Of a stretch of 64,000 nucleotides of DNA, positions 1-64,000 are shown piece by piece. The notes beneath the pieces were generated by a model. It had not been told where the DNA came from and ran no database searches. It worked only from the letters and a program-made list of their open reading frames with translations. The position numbers and the translations under genes were made by a program. This DNA is from Gammaproteobacteria bacterium (GTDB lineage: Bacteria; Pseudomonadota; Gammaproteobacteria; Thiohalomonadales; Thiohalomonadaceae): contig QKED01000044.1 in the NCBI GenBank assembly GCA_003252455.1, forward strand, positions 1-64,000, in the 5' to 3' direction. The number at the start of each line of letters is the position of its first letter. Position 1 is the stretch's first letter.

Positions 1-522
1 CTGAAACTGTAGACAGGGGCGGCTGCGATTATTGAAGGTACTTTCGTCACAGGGGCGGAGCTTGAACAGTTTCTGGAGCAGATTGAGGCTGTCGCGCACG
101 GCGGCCGAGCTGGGATAGGGACCGAAGTAGCGGCCCGCGCGCCCGGGTCGGCCGCGGTGGAAGGTAAGCCTTGGATAGCGGGCAGGCGTGAAGTGAATAT
201 AGGGGTAGCTCTTGTCGTCGCGCAGGAGAATGTTGTAGCGCGGCTTGAGCTCTTTGATGAGGTTGTTCTCAAGGATCAGCGCCTCACCCTCGGTGTGGGT
301 CACCAATACCTGGATATCGGCGATCTGCGCCACCATGGCGGCGGTCTTGGCGTTATCGATTTGAGTACGGAAGTAGCTAGAGACGCGGCGCTTGAGATTG
401 CGCGCCTTGCCGACGTAGATCACCTCCCCCTTCGCATCGAGCATGCGATAGACACCGGGTAGCGAGGTGAGGTCGCGTAGGAATGCGCGCGGGTCGAAGG
501 GGTCGGTGTGGGTGTCGTGCAT
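1..522 (-). CDS. uvrC: Excinuclease ABC subunit C, N-terminal part (cut by window edge)
   Basis: UvrC makes the dual incisions of nucleotide excision repair with UvrA and UvrB. The 174 codons seen start at the ATG at 522-520 and run in frame off the left end of the window. The N-terminus carries the GIY-YIG endonuclease module: GVYRM around residue 24, then [13 protein letters not shown]. It is followed by the conserved FGPYPS and the cysteine segment ending CLQFQ. The rest of the nuclease/HhH region lies outside the window. uvrY lies 52 bp upstream on the same strand, the classic gammaproteobacterial uvrY-uvrC pairing. Confidence 0.96.
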
Positions 523-574
523 GGTGTGTCGAGTTCGGGGAGGGGCGTCGCCCTCCCCACTCGGCACACACTGG

Positions 575-1219
575 TCAGCCGTCGATCAGCTTGTAGCGGA
601 TGGCCATGCGGGTGAGGTCGGCGTCGTTCTTGACCTTGAGTTTATCAAACAGGCGATAGCGGTAGGTACTGATGGTCTTGGGGCTGAGGTTGAGCTGGGT
701 GGCGATATCCTGCACCTTGCCGCCCTGCACCAGCATCAACATCACCTGCATCTCACGTGATGAGAGCTTGTCGAAGGGCTGCTCCTCGCCCCCGCCTTGA
801 CCAGGCAGCAGCGAAAGGGCCAAGTTCTGTGCGATCTCCGGGCTGATAAAGCGCTGCCCCATGTGCACGTCACGGATCGCGCGCACCATCTCCTCGATGC
901 TCCCGCCCTTGGAGATGTACCCCATGGCACCGGCCTGCAGCAGCTGACTCGGAAAGGGGGCCTCTACGTGTACGGTGACGATGATAACCGGCAGTTTGGG
1001 GGCGATCTGGGCGATGCGCCGGGTCGCCTCCAGCCCCCCGATGCCGGGCATACTGATATCCATCAGCACGACATCGGGCTTGATCTTGCGTACGGCCTCG
1101 ATGGCCTCCTCGCCACTGCCGACTTCCTTGACCACTTCGATACCACCGACATCCTCCAGGATGCGCCGAATGCCATGGCGGACCAGCATGTGATCGTCGA
1201 CCAACAGGACCTTGATCAT
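575..1219 (-). CDS. uvrY: UvrY/GacA-type response regulator
   Basis: A 214-residue NarL/FixJ-type response regulator. The receiver domain (about 1-120) has the acidic pair D8-D9 and the phospho-acceptor D54 in [10 protein letters not shown]. The LuxR-type helix-turn-helix (about 148-210) has the [11 protein letters not shown]...[19 protein letters not shown] pattern. Length, sequence and position directly before uvrC fit UvrY/GacA, the partner of the BarA/GacS kinase, which in relatives activates CsrB/RsmZ-type sRNAs. A strong AAGGAG lies 8 nt before the ATG. No kinase gene is in the window. Confidence 0.94.
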
Positions 1220-1509
1220 CCGTATATCTCCTTGTGGCTAAGTGGAATGAGTCGCCACACCTGCGGTTGATTACGCTTCCGTAAGATACTGCCTACACGC
1301 ATAAGCACGAAAACAGACGAAGGGAGCCTCCTAACAACAACGACGGGTATGGGGATTACACCACGTAACCCATCATTCTTTCGTAAGGGTACTATAGGGT
1401 TCGAGGGGAGGGAAGGAGGTGGACCGGATGGTTACAAAGATCTGTGAATACCTGCAACGTAAACGTAAGTATCAAAGCAATTACAATCTGTAGGTCACAT
1501 AATTTTGGC

Positions 1510-2196
1510 CTATGCGCTCAATACCCCCTCGACCAGATGCAGGGTGCGCCCCATGCGCGCGGCCAAGGCCCGATCGTGGGTGACCACCACGAAACTGGTG
1601 CCCAGCGCCTGATTCAGCTCCATCATCTCTGCGTAGACGCGCTCCGCCGTGTGCTGGTCCAGGTTTCCTGTGGGTTCGTCGGCGAGTACGCAGGCGGGTC
1701 GATTGACCAAGGCCCGCGCGATCGCCGCACGCTGCCGCTCGCCGCCCGAGAGCTCTCCCGGTTTGTGCTTGATGCGTGCGGCGAGTCCCACCCTGGAGAG
1801 TAGGTCGGCCGAGCGCGCATGCGCCTCCTCCACCGAGGTGCCACCGAGCAGTAGCGGCATGGCCACATTCTCTAGTGCAGTGAACTCGGGCAGTAGGTGA
1901 TGAAACTGATAGACAAAGCCGAGGGCACGGTTGCGCAGGCGCGCGCGCGCCGACTCTTTGAGCTGCGCCATAGACTCACCGGCCACCTGCACCTCGCCCT
2001 GCGTCGGTAGGTCGAGGCCGCCGAGCAGGTGGAGCAGCGTGCTCTTACCCGAGCCGGAGGCCCCGACGATGGCGATGCGCTCGCCTTTGGCCACCTCCAG
2101 GTCCACCCCGCGCAACACCTCCACCGAGAGGGGGCCTTGGCGATAGTGCCGGGTCAGGCCCTGGCAGCGGATGACACAGTCGTCGGTGTTATTCAT
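1510..2196 (-). CDS. lolD: Lipoprotein-releasing ABC transporter ATPase LolD
   Basis: LolD powers the LolCDE complex, which extracts outer-membrane lipoproteins from the inner membrane for LolA. The open frame extends upstream to 2403, but homology starts at the ATG at 2196 ([11 protein letters not shown]). That start overlaps the lolC stop by 8 bp and gives 228 aa, the usual LolD size. Walker A is GASGSGKS at residues 45-52. The signature LSGGERQR and Walker B VLADEPT follow, and the MacB/LolD-type [17 protein letters not shown] is present. It is translationally coupled to lolC. Confidence 0.95.
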
Positions 2197-3436
2197 AACG
2201 CAGGGCCTCGGCAGGGGCGGTCTTGGCGGCGCGGCGGGCGGGCCAGAGGGTGGCCAACACGGTGAGGAGGAAGGAGACGCCGCAGATGTGCAGAACGTCG
2301 TCCCAGTGCAGTTCCGAAGGGAGGTCGCTGATGTAGTAGACATCCGCTGGCAGGAACTGCACGCCGAAGGCGTGTTCGAGCCAGGGCACCAGGGTCTCCA
2401 CATTGAGCGCCAGACTCACACCGCCAATGAGGCCGAGCAGGGTGCCGATGACGCCGATGAGTGTCCCCTGCACGATGAAGATCAGCAGTATGGTGCGTGG
2501 CGTCGCCCCTAGGGTCTTGAGGATGGCGATGTCGGACTCCTTGTCGGTCACCACCATCACCAGGGTCGAGACGATGTTGAAGGCGGCGACACCGACGATG
2601 AGCAGCAAAATGATGAACATCACCATCTTCTCGGTGCGTATGGCGCGAAAGAAGTTGCTGTGACTCTGGGTCCAGTCGCGCACATAGTAGACCCCCTCTA
2701 GACGGTTGCCCGCCTCACGCACCACCTGCGGGGCGGCGAACAGCTCGTCCACCTGCAACCGCACCCCTGTCACCTCCTCGCCCATGCGAAACAGCTTTTG
2801 CGCATCGCTCAGGTGGATGAGGCCCAGGGCACTGTCGTACTCGAACATCCCCACCTGGAAGATGGCGCTCACGGTAAAGCGCTTGAGTCGGGGGAGGATC
2901 CCGGCGGCGGTGACATTGGCAGTGGGGGTGACCAGGGTCACCTTGTCACCCACCCCAACCCCCAAGGCCATGGCCAACTCGGCACCCAGAACGATGTTGA
3001 ACTCTCCGGGTACCAGACTCGCCAGCTCACCCCGACGCATGTGCTCGGTCACCTTGCTGACCCCGGGCTCTAAGGCCGGGTCGATACCCCGAATCACGCT
3101 GCCGTTGACCAGGTTGCCATTGATCAACATCCCCTCACGCTGAATATAGGGTGCGGCGGCGAGGATGCGCGGGTGTTCGAGCATACGCTCACGCACCCCC
3201 TGCCAGTCGGAGAGGTTCTCCCCATAGCCCTGGATGGTGGCATGGGCAGTCATACCGAGGATGCGATTACGCAGTTCGTTCTCGAAACCGTTCATCACCG
3301 AGAGCACGGTAATGAGGGCGGTGACCCCCAGGGCGATGCCGAGCATGGAGATGAGCGAGATAAAGGAGATGAAGTGGTTGCGGCGTTTGGCGCGCGTGTA
3401 GCGCAGACCGATGAAGAGTGCGAGGGGTTTATACAT
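2189..3436 (-). CDS. lolC: Lipoprotein-releasing ABC transporter permease LolC/LolE family
   Basis: A 415-aa inner-membrane permease. It has an N-terminal transmembrane helix (about 20-50, with [17 protein letters not shown]), a periplasmic MacB-like domain with the ATIQGYG and [10 protein letters not shown] motifs, and three C-terminal helices (about 270-400). A second permease (LolE versus LolC) is not next to it. Either this is the single LolF-like permease forming a homodimer, as in many Gammaproteobacteria, or the other gene is elsewhere. The end overlaps lolD. The 246 bp upstream, to the end of sfsA, shows no gene. Confidence 0.93.
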
Positions 3437-3682
3437 GCGGGGGATTTAACCACACAGAGGGGTGAGGGGGTAGCCGCGTGTCATCGAGAGGGAGGGTTGA
3501 ACCCAACAGACCTAGCACCGGGGGCACACGGGAGTGGTCGACATGACAGCGGGAGCCGGGAGCGCAGCAGGAAAAGAGACACACAGAGTTCGTCACTTGA
3601 ATACGGCACTCTGCGTATCACCCGCAGCACGCGTTCGACGAGGCCATTCTGACCACGCGCTTGCGGTCGAGTTCATCGGGTC

Positions 3683-4393
3683 TCAGAGACGGATCGGCAG
3701 AGGGCGATAGAGGCGAATCGCCTCAGGTGTCGGCTGTGCGCAGTAGGCCAGCAGTTCGACGCCGGCCGCAGCGGCCTGGCGTAGCAGCGTGCCATAGGCG
3801 GGGTCGACCTCGTCCGCGGGTCGCAGTGCCTCCAGGTCGTCACGTTGTACACAAAAGAGGAGCACCCCACGCCACCCGGCGGCCACCACCTGCATCAACT
3901 CTCGCAGGTGCTTCTGCCCACGTGTGGTCACCGCATCGGGGAAGTAGCCACAGCCGGTGGCGTCCACCGCCGTGACGTTCTTGATCTCCACATAGGCATC
4001 GGCCAGTTGGGCGTGCCCTGTGAGCAGCAGGTCGATACGACTGCGCTCCAGCCCGTAGCGCACCTCACCGCGCAGCTGCTCATAGCCCTGTAGTGGGCCG
4101 ATCAGCCCCGTGTCGATCGCCTCCGCCACCAAGACGTTGACCGCGCCTGTGTCTACCCCGACCAGTGCCCCGCCCTCCCCCTCGCTGAGCACCCAACTGT
4201 AGCGATGCTTGCGCTTGGGGTTGCGGCTGTCGCGCAGCCAGACGCGGTGGCCTGGGATGGCGCAGCCGTGCATCGCCCCGGTATTCGGGGTGTGTACGGT
4301 CAGCTCAGCGCCACTGGGCAGGCGCACGTCGGCGAGAAAGCGCTTGTAGCGGCGCAGCAGGCGCGCCTCGATGAGGGGTGGGTCGAACTCCAT
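3683..4393 (-). CDS. sfsA: Sugar fermentation stimulation protein homolog SfsA
   Basis: A 236-aa SfsA family protein, soluble and probably a nucleic-acid-binding or nuclease-like protein. Its biochemical role is unsettled. Family hallmarks are VHTPNTGAMHGC near residue 32-45, the KRKHRYSWVLSE block, AYVEIKNVTAV, and FPDAVTTRGQKHLREL. The last two resemble PD-(D/E)xK nuclease motifs. The ATG shares one base with the relA stop (TGATG), so the two are probably translationally coupled. Confidence 0.93.
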   Translation of the reverse strand: MEFDPPLIEARLLRRYKRFLADVRLPSGAELTVHTPNTGAMHGCAIPGHRVWLRDSRNPKRKHRYSWVLSEGEGGALVGVDTGAVNVLVAEAIDTGLIGPLQGYEQLRGEVRYGLERSRIDLLLTGHAQLADAYVEIKNVTAVDATGCGYFPDAVTTRGQKHLRELMQVVAAGWRGVLLFCVQRDDLEALRPADEVDPAYGTLLRQAAAAGVELLAYCAQPTPEAIRLYRPLPIRL

Positions 4394-6603
4394 CAGCGCC
4401 GACGGTGGACCTCGTAGACGTTGGGGATCTGGCTGATACGATTGAGGATCCGGCTCAGGTGGTCGGTACTCTCGATCTCTAGGGTGAGGGTCATATGGGC
4501 TACGCGGGTGTTGATGTCGGTGCGCGTGTTGCTGCCGAGCACATTGGTGCGCTCGTTGGCCAGCATGGTGGAGATGTCGCGCAGCAGCCCGGTGCGGTCG
4601 ATGGCATCTACCTGGATATCGACCGGGTAGGTATTGGGGGTCTCGCTACACCACTCCAGCTCGACGAGGCGCTGGCGCTCCTCGACCGAGAGATTGATCA
4701 GTTGGGTGCACTCGTGGCGATGCACGGTGACGCCATGACCATGGGTGATGTAGCCGACGATCTGATCACCCGGGGCCGGTTGGCAACAGCCAGCCATTTT
4801 GGTGAGGAGATTGCCGACACCCGCGATGTGCACATCCCCCCCGCCGCTGGTGGTGCTCGACTTGGCAGGGCGTTTGGGGGTGAGCGGCTCCGGCTCGGGG
4901 CGCTCCGCCTGGGTCAGTTGGGTCACCGCCCCGGCGAGTTGCTGGGTGTTGAGGTCACCCCGACCCAGGGCGACGAACAGCTCCTCCTCACGTTGACAGT
5001 GGAAGTGACTACGCAGCTTGGGGATGATCGCCGACTCCACGCCCAGGTGGCGCAGTTCGCGTTCTAGCATCACACGACCGTCGTGCAGGTTCTGTTCATA
5101 ATCCTGAGCCTTGAACCAACTGCGCGCCTTGTTACGGGCACGCGCCGTGCGTAGATAGCCGAGCTGCGGGTTGAGCCAGTCGCGACTCGGGCTGGCCCCC
5201 TTGCTGGTGATGATCTCCACCTGCTCACCACTCACCAGCTCATGGTTGATCGGTACGATACTGCCGTTGACCCGCGCACCACGGGTGCGGTTGCCCACCT
5301 CACTGTGGATCGCGTAGGCGAAGTCGAGCACCGTGGCCCCCTGGGGCAGGTCGACCACCTCGCCCTGGGGGGTGAAGACATAGACGCGGTCTTGGAAAAT
5401 CTCCGCCTTGAAGCGGTCGAGAATATCCTCCCCCTCGGCCCCCTCTTCGTTGTCTAGCAGGCGACGCAGCCACGCCACCTTGGCCTCCAACTCGGCGTTG
5501 CCCTTGCCCCCCTCCTTGTAGCGCCAGTGCGCCGCCACGCCGAGTTCGGCGTGCTTGTCCATCTCGTGAGTACGGATCTGGATCTCGAACACCTTACCCT
5601 CGGGTCCGATCACCGCGGTGTGGATCGACTGGTAGTTGTTCTCTTTGGGGTTGGTGATGTAGTCGTCGAACTCCTTGGCGATGTGGTGCCAGAGGCTGTG
5701 CACCACCCCCAGGGCGTGATAGCACTGGGTCACCGTCTCCACCAAGATGCGTACGGCGCGCACGTCGTACAACTCGTGAAAACCGAGGCCCTTGCGCTGC
5801 ATCTTCTTCCAGATGCTGTAGATGTGTTTGGGGCGCCCCTTCACCGTCGCCTCGATACCGACACGCGCCAGCTCGCCCTGGATCTTCTCGACCACCTGCT
5901 CGATGTAGCGCGTACGCTCGACGCGCCTCTCCTTCAATGCCTTGGCGATCTCTTTGTAGGCATCCGGCTCCAGGTAGCGAAACGCCAGGTCCTCCATCTC
6001 CCACTTGATGTGCCAGATACCGAGGCGGTTGGCCAGCGGGGCGAAGATGTCCATGGTCTCGCGCGACACCTTGCGCCTGTGCTCCTCAGGCATCTCCTTG
6101 AGGGTGCGCATGTTGTGCAGGCGGTCGGCCAGCTTGATCAGCACCACGCGGATATCCTCGGCCATGGCCAGAAGCATCTTGCGCAGCGATTCTGCCCGTG
6201 TCTCGGAAGGAGGGATGGGGTTTTGGTAATCGCCGATGTGACGCATGCGCGTCACCCCCTCCACCAGGTGTGCCACCGTCGGACCACACACCTCCAGCAC
6301 GCGCGGTTGTGACTCCGGGTGGTGCAGCAGGGCGTCGTGCAACAGGCCAGCGGCGATCGCCTCGTGGTCGAGCTTGAGCGAGGCGAGGATATCGGCCACG
6401 GCCACCGAGTGGTGGATGTAGGGCTCACCGCTGTGGCGCTGGTCGGCGCGGTGTAGCTCCTCGGCCAGGGCCAGGGCCCGGCTGATCAGCTCCATCTCGG
6501 CGCTGGTGCGGGTCGCGGCCAGGCGTTTGAGCCACACCCTCTGCCCCTTGGCGTCGGTCAGTGGTTTCTTCTCATCCGGTATCTGGGTCTCGACAAAAAC
6601 CAT
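4393..6603 (-). CDS. relA: RelA-type (p)ppGpp synthetase
   Basis: A 736-aa long RSH protein. Order: HD-hydrolase-like domain (about 40-190), synthetase domain (about 230-370), TGS (about 400-460), a zinc-finger-like block with GCCQPAPGD (about 640) and a C-terminal ACT domain. The synthetase loop is EFDDYI at 311-316. This acidic EXDD type is known from monofunctional RelA, whereas bifunctional SpoT/Rel carry RXKD. The hydrolase motif reads HDALLHH at 89-95 and lacks the catalytic ED of HDxxEDT, so hydrolysis is probably lost. KLADRLHNMRT is retained. It should make ppGpp on stalled ribosomes. It is coupled to sfsA. Confidence 0.94.
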   Translation of the reverse strand: MVFVETQIPDEKKPLTDAKGQRVWLKRLAATRTSAEMELISRALALAEELHRADQRHSGEPYIHHSVAVADILASLKLDHEAIAAGLLHDALLHHPESQPRVLEVCGPTVAHLVEGVTRMRHIGDYQNPIPPSETRAESLRKMLLAMAEDIRVVLIKLADRLHNMRTLKEMPEEHRRKVSRETMDIFAPLANRLGIWHIKWEMEDLAFRYLEPDAYKEIAKALKERRVERTRYIEQVVEKIQGELARVGIEATVKGRPKHIYSIWKKMQRKGLGFHELYDVRAVRILVETVTQCYHALGVVHSLWHHIAKEFDDYITNPKENNYQSIHTAVIGPEGKVFEIQIRTHEMDKHAELGVAAHWRYKEGGKGNAELEAKVAWLRRLLDNEEGAEGEDILDRFKAEIFQDRVYVFTPQGEVVDLPQGATVLDFAYAIHSEVGNRTRGARVNGSIVPINHELVSGEQVEIITSKGASPSRDWLNPQLGYLRTARARNKARSWFKAQDYEQNLHDGRVMLERELRHLGVESAIIPKLRSHFHCQREEELFVALGRGDLNTQQLAGAVTQLTQAERPEPEPLTPKRPAKSSTTSGGGDVHIAGVGNLLTKMAGCCQPAPGDQIVGYITHGHGVTVHRHECTQLINLSVEERQRLVELEWCSETPNTYPVDIQVDAIDRTGLLRDISTMLANERTNVLGSNTRTDINTRVAHMTLTLEIESTDHLSRILNRISQIPNVYEVHRRR

Positions 6604-6655
6604 GCTTGCCCTTCGTTCACTGTTGCCTGTAGGTCATTGACGCAGTAATAGCCGT

Positions 6656-6685
6656 GCTATACACCCAATAGTTACAATATAACAA
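6656..6685 (-). promoter_or_regulatory. Possible sigma-70 promoter for relA
   Basis: On the minus strand TTGTTA (6685-6680), an 18-bp spacer and TATAGC (6661-6656) resemble -35/-10 boxes about 50 nt before the relA ATG. The short ygiQ-relA gap is locally AT-rich. This is a match by eye only. Confidence 0.35.
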
Positions 6686-6692
6686 TATTGGC

Positions 6693-8933
<2,241 letters not shown>

Positions 8934-9081
8934 GGTTGGGGGTATCTACTGTAGGGTAATGGAGAAGATCGTAGCGGATTTTGCCCTAGGGTGGGGATTT
9001 GCAGTACATTTGCACGGATGATGGGCTGGGCCTTGTGTCCCCTGCCCGCCCTGGCGGACCACTCTCCGAGGACCTGGAACC

Positions 9082-9513
9082 ATGCGTCACACAGCCCCCT
9101 TGCTCGCCCTCTGGCTCGGGCTCGCCGCCCTGCCACTGAGGGCCGATGTCATCGACATGCCGATGCCCTACGATGCGCCCGCCGCCCCCTATCAAGGGGT
9201 CTCCCCGGAGGAGTTACTCAAGCGCCCGCGCGTGGAACTCTCCCTGCCGGTGCGCGGTATGAGCATGGAGCAGGTCGAGGCAAAGTATGGGCGGGCCCTG
9301 GAGGTGGTGCCAGCGGTTGGGCGGCCCCCCATCACGCGCTGGGTATACGACGATTTCACCGTCTACTTCGAGTACCTTTATGTGATCCGCTCGGTGGAGA
9401 AACAACGCCCCATGCAGCGCCCAGAGCTGCCACCATTACCGGCCACCCTACCCGAGGCCGCCCCCGCGTTGAGCACGGAGGGGGAGAGCGTGGCGCCCGG
9501 CCTGTATGAGTAA
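9082..9513 (+). CDS. Small exported protein with SmpA-like G-M-S-x-x-x-V motif, upstream of aguA
   Basis: 143 aa with a signal peptide (hydrophobic 6-20, cleavage near LRA-D). The core PVRGMSMEQVEAKYG, then PPITRWVYDDFTVYFEY and a Pro-rich tail, resembles small periplasmic proteins with a SmpA/OmlA-like fold. The GMSMEQV segment corresponds to the G-M-x-x-x-x-V turn of that fold. I do not know a function. Its stop overlaps the aguA start by 8 bp, so the two are probably co-translated although aguA is cytoplasmic. Confidence 0.8.
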   Translation: MRHTAPLLALWLGLAALPLRADVIDMPMPYDAPAAPYQGVSPEELLKRPRVELSLPVRGMSMEQVEAKYGRALEVVPAVGRPPITRWVYDDFTVYFEYLYVIRSVEKQRPMQRPELPPLPATLPEAAPALSTEGESVAPGLYE

Positions 9514-10552
9514 GGCCGTGTGGCTCCCCGCCGAGTGGTACCCGCAGAGCGGCGTCATGCTCACCTGGCCCCGCCCCGGCGGGGATTGGGCCCCCTGGCT
9601 CGATCAGGTCGACCCGGTGTTCGTCGCTATCGCCCGTGAGGTGACCCAGTGTGAAGCGCTGCTCGTCAGCGCCTACGACGAGGCCCATCGGGCGCATATC
9701 CTTGGACTGCTGCAGGCCGAGGGGGTCGATCTGGCCCGCGTCGACCTGCGCATCATGCCTTCGGACGACTCTTGGGCGCGCGACCATGGCCCGATTACCG
9801 TCCTCGACCACGGGAGCCCGCGCCTACTCGACTTTGGTTTCAATGGTTGGGGCAACAAGTTCAGCGCCGAGCTGGACAACACCCTGAGCCGACGCCTGCA
9901 GAGTGCCGGGGCCTTTGGTGCCTGTCCGCTACAGACCCTCGACCTGATCCTCGAAGGGGGCAGTATCGAGAGCGATGGTCAGGGGACCCTGCTCACCACC
10001 CAGGAGTGTCTGCTCTCCCCCGAGCGTAATCCGCAATTCGAACTCGTCGAGATCGAGGCGCAGCTCCGACAGCTGTTCGGCGTCGAGCGGGTACTCTGGC
10101 TCACGGAGGGGGCCCTGGAGGGGGACGACACCGATGGCCACATCGACACCCTAGCACGCTTCTGCGACCCACACACCATCGCCCATGTGGTGTGCGACGA
10201 CCCGAGCGACCCGCACCACGCCCCGTTGCAGGCGATGCGCGCGCAGCTGCGTGCCATGCGCGACTATCAGGGCAATCCCTATCGCTTGATAGAGCTTCCG
10301 CTACCCGCACCTATCCACAGCGCCGAGGGGCAGCGCCTGCCCGCCACCTACGCCAACTTCCTCATCATCAATGGGGCCGTGTTGCTGCCGACCTATCGCG
10401 ACCCACTCGATGCCCTCGCTGTAGAGCGCCTGCAGGCGGTCTTCCCCGCGCATCGGGTGGTGGCCATCGACTGTCGACCGCTGGTCGAACAGTACGGCAG
10501 CCTGCACTGCGTCACCATGCAACTGCCCCAGGGCGTCCTCCCCCACAACTGA
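9506..10552 (+). CDS. aguA: Agmatine deiminase
   Basis: A 348-aa peptidyl-arginine-deiminase-fold enzyme converting agmatine to N-carbamoylputrescine plus ammonia. Visible motifs: MLTWPRPGGDW near the N-terminus, PSDDSWARDHGP, DFGFNGWGNK, LEGGSIESDGQGT, and DDTDGHIDTLARF with the catalytic His. The nucleophilic Cys335 sits in YGSLHCVTMQ close to the C-terminus. aguB, 13 bp downstream, completes the two-step route to putrescine. Confidence 0.96.
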   Translation: MSKAVWLPAEWYPQSGVMLTWPRPGGDWAPWLDQVDPVFVAIAREVTQCEALLVSAYDEAHRAHILGLLQAEGVDLARVDLRIMPSDDSWARDHGPITVLDHGSPRLLDFGFNGWGNKFSAELDNTLSRRLQSAGAFGACPLQTLDLILEGGSIESDGQGTLLTTQECLLSPERNPQFELVEIEAQLRQLFGVERVLWLTEGALEGDDTDGHIDTLARFCDPHTIAHVVCDDPSDPHHAPLQAMRAQLRAMRDYQGNPYRLIELPLPAPIHSAEGQRLPATYANFLIINGAVLLPTYRDPLDALAVERLQAVFPAHRVVAIDCRPLVEQYGSLHCVTMQLPQGVLPHN

Positions 10553-10565
10553 CAGAAGTGCCAAC

Positions 10566-11456
10566 ATGCCCGCCTCAAAACTCGTGGTCGCGCTGATCCA
10601 GCACGCCTGCTGCGACGACAATCTCACCAACCTCTCCGTCACCGAACTGAACATCCGCGAGGCGGCCTCGCGTGGGGCACAACTGGTGCTTCTACAGGAG
10701 CTGCACACGTCGCTGTACTTCTGCCAGACCGAAGATACCACCCTGTTCGACCTGGCCGAGCCCATCCCGGGCCCCTCCTGCGAGATCCTCGGCCACCTCG
10801 CCGCAGAGTTGGGCGTGGTGATCGTCAGCTCACTGTTCGAGCGCCGTGCCGCGGGGCTCTACCACAACACCGCCGTGGTCTTCGAGAAAGACGGCCGCAT
10901 CGCCGGCACCTACCGTAAGATGCACATCCCCGACGACCCTGGCTACTACGAGAAGTTTTACTTTACCCCGGGCGACCTCGGCTTCACCCCTATCGATACC
11001 TCGGTTGGGCGCCTTGGTGTGCTGGTCTGCTGGGATCAGTGGTTTCCCGAGGCGGCACGCCTGATGGCCCTGGCCGGTGCCGAGTTGCTGCTCTACCCGA
11101 CCGCCATTGGCTGGGACCCGCAGGACACCCCAGAAGAGCAGGCGCGCCAGCTTGAGGCCTGGGTCACCGTCCAGCGGGGGCACGCAGTGGCCAATGGTCT
11201 ACCCGTACTCGCCTGTAATCGCATCGGCTTCGAGCCCGACCCGAGCGGCCAGGGGGCGGGCAGCCAGTTTTGGGGGAATAGCTTCATCGCCGGGCCTCAG
11301 GGGGAGTTCCTCGCCCGAGCCCCCGCTGATCGCGCCTGCGTCATCGTCTACGAGCTGGACATGGCCCGCAGTGAGTCGGTCCGCCGCATCTGGCCCTACC
11401 TACGCGACCGTCGCATCGATGCGTACGACGACCTCCTCAAGCGCTTCCGCGATTAG
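10566..11456 (+). CDS. aguB: N-carbamoylputrescine amidase
   Basis: A 296-aa nitrilase-superfamily amidohydrolase releasing putrescine from N-carbamoylputrescine. The Glu-Lys-Cys triad is visible: E45 (LLQELH), K118 (TYRKMHIPDDPGY) and C155 (VCWDQWFPEAAR). The PDDPGYYEKFYFTPGD segment is typical of AguB. The stop at 11456 is directly followed by the TGACA/TGTCA half-site array of the downstream regulatory region. Confidence 0.96.
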   Translation: MPASKLVVALIQHACCDDNLTNLSVTELNIREAASRGAQLVLLQELHTSLYFCQTEDTTLFDLAEPIPGPSCEILGHLAAELGVVIVSSLFERRAAGLYHNTAVVFEKDGRIAGTYRKMHIPDDPGYYEKFYFTPGDLGFTPIDTSVGRLGVLVCWDQWFPEAARLMALAGAELLLYPTAIGWDPQDTPEEQARQLEAWVTVQRGHAVANGLPVLACNRIGFEPDPSGQGAGSQFWGNSFIAGPQGEFLARAPADRACVIVYELDMARSESVRRIWPYLRDRRIDAYDDLLKRFRD

Positions 11457-11573
11457 TGACACTGAGTGTCAGCCTGTCACGCCATATGTCATGACACGGG
11501 CTGACAGTTCGTTTCTTAAATCACCATATTCCCTACGATTTATATTCTTATATTTCGTATGACATACTGTCAT
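11457..11573. promoter_or_regulatory. TGTCA/TGACA half-site array, probable enhancer (UAS) of sigma-54 promoter 1
   Basis: Several copies of the pentamer TGTCA and its complement TGACA are packed here. TGACA-N5-TGTCA is at 11457-11471, TGTCA at 11475-11479, the perfect palindrome TGTCATGACA at 11487-11496, and TGACA at 11502-11506. ATGACATACTGTCAT, a perfect inverted repeat, is at 11559-11573. The array lies about 90-205 bp upstream of the predicted start at ~11664, the usual distance for an enhancer-binding protein. The inferred binder is the adjacent activator (12155-13597), whose own upstream region has the same pentamers. Confidence 0.6.
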
Positions 11574-11637
11574 CTATGTGCAATAAACTGCATAAAAACA
11601 ATGAATTAGGGTGATGACGAGTGGGTGATATAAGTTT

Positions 11638-11653
11638 TGGCACGGAACTCGCA
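11638..11653 (+). promoter_or_regulatory. Sigma-54 (-24/-12) promoter 1, driving the sRNA-like unit
   Basis: TGGCAC (11638-11643), five bases, TCGCA (11649-11653). The -24 GG and -12 GC are exactly 12 bp apart as required. The -24 box is perfect and the -12 box differs from TTGCA by one base. The predicted start is about 11664. No ORF with a ribosome-binding site follows. Instead a structured segment ends in a strong intrinsic terminator at 11760. Confidence 0.72.
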
Positions 11654-11663
11654 CTTATGTAGA

Positions 11664-11760
11664 CAGGAGCGTACCTGGACCGATGTCCGGTACATTTCCT
11701 CCTCGTTCTACTCTGTGGTGTTTCACCGCGTACGACCTCGGTCCTACGCGGTTTTTTTTT
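11664..11760 (+). ncRNA. Predicted sigma-54-dependent small RNA (~97 nt)
   Basis: Bounded by the -24/-12 promoter and an intrinsic terminator. Hairpin 1: GTACC (11671-11675), bulged T, GGAC (11677-11680), loop CGAT, GTCC and GGTAC (11685-11693). A predicted single-stranded pyrimidine-rich linker (about 11694-11723) contains CCTCCTCG at 11698-11705, an anti-Shine-Dalgarno sequence. The terminator hairpin and nine T residues close the unit. This architecture (sigma-54 promoter, 5' hairpin, unpaired anti-SD, terminator, ~100 nt) is that of trans-acting Hfq-type sRNAs such as Qrr. I do not recognise the family. It is predicted from DNA only. Confidence 0.7.
11725..11760 (+). terminator. Intrinsic terminator of the predicted sRNA
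   Basis: ACCGCGTA (11725-11732) pairs perfectly with TACGCGGT (11745-11752), with an inner GAC/GTC, followed by nine T residues ending at 11760. No coding gene ends nearby on this strand: aguB stops 270 bp earlier, and sigma-54 promoter 1 lies in between. The terminator therefore belongs to the promoter-1 transcript. Confidence 0.85.
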
Positions 11761-11763
11761 GCC

Positions 11764-11902
11764 TGTCACTTTTAGGTCTGCCATCACGCGATGCCGCCCT
11801 CTCAGGTCACATATGACACACGACCTGACATGGAACTGTCATCTGCAAGGTTAAATCTGACATTAACTGACACGCAAGATTGCTGTCGGCTGCACACTGT
11901 CA
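11764..11902. promoter_or_regulatory. Second TGTCA/TGACA array, probable enhancer of sigma-54 promoter 2
   Basis: TGTCA at 11764, 11837 and 11898; TGACA at 11814, 11826, 11858 and 11868, with near-matches between. The cluster from 11814 lies about 145-233 bp before the predicted start at ~12047, mirroring the layout of the first array. The same activator is the inferred binder. Confidence 0.55.
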
Positions 11903-11944
11903 CTGGCGTAACGACACCTGGTCTAGTGTGACGTTGGTCGAAAA

Positions 11945-11957
11945 AATCAACTTATTG
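11945..11957 (+). promoter_or_regulatory. IHF-binding consensus between enhancer array and promoter 2
   Basis: AATCAACTTATTG matches WATCAA-N4-TTR at every position. It lies in an AT-rich stretch about 90-100 bp before the predicted start, between the half-site array and the -24/-12 element. IHF bending of this spacer is a standard feature of sigma-54 promoters. Confidence 0.55.
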
Positions 11958-12020
11958 AGAATCAGTTAGTTAGCGAATCTAAACCATTCGGTGAGAAAAT
12001 ACGTGAAAATTTGTGACGCT

Positions 12021-12036
12021 TGGCACACTCACTGCA
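12021..12036 (+). promoter_or_regulatory. Sigma-54 (-24/-12) promoter 2
   Basis: TGGCAC (12021-12026), five bases, CTGCA (12032-12036). GG and GC are 12 bp apart. The -24 box is perfect and the -12 has one change from TTGCA. The predicted start is near 12047. Reading rightward, the transcript would carry a strong hairpin, GCGCCG (12101-12106) plus TCAT pairing with ATGA plus CGGCGC (12123-12132). It would then run antisense into the 3' end of the activator gene. No U-tract terminator is visible, so the product is unresolved. Confidence 0.65.
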
Positions 12037-12154
12037 TTGTGAATAACGTCACAAAGCTATTCATTCATGAGTGGTGTAACTGACAACACTGACTATCTCC
12101 GCGCCGCTCATACCAGGATGGGATGACGGCGCACCCTCCCCCATCTCCTGCTTA

Positions 12155-13597
12155 TTACTCCTGCCCCAGCTCATCGCCCTTCAGGCGCTGGATATAGCGA
12201 TAGAGCGTCCGTTCACTCACCCCGAGCACCTCTGCCGCGTGTGCACCATGGCCTTGTATGCGGCGTAGTGCCTCCATTACATCGCCCTCGTTGAGGCGAC
12301 CGCGGCGTCGGCTCAGGAGCTGGGCGCCCAGGCCATGTGCACTGTAGGGGGACTCGTCAACGGCCTCGTCGAGGTCCGGCAGCCACTCGCTGCGTGCCTC
12401 TTCCCGCGCGCTATCCACCGTGCGCGCGGCCTCGAAGACGATGTGATCCGGCCCCAGTGCATCCTCATAGGCGAGGATGTTGGCGCGTTCGAGGATGTTG
12501 CGCAGCTCACGTACGTTACCCGGGTAGTCGTAGTCGAGCAGGCGTTCGACCACCACACTGGAGAGCGGCAGGTGCCGCCCTCCCTCCTCGAAGCGACCGA
12601 TGAAGTGTTCGGCCAGTAGAGTCACATCCTCCAGGCGCTCGCGCAGGGGCGGGATGCGGATGGGGAATGCAGAGAGACGGTAGTAGAGGTCCTGTCGGAA
12701 CTCGCCACGCTCGACCATCTGCTGCAGGTTCTTGTTGGTGGCGGCGATGATGCGCACATCCACGTCGATGTAGTGGGTGCCGCCGATACGGCGGATGGTG
12801 CCCGACTCCAGTACACGCAGCAGCTTGGTCTGCAGTGGTAGGGGCAACTCGGCCAGCTCGTCGATGAACAAGGTCCCCTGGTGGGCGATCTCGAACAGCC
12901 CCTTCTTGCGCCCGGTGGCGCCGGTGAAGGCACCTTTTTCGTGGCCGAACAGCTCGCTCTCGATGAGGGTCTCGCCCAGGGTGCCACAGTCGACGATGAC
13001 CAACTCACGGTCGGCGCGCGCCGAGGGCTGGTGCAGATAGCTGGCGACGCACTCCTTCCCCACCCCGCTCTCACCGAGCAGTAGGACACTGGTCTGGGTC
13101 GGTGCCACACGCTGGAGCAGACTGATCATGCGCAACATGGCCGGGGAACGACCGACCAGGCGCGTGCCGTTTTCATAGGAGGAGTGCACCGGGCGGATGC
13201 TCTCACCCACGTAGAGCACGTCGCCGGCACTGTCGAACAGCGGTGTGGACTGCAGTTCGACATGCTCCTCACCGCCCTCGCGGTCATAGTGGATGTGCAA
13301 TACCTGGATCGCCTGGGCGCTGTCGAACACCTGCTCCAGCGGGCAGTGTTCGCCGTGTTCGCTACATGGGGAGTCGACGTGGTGAGAGACCTTGTAGCAG
13401 TACTGGCCGACCACCTGATCGGTGTCCTGCATCCCGTAGTGCGAGAGGTAATTCTGATTGGCCGCGACGATACGATAGTCACGGTCGATGACTACAAAGG
13501 GGTCAGGGAAGATATCGATGATCTGCTGACAGGAGGGAGAGGTCGCCTGAGGCCCCGCCGTGGGCGGATTACGGTCAGATTTTGGCGGTTTTGTCAT
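12155..13597 (-). CDS. Sigma-54-dependent activator with cysteine-rich PAS-like sensor (FisR-like)
   Basis: A 480-aa enhancer-binding protein. The N-terminal PAS-like domain (about 23-140) has three cysteines, C67, C78 and C85, in a Cys-x10-Cys-x6-Cys pattern with His residues around them. The AAA+ domain has Walker A GESGVGKE (175-182), the sigma-54 contact loop GAFTGA (222-227), [12 protein letters not shown] and the R-finger region. A Fis-type HTH ends the protein ([19 protein letters not shown]). As I recall, the sulfane-sulfur sensor FisR of Cupriavidus uses C53, C64 and C71, the same spacing. No receiver domain, so ligand or thiol sensing is expected. AGGAG precedes the ATG. sqr lies upstream on the same strand. 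Confidence 0.9.
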
Positions 13598-13657
13598 GAC
13601 AGGCTCCTGGTTGGATGGAGCCGACTATATGACAATTTATGACATTAGGCCAGTACT

Positions 13658-13707
13658 ACCTGTCAAAGACCTGACACGACGGGGTGTCGCTGTCAGGTCT
13701 GACAGGT
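13658..13707. repeat. 50-bp inverted repeat of TGTCA elements between sqr and the activator gene
   Basis: Left arm 13658-13676 (ACCTGTCA, two extra A, GACCTGACA) is complementary to 13691-13707. An inner CGAC/GTCG (13677-13680 with 13686-13689) closes the centre. It lies 10 bp after the sqr stop and about 60 bp before the activator ATG. Two further TGACA copies follow at 13630 and 13640. As DNA it offers paired half-sites like those at 11457-11902. As RNA it would form a long stem without a U-tract. On the minus strand a TTGACA -35-like box (13666-13661) overlaps it, compatible with autoregulation. Confidence 0.65.
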
Positions 13708-13717
13708 ATGGGAAGGC

Positions 13718-14992
13718 TTACTTCAGCTTCTGGATGCCGAGGGCCTTGAGCAGGTACTTCTCGTACAGCGGGTCGTTGGAGCCCTTCTTCATCTTATTGA
13801 TGAAGTACTTCTCGAAGGCGATCTTGGCCATGTGTACCCACTTGCCCTTCTTCATCCAGGAGACGTTGCGGGGCGGGATCTGCGGCATGGCGACAAAGGC
13901 GACGCCGGTATCACCCATATCGGCCAGACAGATGGCGTGCCAGGTGCCCTTCTGGTCGGGGGCCTTGCCCTCGATGACGTTCTTGATGTTGTGCACGGCG
14001 GCCAGCACCATGGACTCGATCATGTAGCCGGTCTTCGGCGTGCCGGTGGCGACCGGGGTGGCCTCGACCGGGGGGATGGCGATACCCACACCCACGGAGT
14101 AGATGTTGGGCCACTTGGGGTTGTGCTGGTACTCGTTGACCTTGACGAAACCACGCGGATTGCACAGGTCGTCACCCACGGCGGCCACCGCGTCCACGCC
14201 CTTGAAGGCGGGCAGCATCATCGAGAACTTGAAGTCGAGCACGTGTGATTTGATCACATTGCCCTGCATATCGTGCTCATCGACGTACATCTTGCCGTCT
14301 TCCACCTTGGTGGTCTTGGCATTGGTGATGAACTTGATGTGGCGCTGACGCAGCTCGGACTCCAGCATCCCCTTGGAGTCACCCACGCCACCGAGGCCCA
14401 GGTGGCCGATGTAGGGCTCGGAGGTGACGAAGGTCATGGGTACCTTATCGCGGATCTTACGCTGACGCAGGTCGGTCTCCATGATGAAGGCGAATTCGTA
14501 GGCAGGGCCAAAGCAGGAGGCGCCCTGCACGGCACCGACTACGATGGGACCCGGGTTGGCCACGAACTCCTGCCACTGCTCATAGGCCTTCTCGGCATGG
14601 CCAACGGTGCAGACGGAGTTGGTGAAGCCCTTCTCCGGACCGGTGCCCTCGACCTCTTCGAAGGCCAGCTTGGGGCCGGTGGCGATGATCAGGTAGTCGT
14701 AGGCGACCACGTCACCATCGGCCAGGATCAGCTGGTTGATGTTGGGGCGGATCTCGGTAACGGTCTTGGTGATGAGGTTGATGCCCTTCTTCTTCAGGTA
14801 GGGCTCCAGGGGGAAGGAGATATCGGCGCGCGAGCGCCAACCCACGGCCACCCACGGGTTCGAGGGGACGAAGCTGAACTCCTCGTAGGTGTTGATCACG
14901 GTCACTTCGTGCTCACGACCGAGCACGGCACGGGCATCGTACGCGGCGGGCAGACCGCCGGTGCTGGCTCCAATTACAACGACATGCGCCAT
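13718..14992 (-). CDS. sqr: Sulfide:quinone oxidoreductase
   Basis: A 424-aa FAD disulfide oxidoreductase that oxidises sulfide to sulfane sulfur and passes electrons to quinone at the membrane. The start chosen is the ATG at 14992, with AAGGAG 9 nt upstream; the frame opens earlier. The FAD site is GASTGG (8-13); VPSNPWVAVGW (42-52) is a typical SQR block. Cysteines C128, C160 and C355 correspond to the redox trio known from SQRs such as A. ferrooxidans (128, 160, 356). The C-terminus (about 376-424) is basic/amphipathic, as for membrane attachment. The type within the SQR family is not settled here. The activator gene lies downstream on the same strand. Confidence 0.93.
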   Translation of the reverse strand: MAHVVVIGASTGGLPAAYDARAVLGREHEVTVINTYEEFSFVPSNPWVAVGWRSRADISFPLEPYLKKKGINLITKTVTEIRPNINQLILADGDVVAYDYLIIATGPKLAFEEVEGTGPEKGFTNSVCTVGHAEKAYEQWQEFVANPGPIVVGAVQGASCFGPAYEFAFIMETDLRQRKIRDKVPMTFVTSEPYIGHLGLGGVGDSKGMLESELRQRHIKFITNAKTTKVEDGKMYVDEHDMQGNVIKSHVLDFKFSMMLPAFKGVDAVAAVGDDLCNPRGFVKVNEYQHNPKWPNIYSVGVGIAIPPVEATPVATGTPKTGYMIESMVLAAVHNIKNVIEGKAPDQKGTWHAICLADMGDTGVAFVAMPQIPPRNVSWMKKGKWVHMAKIAFEKYFINKMKKGSNDPLYEKYLLKALGIQKLK

Positions 14993-15079
14993 AGGTAAGG
15001 ACTCCTTGGTGTTATTGAATTCGGGCCGCAAGGGCCCAGCTCTTCGAGATGCGATAGGTCGGAATGCGGTGTGACATAT

Positions 15080-15095
15080 AGCACAAAGCGTGCCT
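15080..15095 (-). promoter_or_regulatory. Candidate sigma-54 promoter for sqr
   Basis: On the minus strand AGGCACG (15095-15089), four bases and GTGCT (15084-15080) place GG and GC 12 bp apart. The GGCACG core is perfect; the T before GG and one T of the -12 box are missing. The predicted start is ~15069, giving a ~77-nt leader to the sqr ATG. No dense half-site array is seen 100-200 bp upstream, where the small membrane-protein gene lies. Confidence 0.4.
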
Positions 15096-15343
15096 TATTC
15101 TTCAGGCTGACTCTCTACCTTGACCAGCCCCAGGCTACGGCGGGCCTGCTTGATGGCGATAAGCACGAGGGGTGCGGCATGCATCAGGAGGTCGAAGATA
15201 TCGATGGGGCGGGAGAGTGCCCCTTGGGACAGCATGCGTACCTTCTCGACGAGGTGCGGCTCAGGGGAAAAGGGTGCGAGGCCGAGCAGGACTGCGCCGA
15301 TCAACAGGACATCCCACGGCATGCGGTCGAGCCAAGCAAACAT
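15095..15343 (-). CDS. Small two-helix membrane protein upstream of sqr
   Basis: 82 aa with two hydrophobic segments (about 9-25 and 48-64), a central HLVEKVRML and a conserved-looking RPIDIFDLLMHAAPL, and a charged C-terminus. Its stop is about 100 bp before the sqr ATG. Similar short proteins occur near sulfur genes in purple sulfur bacteria (sometimes auto-named RND transporter), but I know no proven role. GAGAGGG precedes the ATG. A role at the membrane with SQR is inference from position only. Confidence 0.75.
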   Translation of the reverse strand: MFAWLDRMPWDVLLIGAVLLGLAPFSPEPHLVEKVRMLSQGALSRPIDIFDLLMHAAPLVLIAIKQARRSLGLVKVESQPEE

Positions 15344-15484
15344 TACTACCCTCTCAGTGCGTATCTATCCTTAATGAGAATGACATAGGCAAGCGGCCAG
15401 CGACAATACGCAAATACGCCTCGCCGGTGAAATTGACTACAATAGCGGCCCTATCTCCCGCGAACCCCAGCAACGATTGGCCCT

Positions 15485-18400
15485 ATGACCCAGCTCACCT
15501 CCCCGCTGCAGCCCAAACTCGCGCAGCGCGCCGCCGACCGGCAACGGGCCGCCCGACTCTACGGTGCCGGCTTCGGTCTCCTCATCAGCCAGGCGGCACG
15601 CCAGCATCAGGGGTTGATCCTGGTGGTCACGGCCGATCAGCGAACCGCCAGCCGACTGGAGGAGGAGCTGGGCTTCTTCATCGCCGACGAAGATGGCCTG
15701 CGGGTGCTGCACTTCCCCGACTGGGAGACCCTCCCCTACGACCACTTCTCACCGCATCAGGACATCATCTCCGACCGCCTCACCACCCTCTACCACCTGC
15801 CGCGCATCCAGCGTGGCGTGCTCATCGTCCCGGTCACCACGCTGATGACCCGTCTCCCCCCGCGCAGCTATCTGGAGGCCCACAGCCTGCTGCTCGGCGT
15901 CGGAGACCGCCTCGACCTCGAAGGTCTGCGTGTACGCCTGGAACAGGCCGGTTACCGCTGTGTCAGCCAGGTACTGGAGCATGGGGAGTTCGCTGTGCGC
16001 GGCAGCCTCATCGACCTCTATCCGATGGGCAGCAGCCTGCCCTATCGCATCGAGCTGTTCGACGACGAGGTGGAGTCACTGCGCACCTTCGACCCGGAGA
16101 ACCAACGCTCTCTCGACCAGGTGGAGAGTATCGACCTGCTCCCGGCGCGGGAATTTCCCCTCGACGAGGAGGGCGTCAAGGGCTTTCGCCTGCGCTACCG
16201 CGCCCGTTTCGAGGGCGATACGGCCAAGAGCCTCATCTACCGCGAGGTGAGTAATGCCAGCGCCCCGGCCGGGGTCGAATACTACCTACCGCTGTTCCAC
16301 GCGCAGGTAGCGACCCTCTTCGACTACCTCCCGGAGCAGACCCTGCTCTATACCAGCGAAGGGCTCGGTGAGGCGGTCGACGGCTTCTGGGCCGAGTGCA
16401 GTGCGCGCTACGAGAACCTGCGTCACAACATCGAGCGCCCGCTGCTCGCACCGCAGGAGGTGTTCCTGCGCATCGATGAGCTGCACGCTCAGTTGGGTCA
16501 CTACCCACGCACCGACCTCTACCATTTCGAGCAGCCGCAGGCGGTCGGGACCACCAACTACGCCTGCGATGCCCCTCCGCCGCTGCAGATCAACGCCCGC
16601 AGTGAGCACCCGGCCGCCGCCCTGCGCCAGTTCGTGCAGCAGTTCGCCGGACGTATCCTCTTCGCCGCCGAATCCCCCGGTCGGCGCGAGAGCCTGCTCA
16701 ATCTGCTGCGCGACAGCGATATCCACCCGACCCCGCTTGAGGATTGGCAGGGGTTCCTGAGTGGCGATGCGCGCCTGGCCATCACCGTGGCGCCCCTGGA
16801 AAAGGGCCTCTTGATCAGTGACCCGCCCTTGGCGGTGGTCAGCGAGACCCAGCTCTACGGCGATCAGGTGGTGATGCAACGCCGTCGCCGCCGCGCCCGC
16901 GGGCGCGATGCCGACGCGGTGATCAGCTCCCTGGCCGAGCTGGAGGTGGGCGCGCCGGTGGTGCACGAGGACCACGGCGTGGGCCGCTACCTCGGTCTGC
17001 AGACCCTCGATATCGGCGGTCAGACCGGCGAGTTTCTCACCCTGGAGTATGCCGACGAGAACAAGCTCTATGTCCCGGTGGCGTCGCTCGAACTGATCAG
17101 CCGCTACACCGGTACCTCCCCCGACCAGGCACCGCTGCACCGTCTCGGCTCCGGGCAGTGGGAGAAGGCCAAGCGCAAGGCGCGCGAGAAGATCCGCGAT
17201 GTGGCCGCCGAACTGCTCGCCATCTACGCCGAGCGCGAGGCGCGCCAGGGGCAGATCTACCCCTTCGACTCCGTCGCCTACCAGGCCTTCGCCGCCGGTT
17301 TCCCGTTCGAGGAGACCCCCGACCAGCAGTCGGCCATCGACGCGGTACTCGGCGACATGGCGCGCAAACGGCCGATGGACCGCCTGGTGTGCGGCGATGT
17401 CGGCTTCGGCAAGACCGAGGTGGCCATGCGTGCCGCCTTCGTCGCCGCCATGGCCGGTAAGCAGGTGGCAATCCTGGTCCCCACGACCCTGCTCGCCCAG
17501 CAGCACCACCAGAACTTCGCCGACCGCTTCGCCGACTGGCCGATCCGCATCGAATCCCTCTCGCGCTTCCGCCAGAAAAAGGAGATGGACAAGGTGATCG
17601 ACGGGCTCGCCGACGGCACCGTGGATATCGTCATCGGCACCCACAAGCTGATCCAAGATGGGATCAAGTACCAGCGCCTCGGCATGGTGATCATCGACGA
17701 GGAGCACCGCTTCGGTGTGCGCCAGAAGGAGCGCTTCAAGGCACTGCGCGCCGAGGTCGATGTGCTCACCCTCACCGCCACCCCCATCCCGCGCACCCTG
17801 AACATGGCGTTTTCCGGTATGCGCGACCTCTCGGTCATCGCCTCACCGCCGGCACGGCGTATCGCGGTGAAGACCTTCGTCAGCCAGTGGGACAAGGGGC
17901 TCATCACCGAGGCGTGCCACCGCGAACTCAAGCGTGGCGGGCAGATCTACTTCCTGCACAACGAGGTCGACACCATCGAAAAGATGGCCCGCGAGCTGGA
18001 AGAGATCATCCCCGAGGCGACCATCGCCATCGCCCATGGACAGATGCCAGAGCGTGAACTGGAGCGGGTGATGGCCGATTTCTACCATCAACGCTTCAAT
18101 TTGTTACTTTGTACCACTATTATCGAAACCGGCATCGACATCCCCACGGCCAACACCATCATCATCAATCGTGCCGACCGCTTCGGCCTGGCCCAGCTCT
18201 ACCAACTGCGCGGTCGCGTGGGGCGCTCGCACCACCGCTCCTATGCCTATCTGGTGGTACCGCCCAAACCGGCCATGACCCCGGACGCGGTCAAGCGCCT
18301 GGAGGCGATCGCCTCCATCGAGGAGTTGGGGACCGGCTTCACCCTCGCCACCCACGACCTGGAGATACGCGGTGCCGGTGAGTTGCTCGGTGAGGATCAG

Positions 18401-18952
18401 AGCGGTCAGATGCAGGAGATCGGCTTCACCCTCTACACCCAGATGCTGGAGCAGGCAGTGGAAAGCCTCAAGCGCGGCGAGAGCATCGACCTCGACCGCC
18501 CCCTCGACCACGGCACCGAGATCAGCCTCGGCACCCCAGCCCTCATCCCCGAGGACTATCTGCCCGATGTCCACTCCCGCCTGATCCTCTACAAGCGCAT
18601 CGCCGCCGCCAAGGGCGAGGAGGAGCTAGACGACCTGCAGGTGGAGATGATCGACCGCTTCGGCCTGCTCCCCGAACAGACCAAGGCGCTCTTCACCATC
18701 GGCGCCCTCAAGCAGCGGTGTGCGGGGCTCGGCATCCTCAAGATCGAGGTGGGGCCACTCGGCGGGCGCATCCTTTTCTCTGCCCAACCCAACATCGAGC
18801 CGATGAACATCATCCAGCTCATCCAGCAACAGCCCCAGGTCTACCGCTTCGACGGCGGCGACAAACTACGCATTACACGCAAGATGGAGAGTCTGGAGCG
18901 GCGTGTGGCCGAGGTGGAGCGGCTGCTGGCGCAGTTCAAACGCGGTATATGA
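15485..18952 (+). CDS. mfd: Transcription-repair coupling factor Mfd
   Basis: A 1155-aa, full-length Mfd, which displaces stalled RNA polymerase and recruits UvrA. The N-terminal UvrB-like region (1-~340) lacks helicase motifs. The RNA-polymerase-interacting/CarD-like domain follows (VHEDHGVGRYLGL around 495). The RecG-like translocase has Walker A GDVGFGKTE (about 637), DEEH (IIDEEHRFGV) and TATPIPRTL. A TRCF C-terminal domain ends it. It is convergent with dusC, with only 10 bp between stops and no terminator visible. csiV, often next to mfd in this class, is instead at 60258. Confidence 0.97.
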   Translation: MTQLTSPLQPKLAQRAADRQRAARLYGAGFGLLISQAARQHQGLILVVTADQRTASRLEEELGFFIADEDGLRVLHFPDWETLPYDHFSPHQDIISDRLTTLYHLPRIQRGVLIVPVTTLMTRLPPRSYLEAHSLLLGVGDRLDLEGLRVRLEQAGYRCVSQVLEHGEFAVRGSLIDLYPMGSSLPYRIELFDDEVESLRTFDPENQRSLDQVESIDLLPAREFPLDEEGVKGFRLRYRARFEGDTAKSLIYREVSNASAPAGVEYYLPLFHAQVATLFDYLPEQTLLYTSEGLGEAVDGFWAECSARYENLRHNIERPLLAPQEVFLRIDELHAQLGHYPRTDLYHFEQPQAVGTTNYACDAPPPLQINARSEHPAAALRQFVQQFAGRILFAAESPGRRESLLNLLRDSDIHPTPLEDWQGFLSGDARLAITVAPLEKGLLISDPPLAVVSETQLYGDQVVMQRRRRRARGRDADAVISSLAELEVGAPVVHEDHGVGRYLGLQTLDIGGQTGEFLTLEYADENKLYVPVASLELISRYTGTSPDQAPLHRLGSGQWEKAKRKAREKIRDVAAELLAIYAEREARQGQIYPFDSVAYQAFAAGFPFEETPDQQSAIDAVLGDMARKRPMDRLVCGDVGFGKTEVAMRAAFVAAMAGKQVAILVPTTLLAQQHHQNFADRFADWPIRIESLSRFRQKKEMDKVIDGLADGTVDIVIGTHKLIQDGIKYQRLGMVIIDEEHRFGVRQKERFKALRAEVDVLTLTATPIPRTLNMAFSGMRDLSVIASPPARRIAVKTFVSQWDKGLITEACHRELKRGGQIYFLHNEVDTIEKMARELEEIIPEATIAIAHGQMPERELERVMADFYHQRFNLLLCTTIIETGIDIPTANTIIINRADRFGLAQLYQLRGRVGRSHHRSYAYLVVPPKPAMTPDAVKRLEAIASIEELGTGFTLATHDLEIRGAGELLGEDQSGQMQEIGFTLYTQMLEQAVESLKRGESIDLDRPLDHGTEISLGTPALIPEDYLPDVHSRLILYKRIAAAKGEEELDDLQVEMIDRFGLLPEQTKALFTIGALKQRCAGLGILKIEVGPLGGRILFSAQPNIEPMNIIQLIQQQPQVYRFDGGDKLRITRKMESLERRVAEVERLLAQFKRGI

Positions 18953-18962
18953 ACGCGGCAGT

Positions 18963-19955
18963 CTAGTCGGACTCGCTCGGGGCCGTCGCGGTGTCGCGGC
19001 CCTGCCCGGCCTGAACCTGGGCTGACCCCGCCAGCAGTGCGGCGAGCATCGCGTCCGGGTCCTTACTGCGCTTGAGCTGTTCAAAGGCGTGCAGCGACTC
19101 TGGGTAGTGGATCGCCAGCGCTTTAAGCCACTGCTTCATGCGTGCGGCCAAGTGCTGGGGGCTACGCGAGATGGGGCGCGAGAGGGTGACGAAGTCGGGG
19201 AAGAGCGCAGTGACCTGCGCCCACGGCAGGCGCTCACCGCCACCACGTAGACGCCGTGCCAGATCCGGTGCGGCGATCGCCCCCCGCCCCAGCATCACAG
19301 ACTCGCAGCCACTCTGTGCACGGCAGGTGTGGTAGTCCGCCTCGCTCCAGATCTCGCCGTTGGCGACGATGGGGATACGCACCTGTTCTCGCAGTGGGGC
19401 GAGTGCCGCCCAACGTGCCGGTGGGCGATACCCCTCGGCCTTGGTACGCGCGTGCACGGTCACCCAGGTGGCGCCGGCGGCCTCGACCGCGCGCAGATTC
19501 TCCAGGGCCAGGGTGTCGTCCTCGAACCCCAGACGCATCTTGGCCGTGACGGGGATCTCGGTGGGTACCGCCGAGCGTACGGCACCGACTAGCTCGGCAA
19601 TGCGGTGTGGGTACTGCAGCAGTGCCGCCCCGCCATCGTGGCGATTCACCGTCTTCGCAGGGCAACCGAAGTTGAGGTCGATACCGGGTGCGCCCATCTG
19701 GGCCAGACGCGCGGCGTTGGCCGCCAACGTCTCGGCACGACCGCCGAGCAGTTGTACATGCACCGGCACCCCACTCGGGGTGACACCCCCCGCATGCAAT
19801 TCGGGGCAGTAGCGATAGAAGACGTGTTCGGGCAGGAGGTGGTCGGTGACGCGAACGAACTCGGTGACGCAGAGATCGTACCCACCGACCCGCGTCAGCA
19901 GGGTGCGCAGCACCACATCGGTCACCCCCTCCATGGGGGCGAGGATGATCTTCAT
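18963..19955 (-). CDS. dusC: tRNA-dihydrouridine synthase, DusC-like
   Basis: A 330-aa FMN enzyme reducing specific tRNA uridines. The start used is the ATG at 19955 (MKIILAPMEGVTD), overlapping the hflD stop by ATGA; the open frame extends further. The beginning matches DusC closely (LLAPMEGV, YDLCVTEFVRVTDHLLPEHVF). The catalytic cysteine lies in DLNFGCPAKTVNRHDGG and the FMN site in IVANGEIW and VMLGRGAI. The C-terminal ~20 residues are a Gln/Ser/Glu-rich tail. It occupies the position where E. coli has purB after hflD. Confidence 0.92.
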   Translation of the reverse strand: MKIILAPMEGVTDVVLRTLLTRVGGYDLCVTEFVRVTDHLLPEHVFYRYCPELHAGGVTPSGVPVHVQLLGGRAETLAANAARLAQMGAPGIDLNFGCPAKTVNRHDGGAALLQYPHRIAELVGAVRSAVPTEIPVTAKMRLGFEDDTLALENLRAVEAAGATWVTVHARTKAEGYRPPARWAALAPLREQVRIPIVANGEIWSEADYHTCRAQSGCESVMLGRGAIAAPDLARRLRGGGERLPWAQVTALFPDFVTLSRPISRSPQHLAARMKQWLKALAIHYPESLHAFEQLKRSKDPDAMLAALLAGSAQVQAGQGRDTATAPSESD

Positions 19956-20578
19956 TGCAGTAGCTTGCGCGCCTCCTCGACCAGGGCAGAACGACGCAGC
20001 AGCAAGGTCCAGCGGCTCCCGCCGCACTGACTCCAGAGTACGGCGGAACGGATCCCGGCGAGCAGCAAGGCGCGCACTTTGTTCGCGTGTTGCGACTGGT
20101 TGAGGTAGCCCTGGTCGCCGCGCACCATGATGCGTGGGCTGAGGGTGCTGAGGGTGTTGGAGTAGAGGTCGGCGAGTCCGGCGAGGGTGTTTTCGTGGGT
20201 CAAGGGGAAGTGTTCCAGGCGCCCCTCGGTGCGCTCCAGCCCCTCGGCGAGACCCTTGAGCAGGTCGGGACGCTTGGCCAACTTACGCTCCAGGGCGAGC
20301 AGGCCGATGATATAGCGCGTCAGATCGAGGTCACGCTGTACCGTGCCACCGCTCAACTGGGCGACCACCAGGCGTGCCCCCTGCCCCACGGCGTGAGCCG
20401 AGCCGTAGATCTCCTCGGGCCGCTGCGGGTCGGTCACCATCAGGCTCTGCATCAGGGTCTGCAGACCCTGGGCATCGCAGCGCCCGGTGGTCGCTACCTG
20501 CTGCACCAGGTACGCGGCCTGGGCCACGCCAGCCAGGGCCAGGGCCTGGTTTTTCAACGTCTTGAACTGCTGACTCAC
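19952..20578 (-). CDS. hflD: High-frequency lysogenization protein HflD homolog
   Basis: A 208-aa, mostly helical, peripheral inner-membrane protein of the HflD (YcfC) family. Hallmarks: QALALAGVAQAAYLVQQVATTG at the N-terminus, LTRYIIGLLALERKL, and GLADLYSNTLSTLSPRIMVRGDQGYL. Its cellular role is unclear; in E. coli it binds the lambda CII protein. It lies 85 bp after mnmA, as in the conserved mnmA-hflD pair. Confidence 0.93.
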   Translation of the reverse strand: MSQQFKTLKNQALALAGVAQAAYLVQQVATTGRCDAQGLQTLMQSLMVTDPQRPEEIYGSAHAVGQGARLVVAQLSGGTVQRDLDLTRYIIGLLALERKLAKRPDLLKGLAEGLERTEGRLEHFPLTHENTLAGLADLYSNTLSTLSPRIMVRGDQGYLNQSQHANKVRALLLAGIRSAVLWSQCGGSRWTLLLRRSALVEEARKLLQ

Positions 20579-20663
20579 GCCGCATCACTCCCTTCGCCAC
20601 ACCACAGACGGCGCCCCCGTATGGAGGTCAGCCATCCAACTCTTGCGCCCCTACCGGGGCAAA

Positions 20664-21749
20664 TCAAACCGGCGCCCCCAGGGCCGCACGGATCACCGCC
20701 CCGCCGAGGCACACCTCACCCGCATAGAAGACCACCGACTGACCCGGGGTGATGGCCCGCTGCACCTCGTCGAACCAGACCCGCAGCCCCTCCCCGTGCG
20801 GCTCCACGCGACACGCCTGATCGGCCTGGCGGTAGCGGGTCTTGGCGCGACACACGAGCGGTAGTGGCGGTGAGGTTCCCGCGATCCAGTGCGGCGTCTC
20901 TGTGAGCAGCCCCCCCCTGCACAGCAGTGGGTGATCGCCCCCCTGGACGGCAATGAGGATGTTGTGTTCGAGCACCTTCTCCGCAACGAACCAGGGGGCA
21001 TCGGGGTAACCCTTCACCCCACCGATGCCGAGCCCGGAGCGCTGGCCGATGGTGTAGTACATGAGGCCATGATGCGTGCCAATCACCTCCCCTTCGGGAG
21101 TTTGGATCTCACCCGGCTGGGCCGGAAGGTAGCGCTGCAAGAACTCACGGAAGTTGCGCTCGCCGATAAAGCAGACACCGGTGCTGTCCTTCTTATCGTG
21201 GGTCACCAGCCCCAGTTCACGGGCGAGGGCGCGCACCTCGCCCTTCTCCAGCTCGCCGACCGGGAAATGGGCGTGGCTGAGCTGGTACTGGTCGAGCAGG
21301 TGCAGGAAGTAGCTCTGGTCCTTGGCCGCGTCGAGCCCCTTGAGCAGCTCGAAGCGCCCATCGCGCTCACGTACGCGGGCGTAGTGGCCGGTGGCGATAC
21401 CACTGAAGCCGAGGTCGCGAGCCCGCTCCAGAAAGGATTTGAACTTCACCTCACGGTTGCACAGCACATCGGGGTTGGGGGTGCGCCCGGCGCGGTACTC
21501 GGCGAGGAAGTGCTCGAAGACCCGCTCCCAGTAGTCGGCGGAGAAGTTGGCGGTGTGCAGGGTGAGGCCCAGGCGTTCGGCCACGGCGCGGGCATCGGCC
21601 AGGTCCTCGGCGGCGGTACAGACGCCGTCCGCGTCGTCCTCCTCCCAGTTCTTCATGAACAGCGCCTCGACCGCGTGGCCCTGACGACGCAGCAGCTCGC
21701 CCGCCACCGACGAATCGACGCCGCCGGAGAGACCGAGCAGCAGCCTCAC
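20664..21749 (-). CDS. mnmA: tRNA-specific 2-thiouridylase MnmA
   Basis: A 361-aa ATP-pyrophosphatase that thiolates U34 of tRNA-Lys, -Glu and -Gln using persulfide from the TusE relay. The PP-loop is SGGVDSS (8-14). The two catalytic cysteines are C97 ([12 protein letters not shown]) and C193 ([10 protein letters not shown]). GHYAR and [14 protein letters not shown] are family signatures. The ATG overlaps the nudJ stop by 4 bp. Confidence 0.96.
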
Positions 21750-22195
21750 GCCCCCACCTCGCGCAACAGGTCGAGCGGGTAGCGGCTCCCGGCCAGGTAC
21801 TCCTCGAAGACACGGGTCACCATTGGGCTGCGCAACTGCTCAGCGCGACCGCGTAGCTCGTCGAGCCTCAACCAGTGGCAACGGATGATGTCGGGGTCGC
21901 GCGGCATCGGGTGGAGCGCGGCAGGAACCGAGCCATGCACGGCGATACGCAGGTAGGTGATGCCATTGCCCGGACTCAGATAGCGGTAGATACCGACCAC
22001 CCCTTCGGGCGAGAAGGGCAGACCGGTCTCCTCCAGCACCTCGCGGATGACCCCGTCGAGAAGCGACTCGCCCTCCTCCAGATGACCGGCTGGCTGGTTG
22101 AGCACGAGGCGCCCCTGCTTCTCCTCTTCGACAAGCAGAAAGCGGCCATCGCGCTCGATGACGGCAGCCAAGGTGACGTGGGCATGCCAGCTCAT
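21746..22195 (-). CDS. nudJ: NudJ-type Nudix phosphatase
   Basis: A 149-aa Nudix hydrolase. The Nudix box is present as [23 protein letters not shown]-like sequence around residues 37-59, with REVLEETG intact. E. coli NudJ hydrolyses nucleoside di- and triphosphates and the thiamine precursor HMP-PP. ATGA overlaps on both sides (rluE upstream, mnmA downstream) show tight translational coupling in the conserved rluE-nudJ-mnmA order. Confidence 0.93.
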
Positions 22196-22860
22196 CCTCT
22201 ACTCCTACGCGGGCGCTGTTCGCGCTTGGGTTTAGTCTTCGGGCGGGGTTTTGCAGGTTTGGCCGCGCGTGGTTTGAGGTGGCGCACCTGCGCCAGCTCC
22301 GGCCAGAGGGCACAGACCTGCGCCTCCTCCAGCTCGCGATACTCGCCGGGGGCGAGCCCATCGAGCGCCACGGGGCCGATGGATATGCGGATCAGACGCA
22401 GCGTCGGCAGACCGACGGCAGCGGTCATACGGCGCACCTGGCGGTTGCGCCCCTCGCGGATCGACAGTTCGATCCAGGCGGTGGGGATCTGTGCGCGATA
22501 GCGGATCGGCGGGTCGCGTGGCCACAGCTCGGGCTCATCGAGGCGCTCGACCAGCGCCGGTGCGGTGCGACCATCGTTCAGCTCCACCCCATCGCGCAAG
22601 GCCTGCAGGTCGACCCCGAAGGGGACGCCCTCGACCTGTGCCCAGTAGCGCTTGTACTGCTTGAAATCGGGGTGGGCGATGCGGTGCTGCCAGGGGCCGT
22701 GGTCGGTGAGCAGCAGGAGCCCCTCGCTGTCACGGTCGAGCCGACCGGCCACCTGCACATCGGGGATCTTCAGGTAGTGCGCAAGCCCAGGGTGGCCCGC
22801 CTCGTCGGTGAAATGGCTGAGCACCCCATAGGGTTTATTGAACAGAATGAGGCGAGGCAT
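22192..22860 (-). CDS. rluE: 23S rRNA pseudouridine synthase, RluE-like
   Basis: A 222-aa RsuA/RluB-E family pseudouridine synthase. The catalytic aspartate lies in VAGRLDRDSEGLLLLTDHG (about residue 43). The start LILFNKPYGVLSHFTD and REGRNRQVRRMTAAVG complete the fold. No S4 domain, like RluE. The ~35-residue C-terminus is Lys/Arg/Pro-rich, longer than in E. coli. It follows the glycan locus after only 4 bp, so read-through from that operon is likely. Confidence 0.93.
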   Translation of the reverse strand: MPRLILFNKPYGVLSHFTDEAGHPGLAHYLKIPDVQVAGRLDRDSEGLLLLTDHGPWQHRIAHPDFKQYKRYWAQVEGVPFGVDLQALRDGVELNDGRTAPALVERLDEPELWPRDPPIRYRAQIPTAWIELSIREGRNRQVRRMTAAVGLPTLRLIRISIGPVALDGLAPGEYRELEEAQVCALWPELAQVRHLKPRAAKPAKPRPKTKPKREQRPRRSRG

Positions 22861-22864
22861 CGTG

Positions 22865-24763
22865 TTAGGCCTGCTCGGCCAGCCAGGTATGGTCTTCGAT
22901 CTGCTCGGCGGCGCGGTAGCCGTTGACGCGTCGACTCAGCTCAGTGCGCACGGCCACAATGTCGTTGGCCGCGAAGGCCTGCTCCAGCGCCGTCATGCAG
23001 GCCTGCAACTCGGCGTAGTCCAGGCGCACCTCCTCGGCGCGCAGGATGCGCGGATTGGCCGTTTCGATCACCTTATCGCCGATGAGGAGCTCCTCGTAGA
23101 GCTTCTCGCCAGGTCGCAGCCCAGTGAACTGCAACTCGATACCGTGCGGGTTGTCGCTGTCGCGCACACTCTCGCCCATCAGATGGATCATGCGCTTAGC
23201 CAGATCGACGATCTTCACCGGTTCACCCATATCGAGCACAAAGACATCCCCTCCTTCAGCCAGTGACCCTGCCTGAATCACCAACTGTGCCGCCTCGGGG
23301 ATGGTCATGAAGTAGCGGATGATCTCTGGGTGGGTCACCGTCACCGGCCCCCCGGCGCGGATCTGCTCGCGAAAGAGCGGCACCACCGAACCGGACGAGC
23401 CGAGCACGTTACCAAAGCGCACCATGGTGAAACGCGTGCGCTGTCCCTCGCGTGTGGCGAGAGCCTGTAACACCAACTCGGCCAAGCGCTTACTCGCGCC
23501 CATCACATTGGTCGGGCGCACCGCCTTGTCGGTAGAGATGAGGATGAAGGTCTCCACCCCGCACTGCTCGGCGGCATGGGCCAGCGTCCAGGTGCCGAAG
23601 ACGTTGTTGCGCATCCCCTCTATGACGTTGTGCTCCACCAAAGGCACGTGCTTGTAGGCAGCGGCGTGGTAGAGGGTCTGAATCGCGTAAGCGGTGAGCA
23701 CGCGCGCGCACAGCTCGGCATCGCGCACGTTACCGAGCAGCGGGATGAGCTGTAGCTGGTAACCACGGACCTTACAGATGTGCGCAAGCTCCTGGTGGAT
23801 CTGGTAGAGGGCATACTCCGAGAGCTCGAACAGCACCAGCGACTCGGGTGCCAGCCGTACGATCTGTCGACACAGCTCGGAGCCGATGGAGCCCCCCGCC
23901 CCGGTTACCAGCACCCGCTTGCCGGTGATGCAGTGGTGCAGCAATTCGTCATCGGGTGCCACCTGCGCGCGCCCGAGTAGGTCTGCGATATCGATATCAC
24001 GTAATTGCCCAATCGTGGCATGGCCACTTATCAGCTCGGCCATATCCGGCACCGTGCGCAGGTGTACTTCCAGCGGTTCGAGGCGTTCGATGATCGCCGT
24101 GCGCCGTCGTGTGTCGATGTTGAGGATGGCGAGGAACACCTCTTCAATATCCAGATCGTCGATCAGCGTGGGGAGTTGCTCAGGTGAATAGACCTGAAGG
24201 CCGTGGATGGTACTGCCATGCAAACTGGGGTCGTCATCAATGATCCCCATAGGTTTGTAATCACGTCCTTGTACCAGCGCCGAGACGAGCTGTGCACCAG
24301 CCCCTCCCGCCCCGTAGATGAGGACCGGTTGGCCGGGATGATTGGCCACGCTTAGGAGATGCAAGCTGGCCTGGAGAAGGAAGCGCGAGCCGCCGATATA
24401 GAGCAATCCGAAGAGCCAGTAAATGACAAAGCTGGAGCGAGGAAGGCTGAGATGGCCCAGCATGAAGGCACTGAAGGCAAGGACCAACGCCGAAAGTGAA
24501 ACCCCCTGCACCACCACCCAGACTAACTGGTTACCCGAGTAGCGGATCACCGCGCGGTAGAGGCCGAGGTAGATAAACAGCGGGATGGCAGTGAGCGGCG
24601 CGATGAGAAAGAGCCACCAAGCGATGGGGTCGATGATCGGCGGCAGCACCTCGCCGAGGCGCAGATAGAGGGCGGACCAGAGCGCCGCCGGGATCATCAC
24701 CAGGTCGGCGAGGAGCAGGACCAGGCGCTTGGAGAAGCGCGACAGAGGCAGACGTTCGTTCAC
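22865..24763 (-). CDS. legB: Membrane UDP-HexNAc 4,6-dehydratase (PglF/WbpM/LegB-like)
   Basis: 632 aa. Start: the GTG at 24763, overlapping the upstream TGA as GTGA; the frame opens further upstream without homology. Four transmembrane helices (about 10-125), then a cofactor-binding fold (YGAGGAGAQLVSAL) and an SDR catalytic domain with TGAGGSIGSELCRQI. The catalytic segment TDKAVRPTNVMGASK has Met for the usual Tyr, as in WbpM and PglF. It should dehydrate UDP-GlcNAc at C4/C6, the first step to bacillosamine or legionaminic acid. It is the last gene of the glycan locus before rluE. Confidence 0.9.
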   Translation of the reverse strand: MNERLPLSRFSKRLVLLLADLVMIPAALWSALYLRLGEVLPPIIDPIAWWLFLIAPLTAIPLFIYLGLYRAVIRYSGNQLVWVVVQGVSLSALVLAFSAFMLGHLSLPRSSFVIYWLFGLLYIGGSRFLLQASLHLLSVANHPGQPVLIYGAGGAGAQLVSALVQGRDYKPMGIIDDDPSLHGSTIHGLQVYSPEQLPTLIDDLDIEEVFLAILNIDTRRRTAIIERLEPLEVHLRTVPDMAELISGHATIGQLRDIDIADLLGRAQVAPDDELLHHCITGKRVLVTGAGGSIGSELCRQIVRLAPESLVLFELSEYALYQIHQELAHICKVRGYQLQLIPLLGNVRDAELCARVLTAYAIQTLYHAAAYKHVPLVEHNVIEGMRNNVFGTWTLAHAAEQCGVETFILISTDKAVRPTNVMGASKRLAELVLQALATREGQRTRFTMVRFGNVLGSSGSVVPLFREQIRAGGPVTVTHPEIIRYFMTIPEAAQLVIQAGSLAEGGDVFVLDMGEPVKIVDLAKRMIHLMGESVRDSDNPHGIELQFTGLRPGEKLYEELLIGDKVIETANPRILRAEEVRLDYAELQACMTALEQAFAANDIVAVRTELSRRVNGYRAAEQIEDHTWLAEQA

Positions 24764-26244
24764 TGGGCGCGTGCACTCTGCAGGGAGGTGTCGAGGGTGT
24801 CGATCACCTGCTGCTGCACCTCGGGCGGCATGTTGGAGCCGGAGGGGAGGCAGATGCCGCGGGCGAAGAGGTCGTCGCTCACCGAGTGGTCGTGACGATG
24901 CGGGTAGTAGCGGCAGTCGGCGAAGAGCGGCTGCAGGTGCAGCGGCTTCCACACCCGGCGCGCCTCGACCCCCTGGCGCGCCATCGCCTCGGTGAGGGCC
25001 TGCACATCCACCCCGGACTCGGCGTGGAACAGGCCACAGCTGAGCCAGCGGGTGGCGCGGCCAAACTCCGCCTCGGGCATCCACTCCAGCAGGCCGCCAC
25101 CCACACCGCTCTGCTGATAGCGATCGAACACCGCGCGGCGCTGTGCCACGCGCTCTTCGAGCACGCGCAGTTGGCCACGACCGATCCCGGCGAGGACGTT
25201 GCTCATGCGGTAGTTGAAGCCGACCTGGGAGTGCTGATACCAGGGCGCCGGGTCGCGCGCCTGGGTGGAGAGGAAGCGGGCGCGCTCGATCTGCTCGCCG
25301 TTGTCCGACACCAGCATGCCGCCACCGGAGGTGGTGATGATCTTGTTGCCGTTGAAGGAGTAGATGCCGAAGCGGCCGAAGGTGCCGCTGGCGCGCCCCT
25401 GGTAGCTGGCGCCGAGGGACTCGGCGGCGTCCTCCACCACGGCCACGCCGAAGCGCTCGCAGAGGGCGAGGATCGGCGCCATGTCGGCGCTCTGGCCGTA
25501 GAGGTTGACCACCACCAGGGCCTTGGGCGGCTGCCCCTCGGCCTCCGCCTCCAGCAGCGCCCGCTCCAGGGCCTGGGGCGAGAGGTTCCAACTGCCGGGC
25601 TCGGAATCGATGAAGACCGGGGTCGCCCCCTGGTAGAGGATCGGGTTGGCGCTGGCGACGAAGGTGAGGGAGGAGCAGAAGACGCGGTCACCGGGGCCGA
25701 CCCCGAGCAGCACCAGGGCCAGGTGGATCGCCGCCGTGCCGGAGCTGAGGGCGGCGGCATGGCCGATGCCGACCATCTCGGCCAACTCGCGCTCGAAGTT
25801 GTCGACATTGGGGCCGAGGGGGGCGATCCAGTTGGTGTCGAAGGCCTGGGTGACGAACTCCAGCTCGTCCTCGCCCATGTGCGGGGTGGAGAGGAGGATC
25901 GGCCCGTCCAGGTCGCGCATCTGCACCAGCGCGCTCGGTCGCCCCTCGGCGTCGAGCAGGGGGATCTGGTTCACCCCGCCCTGCTTCATGCGTTCGAGCA
26001 GGGTGGCGTGGCTGCTCCCCTCGGGGGCGGTGATGGGCGCCTTGGGCGGGAAGGCGAGTTCAACCGCGTCGAGGGCCACCCCGGAGAGCAGCAGGCGGCG
26101 CAGGTCGCCGTCGGTGAGGGTGCGCTGCAGGCGTCCGCCCTCGTCCACCAGCAGGAGGATCCCCGCCCTCCCCTCGTTCATGCGCACGAAGAGCTGGTGC
26201 AGGCTGAGGCCCGGGTGGACGATGAGGTGTTGCAGGTCGGTCAT
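24760..26244 (-). CDS. legC: CBS-domain/DegT-type sugar aminotransferase fusion (PglE/LegC-like)
   Basis: 494 aa. Residues 1-~118 form a tandem CBS pair (LTDGDLRRLLLSG, NQIPLLDAEGRPSALVQM). This resembles the N-terminus of PtmE-type sugar nucleotidyltransferases. Residues ~120-494 are a DegT/DnrJ/EryC1/StrS PLP aminotransferase (TNWIAPLGPNVDNFE, SSGTAAIHLAL, the PLP lysine in FNGNKIITTSGGG, GFNYRMSNVLAGIG). It should aminate the 4-keto sugar made by the neighbouring dehydratase. The two parts join in frame with no sign of frameshift. CBS on an aminotransferase is unusual. It abuts legH with no gap. Confidence 0.88.
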   Translation of the reverse strand: MTDLQHLIVHPGLSLHQLFVRMNEGRAGILLLVDEGGRLQRTLTDGDLRRLLLSGVALDAVELAFPPKAPITAPEGSSHATLLERMKQGGVNQIPLLDAEGRPSALVQMRDLDGPILLSTPHMGEDELEFVTQAFDTNWIAPLGPNVDNFERELAEMVGIGHAAALSSGTAAIHLALVLLGVGPGDRVFCSSLTFVASANPILYQGATPVFIDSEPGSWNLSPQALERALLEAEAEGQPPKALVVVNLYGQSADMAPILALCERFGVAVVEDAAESLGASYQGRASGTFGRFGIYSFNGNKIITTSGGGMLVSDNGEQIERARFLSTQARDPAPWYQHSQVGFNYRMSNVLAGIGRGQLRVLEERVAQRRAVFDRYQQSGVGGGLLEWMPEAEFGRATRWLSCGLFHAESGVDVQALTEAMARQGVEARRVWKPLHLQPLFADCRYYPHRHDHSVSDDLFARGICLPSGSNMPPEVQQQVIDTLDTSLQSARAQ

Positions 26245-26856
26245 TCAGCTTTTGATCCTGGCAGGGACTCCGACGACGGTGGCCCGGTCAGGCACATCGC
26301 GCGTGACCACGGCCCCCGAACCGATCCGCGCATTATCGCCGATCCGCACCCCGGGCAACAGCACGGCCCCGCTGCCCACCAGCACCCCCGCGCCCAGCAC
26401 CACGGCACCACCCAGAGTGGCGTTGGGGGCGACATGGCAGGCGTCGCCGAGGCGGCAGTCGTGGTCTACCACCGCACCGTGGTTGATGATGCAGGCACGG
26501 CCCAGCTCGGCCTCGGGCCCGACTACCGCCTGGGCAGCGCAGAAGCAGCCCTCACCGATGCGGCTGGAGACGGCGACCGAGGTACGCGGATGCAGCACGC
26601 TGAACCACCCCTGTAGATGGTGAGAGAGCTCGGCGAGCAGGCGCAGACGGGTGGCGTTGTCGCCGATGGCCAGATGACCCCAGGTGGGCAGTGCGGCGGG
26701 GTCGGCGGCGTGCTCCACGGTTACCCCGAGCAGACGCCCACCGGCGCGTGCCGGGTTGCCGTCGAAGAGCCGTACCGACTCCCCCGCCACTAGCAGGGCA
26801 TCGAGCACCACCTTGGCGTGACCACCGGCACCGAAGAGGAAGCGCTCAGTAGACAT
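26245..26856 (-). CDS. legH: Sugar O/N-acyltransferase, left-handed beta-helix (PglD/LegH-like)
   Basis: 203 aa. The N-terminal Rossmann-like half starts FLFGAGGHAKVVLDAL; the C-terminal half has hexapeptide repeats (IGEGCFCAAQAVVGPEAELG through IGSGAVVTRDVPDRATVVGVPA). This is the NeuD/PglD type that N-acetylates the 4-amino group of UDP-sugars. The conserved His of the PglD active site is expected in IINHGAVVDHDC. It overlaps legG by 11 bp. Confidence 0.88.
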   Translation of the reverse strand: MSTERFLFGAGGHAKVVLDALLVAGESVRLFDGNPARAGGRLLGVTVEHAADPAALPTWGHLAIGDNATRLRLLAELSHHLQGWFSVLHPRTSVAVSSRIGEGCFCAAQAVVGPEAELGRACIINHGAVVDHDCRLGDACHVAPNATLGGAVVLGAGVLVGSGAVLLPGVRIGDNARIGSGAVVTRDVPDRATVVGVPARIKS

Positions 26857-27973
26857 TGCACTTCAGCAACAGCTCGGGGGTGAGCGGCAGGGTAGTGAGC
26901 AGTTCGACGATGCGCTCACCGGCGTGGCCGTCGCCATAGACGTTGCTCACCGGATGGCGGCCCCGGGCCAGCGCCCCATCCACCGCCGCCGCGATGGCGG
27001 CGTTGTCGACCGCCACGTCGACCAGATTGGCGCTGCGCTCGCGCCCCTGCTGCCGGTCACCCACGTTGACCACCGGGGTATCGAAACTGGCCGCCTCGAT
27101 CACCCCGCTGCTGGAGTTGCCGACCATCACGTCGGCCCGCGCCAGCCAGTGGCAGAACTGCTCACGCGGCAGGTGGTTGACCACACGGAACGCCCCCTCG
27201 GCGCTGGCGATCACCGCGCGGATTGCCTCTCCCCCGGCATCGGCGTTAGGCATCAACAGCAGTGCCTGGAGCCCAGGGATGACACTGAGTCCGGAGAGCA
27301 GTGCCTGCATCTGCTCGGCCGCCTCGTCCGCCTGCTGCACCACCGGGTGGAAGACCACCAAGGCGACCGGACGGGCAGGGTCGAAACCCGCCTCTCCCAG
27401 CAGGGTCTCTCGCGGAGGGACCTCCACCTCGCTGAGTCCGTCGAGACCGGGGGCGCCGGTGACGAAGACGTTGGCCTCGCGTTCGCCCATGCGCAGCAGC
27501 CGCTCGCGCGCCCCGGTGGTGGCGGTGAAGTGGTAGTGGGCCAGCTTGGAGATGGCGTGGCGCACCGGCTCGTCCACCGTGCCCGAGCGCTCGCCGCCGT
27601 GCAGATGGACGATGGAGATGTTCAGGTGCAGGGCGGCGATGGCCCCGGCGAGCATCTCGCCGCGGTCGCCGAGCAGCAGCAGCAGGTCGGGGCGGAAGGC
27701 CTCCAGGGTCTCCACCGCACCGAGCAGCTCAGTGGCGATGGCCCGCGCCATCGCCGCGCCGTCGTCGGAGCGCAGGCGCACCGGCACGCGGGCGACGATG
27801 GGCAGGCCGCTCGCCTCCACCTCGCGCAGGGTGTCGCCGTAGTGCACGTCCAGGTGCATGCCGGTGACCAGCAGCCCCAGCTCCAGCTCGGGGTGGGCAT
27901 CGATCCGCTCCAGGGTGGAGCGCATCAGGCCGAAGTCGGCGCGGGTACCGGTGAGGTAGAGGATGCGGCGCAT
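26846..27973 (-). CDS. legG: Hydrolysing UDP-sugar 2-epimerase (LegG/NeuC-like)
   Basis: 375 aa, GT-B-like epimerase fold. The start ILYLTGTRADFGLMRSTLERI and the later blocks LLLLGDRGEMLAGAIAAL, HLHGGERSGTVDEPVRHAISKLAHYHF and VGNSSSGVIEAASF are the NeuC/LegG signature. It releases the 2,4-diacetamido-2,4,6-trideoxymannose (or ManNAc) that feeds the synthase gene, with which it shares one base (TGATG). Confidence 0.9.
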   Translation of the reverse strand: MRRILYLTGTRADFGLMRSTLERIDAHPELELGLLVTGMHLDVHYGDTLREVEASGLPIVARVPVRLRSDDGAAMARAIATELLGAVETLEAFRPDLLLLLGDRGEMLAGAIAALHLNISIVHLHGGERSGTVDEPVRHAISKLAHYHFTATTGARERLLRMGEREANVFVTGAPGLDGLSEVEVPPRETLLGEAGFDPARPVALVVFHPVVQQADEAAEQMQALLSGLSVIPGLQALLLMPNADAGGEAIRAVIASAEGAFRVVNHLPREQFCHWLARADVMVGNSSSGVIEAASFDTPVVNVGDRQQGRERSANLVDVAVDNAAIAAAVDGALARGRHPVSNVYGDGHAGERIVELLTTLPLTPELLLKCNVY

Positions 27974-29007
27974 CAGACAAGTTCCTCCCAGCGCAGGGTC
28001 GCGCCCTGTGTCATGGCGCGGGTCAGGCAGCGCCCCACCACGGCCTCCAGCTCGGCGGGAGGGATGCCGTCACCCGGGCGCATCAGGGTCAGGTCCTCGA
28101 CGCTGAGGGGCACCCCGGCGGCCACATCCCGCGCCAGGGTGACGCTGCGCCGCGCGGCGATACGCACCTCCAGCTCCGGGCCCGTGGGTCGCTTGTCGGC
28201 GTTGCCGAGCACGCGGTCCGTATCGTGGATCGCCCGCACCATCTGCGCCAGTTCGTCGGGTTCGAGCGAGGCGGCGTGGTCCGGCCCCGGCAGGCCACGG
28301 TCGAGGGTGAAGTGCTTTTCGAACACCACCGCCCCCAGGGCCCGCGCCAACGGCGCGACGAAGGTCCCGGCGGTGTGGTCCGAGTAGCCCACCGGCAGGC
28401 CGAAGCGCGTCGCTAGGGTCTGCATGGCACGCAGGTTCACATCGTGCAGCGGGGTCGGGTAGTTGGAGGTGCAGTGCAGCAGGGTCAGTACCCCCTGCAA
28501 CGGCGCGCTGTGACCCTGTTCAGCACGCACGGACTCGATCAACCTAACCGCCTCCGCCACCTCCTCCAGGTCGGCCATGCCGGTGGAGAGGATCATCGGC
28601 AGCCCCTTGGCGGCGAGATAGCGCAGGAAGGGGGCGTTGGTCAGCTCCCCCGAGGGGACCTTGAGCCGTTGGCAACCCATGGCGATGAGAAAGTCCGCCG
28701 ACTCCTCGTCGAACGGGGTGGAGAGAAACTCGATCCCCTGGTCACGACAGTGCTCGGCGAGGCGATGGTGGGCGGCATCCGACAGCTCCAGCGCCTTGAG
28801 CATGGCGAACTGGTCGCCCTCACCCGTCTGCGCCTCCTGATAGGCCGCCTTCTTCGCCGCGCGGGTGACCAGCCGCTCCGCCTTGAAGGTCTGGAACTTG
28901 ACCGCGTCGGCCCCCGCGGCGACAGCGGCGTCGATCAGCTCGAAGGCCAGCTGTTCCGAGCCGTTATGGTTCACGCCGGCCTCGGCGATGATGTAGCAGG
29001 GGTTCAT
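27973..29007 (-). CDS. legI: Nonulosonic acid synthase (LegI/NeuB-like)
   Basis: 344 aa, starting at the ATG at 29007 that overlaps the legF stop as ATGA. The NeuB TIM barrel (about 1-270) begins YIIAEAGVNHNGS and contains KFQTFKAERL, STPFDEESADFL and GYSDHTAGT. A C-terminal SAF/antifreeze-like domain (about 285-344, RSVTLARDVAAGVPLS) completes it. It condenses PEP with a 6-carbon amino sugar to a 9-carbon nonulosonate. Together with legB/C/H/G, legionaminic-type substrate is more likely than sialic acid. Confidence 0.92.
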   Translation of the reverse strand: MNPCYIIAEAGVNHNGSEQLAFELIDAAVAAGADAVKFQTFKAERLVTRAAKKAAYQEAQTGEGDQFAMLKALELSDAAHHRLAEHCRDQGIEFLSTPFDEESADFLIAMGCQRLKVPSGELTNAPFLRYLAAKGLPMILSTGMADLEEVAEAVRLIESVRAEQGHSAPLQGVLTLLHCTSNYPTPLHDVNLRAMQTLATRFGLPVGYSDHTAGTFVAPLARALGAVVFEKHFTLDRGLPGPDHAASLEPDELAQMVRAIHDTDRVLGNADKRPTGPELEVRIAARRSVTLARDVAAGVPLSVEDLTLMRPGDGIPPAELEAVVGRCLTRAMTQGATLRWEELV

Positions 29008-29723
29008 GCCTGACCCTCCAACTTGGGGACCCACTCAGGATGCCGACTGCAGAGATATTCGAGATAGTCGATATCTTCCATAGTGTCGATGTCCACAGAG
29101 CGCTGCATCGGCATCACCCAGCCACGCGTCCCCTCGGGCAGCAGAGTGCGCTCACGGAGAAAGGCCTCGGTCGGGACCAGATAGAGCGCCCCGTTGGGAC
29201 GGTAGGTCGGCGGTGCGTCCTGGCGCCTGCGTGGACGCTCCTGTTCGGGGAACAGTGGAGAGACGGCGCCCTCCGTGTCCATGCACAGCAGCCAGTAGGG
29301 CGGCTCCTCGCTCGGGCAGACGGCGATCACCCCGGGGGCTCCGGTGGCGCACAGCAGCTCCACGGCTGCGTCTATGTCCGCCGCAGTGCGTAACGGCGAG
29401 GTGGGCTGGAGCAGGAGTACCAGGTCGTAGCGCTGCTCCAGGGCCTCGATCGCGTGGGCGAGCACGTCGGTCGAGGTGGCGCTGTCCGTGGCCAGTTCGG
29501 CGGGACGCACGAAGGGCACCTCGCAGCCATAGCGGCGTGCCATGTCGATGATCGCCGCGTCGTCCGAGCTGAGGATGAGACGGTCGACCGTGCGTGCCCC
29601 ACGCGCGGCGGCGATGGTCCAGGCGATCAGCGGCAGGCCGCAGACCGGGCGGATGTTCTTCCCTGGCACCCCCTTGGAGCCGCCCCGTGCGGTGATCACC
29701 GCCAGCACACTCGGTTTAGTCAT
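29004..29723 (-). CDS. legF: CMP-nonulosonate cytidylyltransferase (LegF/NeuA-like)
   Basis: 239 aa from the ATG at 29723; an in-frame ATG 5 codons upstream is possible, and the longer open frame is without homology. N-terminal ITARGGSKGVPGKNIRPVCG is the CMP-sugar synthetase signature; LLLQPTSPLRTAADID and VDIDTMEDIDYLEYL with metal-binding acidic residues follow. It activates the nonulosonate as the CMP-sugar used by a glycosyltransferase. The start overlaps the upstream glycosyltransferase stop by 8 bp. Confidence 0.92.
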   Translation of the reverse strand: MTKPSVLAVITARGGSKGVPGKNIRPVCGLPLIAWTIAAARGARTVDRLILSSDDAAIIDMARRYGCEVPFVRPAELATDSATSTDVLAHAIEALEQRYDLVLLLQPTSPLRTAADIDAAVELLCATGAPGVIAVCPSEEPPYWLLCMDTEGAVSPLFPEQERPRRRQDAPPTYRPNGALYLVPTEAFLRERTLLPEGTRGWVMPMQRSVDIDTMEDIDYLEYLCSRHPEWVPKLEGQA

Positions 29724-30939
29724 CAGCGCCTCCCGCATCACGCCCGAGCAGGCGGTCGATGAGGGCGAGTACCCGTTCGCCGGCGTCGCCGAGTCCCACC
29801 GGACCGAGCGCCTGCAACGAGGGGGGGCGGCGGGCGAGGATCGCGGCATCCAGTGCCTCCAGGTCCGGCACATCGGTGGCCAGCCCGAGTGAGGCGTAGG
29901 GTGGGTAATCCTCCGCCGCCACGGTGATGACGTCGCGACCGATGAGGGCGGCCTGCAGCCCCACGGTGGAGGTCTCCAAGAGCACGGTGTCACTGGCCCA
30001 GAGCACCGCCTCGATGGGGTAGGCGCTGCCGAGCAGGTGGGCGTAACAAAGGGAGTCGGGCAGCTCAAAGGGTCGGTTCGGGTGGGGGCGGATGGCGTAG
30101 CGGTGGCCGGGGTTGGCCGCGCAGAAGGCCTCCAGCCGTGCGATCACCGCTGCGTTCTGGACGAAGCGCTTGCCGCGCAAGGAGACATCCTGCGGCGTGC
30201 CGATCCAGGTGACCAGACGCTCACCCTCGGCCAGTCCCAGCTCACTGCGGATGGCGGCACCCGCCGCGCGCATCTGCTCGGTGAAGAGGCCGTCGAAGGC
30301 GGGGTTGCCGGTGACGTGCAGCTGCGTGCAGTCACACCCCGCCTGGCGCAGATGGTCCGCGACATACTGGGCGATGACACTGATGTGCTCGGCATAACCG
30401 GGGGCACAGAGGTAGCTCGCCTCGTGCTGCAGGAAGAGGTCGGAGACCGCCAGGCCGGTGATGCCGAGTTCGCGCGCGGCTCGCTGCAGGGCCAGCTCGG
30501 AGCGTGGACTGGTCGAGGTGACCACCAGGTCCGGGGCGGTCTGCTCCAGGTAGCGGCGCAGGGTCGCCTCGGGCTGGAAGGCGACCCGCCCCTGCTCGGT
30601 GATGCGACGCAGCGCCTCCGCCTCGCCGAGCTGTTCGATCAGATCGTGCATGCCAACGTGGAAGTAGGCCCGCGTCTCCTCCTCGCTCACGTCCGGGTGC
30701 CCGGAGTCGGGCAGGAAGGGTGCGAGCAGATCGAGACATGGGTGGAGGAGATAGGGCTCCAGCACCGTATAGCCGACGGCCTCGACCCCGGCGCGTTGAA
30801 AGGCGGCGCGGGCGGTGGTGAAACCGATGACGGTCAGCTCCACGTCCGCCGCCGCCTGCAGGGCGCGGGCGAGCGGGATGAGCGACTGCACATGGCCGCC
30901 GCCGTAGCAGGCGATGAGGATGCGGTAGGGTCGGCCCAT
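29716..30939 (-). CDS. GT-B-like glycosyltransferase, candidate nonulosonate transferase
   Basis: 407 aa from the ATG at 30939; the open frame upstream is a shadow of the next gene. The N-terminus RILIACYGGGHVQSLIPLARAL resembles MurG/2-epimerase-fold glycosyltransferases. Later blocks: VTSTSPRSELALQRAARELGI, a nucleotide-side ISVIAQYVADHL, and RYAIRPHPNRPF...DTVLLETSTVGLQAALIG, the acidic/Gly sugar-nucleotide site common in GT-B enzymes. I do not recognise a specific family. Its place directly before legF makes a CMP-nonulosonate transferase a reasonable guess. Confidence 0.75.
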   Translation of the reverse strand: MGRPYRILIACYGGGHVQSLIPLARALQAAADVELTVIGFTTARAAFQRAGVEAVGYTVLEPYLLHPCLDLLAPFLPDSGHPDVSEEETRAYFHVGMHDLIEQLGEAEALRRITEQGRVAFQPEATLRRYLEQTAPDLVVTSTSPRSELALQRAARELGITGLAVSDLFLQHEASYLCAPGYAEHISVIAQYVADHLRQAGCDCTQLHVTGNPAFDGLFTEQMRAAGAAIRSELGLAEGERLVTWIGTPQDVSLRGKRFVQNAAVIARLEAFCAANPGHRYAIRPHPNRPFELPDSLCYAHLLGSAYPIEAVLWASDTVLLETSTVGLQAALIGRDVITVAAEDYPPYASLGLATDVPDLEALDAAILARRPPSLQALGPVGLGDAGERVLALIDRLLGRDAGGADD

Positions 30940-30944
30940 CGGCG

Positions 30945-32282
30945 TCACAGGTCGATGCGCTCGACCACGGTGCGCCCCATGAAGTCGTTGGCCGCGACGC
31001 CGATGGTGAGCACGTCGTCGAGCGGCAGGGTGTCGGCGTGGAAGGCGTAGTACCAACGCCCCGGCTCGGTGGCGAAGTCGAGGTTGTCGTGCAGGTAGCG
31101 CCTGGAGCGGGTCTGGATGGCGAGAAAGGGCTGGGGTCCGAACACCTCGCCCTGCACCACGTCCACCTGCAGATAGGGCACGTCGTCGCTGCTCGCCGGG
31201 ACCAGGGTCAGCCTCAGCTCCAGCGGCGGCTGCTCGCGATAGGGCGCGTCGACGTGGGCCTGGAACGCCTCGTCGGCCTGGCAGTACTCGACCCGTACCT
31301 CGGGATGGATCGCCTGGGCGTTGCGCAGCATCTCCTGCACGCTGTCGAGTTCGGGGCGCAGGTCGCGCCACTCGTGGCTGCAGAGCCCGACCAGCACCGT
31401 CTCCCCCTCGGCCGCCTTGGCGAAGGCGGCATCCATCTCCGCCTGGGTCATGTTGCCGATGCGGTTGCGCAGGTTGAGGGCGCGCCCGATGAGGCGGCGA
31501 CACTGCCCCGGCAGCTGATAGTCGTCGTGCGACGGGTGGTAGACCGACCAGTCGTGCGGCGCCTTGCGCCAGTTGCCGGAGCGACCGTTGCGGAAGTCAA
31601 TCGAGTTGTCGATATCCGTGGTGTCGGCGGTGGCCATGTTGGAGATGTCGAACGGGATGAACTGTTCGAGGAACCAGTGGCTGTCCGGGCGCTCGGCCTG
31701 GAAGCCGGCGCGGAAACAGGAGGGGAAGAAGCCCCGGTCGATGACCCGGCGGGATAGGATCTGGAAGATCTCGTCGCTGCGAAAGTAGTGGGTCGCGCAG
31801 CGGTGCGCCTCGCGGTAGGTCGACATGGGGTGGAAGTGCCACTCGATGCTGTCGCGGGCATAGGGCTGGGCGGCGAGCAACTCCACGTAGCGGTCGTGGA
31901 TGTTGTGATAGCCCATGTCGCGCTTGCGCGGATTGGTCTCGAAACCGACGTGGTCGAGGCAGAACCAGTTGAACACCCAGCCGTTGCCGTTGACGTCGGG
32001 CTGGCGCAGGCGATAGGCCTCGCCAGTCACCTCGGCGAGCATGCGGTCGATCTGGTCCCAGCTGCCCAGGGTGGAGACGCGGTGGGCGGAGAGGGCCTCC
32101 TGGATCAACGGTGTCTTGTCGCCGAAGTCGATCTCGCCGCGCTGCAGCCGCTCCAGGTTCTCCCGCGACGGCAGCAGGTCGATGCCGAAGATCTCGCGCA
32201 GACGCTCGAAGGTGGCGCCGAGGGATTCGTAGAGCGGGCCCTCGGTGTCGATGGCGTGGACGATCTGGACGGTACCGGACAT
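30945..32282 (-). CDS. Uncharacterised protein with NodB-like polysaccharide deacetylase motifs
   Basis: 445 aa. A deacetylase-type layout is visible by eye: the start HAIDTEGP with D12, WHFHP with H149 and H151, CFRAGFQ with R191 (like the RxG/RxP motif), and GLCSHEWRDL further on. The C-terminal ~110 residues look like a beta-rich accessory domain. These fit the glycoside-hydrolase/deacetylase superfamily, but I know no characterised close relative. It lies 3 bp after the sulfotransferase and 5 bp before the glycosyltransferase, so it probably edits the glycan made here. Deacetylation is inference. Confidence 0.65.
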   Translation of the reverse strand: MSGTVQIVHAIDTEGPLYESLGATFERLREIFGIDLLPSRENLERLQRGEIDFGDKTPLIQEALSAHRVSTLGSWDQIDRMLAEVTGEAYRLRQPDVNGNGWVFNWFCLDHVGFETNPRKRDMGYHNIHDRYVELLAAQPYARDSIEWHFHPMSTYREAHRCATHYFRSDEIFQILSRRVIDRGFFPSCFRAGFQAERPDSHWFLEQFIPFDISNMATADTTDIDNSIDFRNGRSGNWRKAPHDWSVYHPSHDDYQLPGQCRRLIGRALNLRNRIGNMTQAEMDAAFAKAAEGETVLVGLCSHEWRDLRPELDSVQEMLRNAQAIHPEVRVEYCQADEAFQAHVDAPYREQPPLELRLTLVPASSDDVPYLQVDVVQGEVFGPQPFLAIQTRSRRYLHDNLDFATEPGRWYYAFHADTLPLDDVLTIGVAANDFMGRTVVERIDL

Positions 32283-32285
32283 GGC

Positions 32286-33341
32286 TCACTCCTGCTCCGC
32301 GTTCACTGCGTAGCGCTCGGGGAAGACGATCTTCATCTCGTGGGTGTAGGGGTCGGAGCGGTAGCCCTCGGCCCCCTGCCCGGTCTGCAGCCAGTGGTGC
32401 AGGCGCCCGCGCAGGAAGTCGTCGTCGATCAGGGCGAAAGCGGCGGCCCACTCCTCGGCACTCGGGTCGGACACCGATGCGGTGTAGCCGTAGCGGCTCA
32501 GCCAGGGTTGGGTGACCAGCTCGATGAGCAGCAGCTCGGCGCGGCTGAGGTGTTCGGGCCAGCGCGACCTGCCATCGGGCCAGCGGTCGTAGTTGACGCC
32601 GTGGGAGGTGTTGCTGGCCCAATCCTCGCCCTCGGCGTGCAGCTTGGCCGGGTCGAACATGGCCGGGTCGGGCGTGAGGTCGAGGAAGGCCTGCAGCTCA
32701 GCGATGAGCGGCTCGGGGCGCTGGGCGAGCTCCTCGGCACGCACCACCATCACCCGCTCGCGGTAAGCGGGGTCGAGGTCGTGCATCGCCTCCATCGCCC
32801 CCCGGCAGTTGAAGGCGGCGTCCAGGTAGGTGTTGCCGGGCTCGAAGGTCATCAGCTTGTAGGAGGTGGTGACGTCACGTGGGTCGCGCAGGATGTGCAC
32901 CACACGCCCGTTGGGGAACATGTCGAGAAAGGCGGGGATGCCGGACCACTGCACGGCGAGCTTCTCCACCCAGCGCACCGACCCATCTTCACCCTTGCAC
33001 AGCAGCTCGCGCATCAGCAGGTCGTAGAGCAGCGCGTAGGAGGGTTCGGGGTGGGCGTCGGCGGCACGCAGCACCGCCGCCACATCCAGGTCGAGTTCCC
33101 AACGCACGGCGACGCGGCGGGCCGTCTCCTCCACCAGGCGTCGGCGGTTGTCCGCCTGCGCCATGTCGCCGTAGCGCAGCAGGCAGAAGCGGATGAACTT
33201 CACCGTCGAGGAGGCGGCGCGCAGGCTCGGGTGGGCGCCGAGCAGGGCGGCCATGAAGGTGGTGCCGGAGCGGTAGACGCCGGAGACCAGGATCGGGCGG
33301 CTGTCGCATACCTGACCGATGGAGGCATCGCCACTGCTCAT
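32286..33341 (-). CDS. PAPS-dependent sulfotransferase
   Basis: 351 aa from the ATG at 33341 (ATGA overlap with the methyltransferase stop). The 5'-phosphosulfate-binding loop is VSGVYRSGTTFMAALLGAHP around residues 19-38. The 3'-phosphate-binding segment is VVHILRDPRDVTTSYK. These are the two hallmarks of Sulfotransfer_1/3 enzymes. No signal peptide, so it acts in the cytoplasm on a lipid-linked sugar or nucleotide sugar. In context it predicts a sulfated surface glycan. Confidence 0.88.
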   Translation of the reverse strand: MSSGDASIGQVCDSRPILVSGVYRSGTTFMAALLGAHPSLRAASSTVKFIRFCLLRYGDMAQADNRRRLVEETARRVAVRWELDLDVAAVLRAADAHPEPSYALLYDLLMRELLCKGEDGSVRWVEKLAVQWSGIPAFLDMFPNGRVVHILRDPRDVTTSYKLMTFEPGNTYLDAAFNCRGAMEAMHDLDPAYRERVMVVRAEELAQRPEPLIAELQAFLDLTPDPAMFDPAKLHAEGEDWASNTSHGVNYDRWPDGRSRWPEHLSRAELLLIELVTQPWLSRYGYTASVSDPSAEEWAAAFALIDDDFLRGRLHHWLQTGQGAEGYRSDPYTHEMKIVFPERYAVNAEQE

Positions 33342-34123
33342 GCCCTGCCCTCCTGCTCGCGGAAGGTGCGTGAGTAGGCGTCGGCACAGGGCGCCAGGGG
33401 CTGCCAACGCTCACCGCGCTCGAAGATGAGGAAGTACTCGTAGAAGCGCTCGGGGGCGTCGCTCTGGTAGTTCCAGGCGGCGAAGTCACCACGCCGGGGG
33501 AAGTAGTAGGCCTGCAGCAGGCGATGCCCCTGCCCCTCCATCTGGACGATGAGACCCAGGGTATCGGTGAAGTGGTTGGGGTGGCCCTTGCCCCGGGCAC
33601 CGATCTCCGCCGCCAGCGCCTGCGCATCGTCGGCCGCGTAGTGCTGGTGCTTGCCGGTGACGTAGAGGCGTGCCCCGGGACGGGTGACGCGCAGGAACTC
33701 GCCCATCGCCTCGTGCTGGTAGGTGGCGTCGAAGGTGGCCAGGCAGACCAGGTTGTCGAAGCTGGCGTCATCGAACGGCAGGCGCTCCGCCGTCGACTCC
33801 TCGATGCGCTCGACCCAGGCTGTCCCGGCCCACTGCTCGCGCGCCGCCTCCACCATGGCGGCGGAGATGTCGATGCCGCTTACGCGCAGGCTGTGCTGCT
33901 GGTAGAGGGGGAACATGCGACCCCAGGCACAACCAACGTCGAGCAGGCTGCCCGTGCGGAACGGGGTGGCGGCAAAGACGCGCTCGTAGACCTCGTCGTC
34001 CTCGGTGCGTGCGTCACCCTGCACCACCGCGCTGTCGCCGCTGCCCGCCTCGGCCACGCGGGCGCGCCAATACTCCACGTACTTCTCGTTCCAGTAGGCC
34101 TTGCGTGGGTCTTCACTGCTCAT
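33338..34123 (-). CDS. SAM-dependent methyltransferase (class I)
   Basis: 261 aa. Rossmann-type motif I LLDVGCAWGRMFPLY (about 59-73), motif II GIDISAAMVEAAR, and the acidic SFDNLVCLATFDATYQHEAMGEFLRVTRPGARLYVTG block of Methyltransf_11 proteins. Position between the amidotransferase trio and the sulfotransferase suggests a sugar methyltransferase. In Legionella and Campylobacter the acetimidoyl group of legionaminic acid can be N-methylated, so that substrate is a possibility, not shown. Confidence 0.85.
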   Translation of the reverse strand: MSSEDPRKAYWNEKYVEYWRARVAEAGSGDSAVVQGDARTEDDEVYERVFAATPFRTGSLLDVGCAWGRMFPLYQQHSLRVSGIDISAAMVEAAREQWAGTAWVERIEESTAERLPFDDASFDNLVCLATFDATYQHEAMGEFLRVTRPGARLYVTGKHQHYAADDAQALAAEIGARGKGHPNHFTDTLGLIVQMEGQGHRLLQAYYFPRRGDFAAWNYQSDAPERFYEYFLIFERGERWQPLAPCADAYSRTFREQEGRA

Positions 34124-34138
34124 GCTCGAATACCGTCC

Positions 34139-35371
34139 TTACTCTGCGGTCCAGATCGGAGAGTCTTGCCAGATCGGCTGACGCAGTTGCCAGCCGTCGC
34201 CGGTCTGGCGCCAGAGGTGCGGGGTGCGCGCCTCCTCGATCACCTCGTGGAACTGCTCCTCGGTCAGGTCCATGTAGCGCAGGCAGGCGTCGAGGTACTG
34301 GCGCGGATACTCGCCGTCGTAGCGCCGGATGAGGGCGATCCCCTCCTCGCGGGTGATGTCGCCGTTGCGGATCTCCTGCGCCGAGTCGTAGGTCGCGCGA
34401 CCCAGGCCGAACTTGGTGTGGGTGGTGTAGTAGTGCAGCCAGTCGATCTTGTCGTCGAGCGAGCTGTACTTGCTGTAACTCCCCTCGGTGCGGTGCCAGT
34501 TGGGCATGAAGCCGGTGTTCTCCACCGAGAAGTAGTAGGTCTCCTGCGGGTGCCAGCGCAGGTAGTAGCCGAGGTAGTGCACCTCGGTGCCGGTCTTCTC
34601 CAGACGATAGGGGTCGATGGGCAGGTAGGCCTCCAGGTCGGCCAGGGTGAACTGGTAGCGCTCCATCAGTTCACGCGCGCTGACGCCGCCGAGGTAGAGG
34701 TCGTCGAGCCGCGACTCGGCGCTGTAGTACTTGGGGTCGCGCGTGGGCTTCTCGTTGTCGGCGATGGCGTTGCCGTACTCCGCCTCGTTCTCGCCGAAGA
34801 CCACCAGCGGGATGTCGAGCAGGGCCGACATCTTCGGCGCCAGATTCTTCTGCCCGAGGATGAAGGGCTGGAACGGGTGGCAGAGGTTGACGAAGGCCTG
34901 CTGGGTGAGGATGCGGTGGACCCGGCGATTCTGGTTGTAGGTGTAGTTGGCGAAGCCCGCCTCCAGCCAGCGGTCGAAGTTGTAGCGCCCGATGCCGTTG
35001 TAGATCGCCGGCGGCCAGGTGACCAGGATCGGGTTCATGCCGTACTTGTACTTGAGCAGGTGGGCGGCCATGACGCTGTCCTTGCCGCCGCTGCCCGGCA
35101 CCACCACGTCGTAGCGCCCGTCGTTGCGGCGGAAGCGGTCGCACAGCTCGCGCAGCTGCTCCTCGCGTGAGGCCCAGTCGATCTGCTTCTTCTTCTCGGC
35201 GAAGTTGCACGCGTCGCAGACACCGTTTTCATCGAAGTAGATGGGGCGCTTCTTCTCCCCCTTCACGTTCCTGAACTCCACCGTCGACGAGGGACGCTGG
35301 TTGCTCATGGTGCACTTCTTGCAGAACTTGATCTCCAGTGGGAGACCGTATTTGCCGAACTCTTCGCTCAT
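34139..35371 (-). CDS. N-acetyl sugar amidotransferase (PseA/WbpG-like)
   Basis: 410 aa. Zinc-type cysteines near the N-terminus (KFCKKCTMSNQRP, CDACNF) and a PP-loop ATPase motif VPGSGGKDS (about 91-99) identify the PseA/WbpG/LegX family. These convert a sugar acetamido group to an acetamidino group with ATP and ammonia from a HisH/HisF-like pair. Both partners follow immediately upstream. The ELxPYxW-like LVTWPPAIYN segment is also typical. Confidence 0.9.
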   Translation of the reverse strand: MSEEFGKYGLPLEIKFCKKCTMSNQRPSSTVEFRNVKGEKKRPIYFDENGVCDACNFAEKKKQIDWASREEQLRELCDRFRRNDGRYDVVVPGSGGKDSVMAAHLLKYKYGMNPILVTWPPAIYNGIGRYNFDRWLEAGFANYTYNQNRRVHRILTQQAFVNLCHPFQPFILGQKNLAPKMSALLDIPLVVFGENEAEYGNAIADNEKPTRDPKYYSAESRLDDLYLGGVSARELMERYQFTLADLEAYLPIDPYRLEKTGTEVHYLGYYLRWHPQETYYFSVENTGFMPNWHRTEGSYSKYSSLDDKIDWLHYYTTHTKFGLGRATYDSAQEIRNGDITREEGIALIRRYDGEYPRQYLDACLRYMDLTEEQFHEVIEEARTPHLWRQTGDGWQLRQPIWQDSPIWTAE

Positions 35372-35378
35372 ACCGACC

Positions 35379-35987
35379 TCACAACTCGATGAAATTCTTC
35401 AGCAGGCGGATGCCGTGCTCGCGGCTCTTCTCGGGGTGGAACTGCACCCCGTAGAGGTCACCCTTGCTCACTGCCGAGACGAAGCGGTGGCCGCCATGGC
35501 TGGAGAGGGCGCAGACGTCGGTGTAGTTGACGAACTCGTAGGAGTGCATGAAGTAGAACTCCGCCTCCGGGTCGATGCCGGCGAACAGCGGGCTCTCCTT
35601 GATCGGCTCGATACGGTTGAAGCCGATGTGTGGCACTGGTGCCTTGCAGCGCATCAGCCGCACCTCGCCATCGATGAGGTCGAAGCCGGCCGTCTCGCCA
35701 AACTCGAAACCGAGGCTGGCGAGCATCTGCATGCCGAGGCAGATGCCCAGCGTCGGTCTGCTCTGTGCCGCCTGACGGATCGGCTCCTCCAGCCCGTTGG
35801 CGCGGATACCCTCCATCACCTCGTGGAAGCTGCCTACCCCGGGCAGGACGTAGTGAGAGACACCGTCGAACTCGTCTGCCGTGCGGATCAGCTTCACCTC
35901 GGCCCCGGCGGCGATGAGCGCCCGGCGCACGCTCTCGACGTTACCGACCGAACCGAAGTCGATCAGGCCTACCTGCTGCGCCATCAT
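35379..35987 (-). CDS. hisH: HisH-like glutamine amidotransferase subunit
   Basis: 202 aa from the first of two consecutive ATGs (ATGA overlap with the hisF-like stop). Class I glutaminase triad: C83 in GICLGMQML, with His and Glu in GVQFHPEKS near the C-terminus. LPGVGSFHEVM and FMHSYEF are standard. The partner genes and the PseA-like enzyme indicate it supplies ammonia for sugar amidination, like HisH2 of P. aeruginosa B-band clusters, and not for histidine synthesis. Confidence 0.9.
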   Translation of the reverse strand: MMAQQVGLIDFGSVGNVESVRRALIAAGAEVKLIRTADEFDGVSHYVLPGVGSFHEVMEGIRANGLEEPIRQAAQSRPTLGICLGMQMLASLGFEFGETAGFDLIDGEVRLMRCKAPVPHIGFNRIEPIKESPLFAGIDPEAEFYFMHSYEFVNYTDVCALSSHGGHRFVSAVSKGDLYGVQFHPEKSREHGIRLLKNFIEL

Positions 35988-36742
35988 GCCACCTGCCCTG
36001 CGTCTTGGTTGAGTTCGGCTGCGAGCCGGGTCTTGATCGCGGCCACATCGCACAGGTCGTAGTGCAGCAGACTGGCCACCGCCACCGCGTCCGGGCGGGC
36101 CGCCTTGGCCATCTCGACGATGTGCTCGACCGAGCCGGCCCCGCTGGCCGCCACCACCGGGACCTGGGCCCGCTGCTTCACCTCGCCGATGAGGTCGATG
36201 TCGAAGCCGGCCTGGCGCCCATCCTGGTCCACCGACTGGATCAGCAACTCGCCCGCGCCACGTTCCTGCGCCTCCTGCACCCATTCGAGCACATCCCGAC
36301 CGCTACGCTCGCGCCCACAGTCGGAGTAGCACTCCCAGTAGCCTTGCCAACGCTTGGCCTCGACGCTCACCACCACCGACTGGGCGCCGAACAGGCGCGC
36401 CGCGCGGTCGATGAGGCTGGCGTCGTGCTGCAGCGCATGGGTGTTGATCACCACCTTGTCCGCGCCGATGTGAAACAGCCGGGTCATGTCGTCGATGGTG
36501 CGGATACCGCCACCCACGGCGAAGGGGACGAAGAACTCCTGAGCGGTCGCCTCGATCTGCTCGAAGAGGATGCCGCGCTGGTAGAGCGAGGCGACTATGT
36601 CCATGTAGAAGATCTCGTCGACCCCCTGGGCATAGTACTTCCTGGCCAGCTCGTCGGGCCGGCCCATCTTGCGCAGCCCCTCGAAGTGGACGGGCTTGAC
36701 CACATGGGGTGGCTTGACGTCCAGTTTGGCAATTACTCGCAT
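35984..36742 (-). CDS. hisF: HisF-like ammonia-channelling subunit
   Basis: 252 aa from the ATG at 36742 (GAGAG upstream); a GTG two codons earlier is also open. A TIM barrel like HisF: AKLDVKPPHVV with the first catalytic Asp (D8), FAVGGGIRTIDD, ASGAGSVEHI. Where HisF has the second catalytic Asp (VAIDAKR) this protein has VSVEAKR, a Glu at residue 128. That argues against full imidazole-glycerol-phosphate synthase activity and for a dedicated role with the PseA-like amidotransferase. Confidence 0.87.
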   Translation of the reverse strand: MRVIAKLDVKPPHVVKPVHFEGLRKMGRPDELARKYYAQGVDEIFYMDIVASLYQRGILFEQIEATAQEFFVPFAVGGGIRTIDDMTRLFHIGADKVVINTHALQHDASLIDRAARLFGAQSVVVSVEAKRWQGYWECYSDCGRERSGRDVLEWVQEAQERGAGELLIQSVDQDGRQAGFDIDLIGEVKQRAQVPVVAASGAGSVEHIVEMAKAARPDAVAVASLLHYDLCDVAAIKTRLAAELNQDAGQVA

Positions 36743-36763
36743 CGACACTCTCTCGTTGTGCGC

Positions 36764-38605
36764 TCAGTGAATCGGTTGTACTGCGGGACCACTCAGGCCC
36801 AGCGCGGCATAGTCGGGGGCGGCCGTGCGCGCCTCGTCGAGGAAGGTGCGCGCCCACAACTCCACGGCGATGAGGGCGCGGATCTCGCGCGTGTGGTTGG
36901 CGCTGCCCGCCTGGTGGTCGCGCAACAGGCGACGCACCACCTCGGGGTCGAACAGGTCGCGTGCTAGGGTGCGCTCGTCGAGCAGCAGCGCCTCGGTGAA
37001 GGGGGCCAGGGTGTCGCGGAACCACTCCCCCACCGGCACGGTGAACATCTGTTTCTTGCGATACGCCAGTTCATCGCCGATGAGACCGCGCACCGCCTTC
37101 TTGTAGAGGTACTTGGTCTCGCCGCCCTGGAGCTTCAGCTCGCCGGGCATGCGGAAGGCCAGCTCCATCATGCGGTAGTCGAGGAAGGGCGTGCGCGCCT
37201 CCAGCGAGACGGCCATGCCCATGCGGTCGGGCTTGACCAGGTTGTTGCCGGAGAGGAGCAGCTGCATGTCCAGGTAGAGGGCCTGGTTGATGCGGTCCAT
37301 CCCGGCGGCCTCGGCGAACAGCGGGGCAACCACAGCGAAGCTGTCGCTTCTGCCCAGCTCGCGACGCAGGCTGTTGCTGTAGAGCGCGGCCTTGGCCGTG
37401 TCGTCGAACAGTGAGAGGTTACGGTAGTAGGCTGTCTGGAAGGTGGCGTCGTCGGCCACAGCGGCGCCGTCACCGGTGAAGAACTGTTTGTACTTGTCGT
37501 AGCCGGCGAACAGCTCGTCGGCACCGTCGCCGGTGAGCACCACCTTCACCTCCTCGGCGGCGAGTTGGGCCACGCGGTAGGTGGGCAGGAAGGAGATGTC
37601 ACCGTGGGGCTGGTCGCAGTGCCAGGTGGCCAGTGGCCAGAGGTCGAGCATGTTGGCGTCGACCTTGCGCATGGTGTGGCGGGTGCCGAAGCGCGCGGCG
37701 GCCTGCGCGGCATAGGGCGACTCGTCGAAGCGTGCCTCGTGAAAGCCGATGGCGTAGGTGCGCACGGGGTCGTCGAGGTGGCGGCTCATCATCCCCACTA
37801 CGCTGGATGAGTCGACCCCGCCGGAGAGGAAGGCCCCGAACGGCACGTCGCAGCGCAGGCGCAGGCGCACGGCGTCGTCGAGCAGGTGGTTGAACTCCGC
37901 GATCCACTCCCCCTCGCTACGCTGTTCGACCTGCTGGGCGCTCAGGTCCCACCAGCGCCGGGTGGTGACGCCTGAGTTGTCGATGCGCAGCCAGGTGCCG
38001 GGCTCCAGGTGGCGCACTCCGGCGAACATCGTCCAGGGCTGGGGCACGTAGTTGTAGGTGAGGAAGTGGTGCAGGGCCTGATGGTCCATGCGCCGTTCGA
38101 TCCCGGCGCGCAGCAGCGCCTTGATCTCGGAGGCGAAGAGCAGGCGCTGGCCGTCGTCGTGCAGGTAGAGCGGCTTGACCCCGATGCGGTCGCGCACCAG
38201 GTAGAGGGCCTGCTGGCGTCTGTCCAGGATGGCGATGGCGAACATGCCGTTGAGGCGCGAGAGCATGGCGATGCCGTCACGCTCGTAGAGGCGCAGCAGC
38301 ACCTCGGTATCGTTGTGCGTGGTGCAGGGGTAGCCGTCGTGGGCCAGTTCGGCGGCCAGCTCGATGTGGTTGAAGATCTCGCCGTTCTGCACCACCACGA
38401 CCTGCCCGTCGGCGGAGACGAAGGGCTGGTGGCCACCGGCGATGTCGAGGATGGAGAGGCGCCGGTTGCCCAGGGCGACGCCGGGTTCGGCATGCAGGCC
38501 GAGGTCGTCCGGCCCGCGGTGGATGATGCTCTCGCCCATCGCGGCGAGGGTCGTCCCTGGCAGGCTCGCCCCCTGGCGGTCGAAGTAGCCGAAGATACCG
38601 CACAT
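36764..38605 (-). CDS. asnB: Asparagine synthetase (glutamine-hydrolysing) paralogue
   Basis: 613 aa. The N-terminal nucleophile C2 (MCGIFGYF) and class II glutaminase domain (HRGPDD, NGEIFNH) occupy about 1-210. The synthetase domain has the PP-loop FLSGGVDSS and VLTGDGADELFAGYDKY. Such AsnB paralogues are common in surface polysaccharide loci, where they may amidate uronic acids. With a UDP-sugar 6-dehydrogenase in this operon, a uronamide product is plausible. A free-asparagine role cannot be excluded. Confidence 0.9.
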   Translation of the reverse strand: MCGIFGYFDRQGASLPGTTLAAMGESIIHRGPDDLGLHAEPGVALGNRRLSILDIAGGHQPFVSADGQVVVVQNGEIFNHIELAAELAHDGYPCTTHNDTEVLLRLYERDGIAMLSRLNGMFAIAILDRRQQALYLVRDRIGVKPLYLHDDGQRLLFASEIKALLRAGIERRMDHQALHHFLTYNYVPQPWTMFAGVRHLEPGTWLRIDNSGVTTRRWWDLSAQQVEQRSEGEWIAEFNHLLDDAVRLRLRCDVPFGAFLSGGVDSSSVVGMMSRHLDDPVRTYAIGFHEARFDESPYAAQAAARFGTRHTMRKVDANMLDLWPLATWHCDQPHGDISFLPTYRVAQLAAEEVKVVLTGDGADELFAGYDKYKQFFTGDGAAVADDATFQTAYYRNLSLFDDTAKAALYSNSLRRELGRSDSFAVVAPLFAEAAGMDRINQALYLDMQLLLSGNNLVKPDRMGMAVSLEARTPFLDYRMMELAFRMPGELKLQGGETKYLYKKAVRGLIGDELAYRKKQMFTVPVGEWFRDTLAPFTEALLLDERTLARDLFDPEVVRRLLRDHQAGSANHTREIRALIAVELWARTFLDEARTAAPDYAALGLSGPAVQPIH

Positions 38606-38608
38606 GGC

Positions 38609-39163
38609 CTAGAAGCTCCCCTTGCCGAAGACCTGGCGCACAGTGAGGACGAGCACCTTGAGGTCGAAGAGGAGCGAGGATTTATCGACATATTCGAGGT
38701 CGAGAGCGAGACGCTGTTCGCGGGTCGCGGCGGAGCGCAGGGTGGCCTGGGTCAGGCCGGTGATGCCGGGGCGCACCGTATTGCGCCGATTCCAATCCAC
38801 CTCGCTGTAGAGTTCGCGTTGGGCAGGGACGTCCGGGCGCGGCCCCACCAGGCTCATCTGGCCGAACAGCACATTGAACAGCTGCGGCAGCTCATCCAGG
38901 CTGGTACGGCGCAGGAAGGCGCCGACGCGGGTGATGCGCGGGTCGTCCTGGGCCGTGGAGTAGGATCCGATACGCTCGGCGTCCACCACCATGCTGCGGA
39001 ACTTGTACATGCCGAAGGTGGCACCACCACGCCCGACGCGCTGCTGGCGATAGAGGATCGGCCCCGGCGAGTCGAGCCGCACGGCGAGGGCGCAACCGAG
39101 CATGAGGGGCCATGTGAGCAGCAGCATGACCAGGGCGAAGAGGATGTCGAACAGACGCTTCAT
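38609..39163 (-). CDS. Phosphoglycosyl transferase (PglC/WbpL-region type bacterial sugar transferase)
   Basis: 184 aa from the ATG at 39163 (ATGA overlap with the aldolase stop). The minimal monotopic PGT: an N-terminal re-entrant hydrophobic helix ([20 protein letters not shown]), [38 protein letters not shown] with the catalytic Asp-Glu, and SLVGPRP...RPGITG. It lacks the long N-terminal membrane domain of WbaP. It loads the first phospho-sugar on undecaprenyl phosphate and so probably starts the glycan. Confidence 0.92.
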
Positions 39164-39996
39164 GCCTGGGCGCGTCCCCGCTGGATGTGCGCCACTACCT
39201 CGGCGATCCCGGCGAGCAGGGCCTGGTGGTCGGCGGCCACCTGCGCGGCGTCGCGCCCGGCCAGACGCACCTCGTGTTCGCGCAGGCGTTCCACCTCGCG
39301 ACCGAAGTCGAGGTTGGCACGTATCTCGTCCAGGTTCTGCGCCGCGCGGTGGAAGGTGCGCGAGAGGATCACCGCCGAGGAGCCGAGGCGCAGGTGTTCG
39401 GCCAGCACCAGCCAGCCGGGCAGCAGCCCCTCCTCCACCCGGGCGATACCACCGAAACCGAACGGCTTGCCTGCATCGCGGCACTGGGCGGCGATGCGCT
39501 CCACCGTGCCATCGGCGAGGAGTTCGAACATGAAGTCGAGGCCACGGGCCATGTGCAGGTCGTTGAGGCCGACGTAGACCTCGTCGACCCCCGGGTCGGC
39601 CAGCAGCTCGGGCACCAGCGTCACCGCCTCGGGGGTCTCCACCAGGGGCACGAAGCAGCAGCGCCCGGCGATGGCGCGGGTGAAGCGCCCGATGGCCTCC
39701 ATGTCGTGGAACATGGGCAGCATGATCAGGTCCGCCCCGGCGGCTATCGCCTGCTCGATCTCCGCCTCGCTACCGTCATGCAGGGGGTTGAGGCGCACCA
39801 GCAGCTCGGCCTGGGCGACGGCGCTACGCACCGCACGCACGTCGACGAAGCCGTGGTCGGAGATGAGGGTGTCGCGGTGGCCCTGGCGCGCCTGCTTACC
39901 CATCACCTCCAGGTCGACGAAGAGACGCTGCACCCCGTGCCCGGCGGCAAAGCGCGCCAGTTCCGGGTCTTTGGTGATCAGCATCAGCTTGAGCAT
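39160..39996 (-). CDS. HpcH/HpaI-family aldolase
   Basis: 278 aa from the ATG at 39996, sharing one base with the murJ stop. It has the PEP/pyruvate-dependent aldolase barrel pattern: FVDLEVMGKQARQGHRDTL, VRLNPLHDGSEAEIEQAIAAGADLIMLPMF, FVPLVETPEAV and DEVYVGLNDLHMA. The metal-binding Glu (VETPEA) and Asp (GLNDL) are expected there. Such aldolases are found in some surface-glycan loci, but I cannot name the substrate. A C4- or pyruvylated sugar building step is possible. Confidence 0.8.
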   Translation of the reverse strand: MLKLMLITKDPELARFAAGHGVQRLFVDLEVMGKQARQGHRDTLISDHGFVDVRAVRSAVAQAELLVRLNPLHDGSEAEIEQAIAAGADLIMLPMFHDMEAIGRFTRAIAGRCCFVPLVETPEAVTLVPELLADPGVDEVYVGLNDLHMARGLDFMFELLADGTVERIAAQCRDAGKPFGFGGIARVEEGLLPGWLVLAEHLRLGSSAVILSRTFHRAAQNLDEIRANLDFGREVERLREHEVRLAGRDAAQVAADHQALLAGIAEVVAHIQRGRAQA

Positions 39997-41528
39997 TAAC
40001 GGCCTCGACGGGTCAGGCGACGGATGAGTGCCTGCCCCTCGCCCATGAGCAGCAGACCGCAAAAGAGCACCATTATACCAGCGCCCACGGCGGCGAGCAG
40101 GGGCCATAGCCATCCTTCGGGCAGGACGTCGCGCAGCCACGGCAGGCAGAGTGCGAGGGCGGCGGTCAGGGCGAGCAACCGCAGGGTACGGCCCAGCTCC
40201 AGCAGGTGCCACACCGCCACGCCGTGGCGGCGCTGCAGCAGCAGCGCCTGGGCCAGCATGATGGCCAGATAGGCGGCGACCATGGCCCACACCACCCCAT
40301 CCAGCCCACCCAGCCGCTGGGCCACCCACGACGCAGGCAGGAACAGCAGCACCACCCAGGCGTTGACCCTTAGCGGGGTGACCGTGTCGTGGCGGGCGTT
40401 GAAGGCGGCCAGCATCAGGCTGGAGAGCCCCTGCAGGGGGAGCGAGAGGAGCCCGAGGCCGAACAGCCCGGCGAGGGTCTCCACCGCCTCCGGGGTCATG
40501 CGCCCCCAACCGAAGGTGAGCTGGGCAAACAGTTCGCGGAAGCTGAACAGCGAAACCCACATCGCCAAGGCCAGGACCAGCACCCAGCGCAGGGCGCTGC
40601 ACAGCGCCGGTTCGGCGTCCTCGCCCCGGGCATGGGCTTGACTCAGGGTGGGGTAGATGGCCACCGCCAGCACGGTGATCGCCACCCCCAGGGGGAACTC
40701 CACCAGCTTGAGGGCATAGTTGAGCAGGGCCAGATTGCCCTCCCCGCTCTGGCTGCCGAAGGCGCGGGCGATCACCGGCAGCAGGGTGATGAGACCGCCC
40801 GCGCCGAGGGCCTGCAGGTAGCGCAGCAGCAGCGGGCGGTCGATGAGCGACCAGCGCAGGGCACGCCAGCCCCAGGGGCGACGCGGCAGGCGGGCCAACT
40901 GGCTCACCCAGCGCAGCAGAGCGGCGGCGAGGATGGCCGGTACCAGTCCCTGCAGCGGCTGTTCCTGATCGAGCAACCAGAGCAGGGCCACCACCAACAC
41001 ACTGTTGAAGATCAGCGTACCCATGGCCGGGAGCACGAAGCGCTCGTGTGCCTGCAGGTAGGCGGTGCTCACCCCGGCCAGGGTGGTGAGGGGGATCACC
41101 CAGAGGGTCCAACCGAGCAGGCTCTCGGCCTCGACAAGGTGGCTTTGGGCCAGCCCCGGGACGGCCAGGGCGATAAGCGGTGCGGCGAAGTAACTGGCCA
41201 GGGCGGCGACGAGGAGAAAGGCGAGCCCGGTGAGGAGCGAGCCCTGGACGAACAGCGCCTGTGCCCGGGGTCCGGCCCCGTAGCGCTTGAAGGCGGGGAT
41301 CAGGGCCACCGAGAGCGCCCCGCCGACCAGCAGATTGACGAAGATGTCCGGCACCGTGAGCAGCACCACCGCCACGTCCGCCTCTGGGGAGGCGCCGAAG
41401 CGGGCGGCGAGGCTCGTCTCGCGCACGAAGCCCGCTAGACGCCCGAGCAGGATGCCGAGAGAGACCCACATCGTGTTGGTCAGCAGGCGTCGCTGCCAGC
41501 CCTGTAGCGCCCCTGCCCCGTTGCTCAT
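39996..41528 (-). CDS. murJ: MurJ/MviN-family lipid-linked glycan flippase
   Basis: 510 aa with about 13-14 hydrophobic helices. The N-terminus NTMWVSLGILLGRLAGFVRETSLAARFGAS and DIFVNLLVGGALSVALIPAF are MurJ signatures. No Wzx of the usual O-antigen type is present. Embedded in the glycan operon, this paralogue most likely flips the locus's own lipid-linked oligosaccharide, although a role with lipid II cannot be excluded from sequence. Confidence 0.88.
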   Translation of the reverse strand: MSNGAGALQGWQRRLLTNTMWVSLGILLGRLAGFVRETSLAARFGASPEADVAVVLLTVPDIFVNLLVGGALSVALIPAFKRYGAGPRAQALFVQGSLLTGLAFLLVAALASYFAAPLIALAVPGLAQSHLVEAESLLGWTLWVIPLTTLAGVSTAYLQAHERFVLPAMGTLIFNSVLVVALLWLLDQEQPLQGLVPAILAAALLRWVSQLARLPRRPWGWRALRWSLIDRPLLLRYLQALGAGGLITLLPVIARAFGSQSGEGNLALLNYALKLVEFPLGVAITVLAVAIYPTLSQAHARGEDAEPALCSALRWVLVLALAMWVSLFSFRELFAQLTFGWGRMTPEAVETLAGLFGLGLLSLPLQGLSSLMLAAFNARHDTVTPLRVNAWVVLLFLPASWVAQRLGGLDGVVWAMVAAYLAIMLAQALLLQRRHGVAVWHLLELGRTLRLLALTAALALCLPWLRDVLPEGWLWPLLAAVGAGIMVLFCGLLLMGEGQALIRRLTRRGR

Positions 41529-41552
41529 GGCTGATTGCTCATGCCCGGTAGC

Positions 41553-42857
41553 TCATGCCTTGACGATGTGCTCCGCGGGCTCGCGATAGACCCCACGGGT
41601 GTCGACGATGAGCGGGGCGTGGGCCTCGATCAGCGCATAGTCGAAGGCGCTGTGGTTGGTCACCAGCACGCAGCAGTCGTAGCCCGCTAGGCTCTCGGGT
41701 GTGAGCGGTTGGCTGTGCATATCGAAGTGGTAGTTACGCATTGGCGGGAAGCGCGGGATATGGGGGTCAGAGTAGGCCACCTCGGCGCCGCGCTCCAGCA
41801 GGCGTTCGAGGATCTCCGCAGCGGGCGACTCGCGCATATCGTCCACATCCTTTTTATAGGCGATGCCGAGGATGAGTATGCGACTACCGTGGATCGCCTT
41901 TCTGCGCAGGTTGAGCGCCTCGGCAATCTTGTGGATCACCCACTCGGGCATCGCACTGTTGATCTCCCCCGCCAGCTCGATAAACCGTGTGTGCACGCCG
42001 TATTCACGCGCCTTCCAGGTGAGGTAAAAGGGGTCGATGGGGATGCAGTGGCCGCCGAGGCCGGGGCCGGGGTAGTAGGGGGTGAAGCCGAACGGCTTGG
42101 TGGCGGCGGCATCGATCACCTCGTGGATGTCGATGCCCATGCGGTCGGCAACGATCTTCAGCTCGTTGACCAGGCCGATGTTGACCGCGCGGTGGATGTT
42201 CTCCAGCAGCTTGGTCATCTCGGCGGCGCGGGTGGAGCTGACCGGCACCACCTGGTCGATGATGGTCTGGTAGAGCGCGACGCCCGCCTTGAGGCAGTTG
42301 GCGGTCACCCCGCCACACACCTTGGGGATGGTCTGGGTGCGGAAGTTGGGGTTGCCTGGGTCTTCGCGCTCGGGCGAGAAGATCACGAAGGTATCCTCCC
42401 CCGCCTTGAAGCCCTGCGTCTTAACGCGGGTGAGCAGCTCCTCGTCGGTGGTGCCGGGATAGGTGGTGCTCTCCAGCGAGATGAGCTGGCCGGGGCGCAT
42501 ATGTGGCACACACGCCTCGATGGTGCCGACCACATAGGAGAGGTCCGGCTCCTTGTAGACGCCGAGCGGCGTGGGCACGCAGATGATGATCGCGTCCACC
42601 TCGCTAATGCGCGAGAAGTCACTAGTCGCCTCGCAGCCAAATGCGCGTGAGGCCGCCACCTGGCTATCGGGGATATGGCCGATGTAGCTCCTACCCACGT
42701 TGAGCTTTTCGACCTTAGCGGGGTCCACGTCGAAGCCGAGCACCCTAAAGCCCACCTCGGCAAAACGGTTGTAAAGCGGTAGCCCAACATAGCCGAGGCC
42801 GAGGATGCCGACCACCGCCGCGCGCGACTCAATCTTGCTAAGGAACGCTTCAATCAC
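41553..42857 (-). CDS. Nucleotide-sugar 6-dehydrogenase (WbpA-like)
   Basis: 434 aa from a GTG start; no clear Shine-Dalgarno. NAD-binding [21 protein letters not shown] (about 18-38), CVPTPLG, and the catalytic cysteine in [20 protein letters not shown]. It resembles WbpA-type UDP-GlcNAc 6-dehydrogenases (similar MIEAF/LNxGRSYI blocks), which make UDP-GlcNAcA. It is the first gene of the glycan operon; the promoter must lie in or near the 72 bp shared with the acnB terminator. Confidence 0.9.
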
Positions 42858-42875
42858 ACTGTTTGGTCCGAGTTC

Positions 42876-42906
42876 AAAACGAGTGGGGCCGCACAGAGGC
42901 GGCCCC
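42876..42906 (-). terminator. Intrinsic terminator after acnB
   Basis: On the minus strand GGGGCCGC (42906-42899), a 6-nt loop and GCGGCCCC (42892-42885) form a perfect 8-bp stem. ACTCG and four T residues (42879-42876) follow. The U-tract is short and offset, so termination may be partial and part of the glycan operon's transcription may come from acnB. Confidence 0.6.
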
Positions 42907-42929
42907 GGAGACGCTCACAGAGGTAGAGG

Positions 42930-45488
42930 TCAGGCGGCAGCGATCGGGATCACCTTGGCCGCGACGCTCTGGTACTCCTCGATCTGGTGGAAGTTGAGGT
43001 AGCGATAGACCTCATCGCCCAGGGTGTCGAGCATCGCCACCTTCTCCTGGTACTCCGCCGGGGTCGGCAGCTTGCCCAGCATGGCGCAGACGGCGGCCAA
43101 TTCGGCGGAGCCGAGGTAGACGTTGGCGCCCTTGCCCAGACGGTTGGGGAAGTTGCGTGTGGAGGTGGAGAAGACGGTGGCACTGTCGGCCACACGCGCC
43201 TGGTTGCCCATACACAGGGAGCAGCCGGGCATCTCGGTGCGCGCACCGGCCTTGCCGAAGATGGCGTAGTAGCCCTCCTCGGTGAGCTGGTGCATGTCCA
43301 TCTTGGTCGGCGGGGCGATCCAGAGGCGGGTGGGCACGTTGGCCACGCTCTCCAGCACCTTGCCAGCGGCACGGTAGTGGCCGATGTTGGTCATGCAGGA
43401 GCCAATGAAGACCTCGTCGATCTGGGCACCGGCTACCTCGGAGAGGAGCTTCACGTCGTCCGGGTCATTCGGGCAGGCGACGATGGGTTCTTTGATCTCG
43501 GCCAGGTCGATCTCGATGACGGCGGCGTACTCGGCGTCGCCATCGGCCTCCATCAGCTCGGGGTTGGCCAGCCACGCCTCCATGGCTGCGATGCGACGGC
43601 TCAGGGTACGCGGGTCCTCGTAGCCGTTGGCGATCATCCACTTCAGCAGGGTGACGTTGGACTGCAGGTACTCGATGATCGGTGCCTTATCGAGCTTGAC
43701 GGTACAGGCGGCGGCGGAGCGCTCGGCGGAGGCGTCACTCAGCTCGAAGGCCTGCTCCACCTTGAGCTGCGGCAGCCCCTCGATCTCCAGGATGCGGCCG
43801 GAGAAGATGTTCTTCTTGCCTGCCTTCTCCACGGTGAGCAGACCCTGCTGGATCGCCACATAGGGGATGGCGTTGACCAGGTCGCGCAGGGTGATGCCAG
43901 GCTGCATCTCGCCTTTGAACACCACCTTGACCGACTCGGGCATATCCAGCGGCATCACGCCGAGGGCCGCGCCGAAGGCGACGAGGCCAGAACCGGCGGG
44001 GAAGCTGATACCGATGGGGAAGCGGGTATGGGAGTCGCCGCCGGTGCCGACGCTGTCGGGCATCAGCATGCGGTTGAGCCAGGAGTGGATCACGCCGTCG
44101 CCAGGGCGCAGGCTGACACCACCACGGGTGGTGATGAAGCTCGGCAGGCTGTGCTGCAGTTTGATATCCACCGGCTTGGGGTAGGCGGCGGTGTGGCAGA
44201 AGGACTGCATGACGAGGTCGGCGGAGAAGCCGAGGCAGGCCAGCTCCTTCAATTCATCGCGGGTCATGGCGCCGGTGGTGTCCTGGGAGCCGACGGTGGT
44301 CATGCGCGGCTCGCAGTAGGTGCCGGGGCGCACGCCCTCGACGCCGCACGCCTTGCCGACCATCTTCTGCGCCAGGGTGTAGCCCTTGCCGCTGTCGGCG
44401 GGGGCCACCGGGCGGGTGAACAGGGTGCTGGGGGTGAGGCCGAGCCCCTCACGGGTCTTGTCGGTGAGGGAGCGGCCGATGATCAGCGGGATACGGCCAC
44501 CGGCGCGCACCTCGTCGGCGATGGTGGTCGGCTTGAGTTCGAAGCGGCTCAGCTCGGTACCCGAGGCGTCGAGGATCACGCCGTCGCGCGGGCGGATCTC
44601 GATCTCGGCACCCATCTCCAGGGCGCTCACATCGCACTCGATGGGCAGGGCGCCGGAGTCCTCGGCGGTGTTGAAGAAGATCGGCGCGATCTTGCCGCCG
44701 ATGACCACGCCGCCCTGGCGCTTGTTGGGCACGTAGGGGATATCCTCGCCCATGTGCCAGAGCACGGAGTTGATGGCGGACTTGCGCGAGGAGCCGGTGC
44801 CGACTACGTCGCCGACGAAGGCCAGCGGCAGCCCCTTGGCCTTGAGTTCGGCGATCTTCTCCAGCGCGTCGGGCATCTTGGCCACCAGCATCGCCTTGGC
44901 GTGCAGCGGGATGTCGGGGCGGCTCCACGCCTCGGAGGCGGGGGAGAGGTCGTCGGTGTTGGTCTCGCCGGGGACCTTGAAGACGATACAGCGGATGCTC
45001 TCAGGCAGCTCGGCGCGGTCGGTAAACCACTGCGCCTCGGCCCAGGCCTGGATCACGCGCTGGGCGGCCGGGTTGTTATCGGCCTTGGCCTTCACGTCGT
45101 GGTAGGCCTCGAACACCAGCAGCATGGCGGAGAGGGCATCGGCGGCGGCCTCGGCCAACGCCGGGCTGTCGAGCAGTTCGACCAGGGTAGCGACGTTGTA
45201 ACCGCCGACCATGGTGCCGAGCAACTGCACGGCGTGGCTCGGGGTGATCAGTGGGCTGCCCACCTCGCCCTTGGCCACAGCGGTGAGGAAGGCGGCCTTG
45301 ACGTAGGCGGCCTCGTCCACGCCCGGGGGCACTCGCTGGGTCAGCAGATCGACCAGGGTCTCCTCTTCACCGACGGGCGGATTCTTGAGGGCTTCGACCA
45401 GGGCGGCGGTCTGTGACGCATCGAGGGGCAGCGGGGGCAGGCCTTGGGCCGCCCGCTCGGCCACGTGGGCGCGGTACGATTCAAGCAT
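42930..45488 (-). CDS. acnB: Aconitate hydratase B
   Basis: 852 aa, the usual AcnB length. The N-terminal HEAT-like domain ([22 protein letters not shown]) and the swivel domain precede the catalytic part, as known for AcnB. 4Fe-4S ligands are in the [12 protein letters not shown] segment near residue 757, with the third Cys (GSCMTN) upstream; [19 protein letters not shown] is the substrate region. It interconverts citrate and isocitrate in the TCA cycle. It is monocistronic in appearance, with its own terminator. About 257 bp upstream (45489-45745) show no gene. Confidence 0.97.
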
Positions 45489-45745
45489 GGGTAAGTTGTC
45501 CTACGGGTTGGAGGCTCGACGCGCGAGGGCCCCTCGCGCGCGTGATCCGCTAATTTTGACGCCTGGCGCAGGGTTAGGCAACTCCTTGGGGCTGCCGCTG
45601 ACCTCCACGACAGGCGCGAGATCGGTCACGGGGGCAGAATTATGTATATCCGCCCCACCAGATGCGCGCCGCGACCGCATCGCGACTCGACATCCGGGCG
45701 GGTGGCCCACGCAGTGCGCGCCAAGGCGGCGCAGGGCCGTGGCGC

Positions 45746-46102
45746 TCAGGCGAGGATGGGACGCTTGGCTCCGTCACCGTCGAGGCATACGAAGGTGATC
45801 TGGGTGGCGAAGACGCTCTCTTCGGCCCCGGTCTCGATGTTGTCGGCATACACATCCACTGCGTAACAGACCGAACTCTGCCCCTCGCGGGTACGCTGGA
45901 TAGAGAAGCGTAGGATGGCCCCGTTCTGGATGCTGCGGCGAAACTCCACCCGGTCCATGCCGATGGTGACGAACTTACACTGGGGGTAGTCGCGGGTGGC
46001 GGCGATCCAGGCGTATTCGTCCACCCACTTCAAGAGGTTGCCACCGAACACATAGCCGTAGTGGTTGAGGTGTTCGGGCATGATCAGCTTGTAGGTCTCC
46101 AC
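45746..46102 (-). CDS. Acyl-CoA thioesterase, hot-dog fold (YciA/BACH family)
   Basis: 118 aa with a GTG start, 4 bp after the cytochrome gene. The single hot-dog domain shows [26 protein letters not shown], in which the helix Asp (VDE) is the usual catalytic acid of YciA-type enzymes, and [20 protein letters not shown]. It should hydrolyse acyl-CoAs; the physiological substrate cannot be read from sequence. Shorter than many family members. Confidence 0.82.
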
Positions 46103-46106
46103 GGCG

Positions 46107-46763
46107 CTATTTGAGATTGGCCGCGTAGTGGGCGAGTGCCTTCAGCTCCAGGGAGTTGAGCTTGCGTGTCATGGCGTGCATGGCCTCGCCCTCCTCAGGC
46201 GCGGCATTGAAGGCGGCGAGGCGCTTGTAGAGATAGTCCGGTTGCTGACCGGAGATACGCGCATAGGCCAGGCCGCTGCCGCGCCCGTCCACCCCATGGC
46301 AGGCGACGCAGTGCTGCACGTAGATCTCGGCACCACTCTGCGCCAGCACCGGGTCCACCTCGGGCTGGTCGGGGGGCATGTGGCTGAAGTGCAGGGCGAT
46401 GATGGCACCGTCGCGCGGCTCCATCCCCTCGGCCAGGTCGTGCATCACCTTGAGCTTGCGTTCACCGCTGGCGAAGTCCATCAGTTGCAGCAGGATGTAC
46501 TCCGCGTGTTGTCCCGCCAGGCTCGGAACCTCACGATTGCGACTGTGGCCGTTGCTGCCATGACAGTAGCTGCAGAGCACGGTACGCAGTTCGAAGTCGT
46601 GATGGGTCGCCTCCAGCGCCTCGTCGACTCCACCGAACTCGTCGTAGAGCGCCTGCAGCTCCTGATGCACCGCCTCCAGGCGCGTGTCGGCGGCCTGCGC
46701 GGCACCCTGGAACAGGGCCAGCATAACGGCACCCATGGCGAGCGTGCGTGGAAACTTGTACAT
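46107..46763 (-). CDS. Exported diheme c-type cytochrome
   Basis: 218 aa from the ATG at 46763 with an excellent AGGAGG 5 nt upstream; the frame opens earlier without homology. A signal peptide (about 1-24, cut after AAQA) precedes two heme-binding motifs, CSYCHG (near 70) and CVACHG (near 155), each with a downstream Met candidate ([15 protein letters not shown]). It resembles cytochrome c4 or related periplasmic diheme electron carriers. A His/Asp-rich first segment precedes heme 1. The partner oxidase or dehydrogenase is unknown. Confidence 0.85.
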
Positions 46764-47016
46764 GCGAACCTCCTCGGCGGCCTCTGTGTAGTGATGCGCT
46801 GAAGATACGTGCTCCGTGCCGAACTGCCAAGCGTCACACCAGACCCGCCCTACAGCGCAAGGCGCAACCGCTATACGCCTTGCGCCCCTCGCCTCTGACA
46901 AAGCGCTACGGCAGGTGGCCTCAGCAGACGTAGGGCGTGCGACAAAGGCATGCCGGGCCTCGACCTTATGGCCGATTCCCAGGCGCTGGCGAGTCGGCTA
47001 TCATGCGCCCCCTTGG

Positions 47017-47209
47017 AGAGCATGGTGTCCCCCTGGCGCGTCGCCCGGGGGATGAAACGGGAAGCCGGTCGGTCTATGGACCCCAATCCGGCGCTGCCCC
47101 CGCAACGGTAGATGAGTCGTACCGCGCACGACGCCACTGTGTCAGCCGACATGGGAAGGCGCGCGGTCGGAGGCCACACCTCCCCTCATGAGCCCGGAGA
47201 CCGGCCTGC
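47017..47209 (+). ncRNA. Cobalamin riboswitch
   Basis: The leader before btuB has the conserved elements in order: GATGAAACGGGAAGCCGGT (47051-47069), GCTGCCCCCGCAACGGTA (47093-47110), and the B12 box AGCCCGGAGACCGGCC (47191-47206). Adenosylcobalamin or related corrinoid binding would shut off the btuB-cob operon. A perfect 9-bp hairpin (47208-47216 with 47227-47235) sits at the 3' edge of the aptamer without a U-tract, which suggests control of translation or Rho access. btuB begins 120 bp downstream. Confidence 0.93.
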
Positions 47210-47328
47210 CCTCCGCCACTGGCACTGCGGAGGGCGGTGTCCGGCCGTGCATCGCCCTGCCCGCGCCCCGTCCTCCCTGTGTCGCCCACTCCCTTCCGCA
47301 ACGTGCGGGTGTGCACAAAGGAATATCC

Positions 47329-49161
47329 ATGAAGCGCTCTCCCTTGATCCTGGCGGCCCCGCTGCTCGCCTCCCCCCTCGCCCTCCACGCCGAGACCCTC
47401 TACCTCGACCCGATCCAGGTCACCGCCAGCCGCGTGGCCCAGACCGCCGACGCCGCCCTCGCCTCGGTCACCGTCATCGAACGCGACACCATCGACCGCC
47501 TCCAGGCCCACGACCTGGCCGAACTGCTGAGTCGCAGCGTCGGCCTCACCCTGAGCAGCAACGGCGGTCCCGGCAAGGAGAGTTCTCTCTTCTTGCGCGG
47601 TAGCGAGGCAGACCACCTCCTGCTGCTGGTCGACGGTGTGCGCGTCGGCTCGGTCACCAGCGGCAAACCGGCCCTGGCCAGCCTGCCGCTCGACCAGATC
47701 GAACGCATCGAGATCGTGCGCGGCCCGCGCTCCTCACTCTACGGCTCGGAGGCCATCGGCGGCGTGGTCCAGCTCTTTACCCGTCGCGGCGGCGACGGCC
47801 TACGCCCCACCCTCTCCCTGAGCGCGGGCAGCGAGGCGAGCCGCCGCCTCACTGCCGGACTCAGCGGCGGGGATGCACAGACCTGGTATAGCCTCGCCGC
47901 CCAGAGCGAGCAGACCGACGGTCACGACGTCTACACCGCCCCAGCCACCGCCTGGAGCCCGGACGAGCCCGACGCCGACGGCTATCGGGGGCGCTCGCTC
48001 TCCCTGCGTGTGGGCCAACGCCTCGGCAAGCATGGCGAGTTGGAGCTGAGTTGGCTGCGTGGCGACGCGAAGAGCGAGTTCGACGGTGGCTACGTCAACG
48101 AATCCGAGGGGCTCGAAGAGGTGGGCGGGGTACGCCTGACCCTCGACCCCGACCCGCTCTGGCGTACCACCCTGCAACTCGGCCTCAACCGCGACGAGGT
48201 GGACTCTTACAAGGATGGCGTCTACATGAGCCGCTTCAACACCCGTCGTACCAGCGCCACCTGGCAGAACGAGTTCACCCTCGGCGAGAGCCACCTGCTG
48301 CTGGTCGGGCTCGACGAGCTGCGCGATACGGTCGACTCCGACACCGCTTACAGCGTCACCCACCGCCGCACCCACGGCGCCTTCGCCCAGTTGCAGGGGG
48401 AGTACGGCGCCACCAGCCTGCAGATGAGCCTGCGCGAGGACGACAACGACCAATTTGGTAGCGCCACCACCGGTAGCCTCGCCTGGGGCTACCGCCTGCA
48501 CGAGGGTCTGCGCCTCTCCGCCTCCGCCGGTACCGCCTACAAGGCGCCGAGCTTCAACGAGCTCTACTACCCCGGCTACGGCACCTCGACCCTGCAGCCC
48601 GAAGAGGCGCAGAGCCTGGAGTTCGGCGTCGACGGCAGCGCCCGAGGCATGAGCTGGTCACTGCACGCCTACCGTAGCGAGGTGTCACACCTCATCACCA
48701 CGGTGTGCGACGCCAGTTGGGTCTGTCGTGCGCAGAACGTGGAGCGGGCACGCCTCAGTGGGATCGAATATCAGCTCAGTCGCCTCACCGGCCCGTGGCG
48801 CTATGGCCTCGGCCTCACCCTGCAAGACCCACGCAGCCGCGGTGGTGCCAACGCGGATAAGCGCCTACCGCGCCGTGCCCAAGGCAGCCTCACCTTCGAC
48901 CTGGACTACCAGCACGAGACGTGGGACCTCGGCGCGACCCTCGCCGGCGAGGGGCGCCGCTACGACAACGCCGACAACAGCGTCGAACTCCCCGCCTATG
49001 CCACCCTCGACCTGCGTGCCCAGCAGCGACTCGGTCAGGATTGGCGCATCGGCCTGAAACTGGCTAATGTGACGGACAAGGCGTACGCCACCGCCGCCTG
49101 GTATCCTCAACCCGGTCGCCAATGGCTGCTGACCCTGGACTACCGCCCACACGGAGGTTGA
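47329..49161 (+). CDS. btuB: TonB-dependent cobalamin receptor BtuB
   Basis: 610 aa from the ATG at 47329 (AAAGGA 8 nt upstream). Signal peptide (1-~22), a TonB-box-like YLDPIQVTASRV after cleavage, the plug domain (RGSEADHLLLLVDGVRVGSV, IERIEIVRGPRSSLYGSEAIGGVVQLFTRR) and a 22-strand-type barrel ending in an aromatic-rich WLLTLDYRPHGG. It takes up B12 across the outer membrane. It follows the riboswitch, and cbiB follows without a gap. Confidence 0.95.
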   Translation: MKRSPLILAAPLLASPLALHAETLYLDPIQVTASRVAQTADAALASVTVIERDTIDRLQAHDLAELLSRSVGLTLSSNGGPGKESSLFLRGSEADHLLLLVDGVRVGSVTSGKPALASLPLDQIERIEIVRGPRSSLYGSEAIGGVVQLFTRRGGDGLRPTLSLSAGSEASRRLTAGLSGGDAQTWYSLAAQSEQTDGHDVYTAPATAWSPDEPDADGYRGRSLSLRVGQRLGKHGELELSWLRGDAKSEFDGGYVNESEGLEEVGGVRLTLDPDPLWRTTLQLGLNRDEVDSYKDGVYMSRFNTRRTSATWQNEFTLGESHLLLVGLDELRDTVDSDTAYSVTHRRTHGAFAQLQGEYGATSLQMSLREDDNDQFGSATTGSLAWGYRLHEGLRLSASAGTAYKAPSFNELYYPGYGTSTLQPEEAQSLEFGVDGSARGMSWSLHAYRSEVSHLITTVCDASWVCRAQNVERARLSGIEYQLSRLTGPWRYGLGLTLQDPRSRGGANADKRLPRRAQGSLTFDLDYQHETWDLGATLAGEGRRYDNADNSVELPAYATLDLRAQQRLGQDWRIGLKLANVTDKAYATAAWYPQPGRQWLLTLDYRPHGG

Positions 49162-50061
49162 ATGCTCACCACTGGGACCCTCTGCCTCTTGGCCGTGATC
49201 CTCGATCGCCTCTTGGGGGAGCCGCGTCGCTGGCACCCACTGGTCGGTTTCGGGCGTCTGGCGCAGCGGGTCGAGGGGCTGTGCAATCGGGGGAGACCCG
49301 CCCAGCGGGTCGCCCTCGGGGTGTTCGCCCTGCTGCTGGTGGTGGCCCCCTTCGTCGCCCTCGCCTATCTGGCCGAACAGAGCCACTACGGGGTCTGGTT
49401 CGGTCTTCTGGTACTTTATCTGGCCATCGGTCTGCACAGCCTCCAGCAACATGTGGAGGCGGTGGTGCGCGCCTTGGAACAACACGACCTGCACGGGGCC
49501 CGGGCCCAAGTGGGCAAGATCGTCTCACGCAACACCGCCGGTCTCGACGAGGTCGCCATCGCCCGTGCCGCCACCGAATCGGCCCTGGAAAACGGCAGCG
49601 ACGCCCTCTTCGCGCCACTCTTCTGGTTCGCCCTTGCCGGTGCCCCCGGCGTGGTGCTCTACCGCCTGGTCAACACCCTCGACGCCATGTGGGGCTACCG
49701 CAATACGCGCTTTCGCCACTTCGGCTGGGCCGCTGCGCGCCTCGACGACCTGCTTAACCTGATCCCCGCACGCCTCACCGCCCTCACCTACGCCCTCGCC
49801 GGGAGTACCGCCAGCGCCCTGCGCTGCTGGCTGCGTCAGGGCCACGCCTGGGAGAGCCCCAACGCCGGGCCGGTGATGGCCGCCGGTGCCGGGGCCCTGG
49901 AGGTGAGTCTCGGTGGTCCTGCCTGCTACGACATGGTGCTGCACGACCGCCCCCTACTCGGGGTCGGTAACCCACCGCACAGTCACGATATCCGCCGCGC
50001 CCTTCAGTTGGTGCAGCGCACCCTGCTCATCTGGCTCGCCATCTTGCTATTGATCCCATGA
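49162..50061 (+). CDS. cbiB: Adenosylcobinamide-phosphate synthase
   Basis: 299-aa membrane protein (CbiB/CobD family) attaching aminopropanol phosphate to adenosylcobyric acid. The beginning ILDRLLGEPRRWHPLVGFGRL and SRNTAGLDEVAIARAATESALENGSDALFAPLFWF are hallmarks; NTLDAMWGYRN is also conserved. Five hydrophobic segments. It abuts the btuB stop, with GGAGG just before. The ATG of the next gene overlaps its TGA. Confidence 0.94.
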   Translation: MLTTGTLCLLAVILDRLLGEPRRWHPLVGFGRLAQRVEGLCNRGRPAQRVALGVFALLLVVAPFVALAYLAEQSHYGVWFGLLVLYLAIGLHSLQQHVEAVVRALEQHDLHGARAQVGKIVSRNTAGLDEVAIARAATESALENGSDALFAPLFWFALAGAPGVVLYRLVNTLDAMWGYRNTRFRHFGWAAARLDDLLNLIPARLTALTYALAGSTASALRCWLRQGHAWESPNAGPVMAAGAGALEVSLGGPACYDMVLHDRPLLGVGNPPHSHDIRRALQLVQRTLLIWLAILLLIP

Positions 50062-51083
50062 CGCAGCCCCCCGCACCCCAACACGGAGGCCGCCTGCGCC
50101 GCGCCGCCGCCGAGTACGCTCTGCCGCTGGAGGGGTGGCTCGACCTCTCCACCGGGGTCAATCCGCGCCACTACCCGCAGTTGGCCGATCTCTCGCCCGC
50201 GCTCTGGCAGCGTCTGCCCGAGGAGGAGGACGGCCTCGCCGCCCTCGCTGCGCAGCACTACGGCGCGCCCCACGCCCTGCCCTTGGCGGGTTCGCAGGCG
50301 GCGATCCAGATACTGCCGCTCTTACGCCCCACCGCGCGCGTGGGCATCGTCACCCCCGGCTACGCCGAACACCGCCACGCCTGGGACCGACGTGGCCACT
50401 CTGTAGTGGCGCTGGCCCCAGAGCCGCGTGCCATCGAGGCGGCCCTAGAGCGCCTCGACGTGCTGCTGGTGATCAACCCCAACAACCCTACCGGCCACCA
50501 CTTTTTGCCTGAAACCCTCCTAACCTGGCACGCCCGGCTCGCTACACGTGGGGGCTGGCTCATCGTGGATGAGGCCTTCCTCGACGCCACGCCGACCCTG
50601 AGCCTCGCCCCCTATACGGCGCGTGCAGGGCTGATGGTGTTGCGCTCACTCGGGAAGTTCTACGGCCTGGCGGGGGCGCGGGTCGGCTTCCTCCTCGCCG
50701 CGCCCGAATGCCTGGCGCAAGCGGCCTACGAGCTGGGCCCATGGTGCCTGGCAGGTCCGGCACGCGAGGTGGCCAGGCGCGCCCTCGACGACAGCGCCTG
50801 GCAGCACGCCAATCGTGAATGGCTGATGCGCGCGCGCGCGCGCCTGGTACGGTCGCTGACGCACAACGGCCTCACCCCCGCCGGACACTGCGCGCTGTTT
50901 GCCTGGGTACCGCACCCGCAGGCGGCGAGGCTGCACCGGGCCTTGGCACAGCGGGCGATCCTCACCCGCCTATACACGACCCCCTCGGGGCTACGCTTTG
51001 GCCTACCGGGTGCCGAGGCCGAGTGGCAGCGTCTCGATCAGGCCTTGGCACATGTCACTCAGGGGGGCGGGGTATGCGCCTGA
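50058..51083 (+). CDS. cobD: Threonine-phosphate decarboxylase, CobD/CobC type
   Basis: 341-aa fold-type I PLP enzyme producing aminopropanol phosphate for CbiB. It begins HGGRLRRAAAEYALPLEGWLDLSTGVNPRHYP, typical of CobC/CobD. VINPNNPTGHHF and the PLP lysine in RSLGKFYGLAGARVGF are present. Gene order with cbiB supports the role. Its 3' end overlaps btuF by 10 bp. Confidence 0.93.
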   Translation: MTQPPAPQHGGRLRRAAAEYALPLEGWLDLSTGVNPRHYPQLADLSPALWQRLPEEEDGLAALAAQHYGAPHALPLAGSQAAIQILPLLRPTARVGIVTPGYAEHRHAWDRRGHSVVALAPEPRAIEAALERLDVLLVINPNNPTGHHFLPETLLTWHARLATRGGWLIVDEAFLDATPTLSLAPYTARAGLMVLRSLGKFYGLAGARVGFLLAAPECLAQAAYELGPWCLAGPAREVARRALDDSAWQHANREWLMRARARLVRSLTHNGLTPAGHCALFAWVPHPQAARLHRALAQRAILTRLYTTPSGLRFGLPGAEAEWQRLDQALAHVTQGGGVCA

Positions 51084-51952
51084 CCCTGTGCATCGGACTC
51101 TGGCTACTGCTGGGTCTGGCCCAGGCCCAGGTCGAGGTGGTGGACGACACCGGTCGGGTCGTGCGCCTCGACACCCCGGCACGACGCATCGTCGCCCTCG
51201 CCCCGCACCTCACCGAGCTGCTCTTCGCCGCTGGTGCAGGTGACGCACTGGTCGGGGTGAGCGACTACAGCAACTATCCGCCAAGGGCCCAAGGGTTGCC
51301 GAGCCTCGGCAGCTACCAGCGCATCGACCTGGAGGCGCTGCTCGCCGCGGCACCCGACCTGGTGGTGGTGTGGGGCGAGGGTAACGGCGCAGCCCAGATC
51401 GATCACCTGCGCGACCTCGGTCTGCCGGTCTACGTCAATCAGCCCCACGACCTGGCGGGGATCGCGCAGACCCTCCGTCGCCTCGGGCGCTTGACCGGCA
51501 CCGAGACGCTCGCCGACGCCCAGGCCGACGCCTTCCTCGCGCGCCTGCGGGCGCTGGAGAGCCGCTACGCTACGCGCCCGCCCCTGCGCCTCTTCTATCA
51601 AATCTGGGACAACCCGCTGATGAGCATCGGCAACGACGCCCTGGTGGCACAGGTCTTTCCCCTGTGTGGGGCGATCAACATCTTTGCCGACCTCGGCGGC
51701 GGTGCCCCCATGGTGAGCCGGGAGGCGGTGCTGGTCGCCGACCCCGAGGTGATCCTCGCCAGCGGCATGGCCGAGGAGCGTCCCGAGTGGCTCGACGCCT
51801 GGCGCGACTGGCCGGAGCTGAACGCGGTCTCTCACCACCGCCTTCTGTTCATCCACCCGGACCTGCTGCAGCGTCCGACCCCACGCCTGCTCGATGGGGC
51901 CGAACAGCTCTGTCGCAGCCTGGAGGGGTATCGTCAGGAGGCCGTGCCGTGA
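51074..51952 (+). CDS. btuF: Cobalamin-binding periplasmic protein BtuF
   Basis: 292 aa from the ATG at 51074. Signal peptide (1-~18, ending AQA) and the BtuF/FhuD-type helical backbone fold: [51 protein letters not shown], and [17 protein letters not shown]. It would deliver corrinoids to BtuCD, but no btuC or btuD is in the operon. It overlaps cobD (10 bp) and cobQ (GTGA). Confidence 0.92.
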
Positions 51953-53457
51953 GCGCACGCCTGTTGATGGTCCAGGGCACCACCTCCGATGCCGGCAAGA
52001 GCGCACTGTGCATCGGTCTCTGTCGCCTCTTCGCCCGTCACGGCGTCGACGTGGCGCCCTTCAAGCCGCAGAACATGGCCCTCAACAGTGCGGTGGGGGT
52101 CGATGGCGGCGAGCTGGGGCGCGCCCAGGCGGAGCAGGCACGCGCCTGTGGCCTCCCGCCCCACTCCGACATGAACCCAGTACTGCTCAAGCCCAACTCC
52201 GACCAGGGGGCACAGGTGATCATCCGGGGTCACGCTATCGGTGAGATGCAGGCGGTCGCCTACCACGACTACAAGCGTATCGCCCGCGAGGCGGTGCTCG
52301 ACGCCTGTGCCACCCTGCGTGCGCGCCACGCCCTGCTGGTGGTCGAGGGGGCCGGATCCCCCGCCGAGATCAACCTGCGTGCGGGCGATATCGCCAACAT
52401 GGGCTTCGCCGAGGCGGTGGACGCGCCGGTGTTGCTCATCGCCGACATCGACCGGGGCGGGGTCTTCGCCCACCTGGTCGGTACCCTAGCGCTGCTCACC
52501 CCGAGTGAACAGGCGCGGGTAAAGGGGTTCGTGATCAACCGCTTTCGTGGTGACTTGAGCCTGTTGCGTCCGGGGCTCGACTGGTTGGAACGGGAGACCG
52601 GGCGACCGGTGTTCGGCGTGCTCCCCTACCTGCACGGCCTGGGGCTCGCCGCCGAGGACGCCATCGCTACGGCCGCACCCGCGCACCAGGCGGCCGAGCG
52701 GCTGCGTGTGGTCGTGCCGGTGCTGCCGCGCATCAGTAATCACACCGACTTTGACCCCTTGCGCGCCCACCCGCAGGTGCAGTTCACCTACGTCGGGCCT
52801 GGTGCGACACCGCCGGCGGCCGACCTGGTGATCCTCCCTGGGAGCAAGAGCGTCCGCGCCGATCTTGCCTGGCTGCGCGACCAGGGTTGGGAGCCCTACC
52901 TGCAACGCCACCTGCGCTACGGGGGCAAGGTATTGGGCATCTGTGGTGGTTTGCAGATGCTCGGCACGGTGCTGCACGACCCGGATGGGCTGGAGGGGCC
53001 CGCCGGCAGCGCCGCAGGCCTCGGCCTGTTCGACTACGCCACCACCCTCGCCCCCGGCAAGGTGCTCAAGAATCGGCACGCCACCCTGAGTCTGGAGGCG
53101 GCCCCGGTCATCGGTTATGAGATCCACGCCGGGCGAACCCGAGGCCCTGCCCTCGACACCCCCTTCGCGCGACTGGAGGATGGGAGCTCGGAGGGCGCCC
53201 TCAGTGCCGACGGACAGCTCGCCGCCACCTACCTGCACGGGCTCTTCGACACCCCCCAGGCGACCACCGCCCTATTGCGCTGGGCCGGGCTCGTCGAGCC
53301 CGAGGGGTACGACCACCACGCCTATCTGGATGGGCAGATCGAGCGCATGGCCGACGCCTGTGCCACCCACCTCGACCTGGAGCGATTGGCGACCGCCTTC
53401 GACCTACCGTCGACGTTCGTGCCTCCATCCAGCCATCCACGTGGCCATTCGGATTGA
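51949..53457 (+). CDS. cobQ: Cobyric acid synthase
   Basis: 502 aa from the GTG at 51949, which overlaps the btuF TGA. The N-terminal ATP-dependent domain starts [23 protein letters not shown] (P-loop variant) with [13 protein letters not shown]. The C-terminal class I-type glutaminase has the nucleophile in [14 protein letters not shown] and the triad His in ATYLHGLFD. It amidates cobyrinic acid diamide to cobyric acid. Needed only if the cell makes or salvages early corrinoids; the corrin-ring genes are not here. Confidence 0.95.
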
Positions 53458-53490
53458 TCCTGTTATTTTGTACCGACACACGATAAACAT

Positions 53491-54015
53491 ATGATTGAAC
53501 TCATCTTGGGCGGCGTTAAATCGGGCAAATCTCGCCACGCCGAAGGGCGTGCGCAGACCAGTGGCCTGGAGGTGTGCTACATCGCCACCGCCGAACCCCG
53601 GGACGCCGAGATGGCGGCACGCATCGCCACCCACCGCGCCCGCCGCCCTGCCGCGTGGCAGACCCTGGAGTGCCCCATCGCCCTGACCGAACTGCTGCGT
53701 GAACAGGCCGCACCGGGTCGACTGCTGCTAGTGGAGTGCCTCACCCTCTGGCTCACCAATCTGCTGTGTGCCGAGGATGGTGACCTGCTCGCTCACGAGC
53801 GCGACAGCTTGCTCGCCACCCTCCCCGGGCTACCCGGAAGGGTCATCTTGGTGAGTAACGAGACCGGGCTCGGTGTCATCCCCCTGGGTGAGTTGAGTCG
53901 GCGCTATTGTGACGAGGCGGGCGCCCTGCACCAGCAACTCGCCGCCCTGGCCGACCAGGTGACCCTGGTGGTGGCCGGTCTCCCCCTGTCGCTCAAAGGA
54001 GCCGCCCATGCCTGA
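53491..54015 (+). CDS. cobU: Adenosylcobinamide kinase/guanylyltransferase
   Basis: 174 aa. P-loop [12 protein letters not shown] at 8-19; [23 protein letters not shown] with the guanylylated His; [12 protein letters not shown]; and [11 protein letters not shown]. It phosphorylates cobinamide and activates it as GDP-cobinamide for CobS. A short AT-rich gap (33 bp) follows cobQ. It overlaps cobT by 8 bp. Confidence 0.95.
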
Positions 54016-55060
54016 TTGGATCCACCACCCCTGCCCCCCGCTCGATCGCGCCAGCGAGGCCGCCGCCCTGGCCCGCCAGGGAGAGCTGACGAAACCGCCC
54101 GGCGCCCTCGGCCGATTGGAGCAGTTGGCGGTACGCTTGGCCGCCCAGCAGGGGCGCCTCAAACCCCGTGTCGAGCGGGTCTGCATCACGGTGTTCGCCG
54201 CCGACCACGGCATCGCCGCGCGCGGGGTGAGCGCCTTTCCACAGGCAGTCACCGCCGAGATGGTGCGAAACTTCGCCCGTGGCGGTGCGGCCATCAATGT
54301 GCTCGCTCGGCAGCTCGGTGCGACGCTGGAGGTCGTCAACCTCGGCACGGTCACCCCCATCGGGCCGTTGGCGCAGGTGGTCGATGCCACCATCGCCCCC
54401 GGCTGTGGCGACATCGGCCTCGGCCCCGCCATGCAGGTGCCACAGTTCGCGGCCGCACTGCAGGCGGGCCGCGCAGCGGTCGAGCGTGCCCTGGCGGCGG
54501 GGACCGAGCTGTTCATCGCCGGAGAGATGGGCATCGGCAACACCACCGCCGCCGCCGCCCTCGGTGCGGCACTGCTCGACCTGCCCGCCGCCGCCCTGGT
54601 CGGCCCGGGTACCGGGCTCGACGCCGACGGGGTGGTCCACAAGTGCCGTCTCATCGAGGGAGCACTCGCCCTCCATGCCTCGGCGCGTGACCCGTTGGAG
54701 CAGTTGCGACGGCTCAGTGGCTTCGAGCTGGCCGCCCTGACCGGCGCCTACCTGCACGCCGCACAGCGTGGGCTGCCGGTGCTGGTGGATGGCTTTATCT
54801 GCTCGGTCGCGGCGCTGGCCGCGGTACGCATTCAACCGGCGGTAAGCGATTGGTTGCACCTGAGCCACGCCTCGGCCGAGCCGGGCCATGCGGCCATCTG
54901 CACCGCACTCGGTCTCACCCCACTGCTCGACCTGGGCCTGAGACTCGGCGAGGGGAGTGGTGCCGCGCTGGCCCTGCCGCTGCTGCGCCTCGCCTGCGAC
55001 CTGCATGGTCAGATGGCCACCTTCGCCGAGGCGCAGGTGAGTGATCGGCAGCCGGTTTAG
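54008..55060 (+). CDS. cobT: Nicotinate-nucleotide-dimethylbenzimidazole phosphoribosyltransferase
   Basis: 350 aa making alpha-ribazole phosphate, the lower-ligand precursor. [73 protein letters not shown] and the catalytic Glu in [14 protein letters not shown] are all in place. It is translationally coupled to cobU. Confidence 0.96.
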
Positions 55061-55075
55061 CCACGGGTCCGACAC

Positions 55076-55792
55076 GTGTACACGCCCCTGCTGATCGCCC
55101 TGCAACTGCTCACACGTCTGCCGGTCGGCCTTCCGGGCCCGCCGAGTGCACAGGAGAGTGGCCGCTCGCTGCTCTACTACCCGGTGGTCGGCCTGCTCAT
55201 CGGCGGCCTGCTCTGGGGGCTGGGCCACCTGCTGCAGTCGAGCCCGCCCGAGCTGGCGGCGGCCCTGATCCTGCTCGTCTGGGTGATGCTCACCGGTGCC
55301 CTGCACCTGGACGGCTTGGCCGATTGTGCCGACGCCTGGCTCGGTGGCCACGGTGACCGTGAGCGCACCCTGGCGATCCTCAAGGACCCCGCCTCGGGCC
55401 CCGCCGGGGTCGTCGCGCTTACCCTGCTGCTACTGCTCAAGTGGAGTGCCTTGCTGGCCCTGTTCGATACGGGGGTGTGGCTACTGTGGGCCGCCCTGGC
55501 CGGGCGCCTGGGGCTGGTGTGGCTCTTTCTCACCACCCCCTATGTGCGTGTCGGCGGGCTCGGTGCGCAGCTGGTGGCGGCGCTGCCGCGCCGTGCGGCG
55601 TGGGTGGTGGCCTGGGCGGGGTTGGTGGTGCTACTCGTGGGGGCGGGCCCGGGGGTTGTGCTCGCCTGCGCTCTGATGTTCTACCTGCTGCGGCACCTGT
55701 TGCTGCAACGTCTCGGCGGCACCACGGGGGATGGTGCCGGGGCGCTGGTCGAGCTGCTGGAGGCGGCGGTGCTGGTCGCCGCCGCGCTCTAG
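55076..55792 (+). CDS. cobS: Adenosylcobinamide-GDP ribazoletransferase
   Basis: 238-aa inner-membrane enzyme joining GDP-cobinamide and alpha-ribazole (phosphate). Translation starts at the GTG at 55076. About six hydrophobic segments. Metal-binding signature HLDGLADCADAWLGG, then ERTLAILKDPASGPAGVVAL. The stop (55790-55792) directly abuts the stop of the next, convergent gene, so there is no room for a terminator. Confidence 0.94.
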   Translation: MYTPLLIALQLLTRLPVGLPGPPSAQESGRSLLYYPVVGLLIGGLLWGLGHLLQSSPPELAAALILLVWVMLTGALHLDGLADCADAWLGGHGDRERTLAILKDPASGPAGVVALTLLLLLKWSALLALFDTGVWLLWAALAGRLGLVWLFLTTPYVRVGGLGAQLVAALPRRAAWVVAWAGLVVLLVGAGPGVVLACALMFYLLRHLLLQRLGGTTGDGAGALVELLEAAVLVAAAL

Positions 55793-56698
55793 TCACGCCC
55801 CCATCAGGGCCTTGGTGAAGCTCACCGACGGCGGGGTGGGCAGCTCCTTGAACACCACGATCGCATCGTTGAACCACTGTACGAAGCGGTCGGCGTGGTG
55901 GCCGCTGCCGATGGGGTACTGGCGCATCTTCCAGCGATTCTCTTCACCCTCCTGGTAGTAGATGCCGCCAGCGTTGTAGGCACACGCCACCTTGGGCGGG
56001 TCGAAGTGGCTCTTGTCCCACTGCTGGGCGATATAGGCGGCACCGGCGTGGATGGCGTTCTCCGGCTCGCGCAGCCAGGCACGGTCCACCGCCGGGTCGC
56101 CCACCGCCGCGCGCGCGGTGGAGATGAGGGTCTGGGTCAGGCCCACGGAGACACGGTCCGGGGTGCGCTGGTCGCTGATGTATCCGGGCTCCTCGCGGGT
56201 CGCCTCTGGGTTGCCACCACTCTCGGTGCAGATGGTGGCGACGATCAGCTCGGCGGGCACCTCCAGCATCTTCGACACCTTGTCGATGGCCGGGCCGAAC
56301 TGGCTCCACACACGCCGTACGGTGAGCGGTTGGCCGCCGGTCCCCTGGGGGGCGGCGCCGTCGATGTGCAACCCTGCATTGCTCAGGTACCAGCGCACAC
56401 TGTCGCGGTAGGTGTGCTCCCGCGCGAGTTCATCGAGCACCTGCTCCAGCTTGCCCTTGCCCCCGCTGCCGCGCTGCTCGAAGAGCCGCTGCCAGGTGTA
56501 CATGCCGACGATACCGTCCACATCGAGGCCGTTTTGTTGCTGATAGCGACGCACGGCGCTATCGGTCTGCACGCCGTAAATGCCATCCACCTGGCCCAAC
56601 TCGGAGAAGCCGAGCGCCTCCAGGCGCTGCTGCAGCTCGATCACATCCTCGCCGCGTACGAGGGGAAACTGGTACTTGAGTACGCGTGTATAGGCCAT
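55793..56698 (-). CDS. Peptidoglycan-binding protein with lysozyme-like (SLT) domain
   Basis: 301 aa, no signal peptide visible. PG_binding_1 domain at about 10-72 (LQQRLEALGFSELGQVDGIYGVQTDSAVRRYQQQNGLDVDGIVG). A lysozyme-like domain covers about 130-285, with the likely catalytic Glu in IVATICTESGGNPEA, then GLTQTLISTA, AIHAGAAYIAQQW and AYNAGGIYY, as in lytic transglycosylases. Lack of a signal peptide suggests release by a dedicated route, as for endolysins. Last gene of a three-gene unit with the 56710 and 57402 genes. Confidence 0.85.
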   Translation of the reverse strand: MAYTRVLKYQFPLVRGEDVIELQQRLEALGFSELGQVDGIYGVQTDSAVRRYQQQNGLDVDGIVGMYTWQRLFEQRGSGGKGKLEQVLDELAREHTYRDSVRWYLSNAGLHIDGAAPQGTGGQPLTVRRVWSQFGPAIDKVSKMLEVPAELIVATICTESGGNPEATREEPGYISDQRTPDRVSVGLTQTLISTARAAVGDPAVDRAWLREPENAIHAGAAYIAQQWDKSHFDPPKVACAYNAGGIYYQEGEENRWKMRQYPIGSGHHADRFVQWFNDAIVVFKELPTPPSVSFTKALMGA

Positions 56699-56709
56699 GG
56701 GTTAGCTCC

Positions 56710-57405
56710 TTAACGGCTGGCGCAGGCGGGGTTGGAGAGCAGCAGTTGGATGTCACCGTCGAGGCGGTTGTAGGCACCCACGTAGTCACCCGCGGTGGGC
56801 TCTGCGGCGTTGAGCTGGGCCCTGGCGGCGGCGATGGCGAGACAGGCGCTGGACGGATCGGCGCCGAAGAGACCGGCGCGCGACTGCTTCACCTGGGCCG
56901 AGACGTGGTACCAGGTGGCCATCACATCCCCGGGGTGACGCTTGAGGTAGCCCTCGGCGACACCGGCCAACTCGTCGGCAAAGGCGGCGGCGCGCTCACC
57001 CTTGCTCTGCTCGCCCAGGCAGCGTACCGACTGCATCAACCCCTCGTAGCTGGCCGACTCGTGCAGGTCGACCACACCACTCCACTGCTGAATCTGTTGT
57101 GTGGCACTGCTCAGCTCTGCCCGCGCCTTGGCCAACTGCTCACCATCGGCCAGTTGGCAGTCACCGCCCTGGACAAAGGCGAGCTTGAGGTGGGCATGCC
57201 CCTTGATCAGGTGTGCCTTGGCGCAGCCATCGGCACTGGGTGCGCAATCCACCTCCAGCTTCGCCACCCGTAGGTAATCGCCCGCGGCGTAGGCACTCTG
57301 CAATTGGCTCAGGTCGTAGGTCGAGGAGGCGTTCGAGATCGGGTTGGAGACGCAGCCGACCAGCAGCGTGGCGGCCAGCGCGAGGGCGTGGATGGGGTGC
57401 TTCAT
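56710..57405 (-). CDS. Predicted lipoprotein of unknown function
   Basis: 231 aa from the ATG at 57405 (ATGA overlap with the membrane protein stop). A lipoprotein signal LALAATLLVGC puts the acylated Cys at residue 18. The rest is helical with paired cysteines (CAPSADGC, GDC, RCLGEQ, SACLA, NPAC) and resembles a TPR-like repeat protein. I do not recognise the family. Co-translation with the membrane protein implies a shared complex. Confidence 0.75.
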   Translation of the reverse strand: MKHPIHALALAATLLVGCVSNPISNASSTYDLSQLQSAYAAGDYLRVAKLEVDCAPSADGCAKAHLIKGHAHLKLAFVQGGDCQLADGEQLAKARAELSSATQQIQQWSGVVDLHESASYEGLMQSVRCLGEQSKGERAAAFADELAGVAEGYLKRHPGDVMATWYHVSAQVKQSRAGLFGADPSSACLAIAAARAQLNAAEPTAGDYVGAYNRLDGDIQLLLSNPACASR

Positions 57406-58766
57406 GCCGTCTCTCCTTGGAGTTGTTGGACGATGGCCTGCAGCTCGGCACTCTTGCCCTCCTTCTGCAGGCGCTCGATGGTGATGAACAGGGCGTGCAG
57501 TTGCGCCTCGCACTCCGGGTCGGCATACAGGGCATCCACCTTGCGCATCAGGCCGGTATACCCCTCCAGCTCGCTGGGTAGGGCGTCGCGCGGGGTGATG
57601 CGCTGCAGCTCCTGGTCGACCACCGCGCGGCGCAGCCCCTCCATCGCCTCGACGAATTGGGCCTGACTCTCGAAGCGCTCGCGCACCTCCGGCTCCAGCT
57701 TCTGCCACAGGTGGGCCAGGGTGTCGGCCTTGATCACCTTATTGGCGAAGGAGGCGAGGGCCGGGTTGTCGCCCTCCGTCAGCTCCTTCTGGAATACGCG
57801 CATGAGCAGTGGACTGGCACTGATGAGGGCAAAGCCGGTATTGGAGTCGATCGGGTCGAGGCGCACCACCGCCGGAGAGAAGGGGGCGTGCAGGATGCGG
57901 CTCTTCCACTTCTGGTAGGCGGTGCCGGTATAGCGTCCGGCAAGCCCGACCAGGGCGGCGATGAGGGCGTATTGAGGCACCCCGCTGCCGAGCACAGTGG
58001 CGAAGGTGGTCGAGGCCTTGGTGAACATCTCGGCCAGCGGATTGCCCACCGCGGCACGGGCCCCCTCCTTCATGGCGCCGAGGGCGTCGCCGACCTTTTT
58101 CAGCTGCTCGACCTTGTCGATACCACTCTCGATCTGTGCCGTGACGCTCTCTACCTTACCGGCCCACTCCTTGGGCAGGAAGCTGGTGAGCAGGCGCCCG
58201 GTCTGCACCACCTTGCGCGCCTGGTCGAGGGTGTTGTCGGTCTCTTCGGCGGCCTGCGCCTGGGTGGTCCGCAGGGCATTGGTCTCCTTGTCCTCGCCTC
58301 CGGTAGGCACGGCGCCGCCACTGCGGCTACCGAAGTAGAAGCCGATGACGGTACCGAGGATGGCGGTGAGGGTCTCGGGGATCTCCTTACCGGTATTGAG
58401 CACACCGAGGAAACTGATGAGGATGAAGAAGAGGGTCAGGGAGACGATCATCATCGCCAACATGGAGCGGATGGTGCCGGTGGGCAGGCCGGCGGGACTC
58501 TGGGCGAAGAGGTCGAGGCGGTGCTCCTTGACGCAGGTCTCCAGATAGCGCCGCTGCAAGGTAAAGATGAAGGAGGCGAAGGCGCCGAGCATCACCAACG
58601 CCAGCACCAGCACCAACAGGCTGAGACTCTGGACCGAGAGCACTCCCGCCCCCTTCTCTTCGAGTGCCGCACCCGCCTGCGCCATGACGCTGCAGCTACT
58701 CGCCAGGGTGAGCAGCGCGACCCCGATCCCTACTGCGGCCCTGCCCCCTACTCTTGCGTTGTGCAT
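57402..58766 (-). CDS. Multi-helix membrane protein of unknown function
   Basis: 454 aa from the ATG at 58766 with a strong GAGGAGG; the longer open frame is without support. Signal-like N-terminus (10-30), then hydrophobic segments at about 44-70, 100-122 and 130-147, and a weaker one near 258-280. ILGTVIGFYFGSRSG after the third recalls small holin-like membrane proteins. A long cytoplasmic or periplasmic helical region follows (AQAAEETDNTLDQARKVV, Lys/Glu-rich C-terminus). Not a family I can name. It leads the cassette with a lipoprotein and a lysozyme-like protein. Confidence 0.75.
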   Translation of the reverse strand: MHNARVGGRAAVGIGVALLTLASSCSVMAQAGAALEEKGAGVLSVQSLSLLVLVLALVMLGAFASFIFTLQRRYLETCVKEHRLDLFAQSPAGLPTGTIRSMLAMMIVSLTLFFILISFLGVLNTGKEIPETLTAILGTVIGFYFGSRSGGAVPTGGEDKETNALRTTQAQAAEETDNTLDQARKVVQTGRLLTSFLPKEWAGKVESVTAQIESGIDKVEQLKKVGDALGAMKEGARAAVGNPLAEMFTKASTTFATVLGSGVPQYALIAALVGLAGRYTGTAYQKWKSRILHAPFSPAVVRLDPIDSNTGFALISASPLLMRVFQKELTEGDNPALASFANKVIKADTLAHLWQKLEPEVRERFESQAQFVEAMEGLRRAVVDQELQRITPRDALPSELEGYTGLMRKVDALYADPECEAQLHALFITIERLQKEGKSAELQAIVQQLQGETA

Positions 58767-59010
58767 GTTCGCCTCCTCGCCTCTACAACCGGCAACACCC
58801 TCCGATAGTACTGCCCCGGGCCGCATGTGCCAATCTCGGGTCGGGACAAGCCATCGAATCTCGCCCACAAAGCCCTTCGGCGAACGGCGTATTCGGCGTA
58901 AAGAGGGCCGCACGCACCGGCGTGGCCCCCCACGGTGACACCGCCGACGCCCTTTAGCCGGGTTTCGCGATCTTGTATCCTTGCCCGCTGCCCACGAACC
59001 AACATGCCCC

Positions 59011-60237
59011 ATGCCCAAGCTCGACCCTACTCTGCTCGCCCAACTGAGCGCACAACACGGCCTGCTGCAGGACCTGGTTGCCCACTGTGACCCGCGCCCG
59101 CTGCACACTGCCCCACATCCGGAGTTGCGCCCGCTCGCCTGGTACTTCGTCCACGCGGTCTATACCGAGGCGTATTGGCTGCGCGAGGTACTGCAGGGGG
59201 AAGAGACGTTTACCGCCCCGCTGCGCCCCTTGATGCACCCCGAGGGGCTGGACGCGGCGCAGTTGGCCGCTGCCTTGCCCCCGGCGGAGCACCTGCTCGC
59301 CTGGGGGCGCCAACTCCAGGACGACCACCTCATGTGGCTCGCCACCCCCGGCGCCCTTCCAGAGCACCCACTGCTGGAAGAGGGCTACCTGGCCCAGTGG
59401 CTGGTGCAGCAGGGGGCGATGCGCTATGAGGAGATGCTCCAGGTGCTCACCCAGCAGGCGCTCAAGGATCGCCCGCTCAATTACCAGGTGAGTCAACCGC
59501 TCAAGGCGTGCGGCCCGGCGAGCACGAGCAAAGAGGTCGGCAAGGGGTACTTCCGTGTCGGCGGCGACCCCGCCAAGGGGGCACTCGACCTGGAGCTGCC
59601 GCCGCAGATGGTCGAGTTGAGCGCCTTTCGCATCACCACCCAGCCCGTCTCCAACGCCCAGTACCTCGGCTTCATGCAGGCCGGTGGCTACCAGGACGAC
59701 ACGTGGTGGGACGCCGCCGGGTGCGCCTGGCGCGAGGCCCAACGCGCCGAGGCGCCACACCCCTGGCGCCGTGACCTGGCCGGCCACTGGTTCGCCGTCG
59801 GCCTCAACGGCCCCTACGACCTGGTGGCCGATGAGCCGGTACTCGGCGTCAGCCGCCACGAGGCAGCGGCCTACGCCCGCTGGGCCGCCAGCCACGAGGC
59901 CGAAGGGATGGGCGGGGCGATCCTGCCCCATGAATACCAGTGGGAGGTGGCCCGACGCCTCGGCAAGCTCGAATCGCACGGGCGTGTCTGGGAGTGGTGC
60001 GGCAGCCCGCTGCATCGCTACAGCGGCTACCAACCACGCCCCGAGATCCCTGCCGACTCGCCCGACGCCCTGCCCTTCGACGCCGCACCCGCGGTGCTGC
60101 GCGGCGGCAGCCTGCACACCCAATTCACCCGCCGACGTCCGAGCGCACGCCACTTCGCCCACCCCGACCGTCGCCTGCTCTTCGCCGGTCTGCGTCTAGT
60201 GCTGCCGCCCCTGCCGGGTTGCGGTATCCTCGATTGA
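59011..60237 (+). CDS. EgtB/FGE-like protein lacking two metal-ligand histidines
   Basis: 408 aa from the ATG at 59011. The N-terminal DinB-like helical domain (about 5-150) is followed by a formylglycine-generating-enzyme (SUMF1) domain (about 165-405) with FRITTQPVSNAQYLGFMQAGGY, WEWCGSPLHRYSGY and LRGGSLHTQ...RRPSARHF. EgtB-type sulfoxide synthases bind iron with one His in the first helix and a HxxxH motif. Here H48 is kept, but the second site reads QGAMRYEEML, with Q134 and R138. An ergothioneine-type reaction is therefore doubtful. csiV follows after 20 bp. Confidence 0.8.
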   Translation: MPKLDPTLLAQLSAQHGLLQDLVAHCDPRPLHTAPHPELRPLAWYFVHAVYTEAYWLREVLQGEETFTAPLRPLMHPEGLDAAQLAAALPPAEHLLAWGRQLQDDHLMWLATPGALPEHPLLEEGYLAQWLVQQGAMRYEEMLQVLTQQALKDRPLNYQVSQPLKACGPASTSKEVGKGYFRVGGDPAKGALDLELPPQMVELSAFRITTQPVSNAQYLGFMQAGGYQDDTWWDAAGCAWREAQRAEAPHPWRRDLAGHWFAVGLNGPYDLVADEPVLGVSRHEAAAYARWAASHEAEGMGGAILPHEYQWEVARRLGKLESHGRVWEWCGSPLHRYSGYQPRPEIPADSPDALPFDAAPAVLRGGSLHTQFTRRRPSARHFAHPDRRLLFAGLRLVLPPLPGCGILD

Positions 60238-60257
60238 GCCCACGCCCGGAGTCGACC

Positions 60258-60980
60258 ATGCCCTACGCCTTGCGCCCCCTGCTACTACTGCTCCTCACCC
60301 TCGTCGCCGTCCCGAGTCTGGCGGAGACGCGTTGGTACAAGGTCGAGGTGGTGATCTTCGCCCACAACGACGCCACCGCCCTCAACGAGGAGTATTGGTC
60401 GAGCGAGGTGAGCCCGCCGCCCCTGGCCGGGGCGGTGGAGATGCGCAACGCCAACGAGGGTGGGCGTACCCCCTTCACCCTGCTCCCCGAGAGTCAGATG
60501 GGGCTCAACGGCGTGGTCAAACGGCTGGAGGAGTCCCCCGCCACCCAACCGCTGTTACACTTCGCCTGGTACCAGCCGGGGTTGCCGCGCAACCGCGCGG
60601 TCACCGTGCATGTACACGACGACATGGGCAAGGTGCGCGTCACCGCACCGCTCACCCCGCTACTCGGCTATCAACTTCCGGTGTGGCAAGACGACACCCT
60701 GCCCGAGCGCCTCTCCACCATCGAGGGGACCCTGCGCCTGAGCCTGGCTCGCTATCTGCACCTCGACAGTGACCTGGTCTACACCAAGTCCTTTACCCGC
60801 ACCATCACCCCGGCACCGGCCCCCGCGGGCAGCCCACAGACCGCCGCCGCACTGCCCCAACAGATCACCTCCAGCTACCGCTTCAGACTGCACGAGTCCC
60901 GCCGCATGCGCTCCAAGGACCTGCACTACATCGACCACCCGATGTTCGGGATGCTGGTGAAGGTCACACCACTGCAATAA
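60258..60980 (+). CDS. csiV: CsiV family protein
   Basis: 240 aa from the ATG at 60258. Signal peptide (1-~22, ending SLA). Family hallmark WYKVEVVIFAHND right after cleavage; LLHFAWYQPG and the C-terminal RFRLHESRRMRSKDLHYIDHPMFGMLVKVTP. The founding member, shikimate-type CsiV of Shewanella/Pseudoalteromonas relatives, is an envelope protein of unclear function. A stable hairpin starts directly after the stop. Confidence 0.85.
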   Translation: MPYALRPLLLLLLTLVAVPSLAETRWYKVEVVIFAHNDATALNEEYWSSEVSPPPLAGAVEMRNANEGGRTPFTLLPESQMGLNGVVKRLEESPATQPLLHFAWYQPGLPRNRAVTVHVHDDMGKVRVTAPLTPLLGYQLPVWQDDTLPERLSTIEGTLRLSLARYLHLDSDLVYTKSFTRTITPAPAPAGSPQTAAALPQQITSSYRFRLHESRRMRSKDLHYIDHPMFGMLVKVTPLQ

Positions 60981-61026
60981 GGGTGAGATGGCTCACGCAC
61001 ACTGTGTGAGCTATCTCTCGTCACCC
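60981..61026 (+). terminator. Strong hairpin directly after csiV, no U-tract
   Basis: GGGTGA (60981-60986) pairs with TCACCC (61021-61026). Inside it GATGGCTCAC pairs with GTGAGCTATC (one G-U). There is no T run, so it may stabilise the 3' end or assist Rho-dependent termination. Confidence 0.4.
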
Positions 61027-61115
61027 TCTCTGAGGCGGTTAGTTAGGTTGACCCGCTAGTCAGCATTGGTCATATTCCCGACCGCCTCTCCTCCCCCTGC
61101 GTAAACGGAGTTCAC

Positions 61116-61382
61116 ATGCGTAGCCTCGTCCTGATCCTCGCCCTGCTGACCACCACCTTGGCCCATGCCGAAAACGTCCTGCGCGTGCGCGGCGCCGCCT
61201 ACCTGGAGAAGGGCGACAAGACCTATCTTTCCACCTCCGGGGTGAGCGTGACCAAGGGTGAGGTGGTACTGCTCGGCGAGGCCGACACCCCCGAGGCCGC
61301 ACCGATACTGCGTGCCGAGGTGCTCAATGCCATGGGTGCAGGGGCGCTGGTCAAGGTGCTCGGCCCCATCGAGACACCATGA
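61116..61382 (+). CDS. Small exported protein of unknown function
   Basis: 88 aa with a signal peptide (about 1-18, ending AHA) and a mature domain of ~70 residues with regular beta pattern (VLRVRGAAYLEKGDKTYLSTSGVSVTKGEVVLLGEAD). ACGGAG lies 6 nt before the ATG. Not a family I recognise. It sits 52 bp before selO, with which it may be co-transcribed. Confidence 0.65.
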   Translation: MRSLVLILALLTTTLAHAENVLRVRGAAYLEKGDKTYLSTSGVSVTKGEVVLLGEADTPEAAPILRAEVLNAMGAGALVKVLGPIETP

Positions 61383-61434
61383 GCATACGCCGCAACGGTT
61401 GAAAGCTCGCACGCGGGGCACCATCAGATGCCCC

Positions 61435-62922
61435 ATGAAACGCTTCGAACAGCTCACTTACTCCAACAGCTTCGCCCGCCTCGCCGAGGGCCAGTTCCAC
61501 GTCCCCGTGGTTCCGCACCCGCTGCAGGGCAGTCGACTGCTCCACACCAACGCACAGACCGCCGCCGTGCTCGGCCTCGACCTCTCCGGTCACAGCGAAG
61601 AGGAGCTGCACGCCTACTTCAGCGGACGGCGCCCATTGCCCGGTTGCATCCCCCGCGCCACGGTCTACGCCGGTCACCAGTTCGGCTACTTCGTGCCGCA
61701 ACTGGGGGATGGGCGCGCCCTACTCATGGGTGAGGTACGCGGGGCCGACGGCGAGAGCTGGGAGCTGCAGCTCAAGGGCTCGGGTCGTACCCCCTTCTCG
61801 CGCCAGGGTGATGGTCGTGCCGTGCTGCGCTCGACGATTCGTGAGTACCTCTGCAGCCAGGCGATGGTCGGGCTCGGCATCCCCACCACGCGCGCCCTCG
61901 CCCTGGTCGGCAGTGACGAGCCGGTGCGTCGCGAGCGCGAAGAGCGCGCAGCGATGCTGGTGCGAGTGGCACCGAGTCACATCCGTTTCGGCCACTTCGA
62001 GTACTTCTTCCACCGGCGCAAGCGCGAACCGCTCAAGGCCCTGGCCGACTTCGTCATCGACCAGCACTACCCCGAGGTGCGCGACGACGGCCTGCCCTAC
62101 CTTTCGCTCTTCGAGCAGGTGGTCGAGCGCACCGCACACCTCATCGCGCGCTGGCAGTTGGCCGGTTTCGCCCACGGGGTGATGAACACCGACAACATGT
62201 CGATCCTCGGTCTTACCCTCGACTATGGCCCGTACGGCTTCATGGATAATTTCGATCCGGGCTACGTCTGCAATCACAGCGACTACGAGGGGCGTTACGC
62301 CTACGACCAGCAGCCCTATATCGCGCAGTGGAATCTGAGCCGCCTCGGCCAGACGCTCCTGCACCTCTTCGACGACACCCCGGCGTGTGCGGCGGAGATG
62401 GCCAACGGTGTGCTCGGCACCTTCGAGGCACGCTTTTACTACCACTACGAGCAGGGGCTCAACGCCAAACTCGGCTTAGTGGCGCGCGAGGCGGACGACT
62501 TCGACCTGGGCATGGAGCTGCTGGAGTGGATGGGTGAGTACCAAGTGGACTACACCCGCCTGTTTCGCGCCCTCGGTGACGTGAGCCGTGACGCCAAGGC
62601 CCCGCTCCCCATCGACCTCGCCCCCCCCGAGGCACTCGCCGCACTCCACCCCTGGCTGCGGGCCTACCGCAAGCGTCTGACCCTGGAGGGGCGGGGCGAC
62701 AGCGAGCGCCGGGCGGCGATGGAGCGGGTCAACCCCCTCTACATCCTGCGTAATCACCTGGCGCAACAGGCGATCAGCGCGGCCGAGAGTGGCCATATGG
62801 GGGAGATGGAGCGCCTCTTCGAACTGCTCAGCGACCCCTTCACGGCGCGTCCCGGGGCCGAGGCCTATGCCGCGGCCGCACCGGCCTGGAGTAAACAGTT
62901 GCTGATCAGCTGCTCCTCCTGA
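61435..62922 (+). CDS. selO: SelO/YdiU pseudokinase adenylyltransferase
   Basis: 495 aa from the ATG at 61435; the open frame begins earlier. SelO AMPylates Ser/Thr/Tyr of proteins during redox stress. Visible: YAGHQFGYFVPQLGDGRALLMGE, LQLKGSGRTPFSRQGDGRAVLRSTIREYL (nucleotide-binding lysine and loop), and the catalytic GVMNTDNMSILGLTLDYGPYGFMDNFDP. The protein ends SCSS, with Cys where animal SelO has selenocysteine. Confidence 0.95.
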   Translation: MKRFEQLTYSNSFARLAEGQFHVPVVPHPLQGSRLLHTNAQTAAVLGLDLSGHSEEELHAYFSGRRPLPGCIPRATVYAGHQFGYFVPQLGDGRALLMGEVRGADGESWELQLKGSGRTPFSRQGDGRAVLRSTIREYLCSQAMVGLGIPTTRALALVGSDEPVRREREERAAMLVRVAPSHIRFGHFEYFFHRRKREPLKALADFVIDQHYPEVRDDGLPYLSLFEQVVERTAHLIARWQLAGFAHGVMNTDNMSILGLTLDYGPYGFMDNFDPGYVCNHSDYEGRYAYDQQPYIAQWNLSRLGQTLLHLFDDTPACAAEMANGVLGTFEARFYYHYEQGLNAKLGLVAREADDFDLGMELLEWMGEYQVDYTRLFRALGDVSRDAKAPLPIDLAPPEALAALHPWLRAYRKRLTLEGRGDSERRAAMERVNPLYILRNHLAQQAISAAESGHMGEMERLFELLSDPFTARPGAEAYAAAAPAWSKQLLISCSS

Positions 62923-63048
62923 GGAGATGTAGGCAGGCCGCCTGCGGTCAGCGTGCCATCCCGGCCCCCCTACGGGGCGATCTGCGGTACCATCCCCGCC
63001 TCTTGCCTTACACATACGCCACCCGCACACACGAGGTATCGCCCGCCG

Positions 63049-63498
63049 ATGTTCGACTTCGAGATCAACACCACGCAAAACCCCCTGGAGCACCACATCC
63101 GTGCGGCGGAGGCGGGCCAGCTCGACCCGATGGCGCTGATGCAGGCGGTGCTCGACGCGCAGATCTTTCTGCCGGTGCGCGACAAATACAACATCGGTGG
63201 CCTGCAGAGTTCGGACAAGGCGGAGCTGTTGGTGATCGAGGAGGAGGAGAGTGGCCTGCAGGTGGTGATCGCCTTCACCTCGCCCGACCGCGCACGCGAC
63301 TTCCTGCGCGACTTCCCCGAGTACAAGGGGGGGCTACTCACCGAATTTCACTGGCTGCTCGATCGCCTCGGTGGCGGTGTGGCGGTGAGTCTCAATCCGG
63401 GCCTGGAGGTGGGTCTGGACATAGACCCGGAGACCCTCGATGGCCTACGCCACCTGCGTGCCAGCGCGCACGCAGATAGCGGCGCAGAGCAGGAGTAG
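63049..63498 (+). CDS. SseB N-terminal-domain protein
   Basis: 149 aa from the ATG at 63049. The pattern PLEHHIRAAEAGQLDPMALMQAVLDAQIFLPVRDK, the central acidic strand LLVIEEEESGLQVVIAFTSPDRARDFLRDFP and GGVAVSLNPGLEVGLDIDPETLDGLR match the SseB N-terminal domain family. Function is not established (serine-enhanced or type III accessory in some). Stop is 1 bp before the stop of the convergent reductase gene. Confidence 0.78.
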   Translation: MFDFEINTTQNPLEHHIRAAEAGQLDPMALMQAVLDAQIFLPVRDKYNIGGLQSSDKAELLVIEEEESGLQVVIAFTSPDRARDFLRDFPEYKGGLLTEFHWLLDRLGGGVAVSLNPGLEVGLDIDPETLDGLRHLRASAHADSGAEQE

Positions 63499-63499
63499 G

Positions 63500-64000
63500 C
63501 TAGATACCGCAGCCGTGCTGGGTAATGAGGTGATGCCCCGGCACACCATCGGCCAGCGCGGCAGCGACCACCGCCTCCACCGTCGGGTCGTCCCCGGCCA
63601 GATAGATGTCCACCTCTCCCAGGGCGCGCCACGCCGGGCGTAGCTCCTCCACCACCTGGATCGAACCGCCGCGATGGGCGTGGCTCGGGCTGAGCACGCG
63701 TGGGTAGTAGGTAAAGTCGTCGAGCGCCAAGGTCCAGGAGTGGCAGTAATTGGCCTGATAGTGGCCGCTCGGGGTGTGGGTGTACCAGTAGAGGCGGATC
63801 GGTTGCGACACCTCCAGGGCGATGGCGTGCTCGATGAGGCTCTTGATCGGCGCAAAGCCGGTCTCCAGTGCCACCATGATCATCGGTCGCCGCGAGCCCT
63901 CATCCAGCGTAAAGCGGCCACAGGGCCCCTCCAACCCCACCTTGGTGCCCGGTTTGAGCTGATTGAAGATCAGATCGTTGAGCGGCTCTCCACGCTGGCG
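63500..64000 (-). CDS. Ferredoxin-NAD(P)H reductase-like oxidoreductase, C-terminal part (cut by window edge)
   Basis: 166 codons plus stop, open to the right edge. It covers the end of an FAD-binding barrel (QLKPGTKVGLEGPCGRFTLDE) and the NAD(P)-binding domain: PMIMVALETGFAPIKSLIEHAIAL, RLYWYTHT, VDIYLAGDDPTVEAVVAAAL. The last residues are ITQHGCGI. It resembles the reductase part of CDP-deoxyglucose reductase or phenol/naphthalene-type reductases, possibly with an N-terminal 2Fe-2S domain outside the window. The electron acceptor is unknown. Confidence 0.78.
   Translation of the reverse strand, partial: RQRGEPLNDLIFNQLKPGTKVGLEGPCGRFTLDEGSRRPMIMVALETGFAPIKSLIEHAIALEVSQPIRLYWYTHTPSGHYQANYCHSWTLALDDFTYYPRVLSPSHAHRGGSIQVVEELRPAWRALGEVDIYLAGDDPTVEAVVAAALADGVPGHHLITQHGCGI

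Follow-up and report, generated by a model that had tools for sequence, protein, structure and literature searches.

A predicted sigma-54-dependent small RNA of a new family beside a FisR-type regulator in Thiohalomonadaceae

The window analysed here, a 64,000-nucleotide stretch of one contig from a gammaproteobacterium of the Thiohalomonadaceae, carries a short candidate RNA gene at 11664–11760 (plus strand) close to genes with predicted roles in sulfide oxidation. Agmatine-pathway genes (9506–11456) lie upstream of this unit. On its other side, a gene for a FisR-type sigma-54 activator occupies 12155–13597 on the minus strand, its product displaying the PAS, AAA+ and Fis HTH architecture (Pfam domains PAS_4, Sigma54_activat and HTH_8). 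An sqr-like flavoprotein gene (sulfide:quinone oxidoreductase) is found at 13718–14992, also on the minus strand with its ATG at 14992, and was identified by the Pfam Pyr_redox_2 domain, the NCBIfam SQR match being weak and below cut-off. In one relative (G006; L131, 6392–7758), two rhodanese-domain genes are situated between the RNA and fisR. Elsewhere in the window there is a cobalamin riboswitch (RF00174, 87.3 bits) at 47005–47223 on the plus strand, which is the only Rfam match passing its cut-off in the whole window.

A sequence-only reading of this DNA had proposed that a -24/-12 promoter at 11638–11653 drives a non-coding RNA of ~97 nt. The promoter element, TGGCACGGAACTCGCA, is present on the plus strand with GG-N10-GC spacing and a single departure from the consensus TGGCACGNNNNTTGCW. 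Approximately two sites of such a score are expected per 64 kb by chance, based on shuffled sequence, so that the consensus match alone is not beyond chance; it is the conservation of the element, at the same register in all 11 members of the family described below, that makes the promoter significant. The predicted transcript was defined by minimum-energy folding and by a covariance model match, with its 5′ end placed from the promoter. Its minimum free energy is -35.1 kcal/mol (z = -3.9), with none of 200 shuffled sequences being as stable, which bears out the unit and its bulged 5′ hairpin as first described. This hairpin, P1 (11671–11693, with arms at 11671–11680 and 11685–11693), has 9 bp and one bulged U, and its pairing is kept across lineages. 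It is followed by a C/U-rich core (11694–11724), the most conserved part across members, comprising an anti-Shine-Dalgarno (anti-SD) CCUCC within CCTCCTCG at 11698–11705, a mini-hairpin CUAC-UCU-GUGG at 11708–11718, and then UGUUU. The anti-SD segment had been described as unpaired; it is indeed present, but it is partly paired in the minimum-energy fold, where its CUCCU is bound by a 5′ AGGAG, and such an alternative pairing of the 5′ end (AGGAG/GUGGAG) with the core is possible in every one of the 11 members. The intrinsic terminator (11725–11760) has the eight outer base pairs and nine T already noted, along with three inner pairs, and the first T is paired within the stem. It was identified from the fold and the covariation of its outer stem; a terminator scanner made no call here owing to the interior loop in the stem.

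To identify relatives of this RNA, covariance models were used. Five relatives belonging to one other genus carry, on the 3′ side of their fisR orthologue, a ~100-nt unit that has the core GGAUUCCCCUCCUUCCACACUGUGGUGUUUU and is accompanied by a sigma-54 promoter. A first model was constructed from three of these relatives, with the promoter columns and the window sequence left out, and this gave the window copy 29.5 bits (E = 3.3e-6), the sole true match in its own genome. Among 20 genomes of the order, all of one family, the same model identified five further copies in other genera, all of which carry a TGGCAY-N5-NTGC promoter ~26 nt upstream despite having been found by the RNA model alone. 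This brings the RNA family to 11 of the 20 genomes, with the -24/-12 element lying 22–28 nt (mostly 26 nt) ahead of the RNA in each member and with downstream genes that differ among the genomes, some of them being convergent. An 11-sequence model (R2) scores the members at 48–96 bits, against less than 34 bits for everything else in the taxonomic family. A search of 369 genomes of the class with model R1 gave no close member; its matches outside the family were only plain terminators that lack a sigma-54 promoter, so that the close family does not extend across the class. Nor did a combined promoter and TGTGGTG pattern reveal any new member in 32 genomes, almost all of which encode a FisR-type relative. 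The covariance search suggested by the sequence-only reading has accordingly recovered a family that recurs near fisR, with compensatory changes and with both stems and promoter conserved. Judged on these comparisons, the locus encodes a genuine RNA, which is conserved and belongs to a new family.

The window FisR possesses three cysteines arranged as C67-x10-C78-x6-C85, a motif found in all orthologues of the family, the comparator for this spacing being Cupriavidus FisR. FisR is known as a sigma-54 activator of the sulfide oxidation genes sqr and pdo (PMC7315123), and its three conserved cysteines sense reactive sulfur (PMC9774590). A candidate upstream activating sequence for FisR was found at 11457–11572, where eight TGACA/TGTCA (TGWCA) half-sites lie upstream of the RNA promoter. 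There are 57 TGWCA sites in the 64 kb, and they form clusters only here, at 11764–11902 and at 13592–13705. The last of these is upstream of fisR, as is the case for most fisR orthologues across the class, and suggests that fisR is probably autoregulated. The cluster at 11764–11902 stands ahead of a second sigma-54-like site, TGGCACACTCACTGCA (12021–12036, plus strand), which points at the 3′ end of fisR and might give rise to an RNA antisense to it; neither a terminator nor an RNA of the FisR-linked family was found downstream of this site. Repeats of the TGWCA or TGNCA type precede the RNA in all 11 members (G017 and G019 have two exact TGWCA sites only, the remainder being TGNCA variants), and do so even where fisR is on a different contig (G001, G009 and G005). 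Of the 12 genomes that have a close FisR orthologue, 11 were found to contain the RNA (G015 being the exception), vs. none of the eight lacking one, with a Fisher p of 7e-5 that overstates independence because these genomes share ancestry. The sRNA beside a FisR-type regulator that had been predicted is supported by these data, and the shared repeats and co-occurrence strengthen the connection, such that the sequence evidence points to a strong link between the sRNA and FisR.

It could be argued that, while the sRNA is genuine and does depend on sigma-54, the protein acting on the TGWCA repeats is a FisR-like paralogue or another enhancer-binding protein. Such a paralogue, 47% identical and with its cysteines spaced alike, is encoded in the window genome (L024), and several relatives have one as well. 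We consider this unlikely, as it is directly upstream of the window-type fisR orthologue that the TGWCA clusters occur throughout the class, and it is the window-type FisR that the sRNA tracks, with G010, G012 and G016 having only a paralogue-level relative and no sRNA.

Other genes appear to be under the same control. A sigma-54-like promoter, AGGCACGCTTTGTGCT (15080–15095, minus strand), lies 103 bp ahead of the ATG of sqr, and sigma-54 promoters were also found 78–109 bp before sqr in G007, G014, G017, G018, G019 and G001, as well as before a probable sqr in G005. This resembles the FisR regulons of Cupriavidus and Acinetobacter, which likewise combine a FisR-type activator carrying the three-cysteine motif with a sigma-54 promoter for sqr. 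The literature searched yielded no description of an sRNA among the targets of FisR. A strict search of 369 genomes for TGWCA repeats combined with a sigma-54 promoter gave only eight entries from six genomes, among them the sqr promoter of G258 (a member of another family), the G007 sRNA, multihaem cytochrome genes and an RNA unit of G053. The multihaem genes encode many CxxCH motifs (a NapC/NirT-like protein and a larger multihaem protein) and have TGWCA repeats and sigma-54 promoters ahead of them at L266 (G005) and L270 (G007:C1:2400476); these are probable further FisR targets. The unit in G053, which is also from another family (L215/L264, G053:C1:3344455-3344556, minus strand), consists of a TGWCA cluster, a sigma-54 promoter TGGCGCGCTGATTGCT, a structured RNA of ~125 nt and a terminator. 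It has little sequence similarity to the FisR-linked sRNA family, with CUCCUCC located within its terminator hairpin, and is a candidate for a diverged FisR-driven RNA.

No Rfam family, including Qrr, CrcZ and GlmY/GlmZ, was matched at the gathering cut-off at the sRNA locus, where there were weak sub-threshold matches only. The closest resemblance is to RF02278 (bdhR1, a toxic small RNA of Betaproteobacteria) and to S17 of Bordetella, which share with the FisR-linked sRNA a C/U-rich anti-SD core, a small hairpin ending in GGUG, a U-rich stretch and a strong terminator. These RNAs differ in having housekeeping-sigma promoters (S17 then being processed by RNase E), whereas the window family is sigma-54-driven with enhancer repeats. 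As the window sRNA scores 19.2 bits and its relatives 25–26 bits against RF02278, short of the cut-off of 50, the family was not placed within RF02278. S17 depends on Hfq and exerts its repression at ribosome-binding sites, one target being an mRNA for a sigma-54 activator (PMC11722255), and its overexpression reportedly did not inhibit the growth of E. coli in the conditions used there (PMC11722255). From its sequence features, the FisR-linked family is most readily understood as a branch or analogue of the RF02278/S17 anti-SD type under sigma-54/FisR control, and this kinship with C/U-rich anti-SD sRNAs of a known class is a point to be added to the first reading.

The 11-member model also matches a second sRNA, in which a stem is followed by GACUCCUCCAUCCUCCUUUGGUGGUUUU and then by a terminator. 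These matches lie in genomes of other families that bear FisR and in a subset of those of the same family. This second type has sigma-70-like promoters and is found in many genomes of the class, scoring 33–44 bits against RF02278 (cut-off 50), for which reason RF02278 seems to reach beyond the Betaproteobacteria. The window genome itself carries one such C/U-rich anti-SD sRNA of RF02278 type (L218, G000:C26:34681-34788, minus strand), with a stem, GGACTCCTCCATCCTCCTTTGGTGGATTTT and a terminator, which is sigma-70-driven.

Among sigma-54-dependent regulatory RNAs, the Qrr sRNAs of Vibrio are short, activated by the enhancer-binding protein LuxO and equipped with an Hfq-type terminator. The window sRNA is alike in being short and sigma-54-dependent, with an enhancer-binding activator and an Hfq-type terminator, but differs in its sequence, its activator (FisR, not LuxO), its presumed signal and its single copy. 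Qrr and GlmY/GlmZ had been named as the known sigma-54 cases, which is correct as far as it goes but leaves out CrcZ/CrcY and NrsZ of the Pseudomonadaceae, sigma-54-dependent regulatory RNAs that are similarly tied to a metabolic sensor (CbrB and NtrC).

The computation supports the RNA gene, its structure, its sigma-54 promoter and the link to FisR. With regard to function, the probable reading, and the one we favor, is that of a FisR-activated, Hfq-dependent trans-acting sRNA of a new family which pairs with ribosome-binding sites. That the sRNA responds to sulfur is something we infer from FisR. Sulfide or persulfide stress would activate the neighboring FisR through its three conserved cysteines, and active FisR would then bind the upstream TGWCA repeats and drive sigma-54 polymerase at 11638–11653, yielding an RNA of ~97 nt that ends at the intrinsic terminator. 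For the steps that follow, we infer Hfq binding, an anti-SD mode of action and the targets: the U-rich stretch and terminator tail would suit Hfq, and the C/U-rich core (CCUCC, then UUCUACUCUGUGGUG) would pair with the Shine-Dalgarno regions of target mRNAs and lower their translation, with the 5′ AGGAG/GUGGAG folding back on the core and possibly gating it. An hfq gene is present in the window genome and in all sRNA-bearing genomes, and the sRNA has the U-rich stretch ahead of a U-tailed terminator that typifies Hfq-type sequences.

Potential targets were sought in five genomes using the complement of the sRNA core. The clearest site common to the ribosome-binding regions of orthologous genes was found in two species ahead of the gene for an OMPP1/FadL/TodX porin, with 15–17 contiguous pairs including one G-U. 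This site is weak in other species, genomes that lack the sRNA contain a similar GGGGAAT too, and the window genome has no orthologue of the FadL-type porin, making the porin a weak lead only. Two species also have a weaker candidate site, of 14 of 17 bases, ahead of a gene for an M23-type peptidase. The start sites of fisR and sqr ranked 43 and 41 of 45 by duplex energy on a crude scale, which lends no support to their pairing with the sRNA.

Alternatively, the RNA could act by sequestering a protein, either Hfq or a CsrA-like one, much as CrcZ or CsrB does, without pairing to mRNA. There is precedent for this in CrcZ, which is sigma-54-dependent and sequesters Hfq (PMC4063720), and many members have GGA at their 5′ end. 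However, CrcZ titrates Hfq by way of A-rich repeats that are absent from the window sRNA, and neither it nor CrcY or NrsZ matches this sRNA in sequence. The unit is short and without repeated binding motifs, its most conserved part is the C/U-rich anti-SD core, and pairing with mRNAs is how its closest known counterparts act, making sequestration quite improbable next to the trans-acting, mRNA-pairing sRNA.

Compensatory change also speaks for a function at the RNA level. Across the 11 aligned sequences, both partners have changed in 19 of 23 pairs, 95.2% of cells are paired and the covariation score is 0.59, compared with 0.19 for shuffled alignments and at most 0.11 for slid structures, counts and scores that are somewhat flattering given that the alignment was fitted to the model. 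All 10 alignment pairs of P1 have both-side changes with 95.6% of cells paired, its sequence differing in nearly every lineage and yet still pairing, and both-side changes are likewise seen in all nine pairs of the outer terminator stem. The mini-hairpin, CCAC-ACU-GUGG across the family, is nearly invariant and so provides little evidence for its own pairing.

A coding function for the unit is unlikely from its sequence. That it encodes a small protein is suggested by a frame through the core (...PPSTLWCF...) which is open in most members and within which the changes in the window are synonymous; nevertheless, we regard this as highly improbable, given that the frame is shifted in G013 and without a start codon in G001, that its start positions vary with no ribosome-binding site, and that the changes in the stems are compensatory at the RNA level. 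The lengths of the stems vary among members by non-multiples of three. In the window, the longest start-to-stop frame inside the sRNA (ATG at 11684) stops past the terminator, in agreement with the earlier observation that no open reading frame fits. Equally hard to credit is that the unit is a leader or readthrough terminator with a chance promoter match, which the background frequency of such promoter sites would allow, since promoter, spacing, RNA and terminator are kept together in 11 genomes with differing, partly convergent, downstream genes.

Only a few sigma-54-driven sRNAs are known, and none tied to sulfide or persulfide sensing was found in the literature searched. The FisR-linked sRNA would offer a concrete case of an RF02278/S17-type anti-SD sRNA put under a specific stress sensor, and the proposed FisR operator of TGWCA repeats would make the whole regulon searchable. 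More tentatively, it is possible that persulfide sensing through FisR commonly has an RNA arm, in which many FisR-bearing sulfur oxidisers would possess a FisR/sigma-54-driven anti-SD sRNA, diverged past sequence recognition, that retunes translation when sulfide appears; the G053 unit would be an example of this. If the conserved RNA is indeed controlled by FisR, the reactive-sulfur homeostasis of sulfur-oxidising bacteria would gain a post-transcriptional arm.
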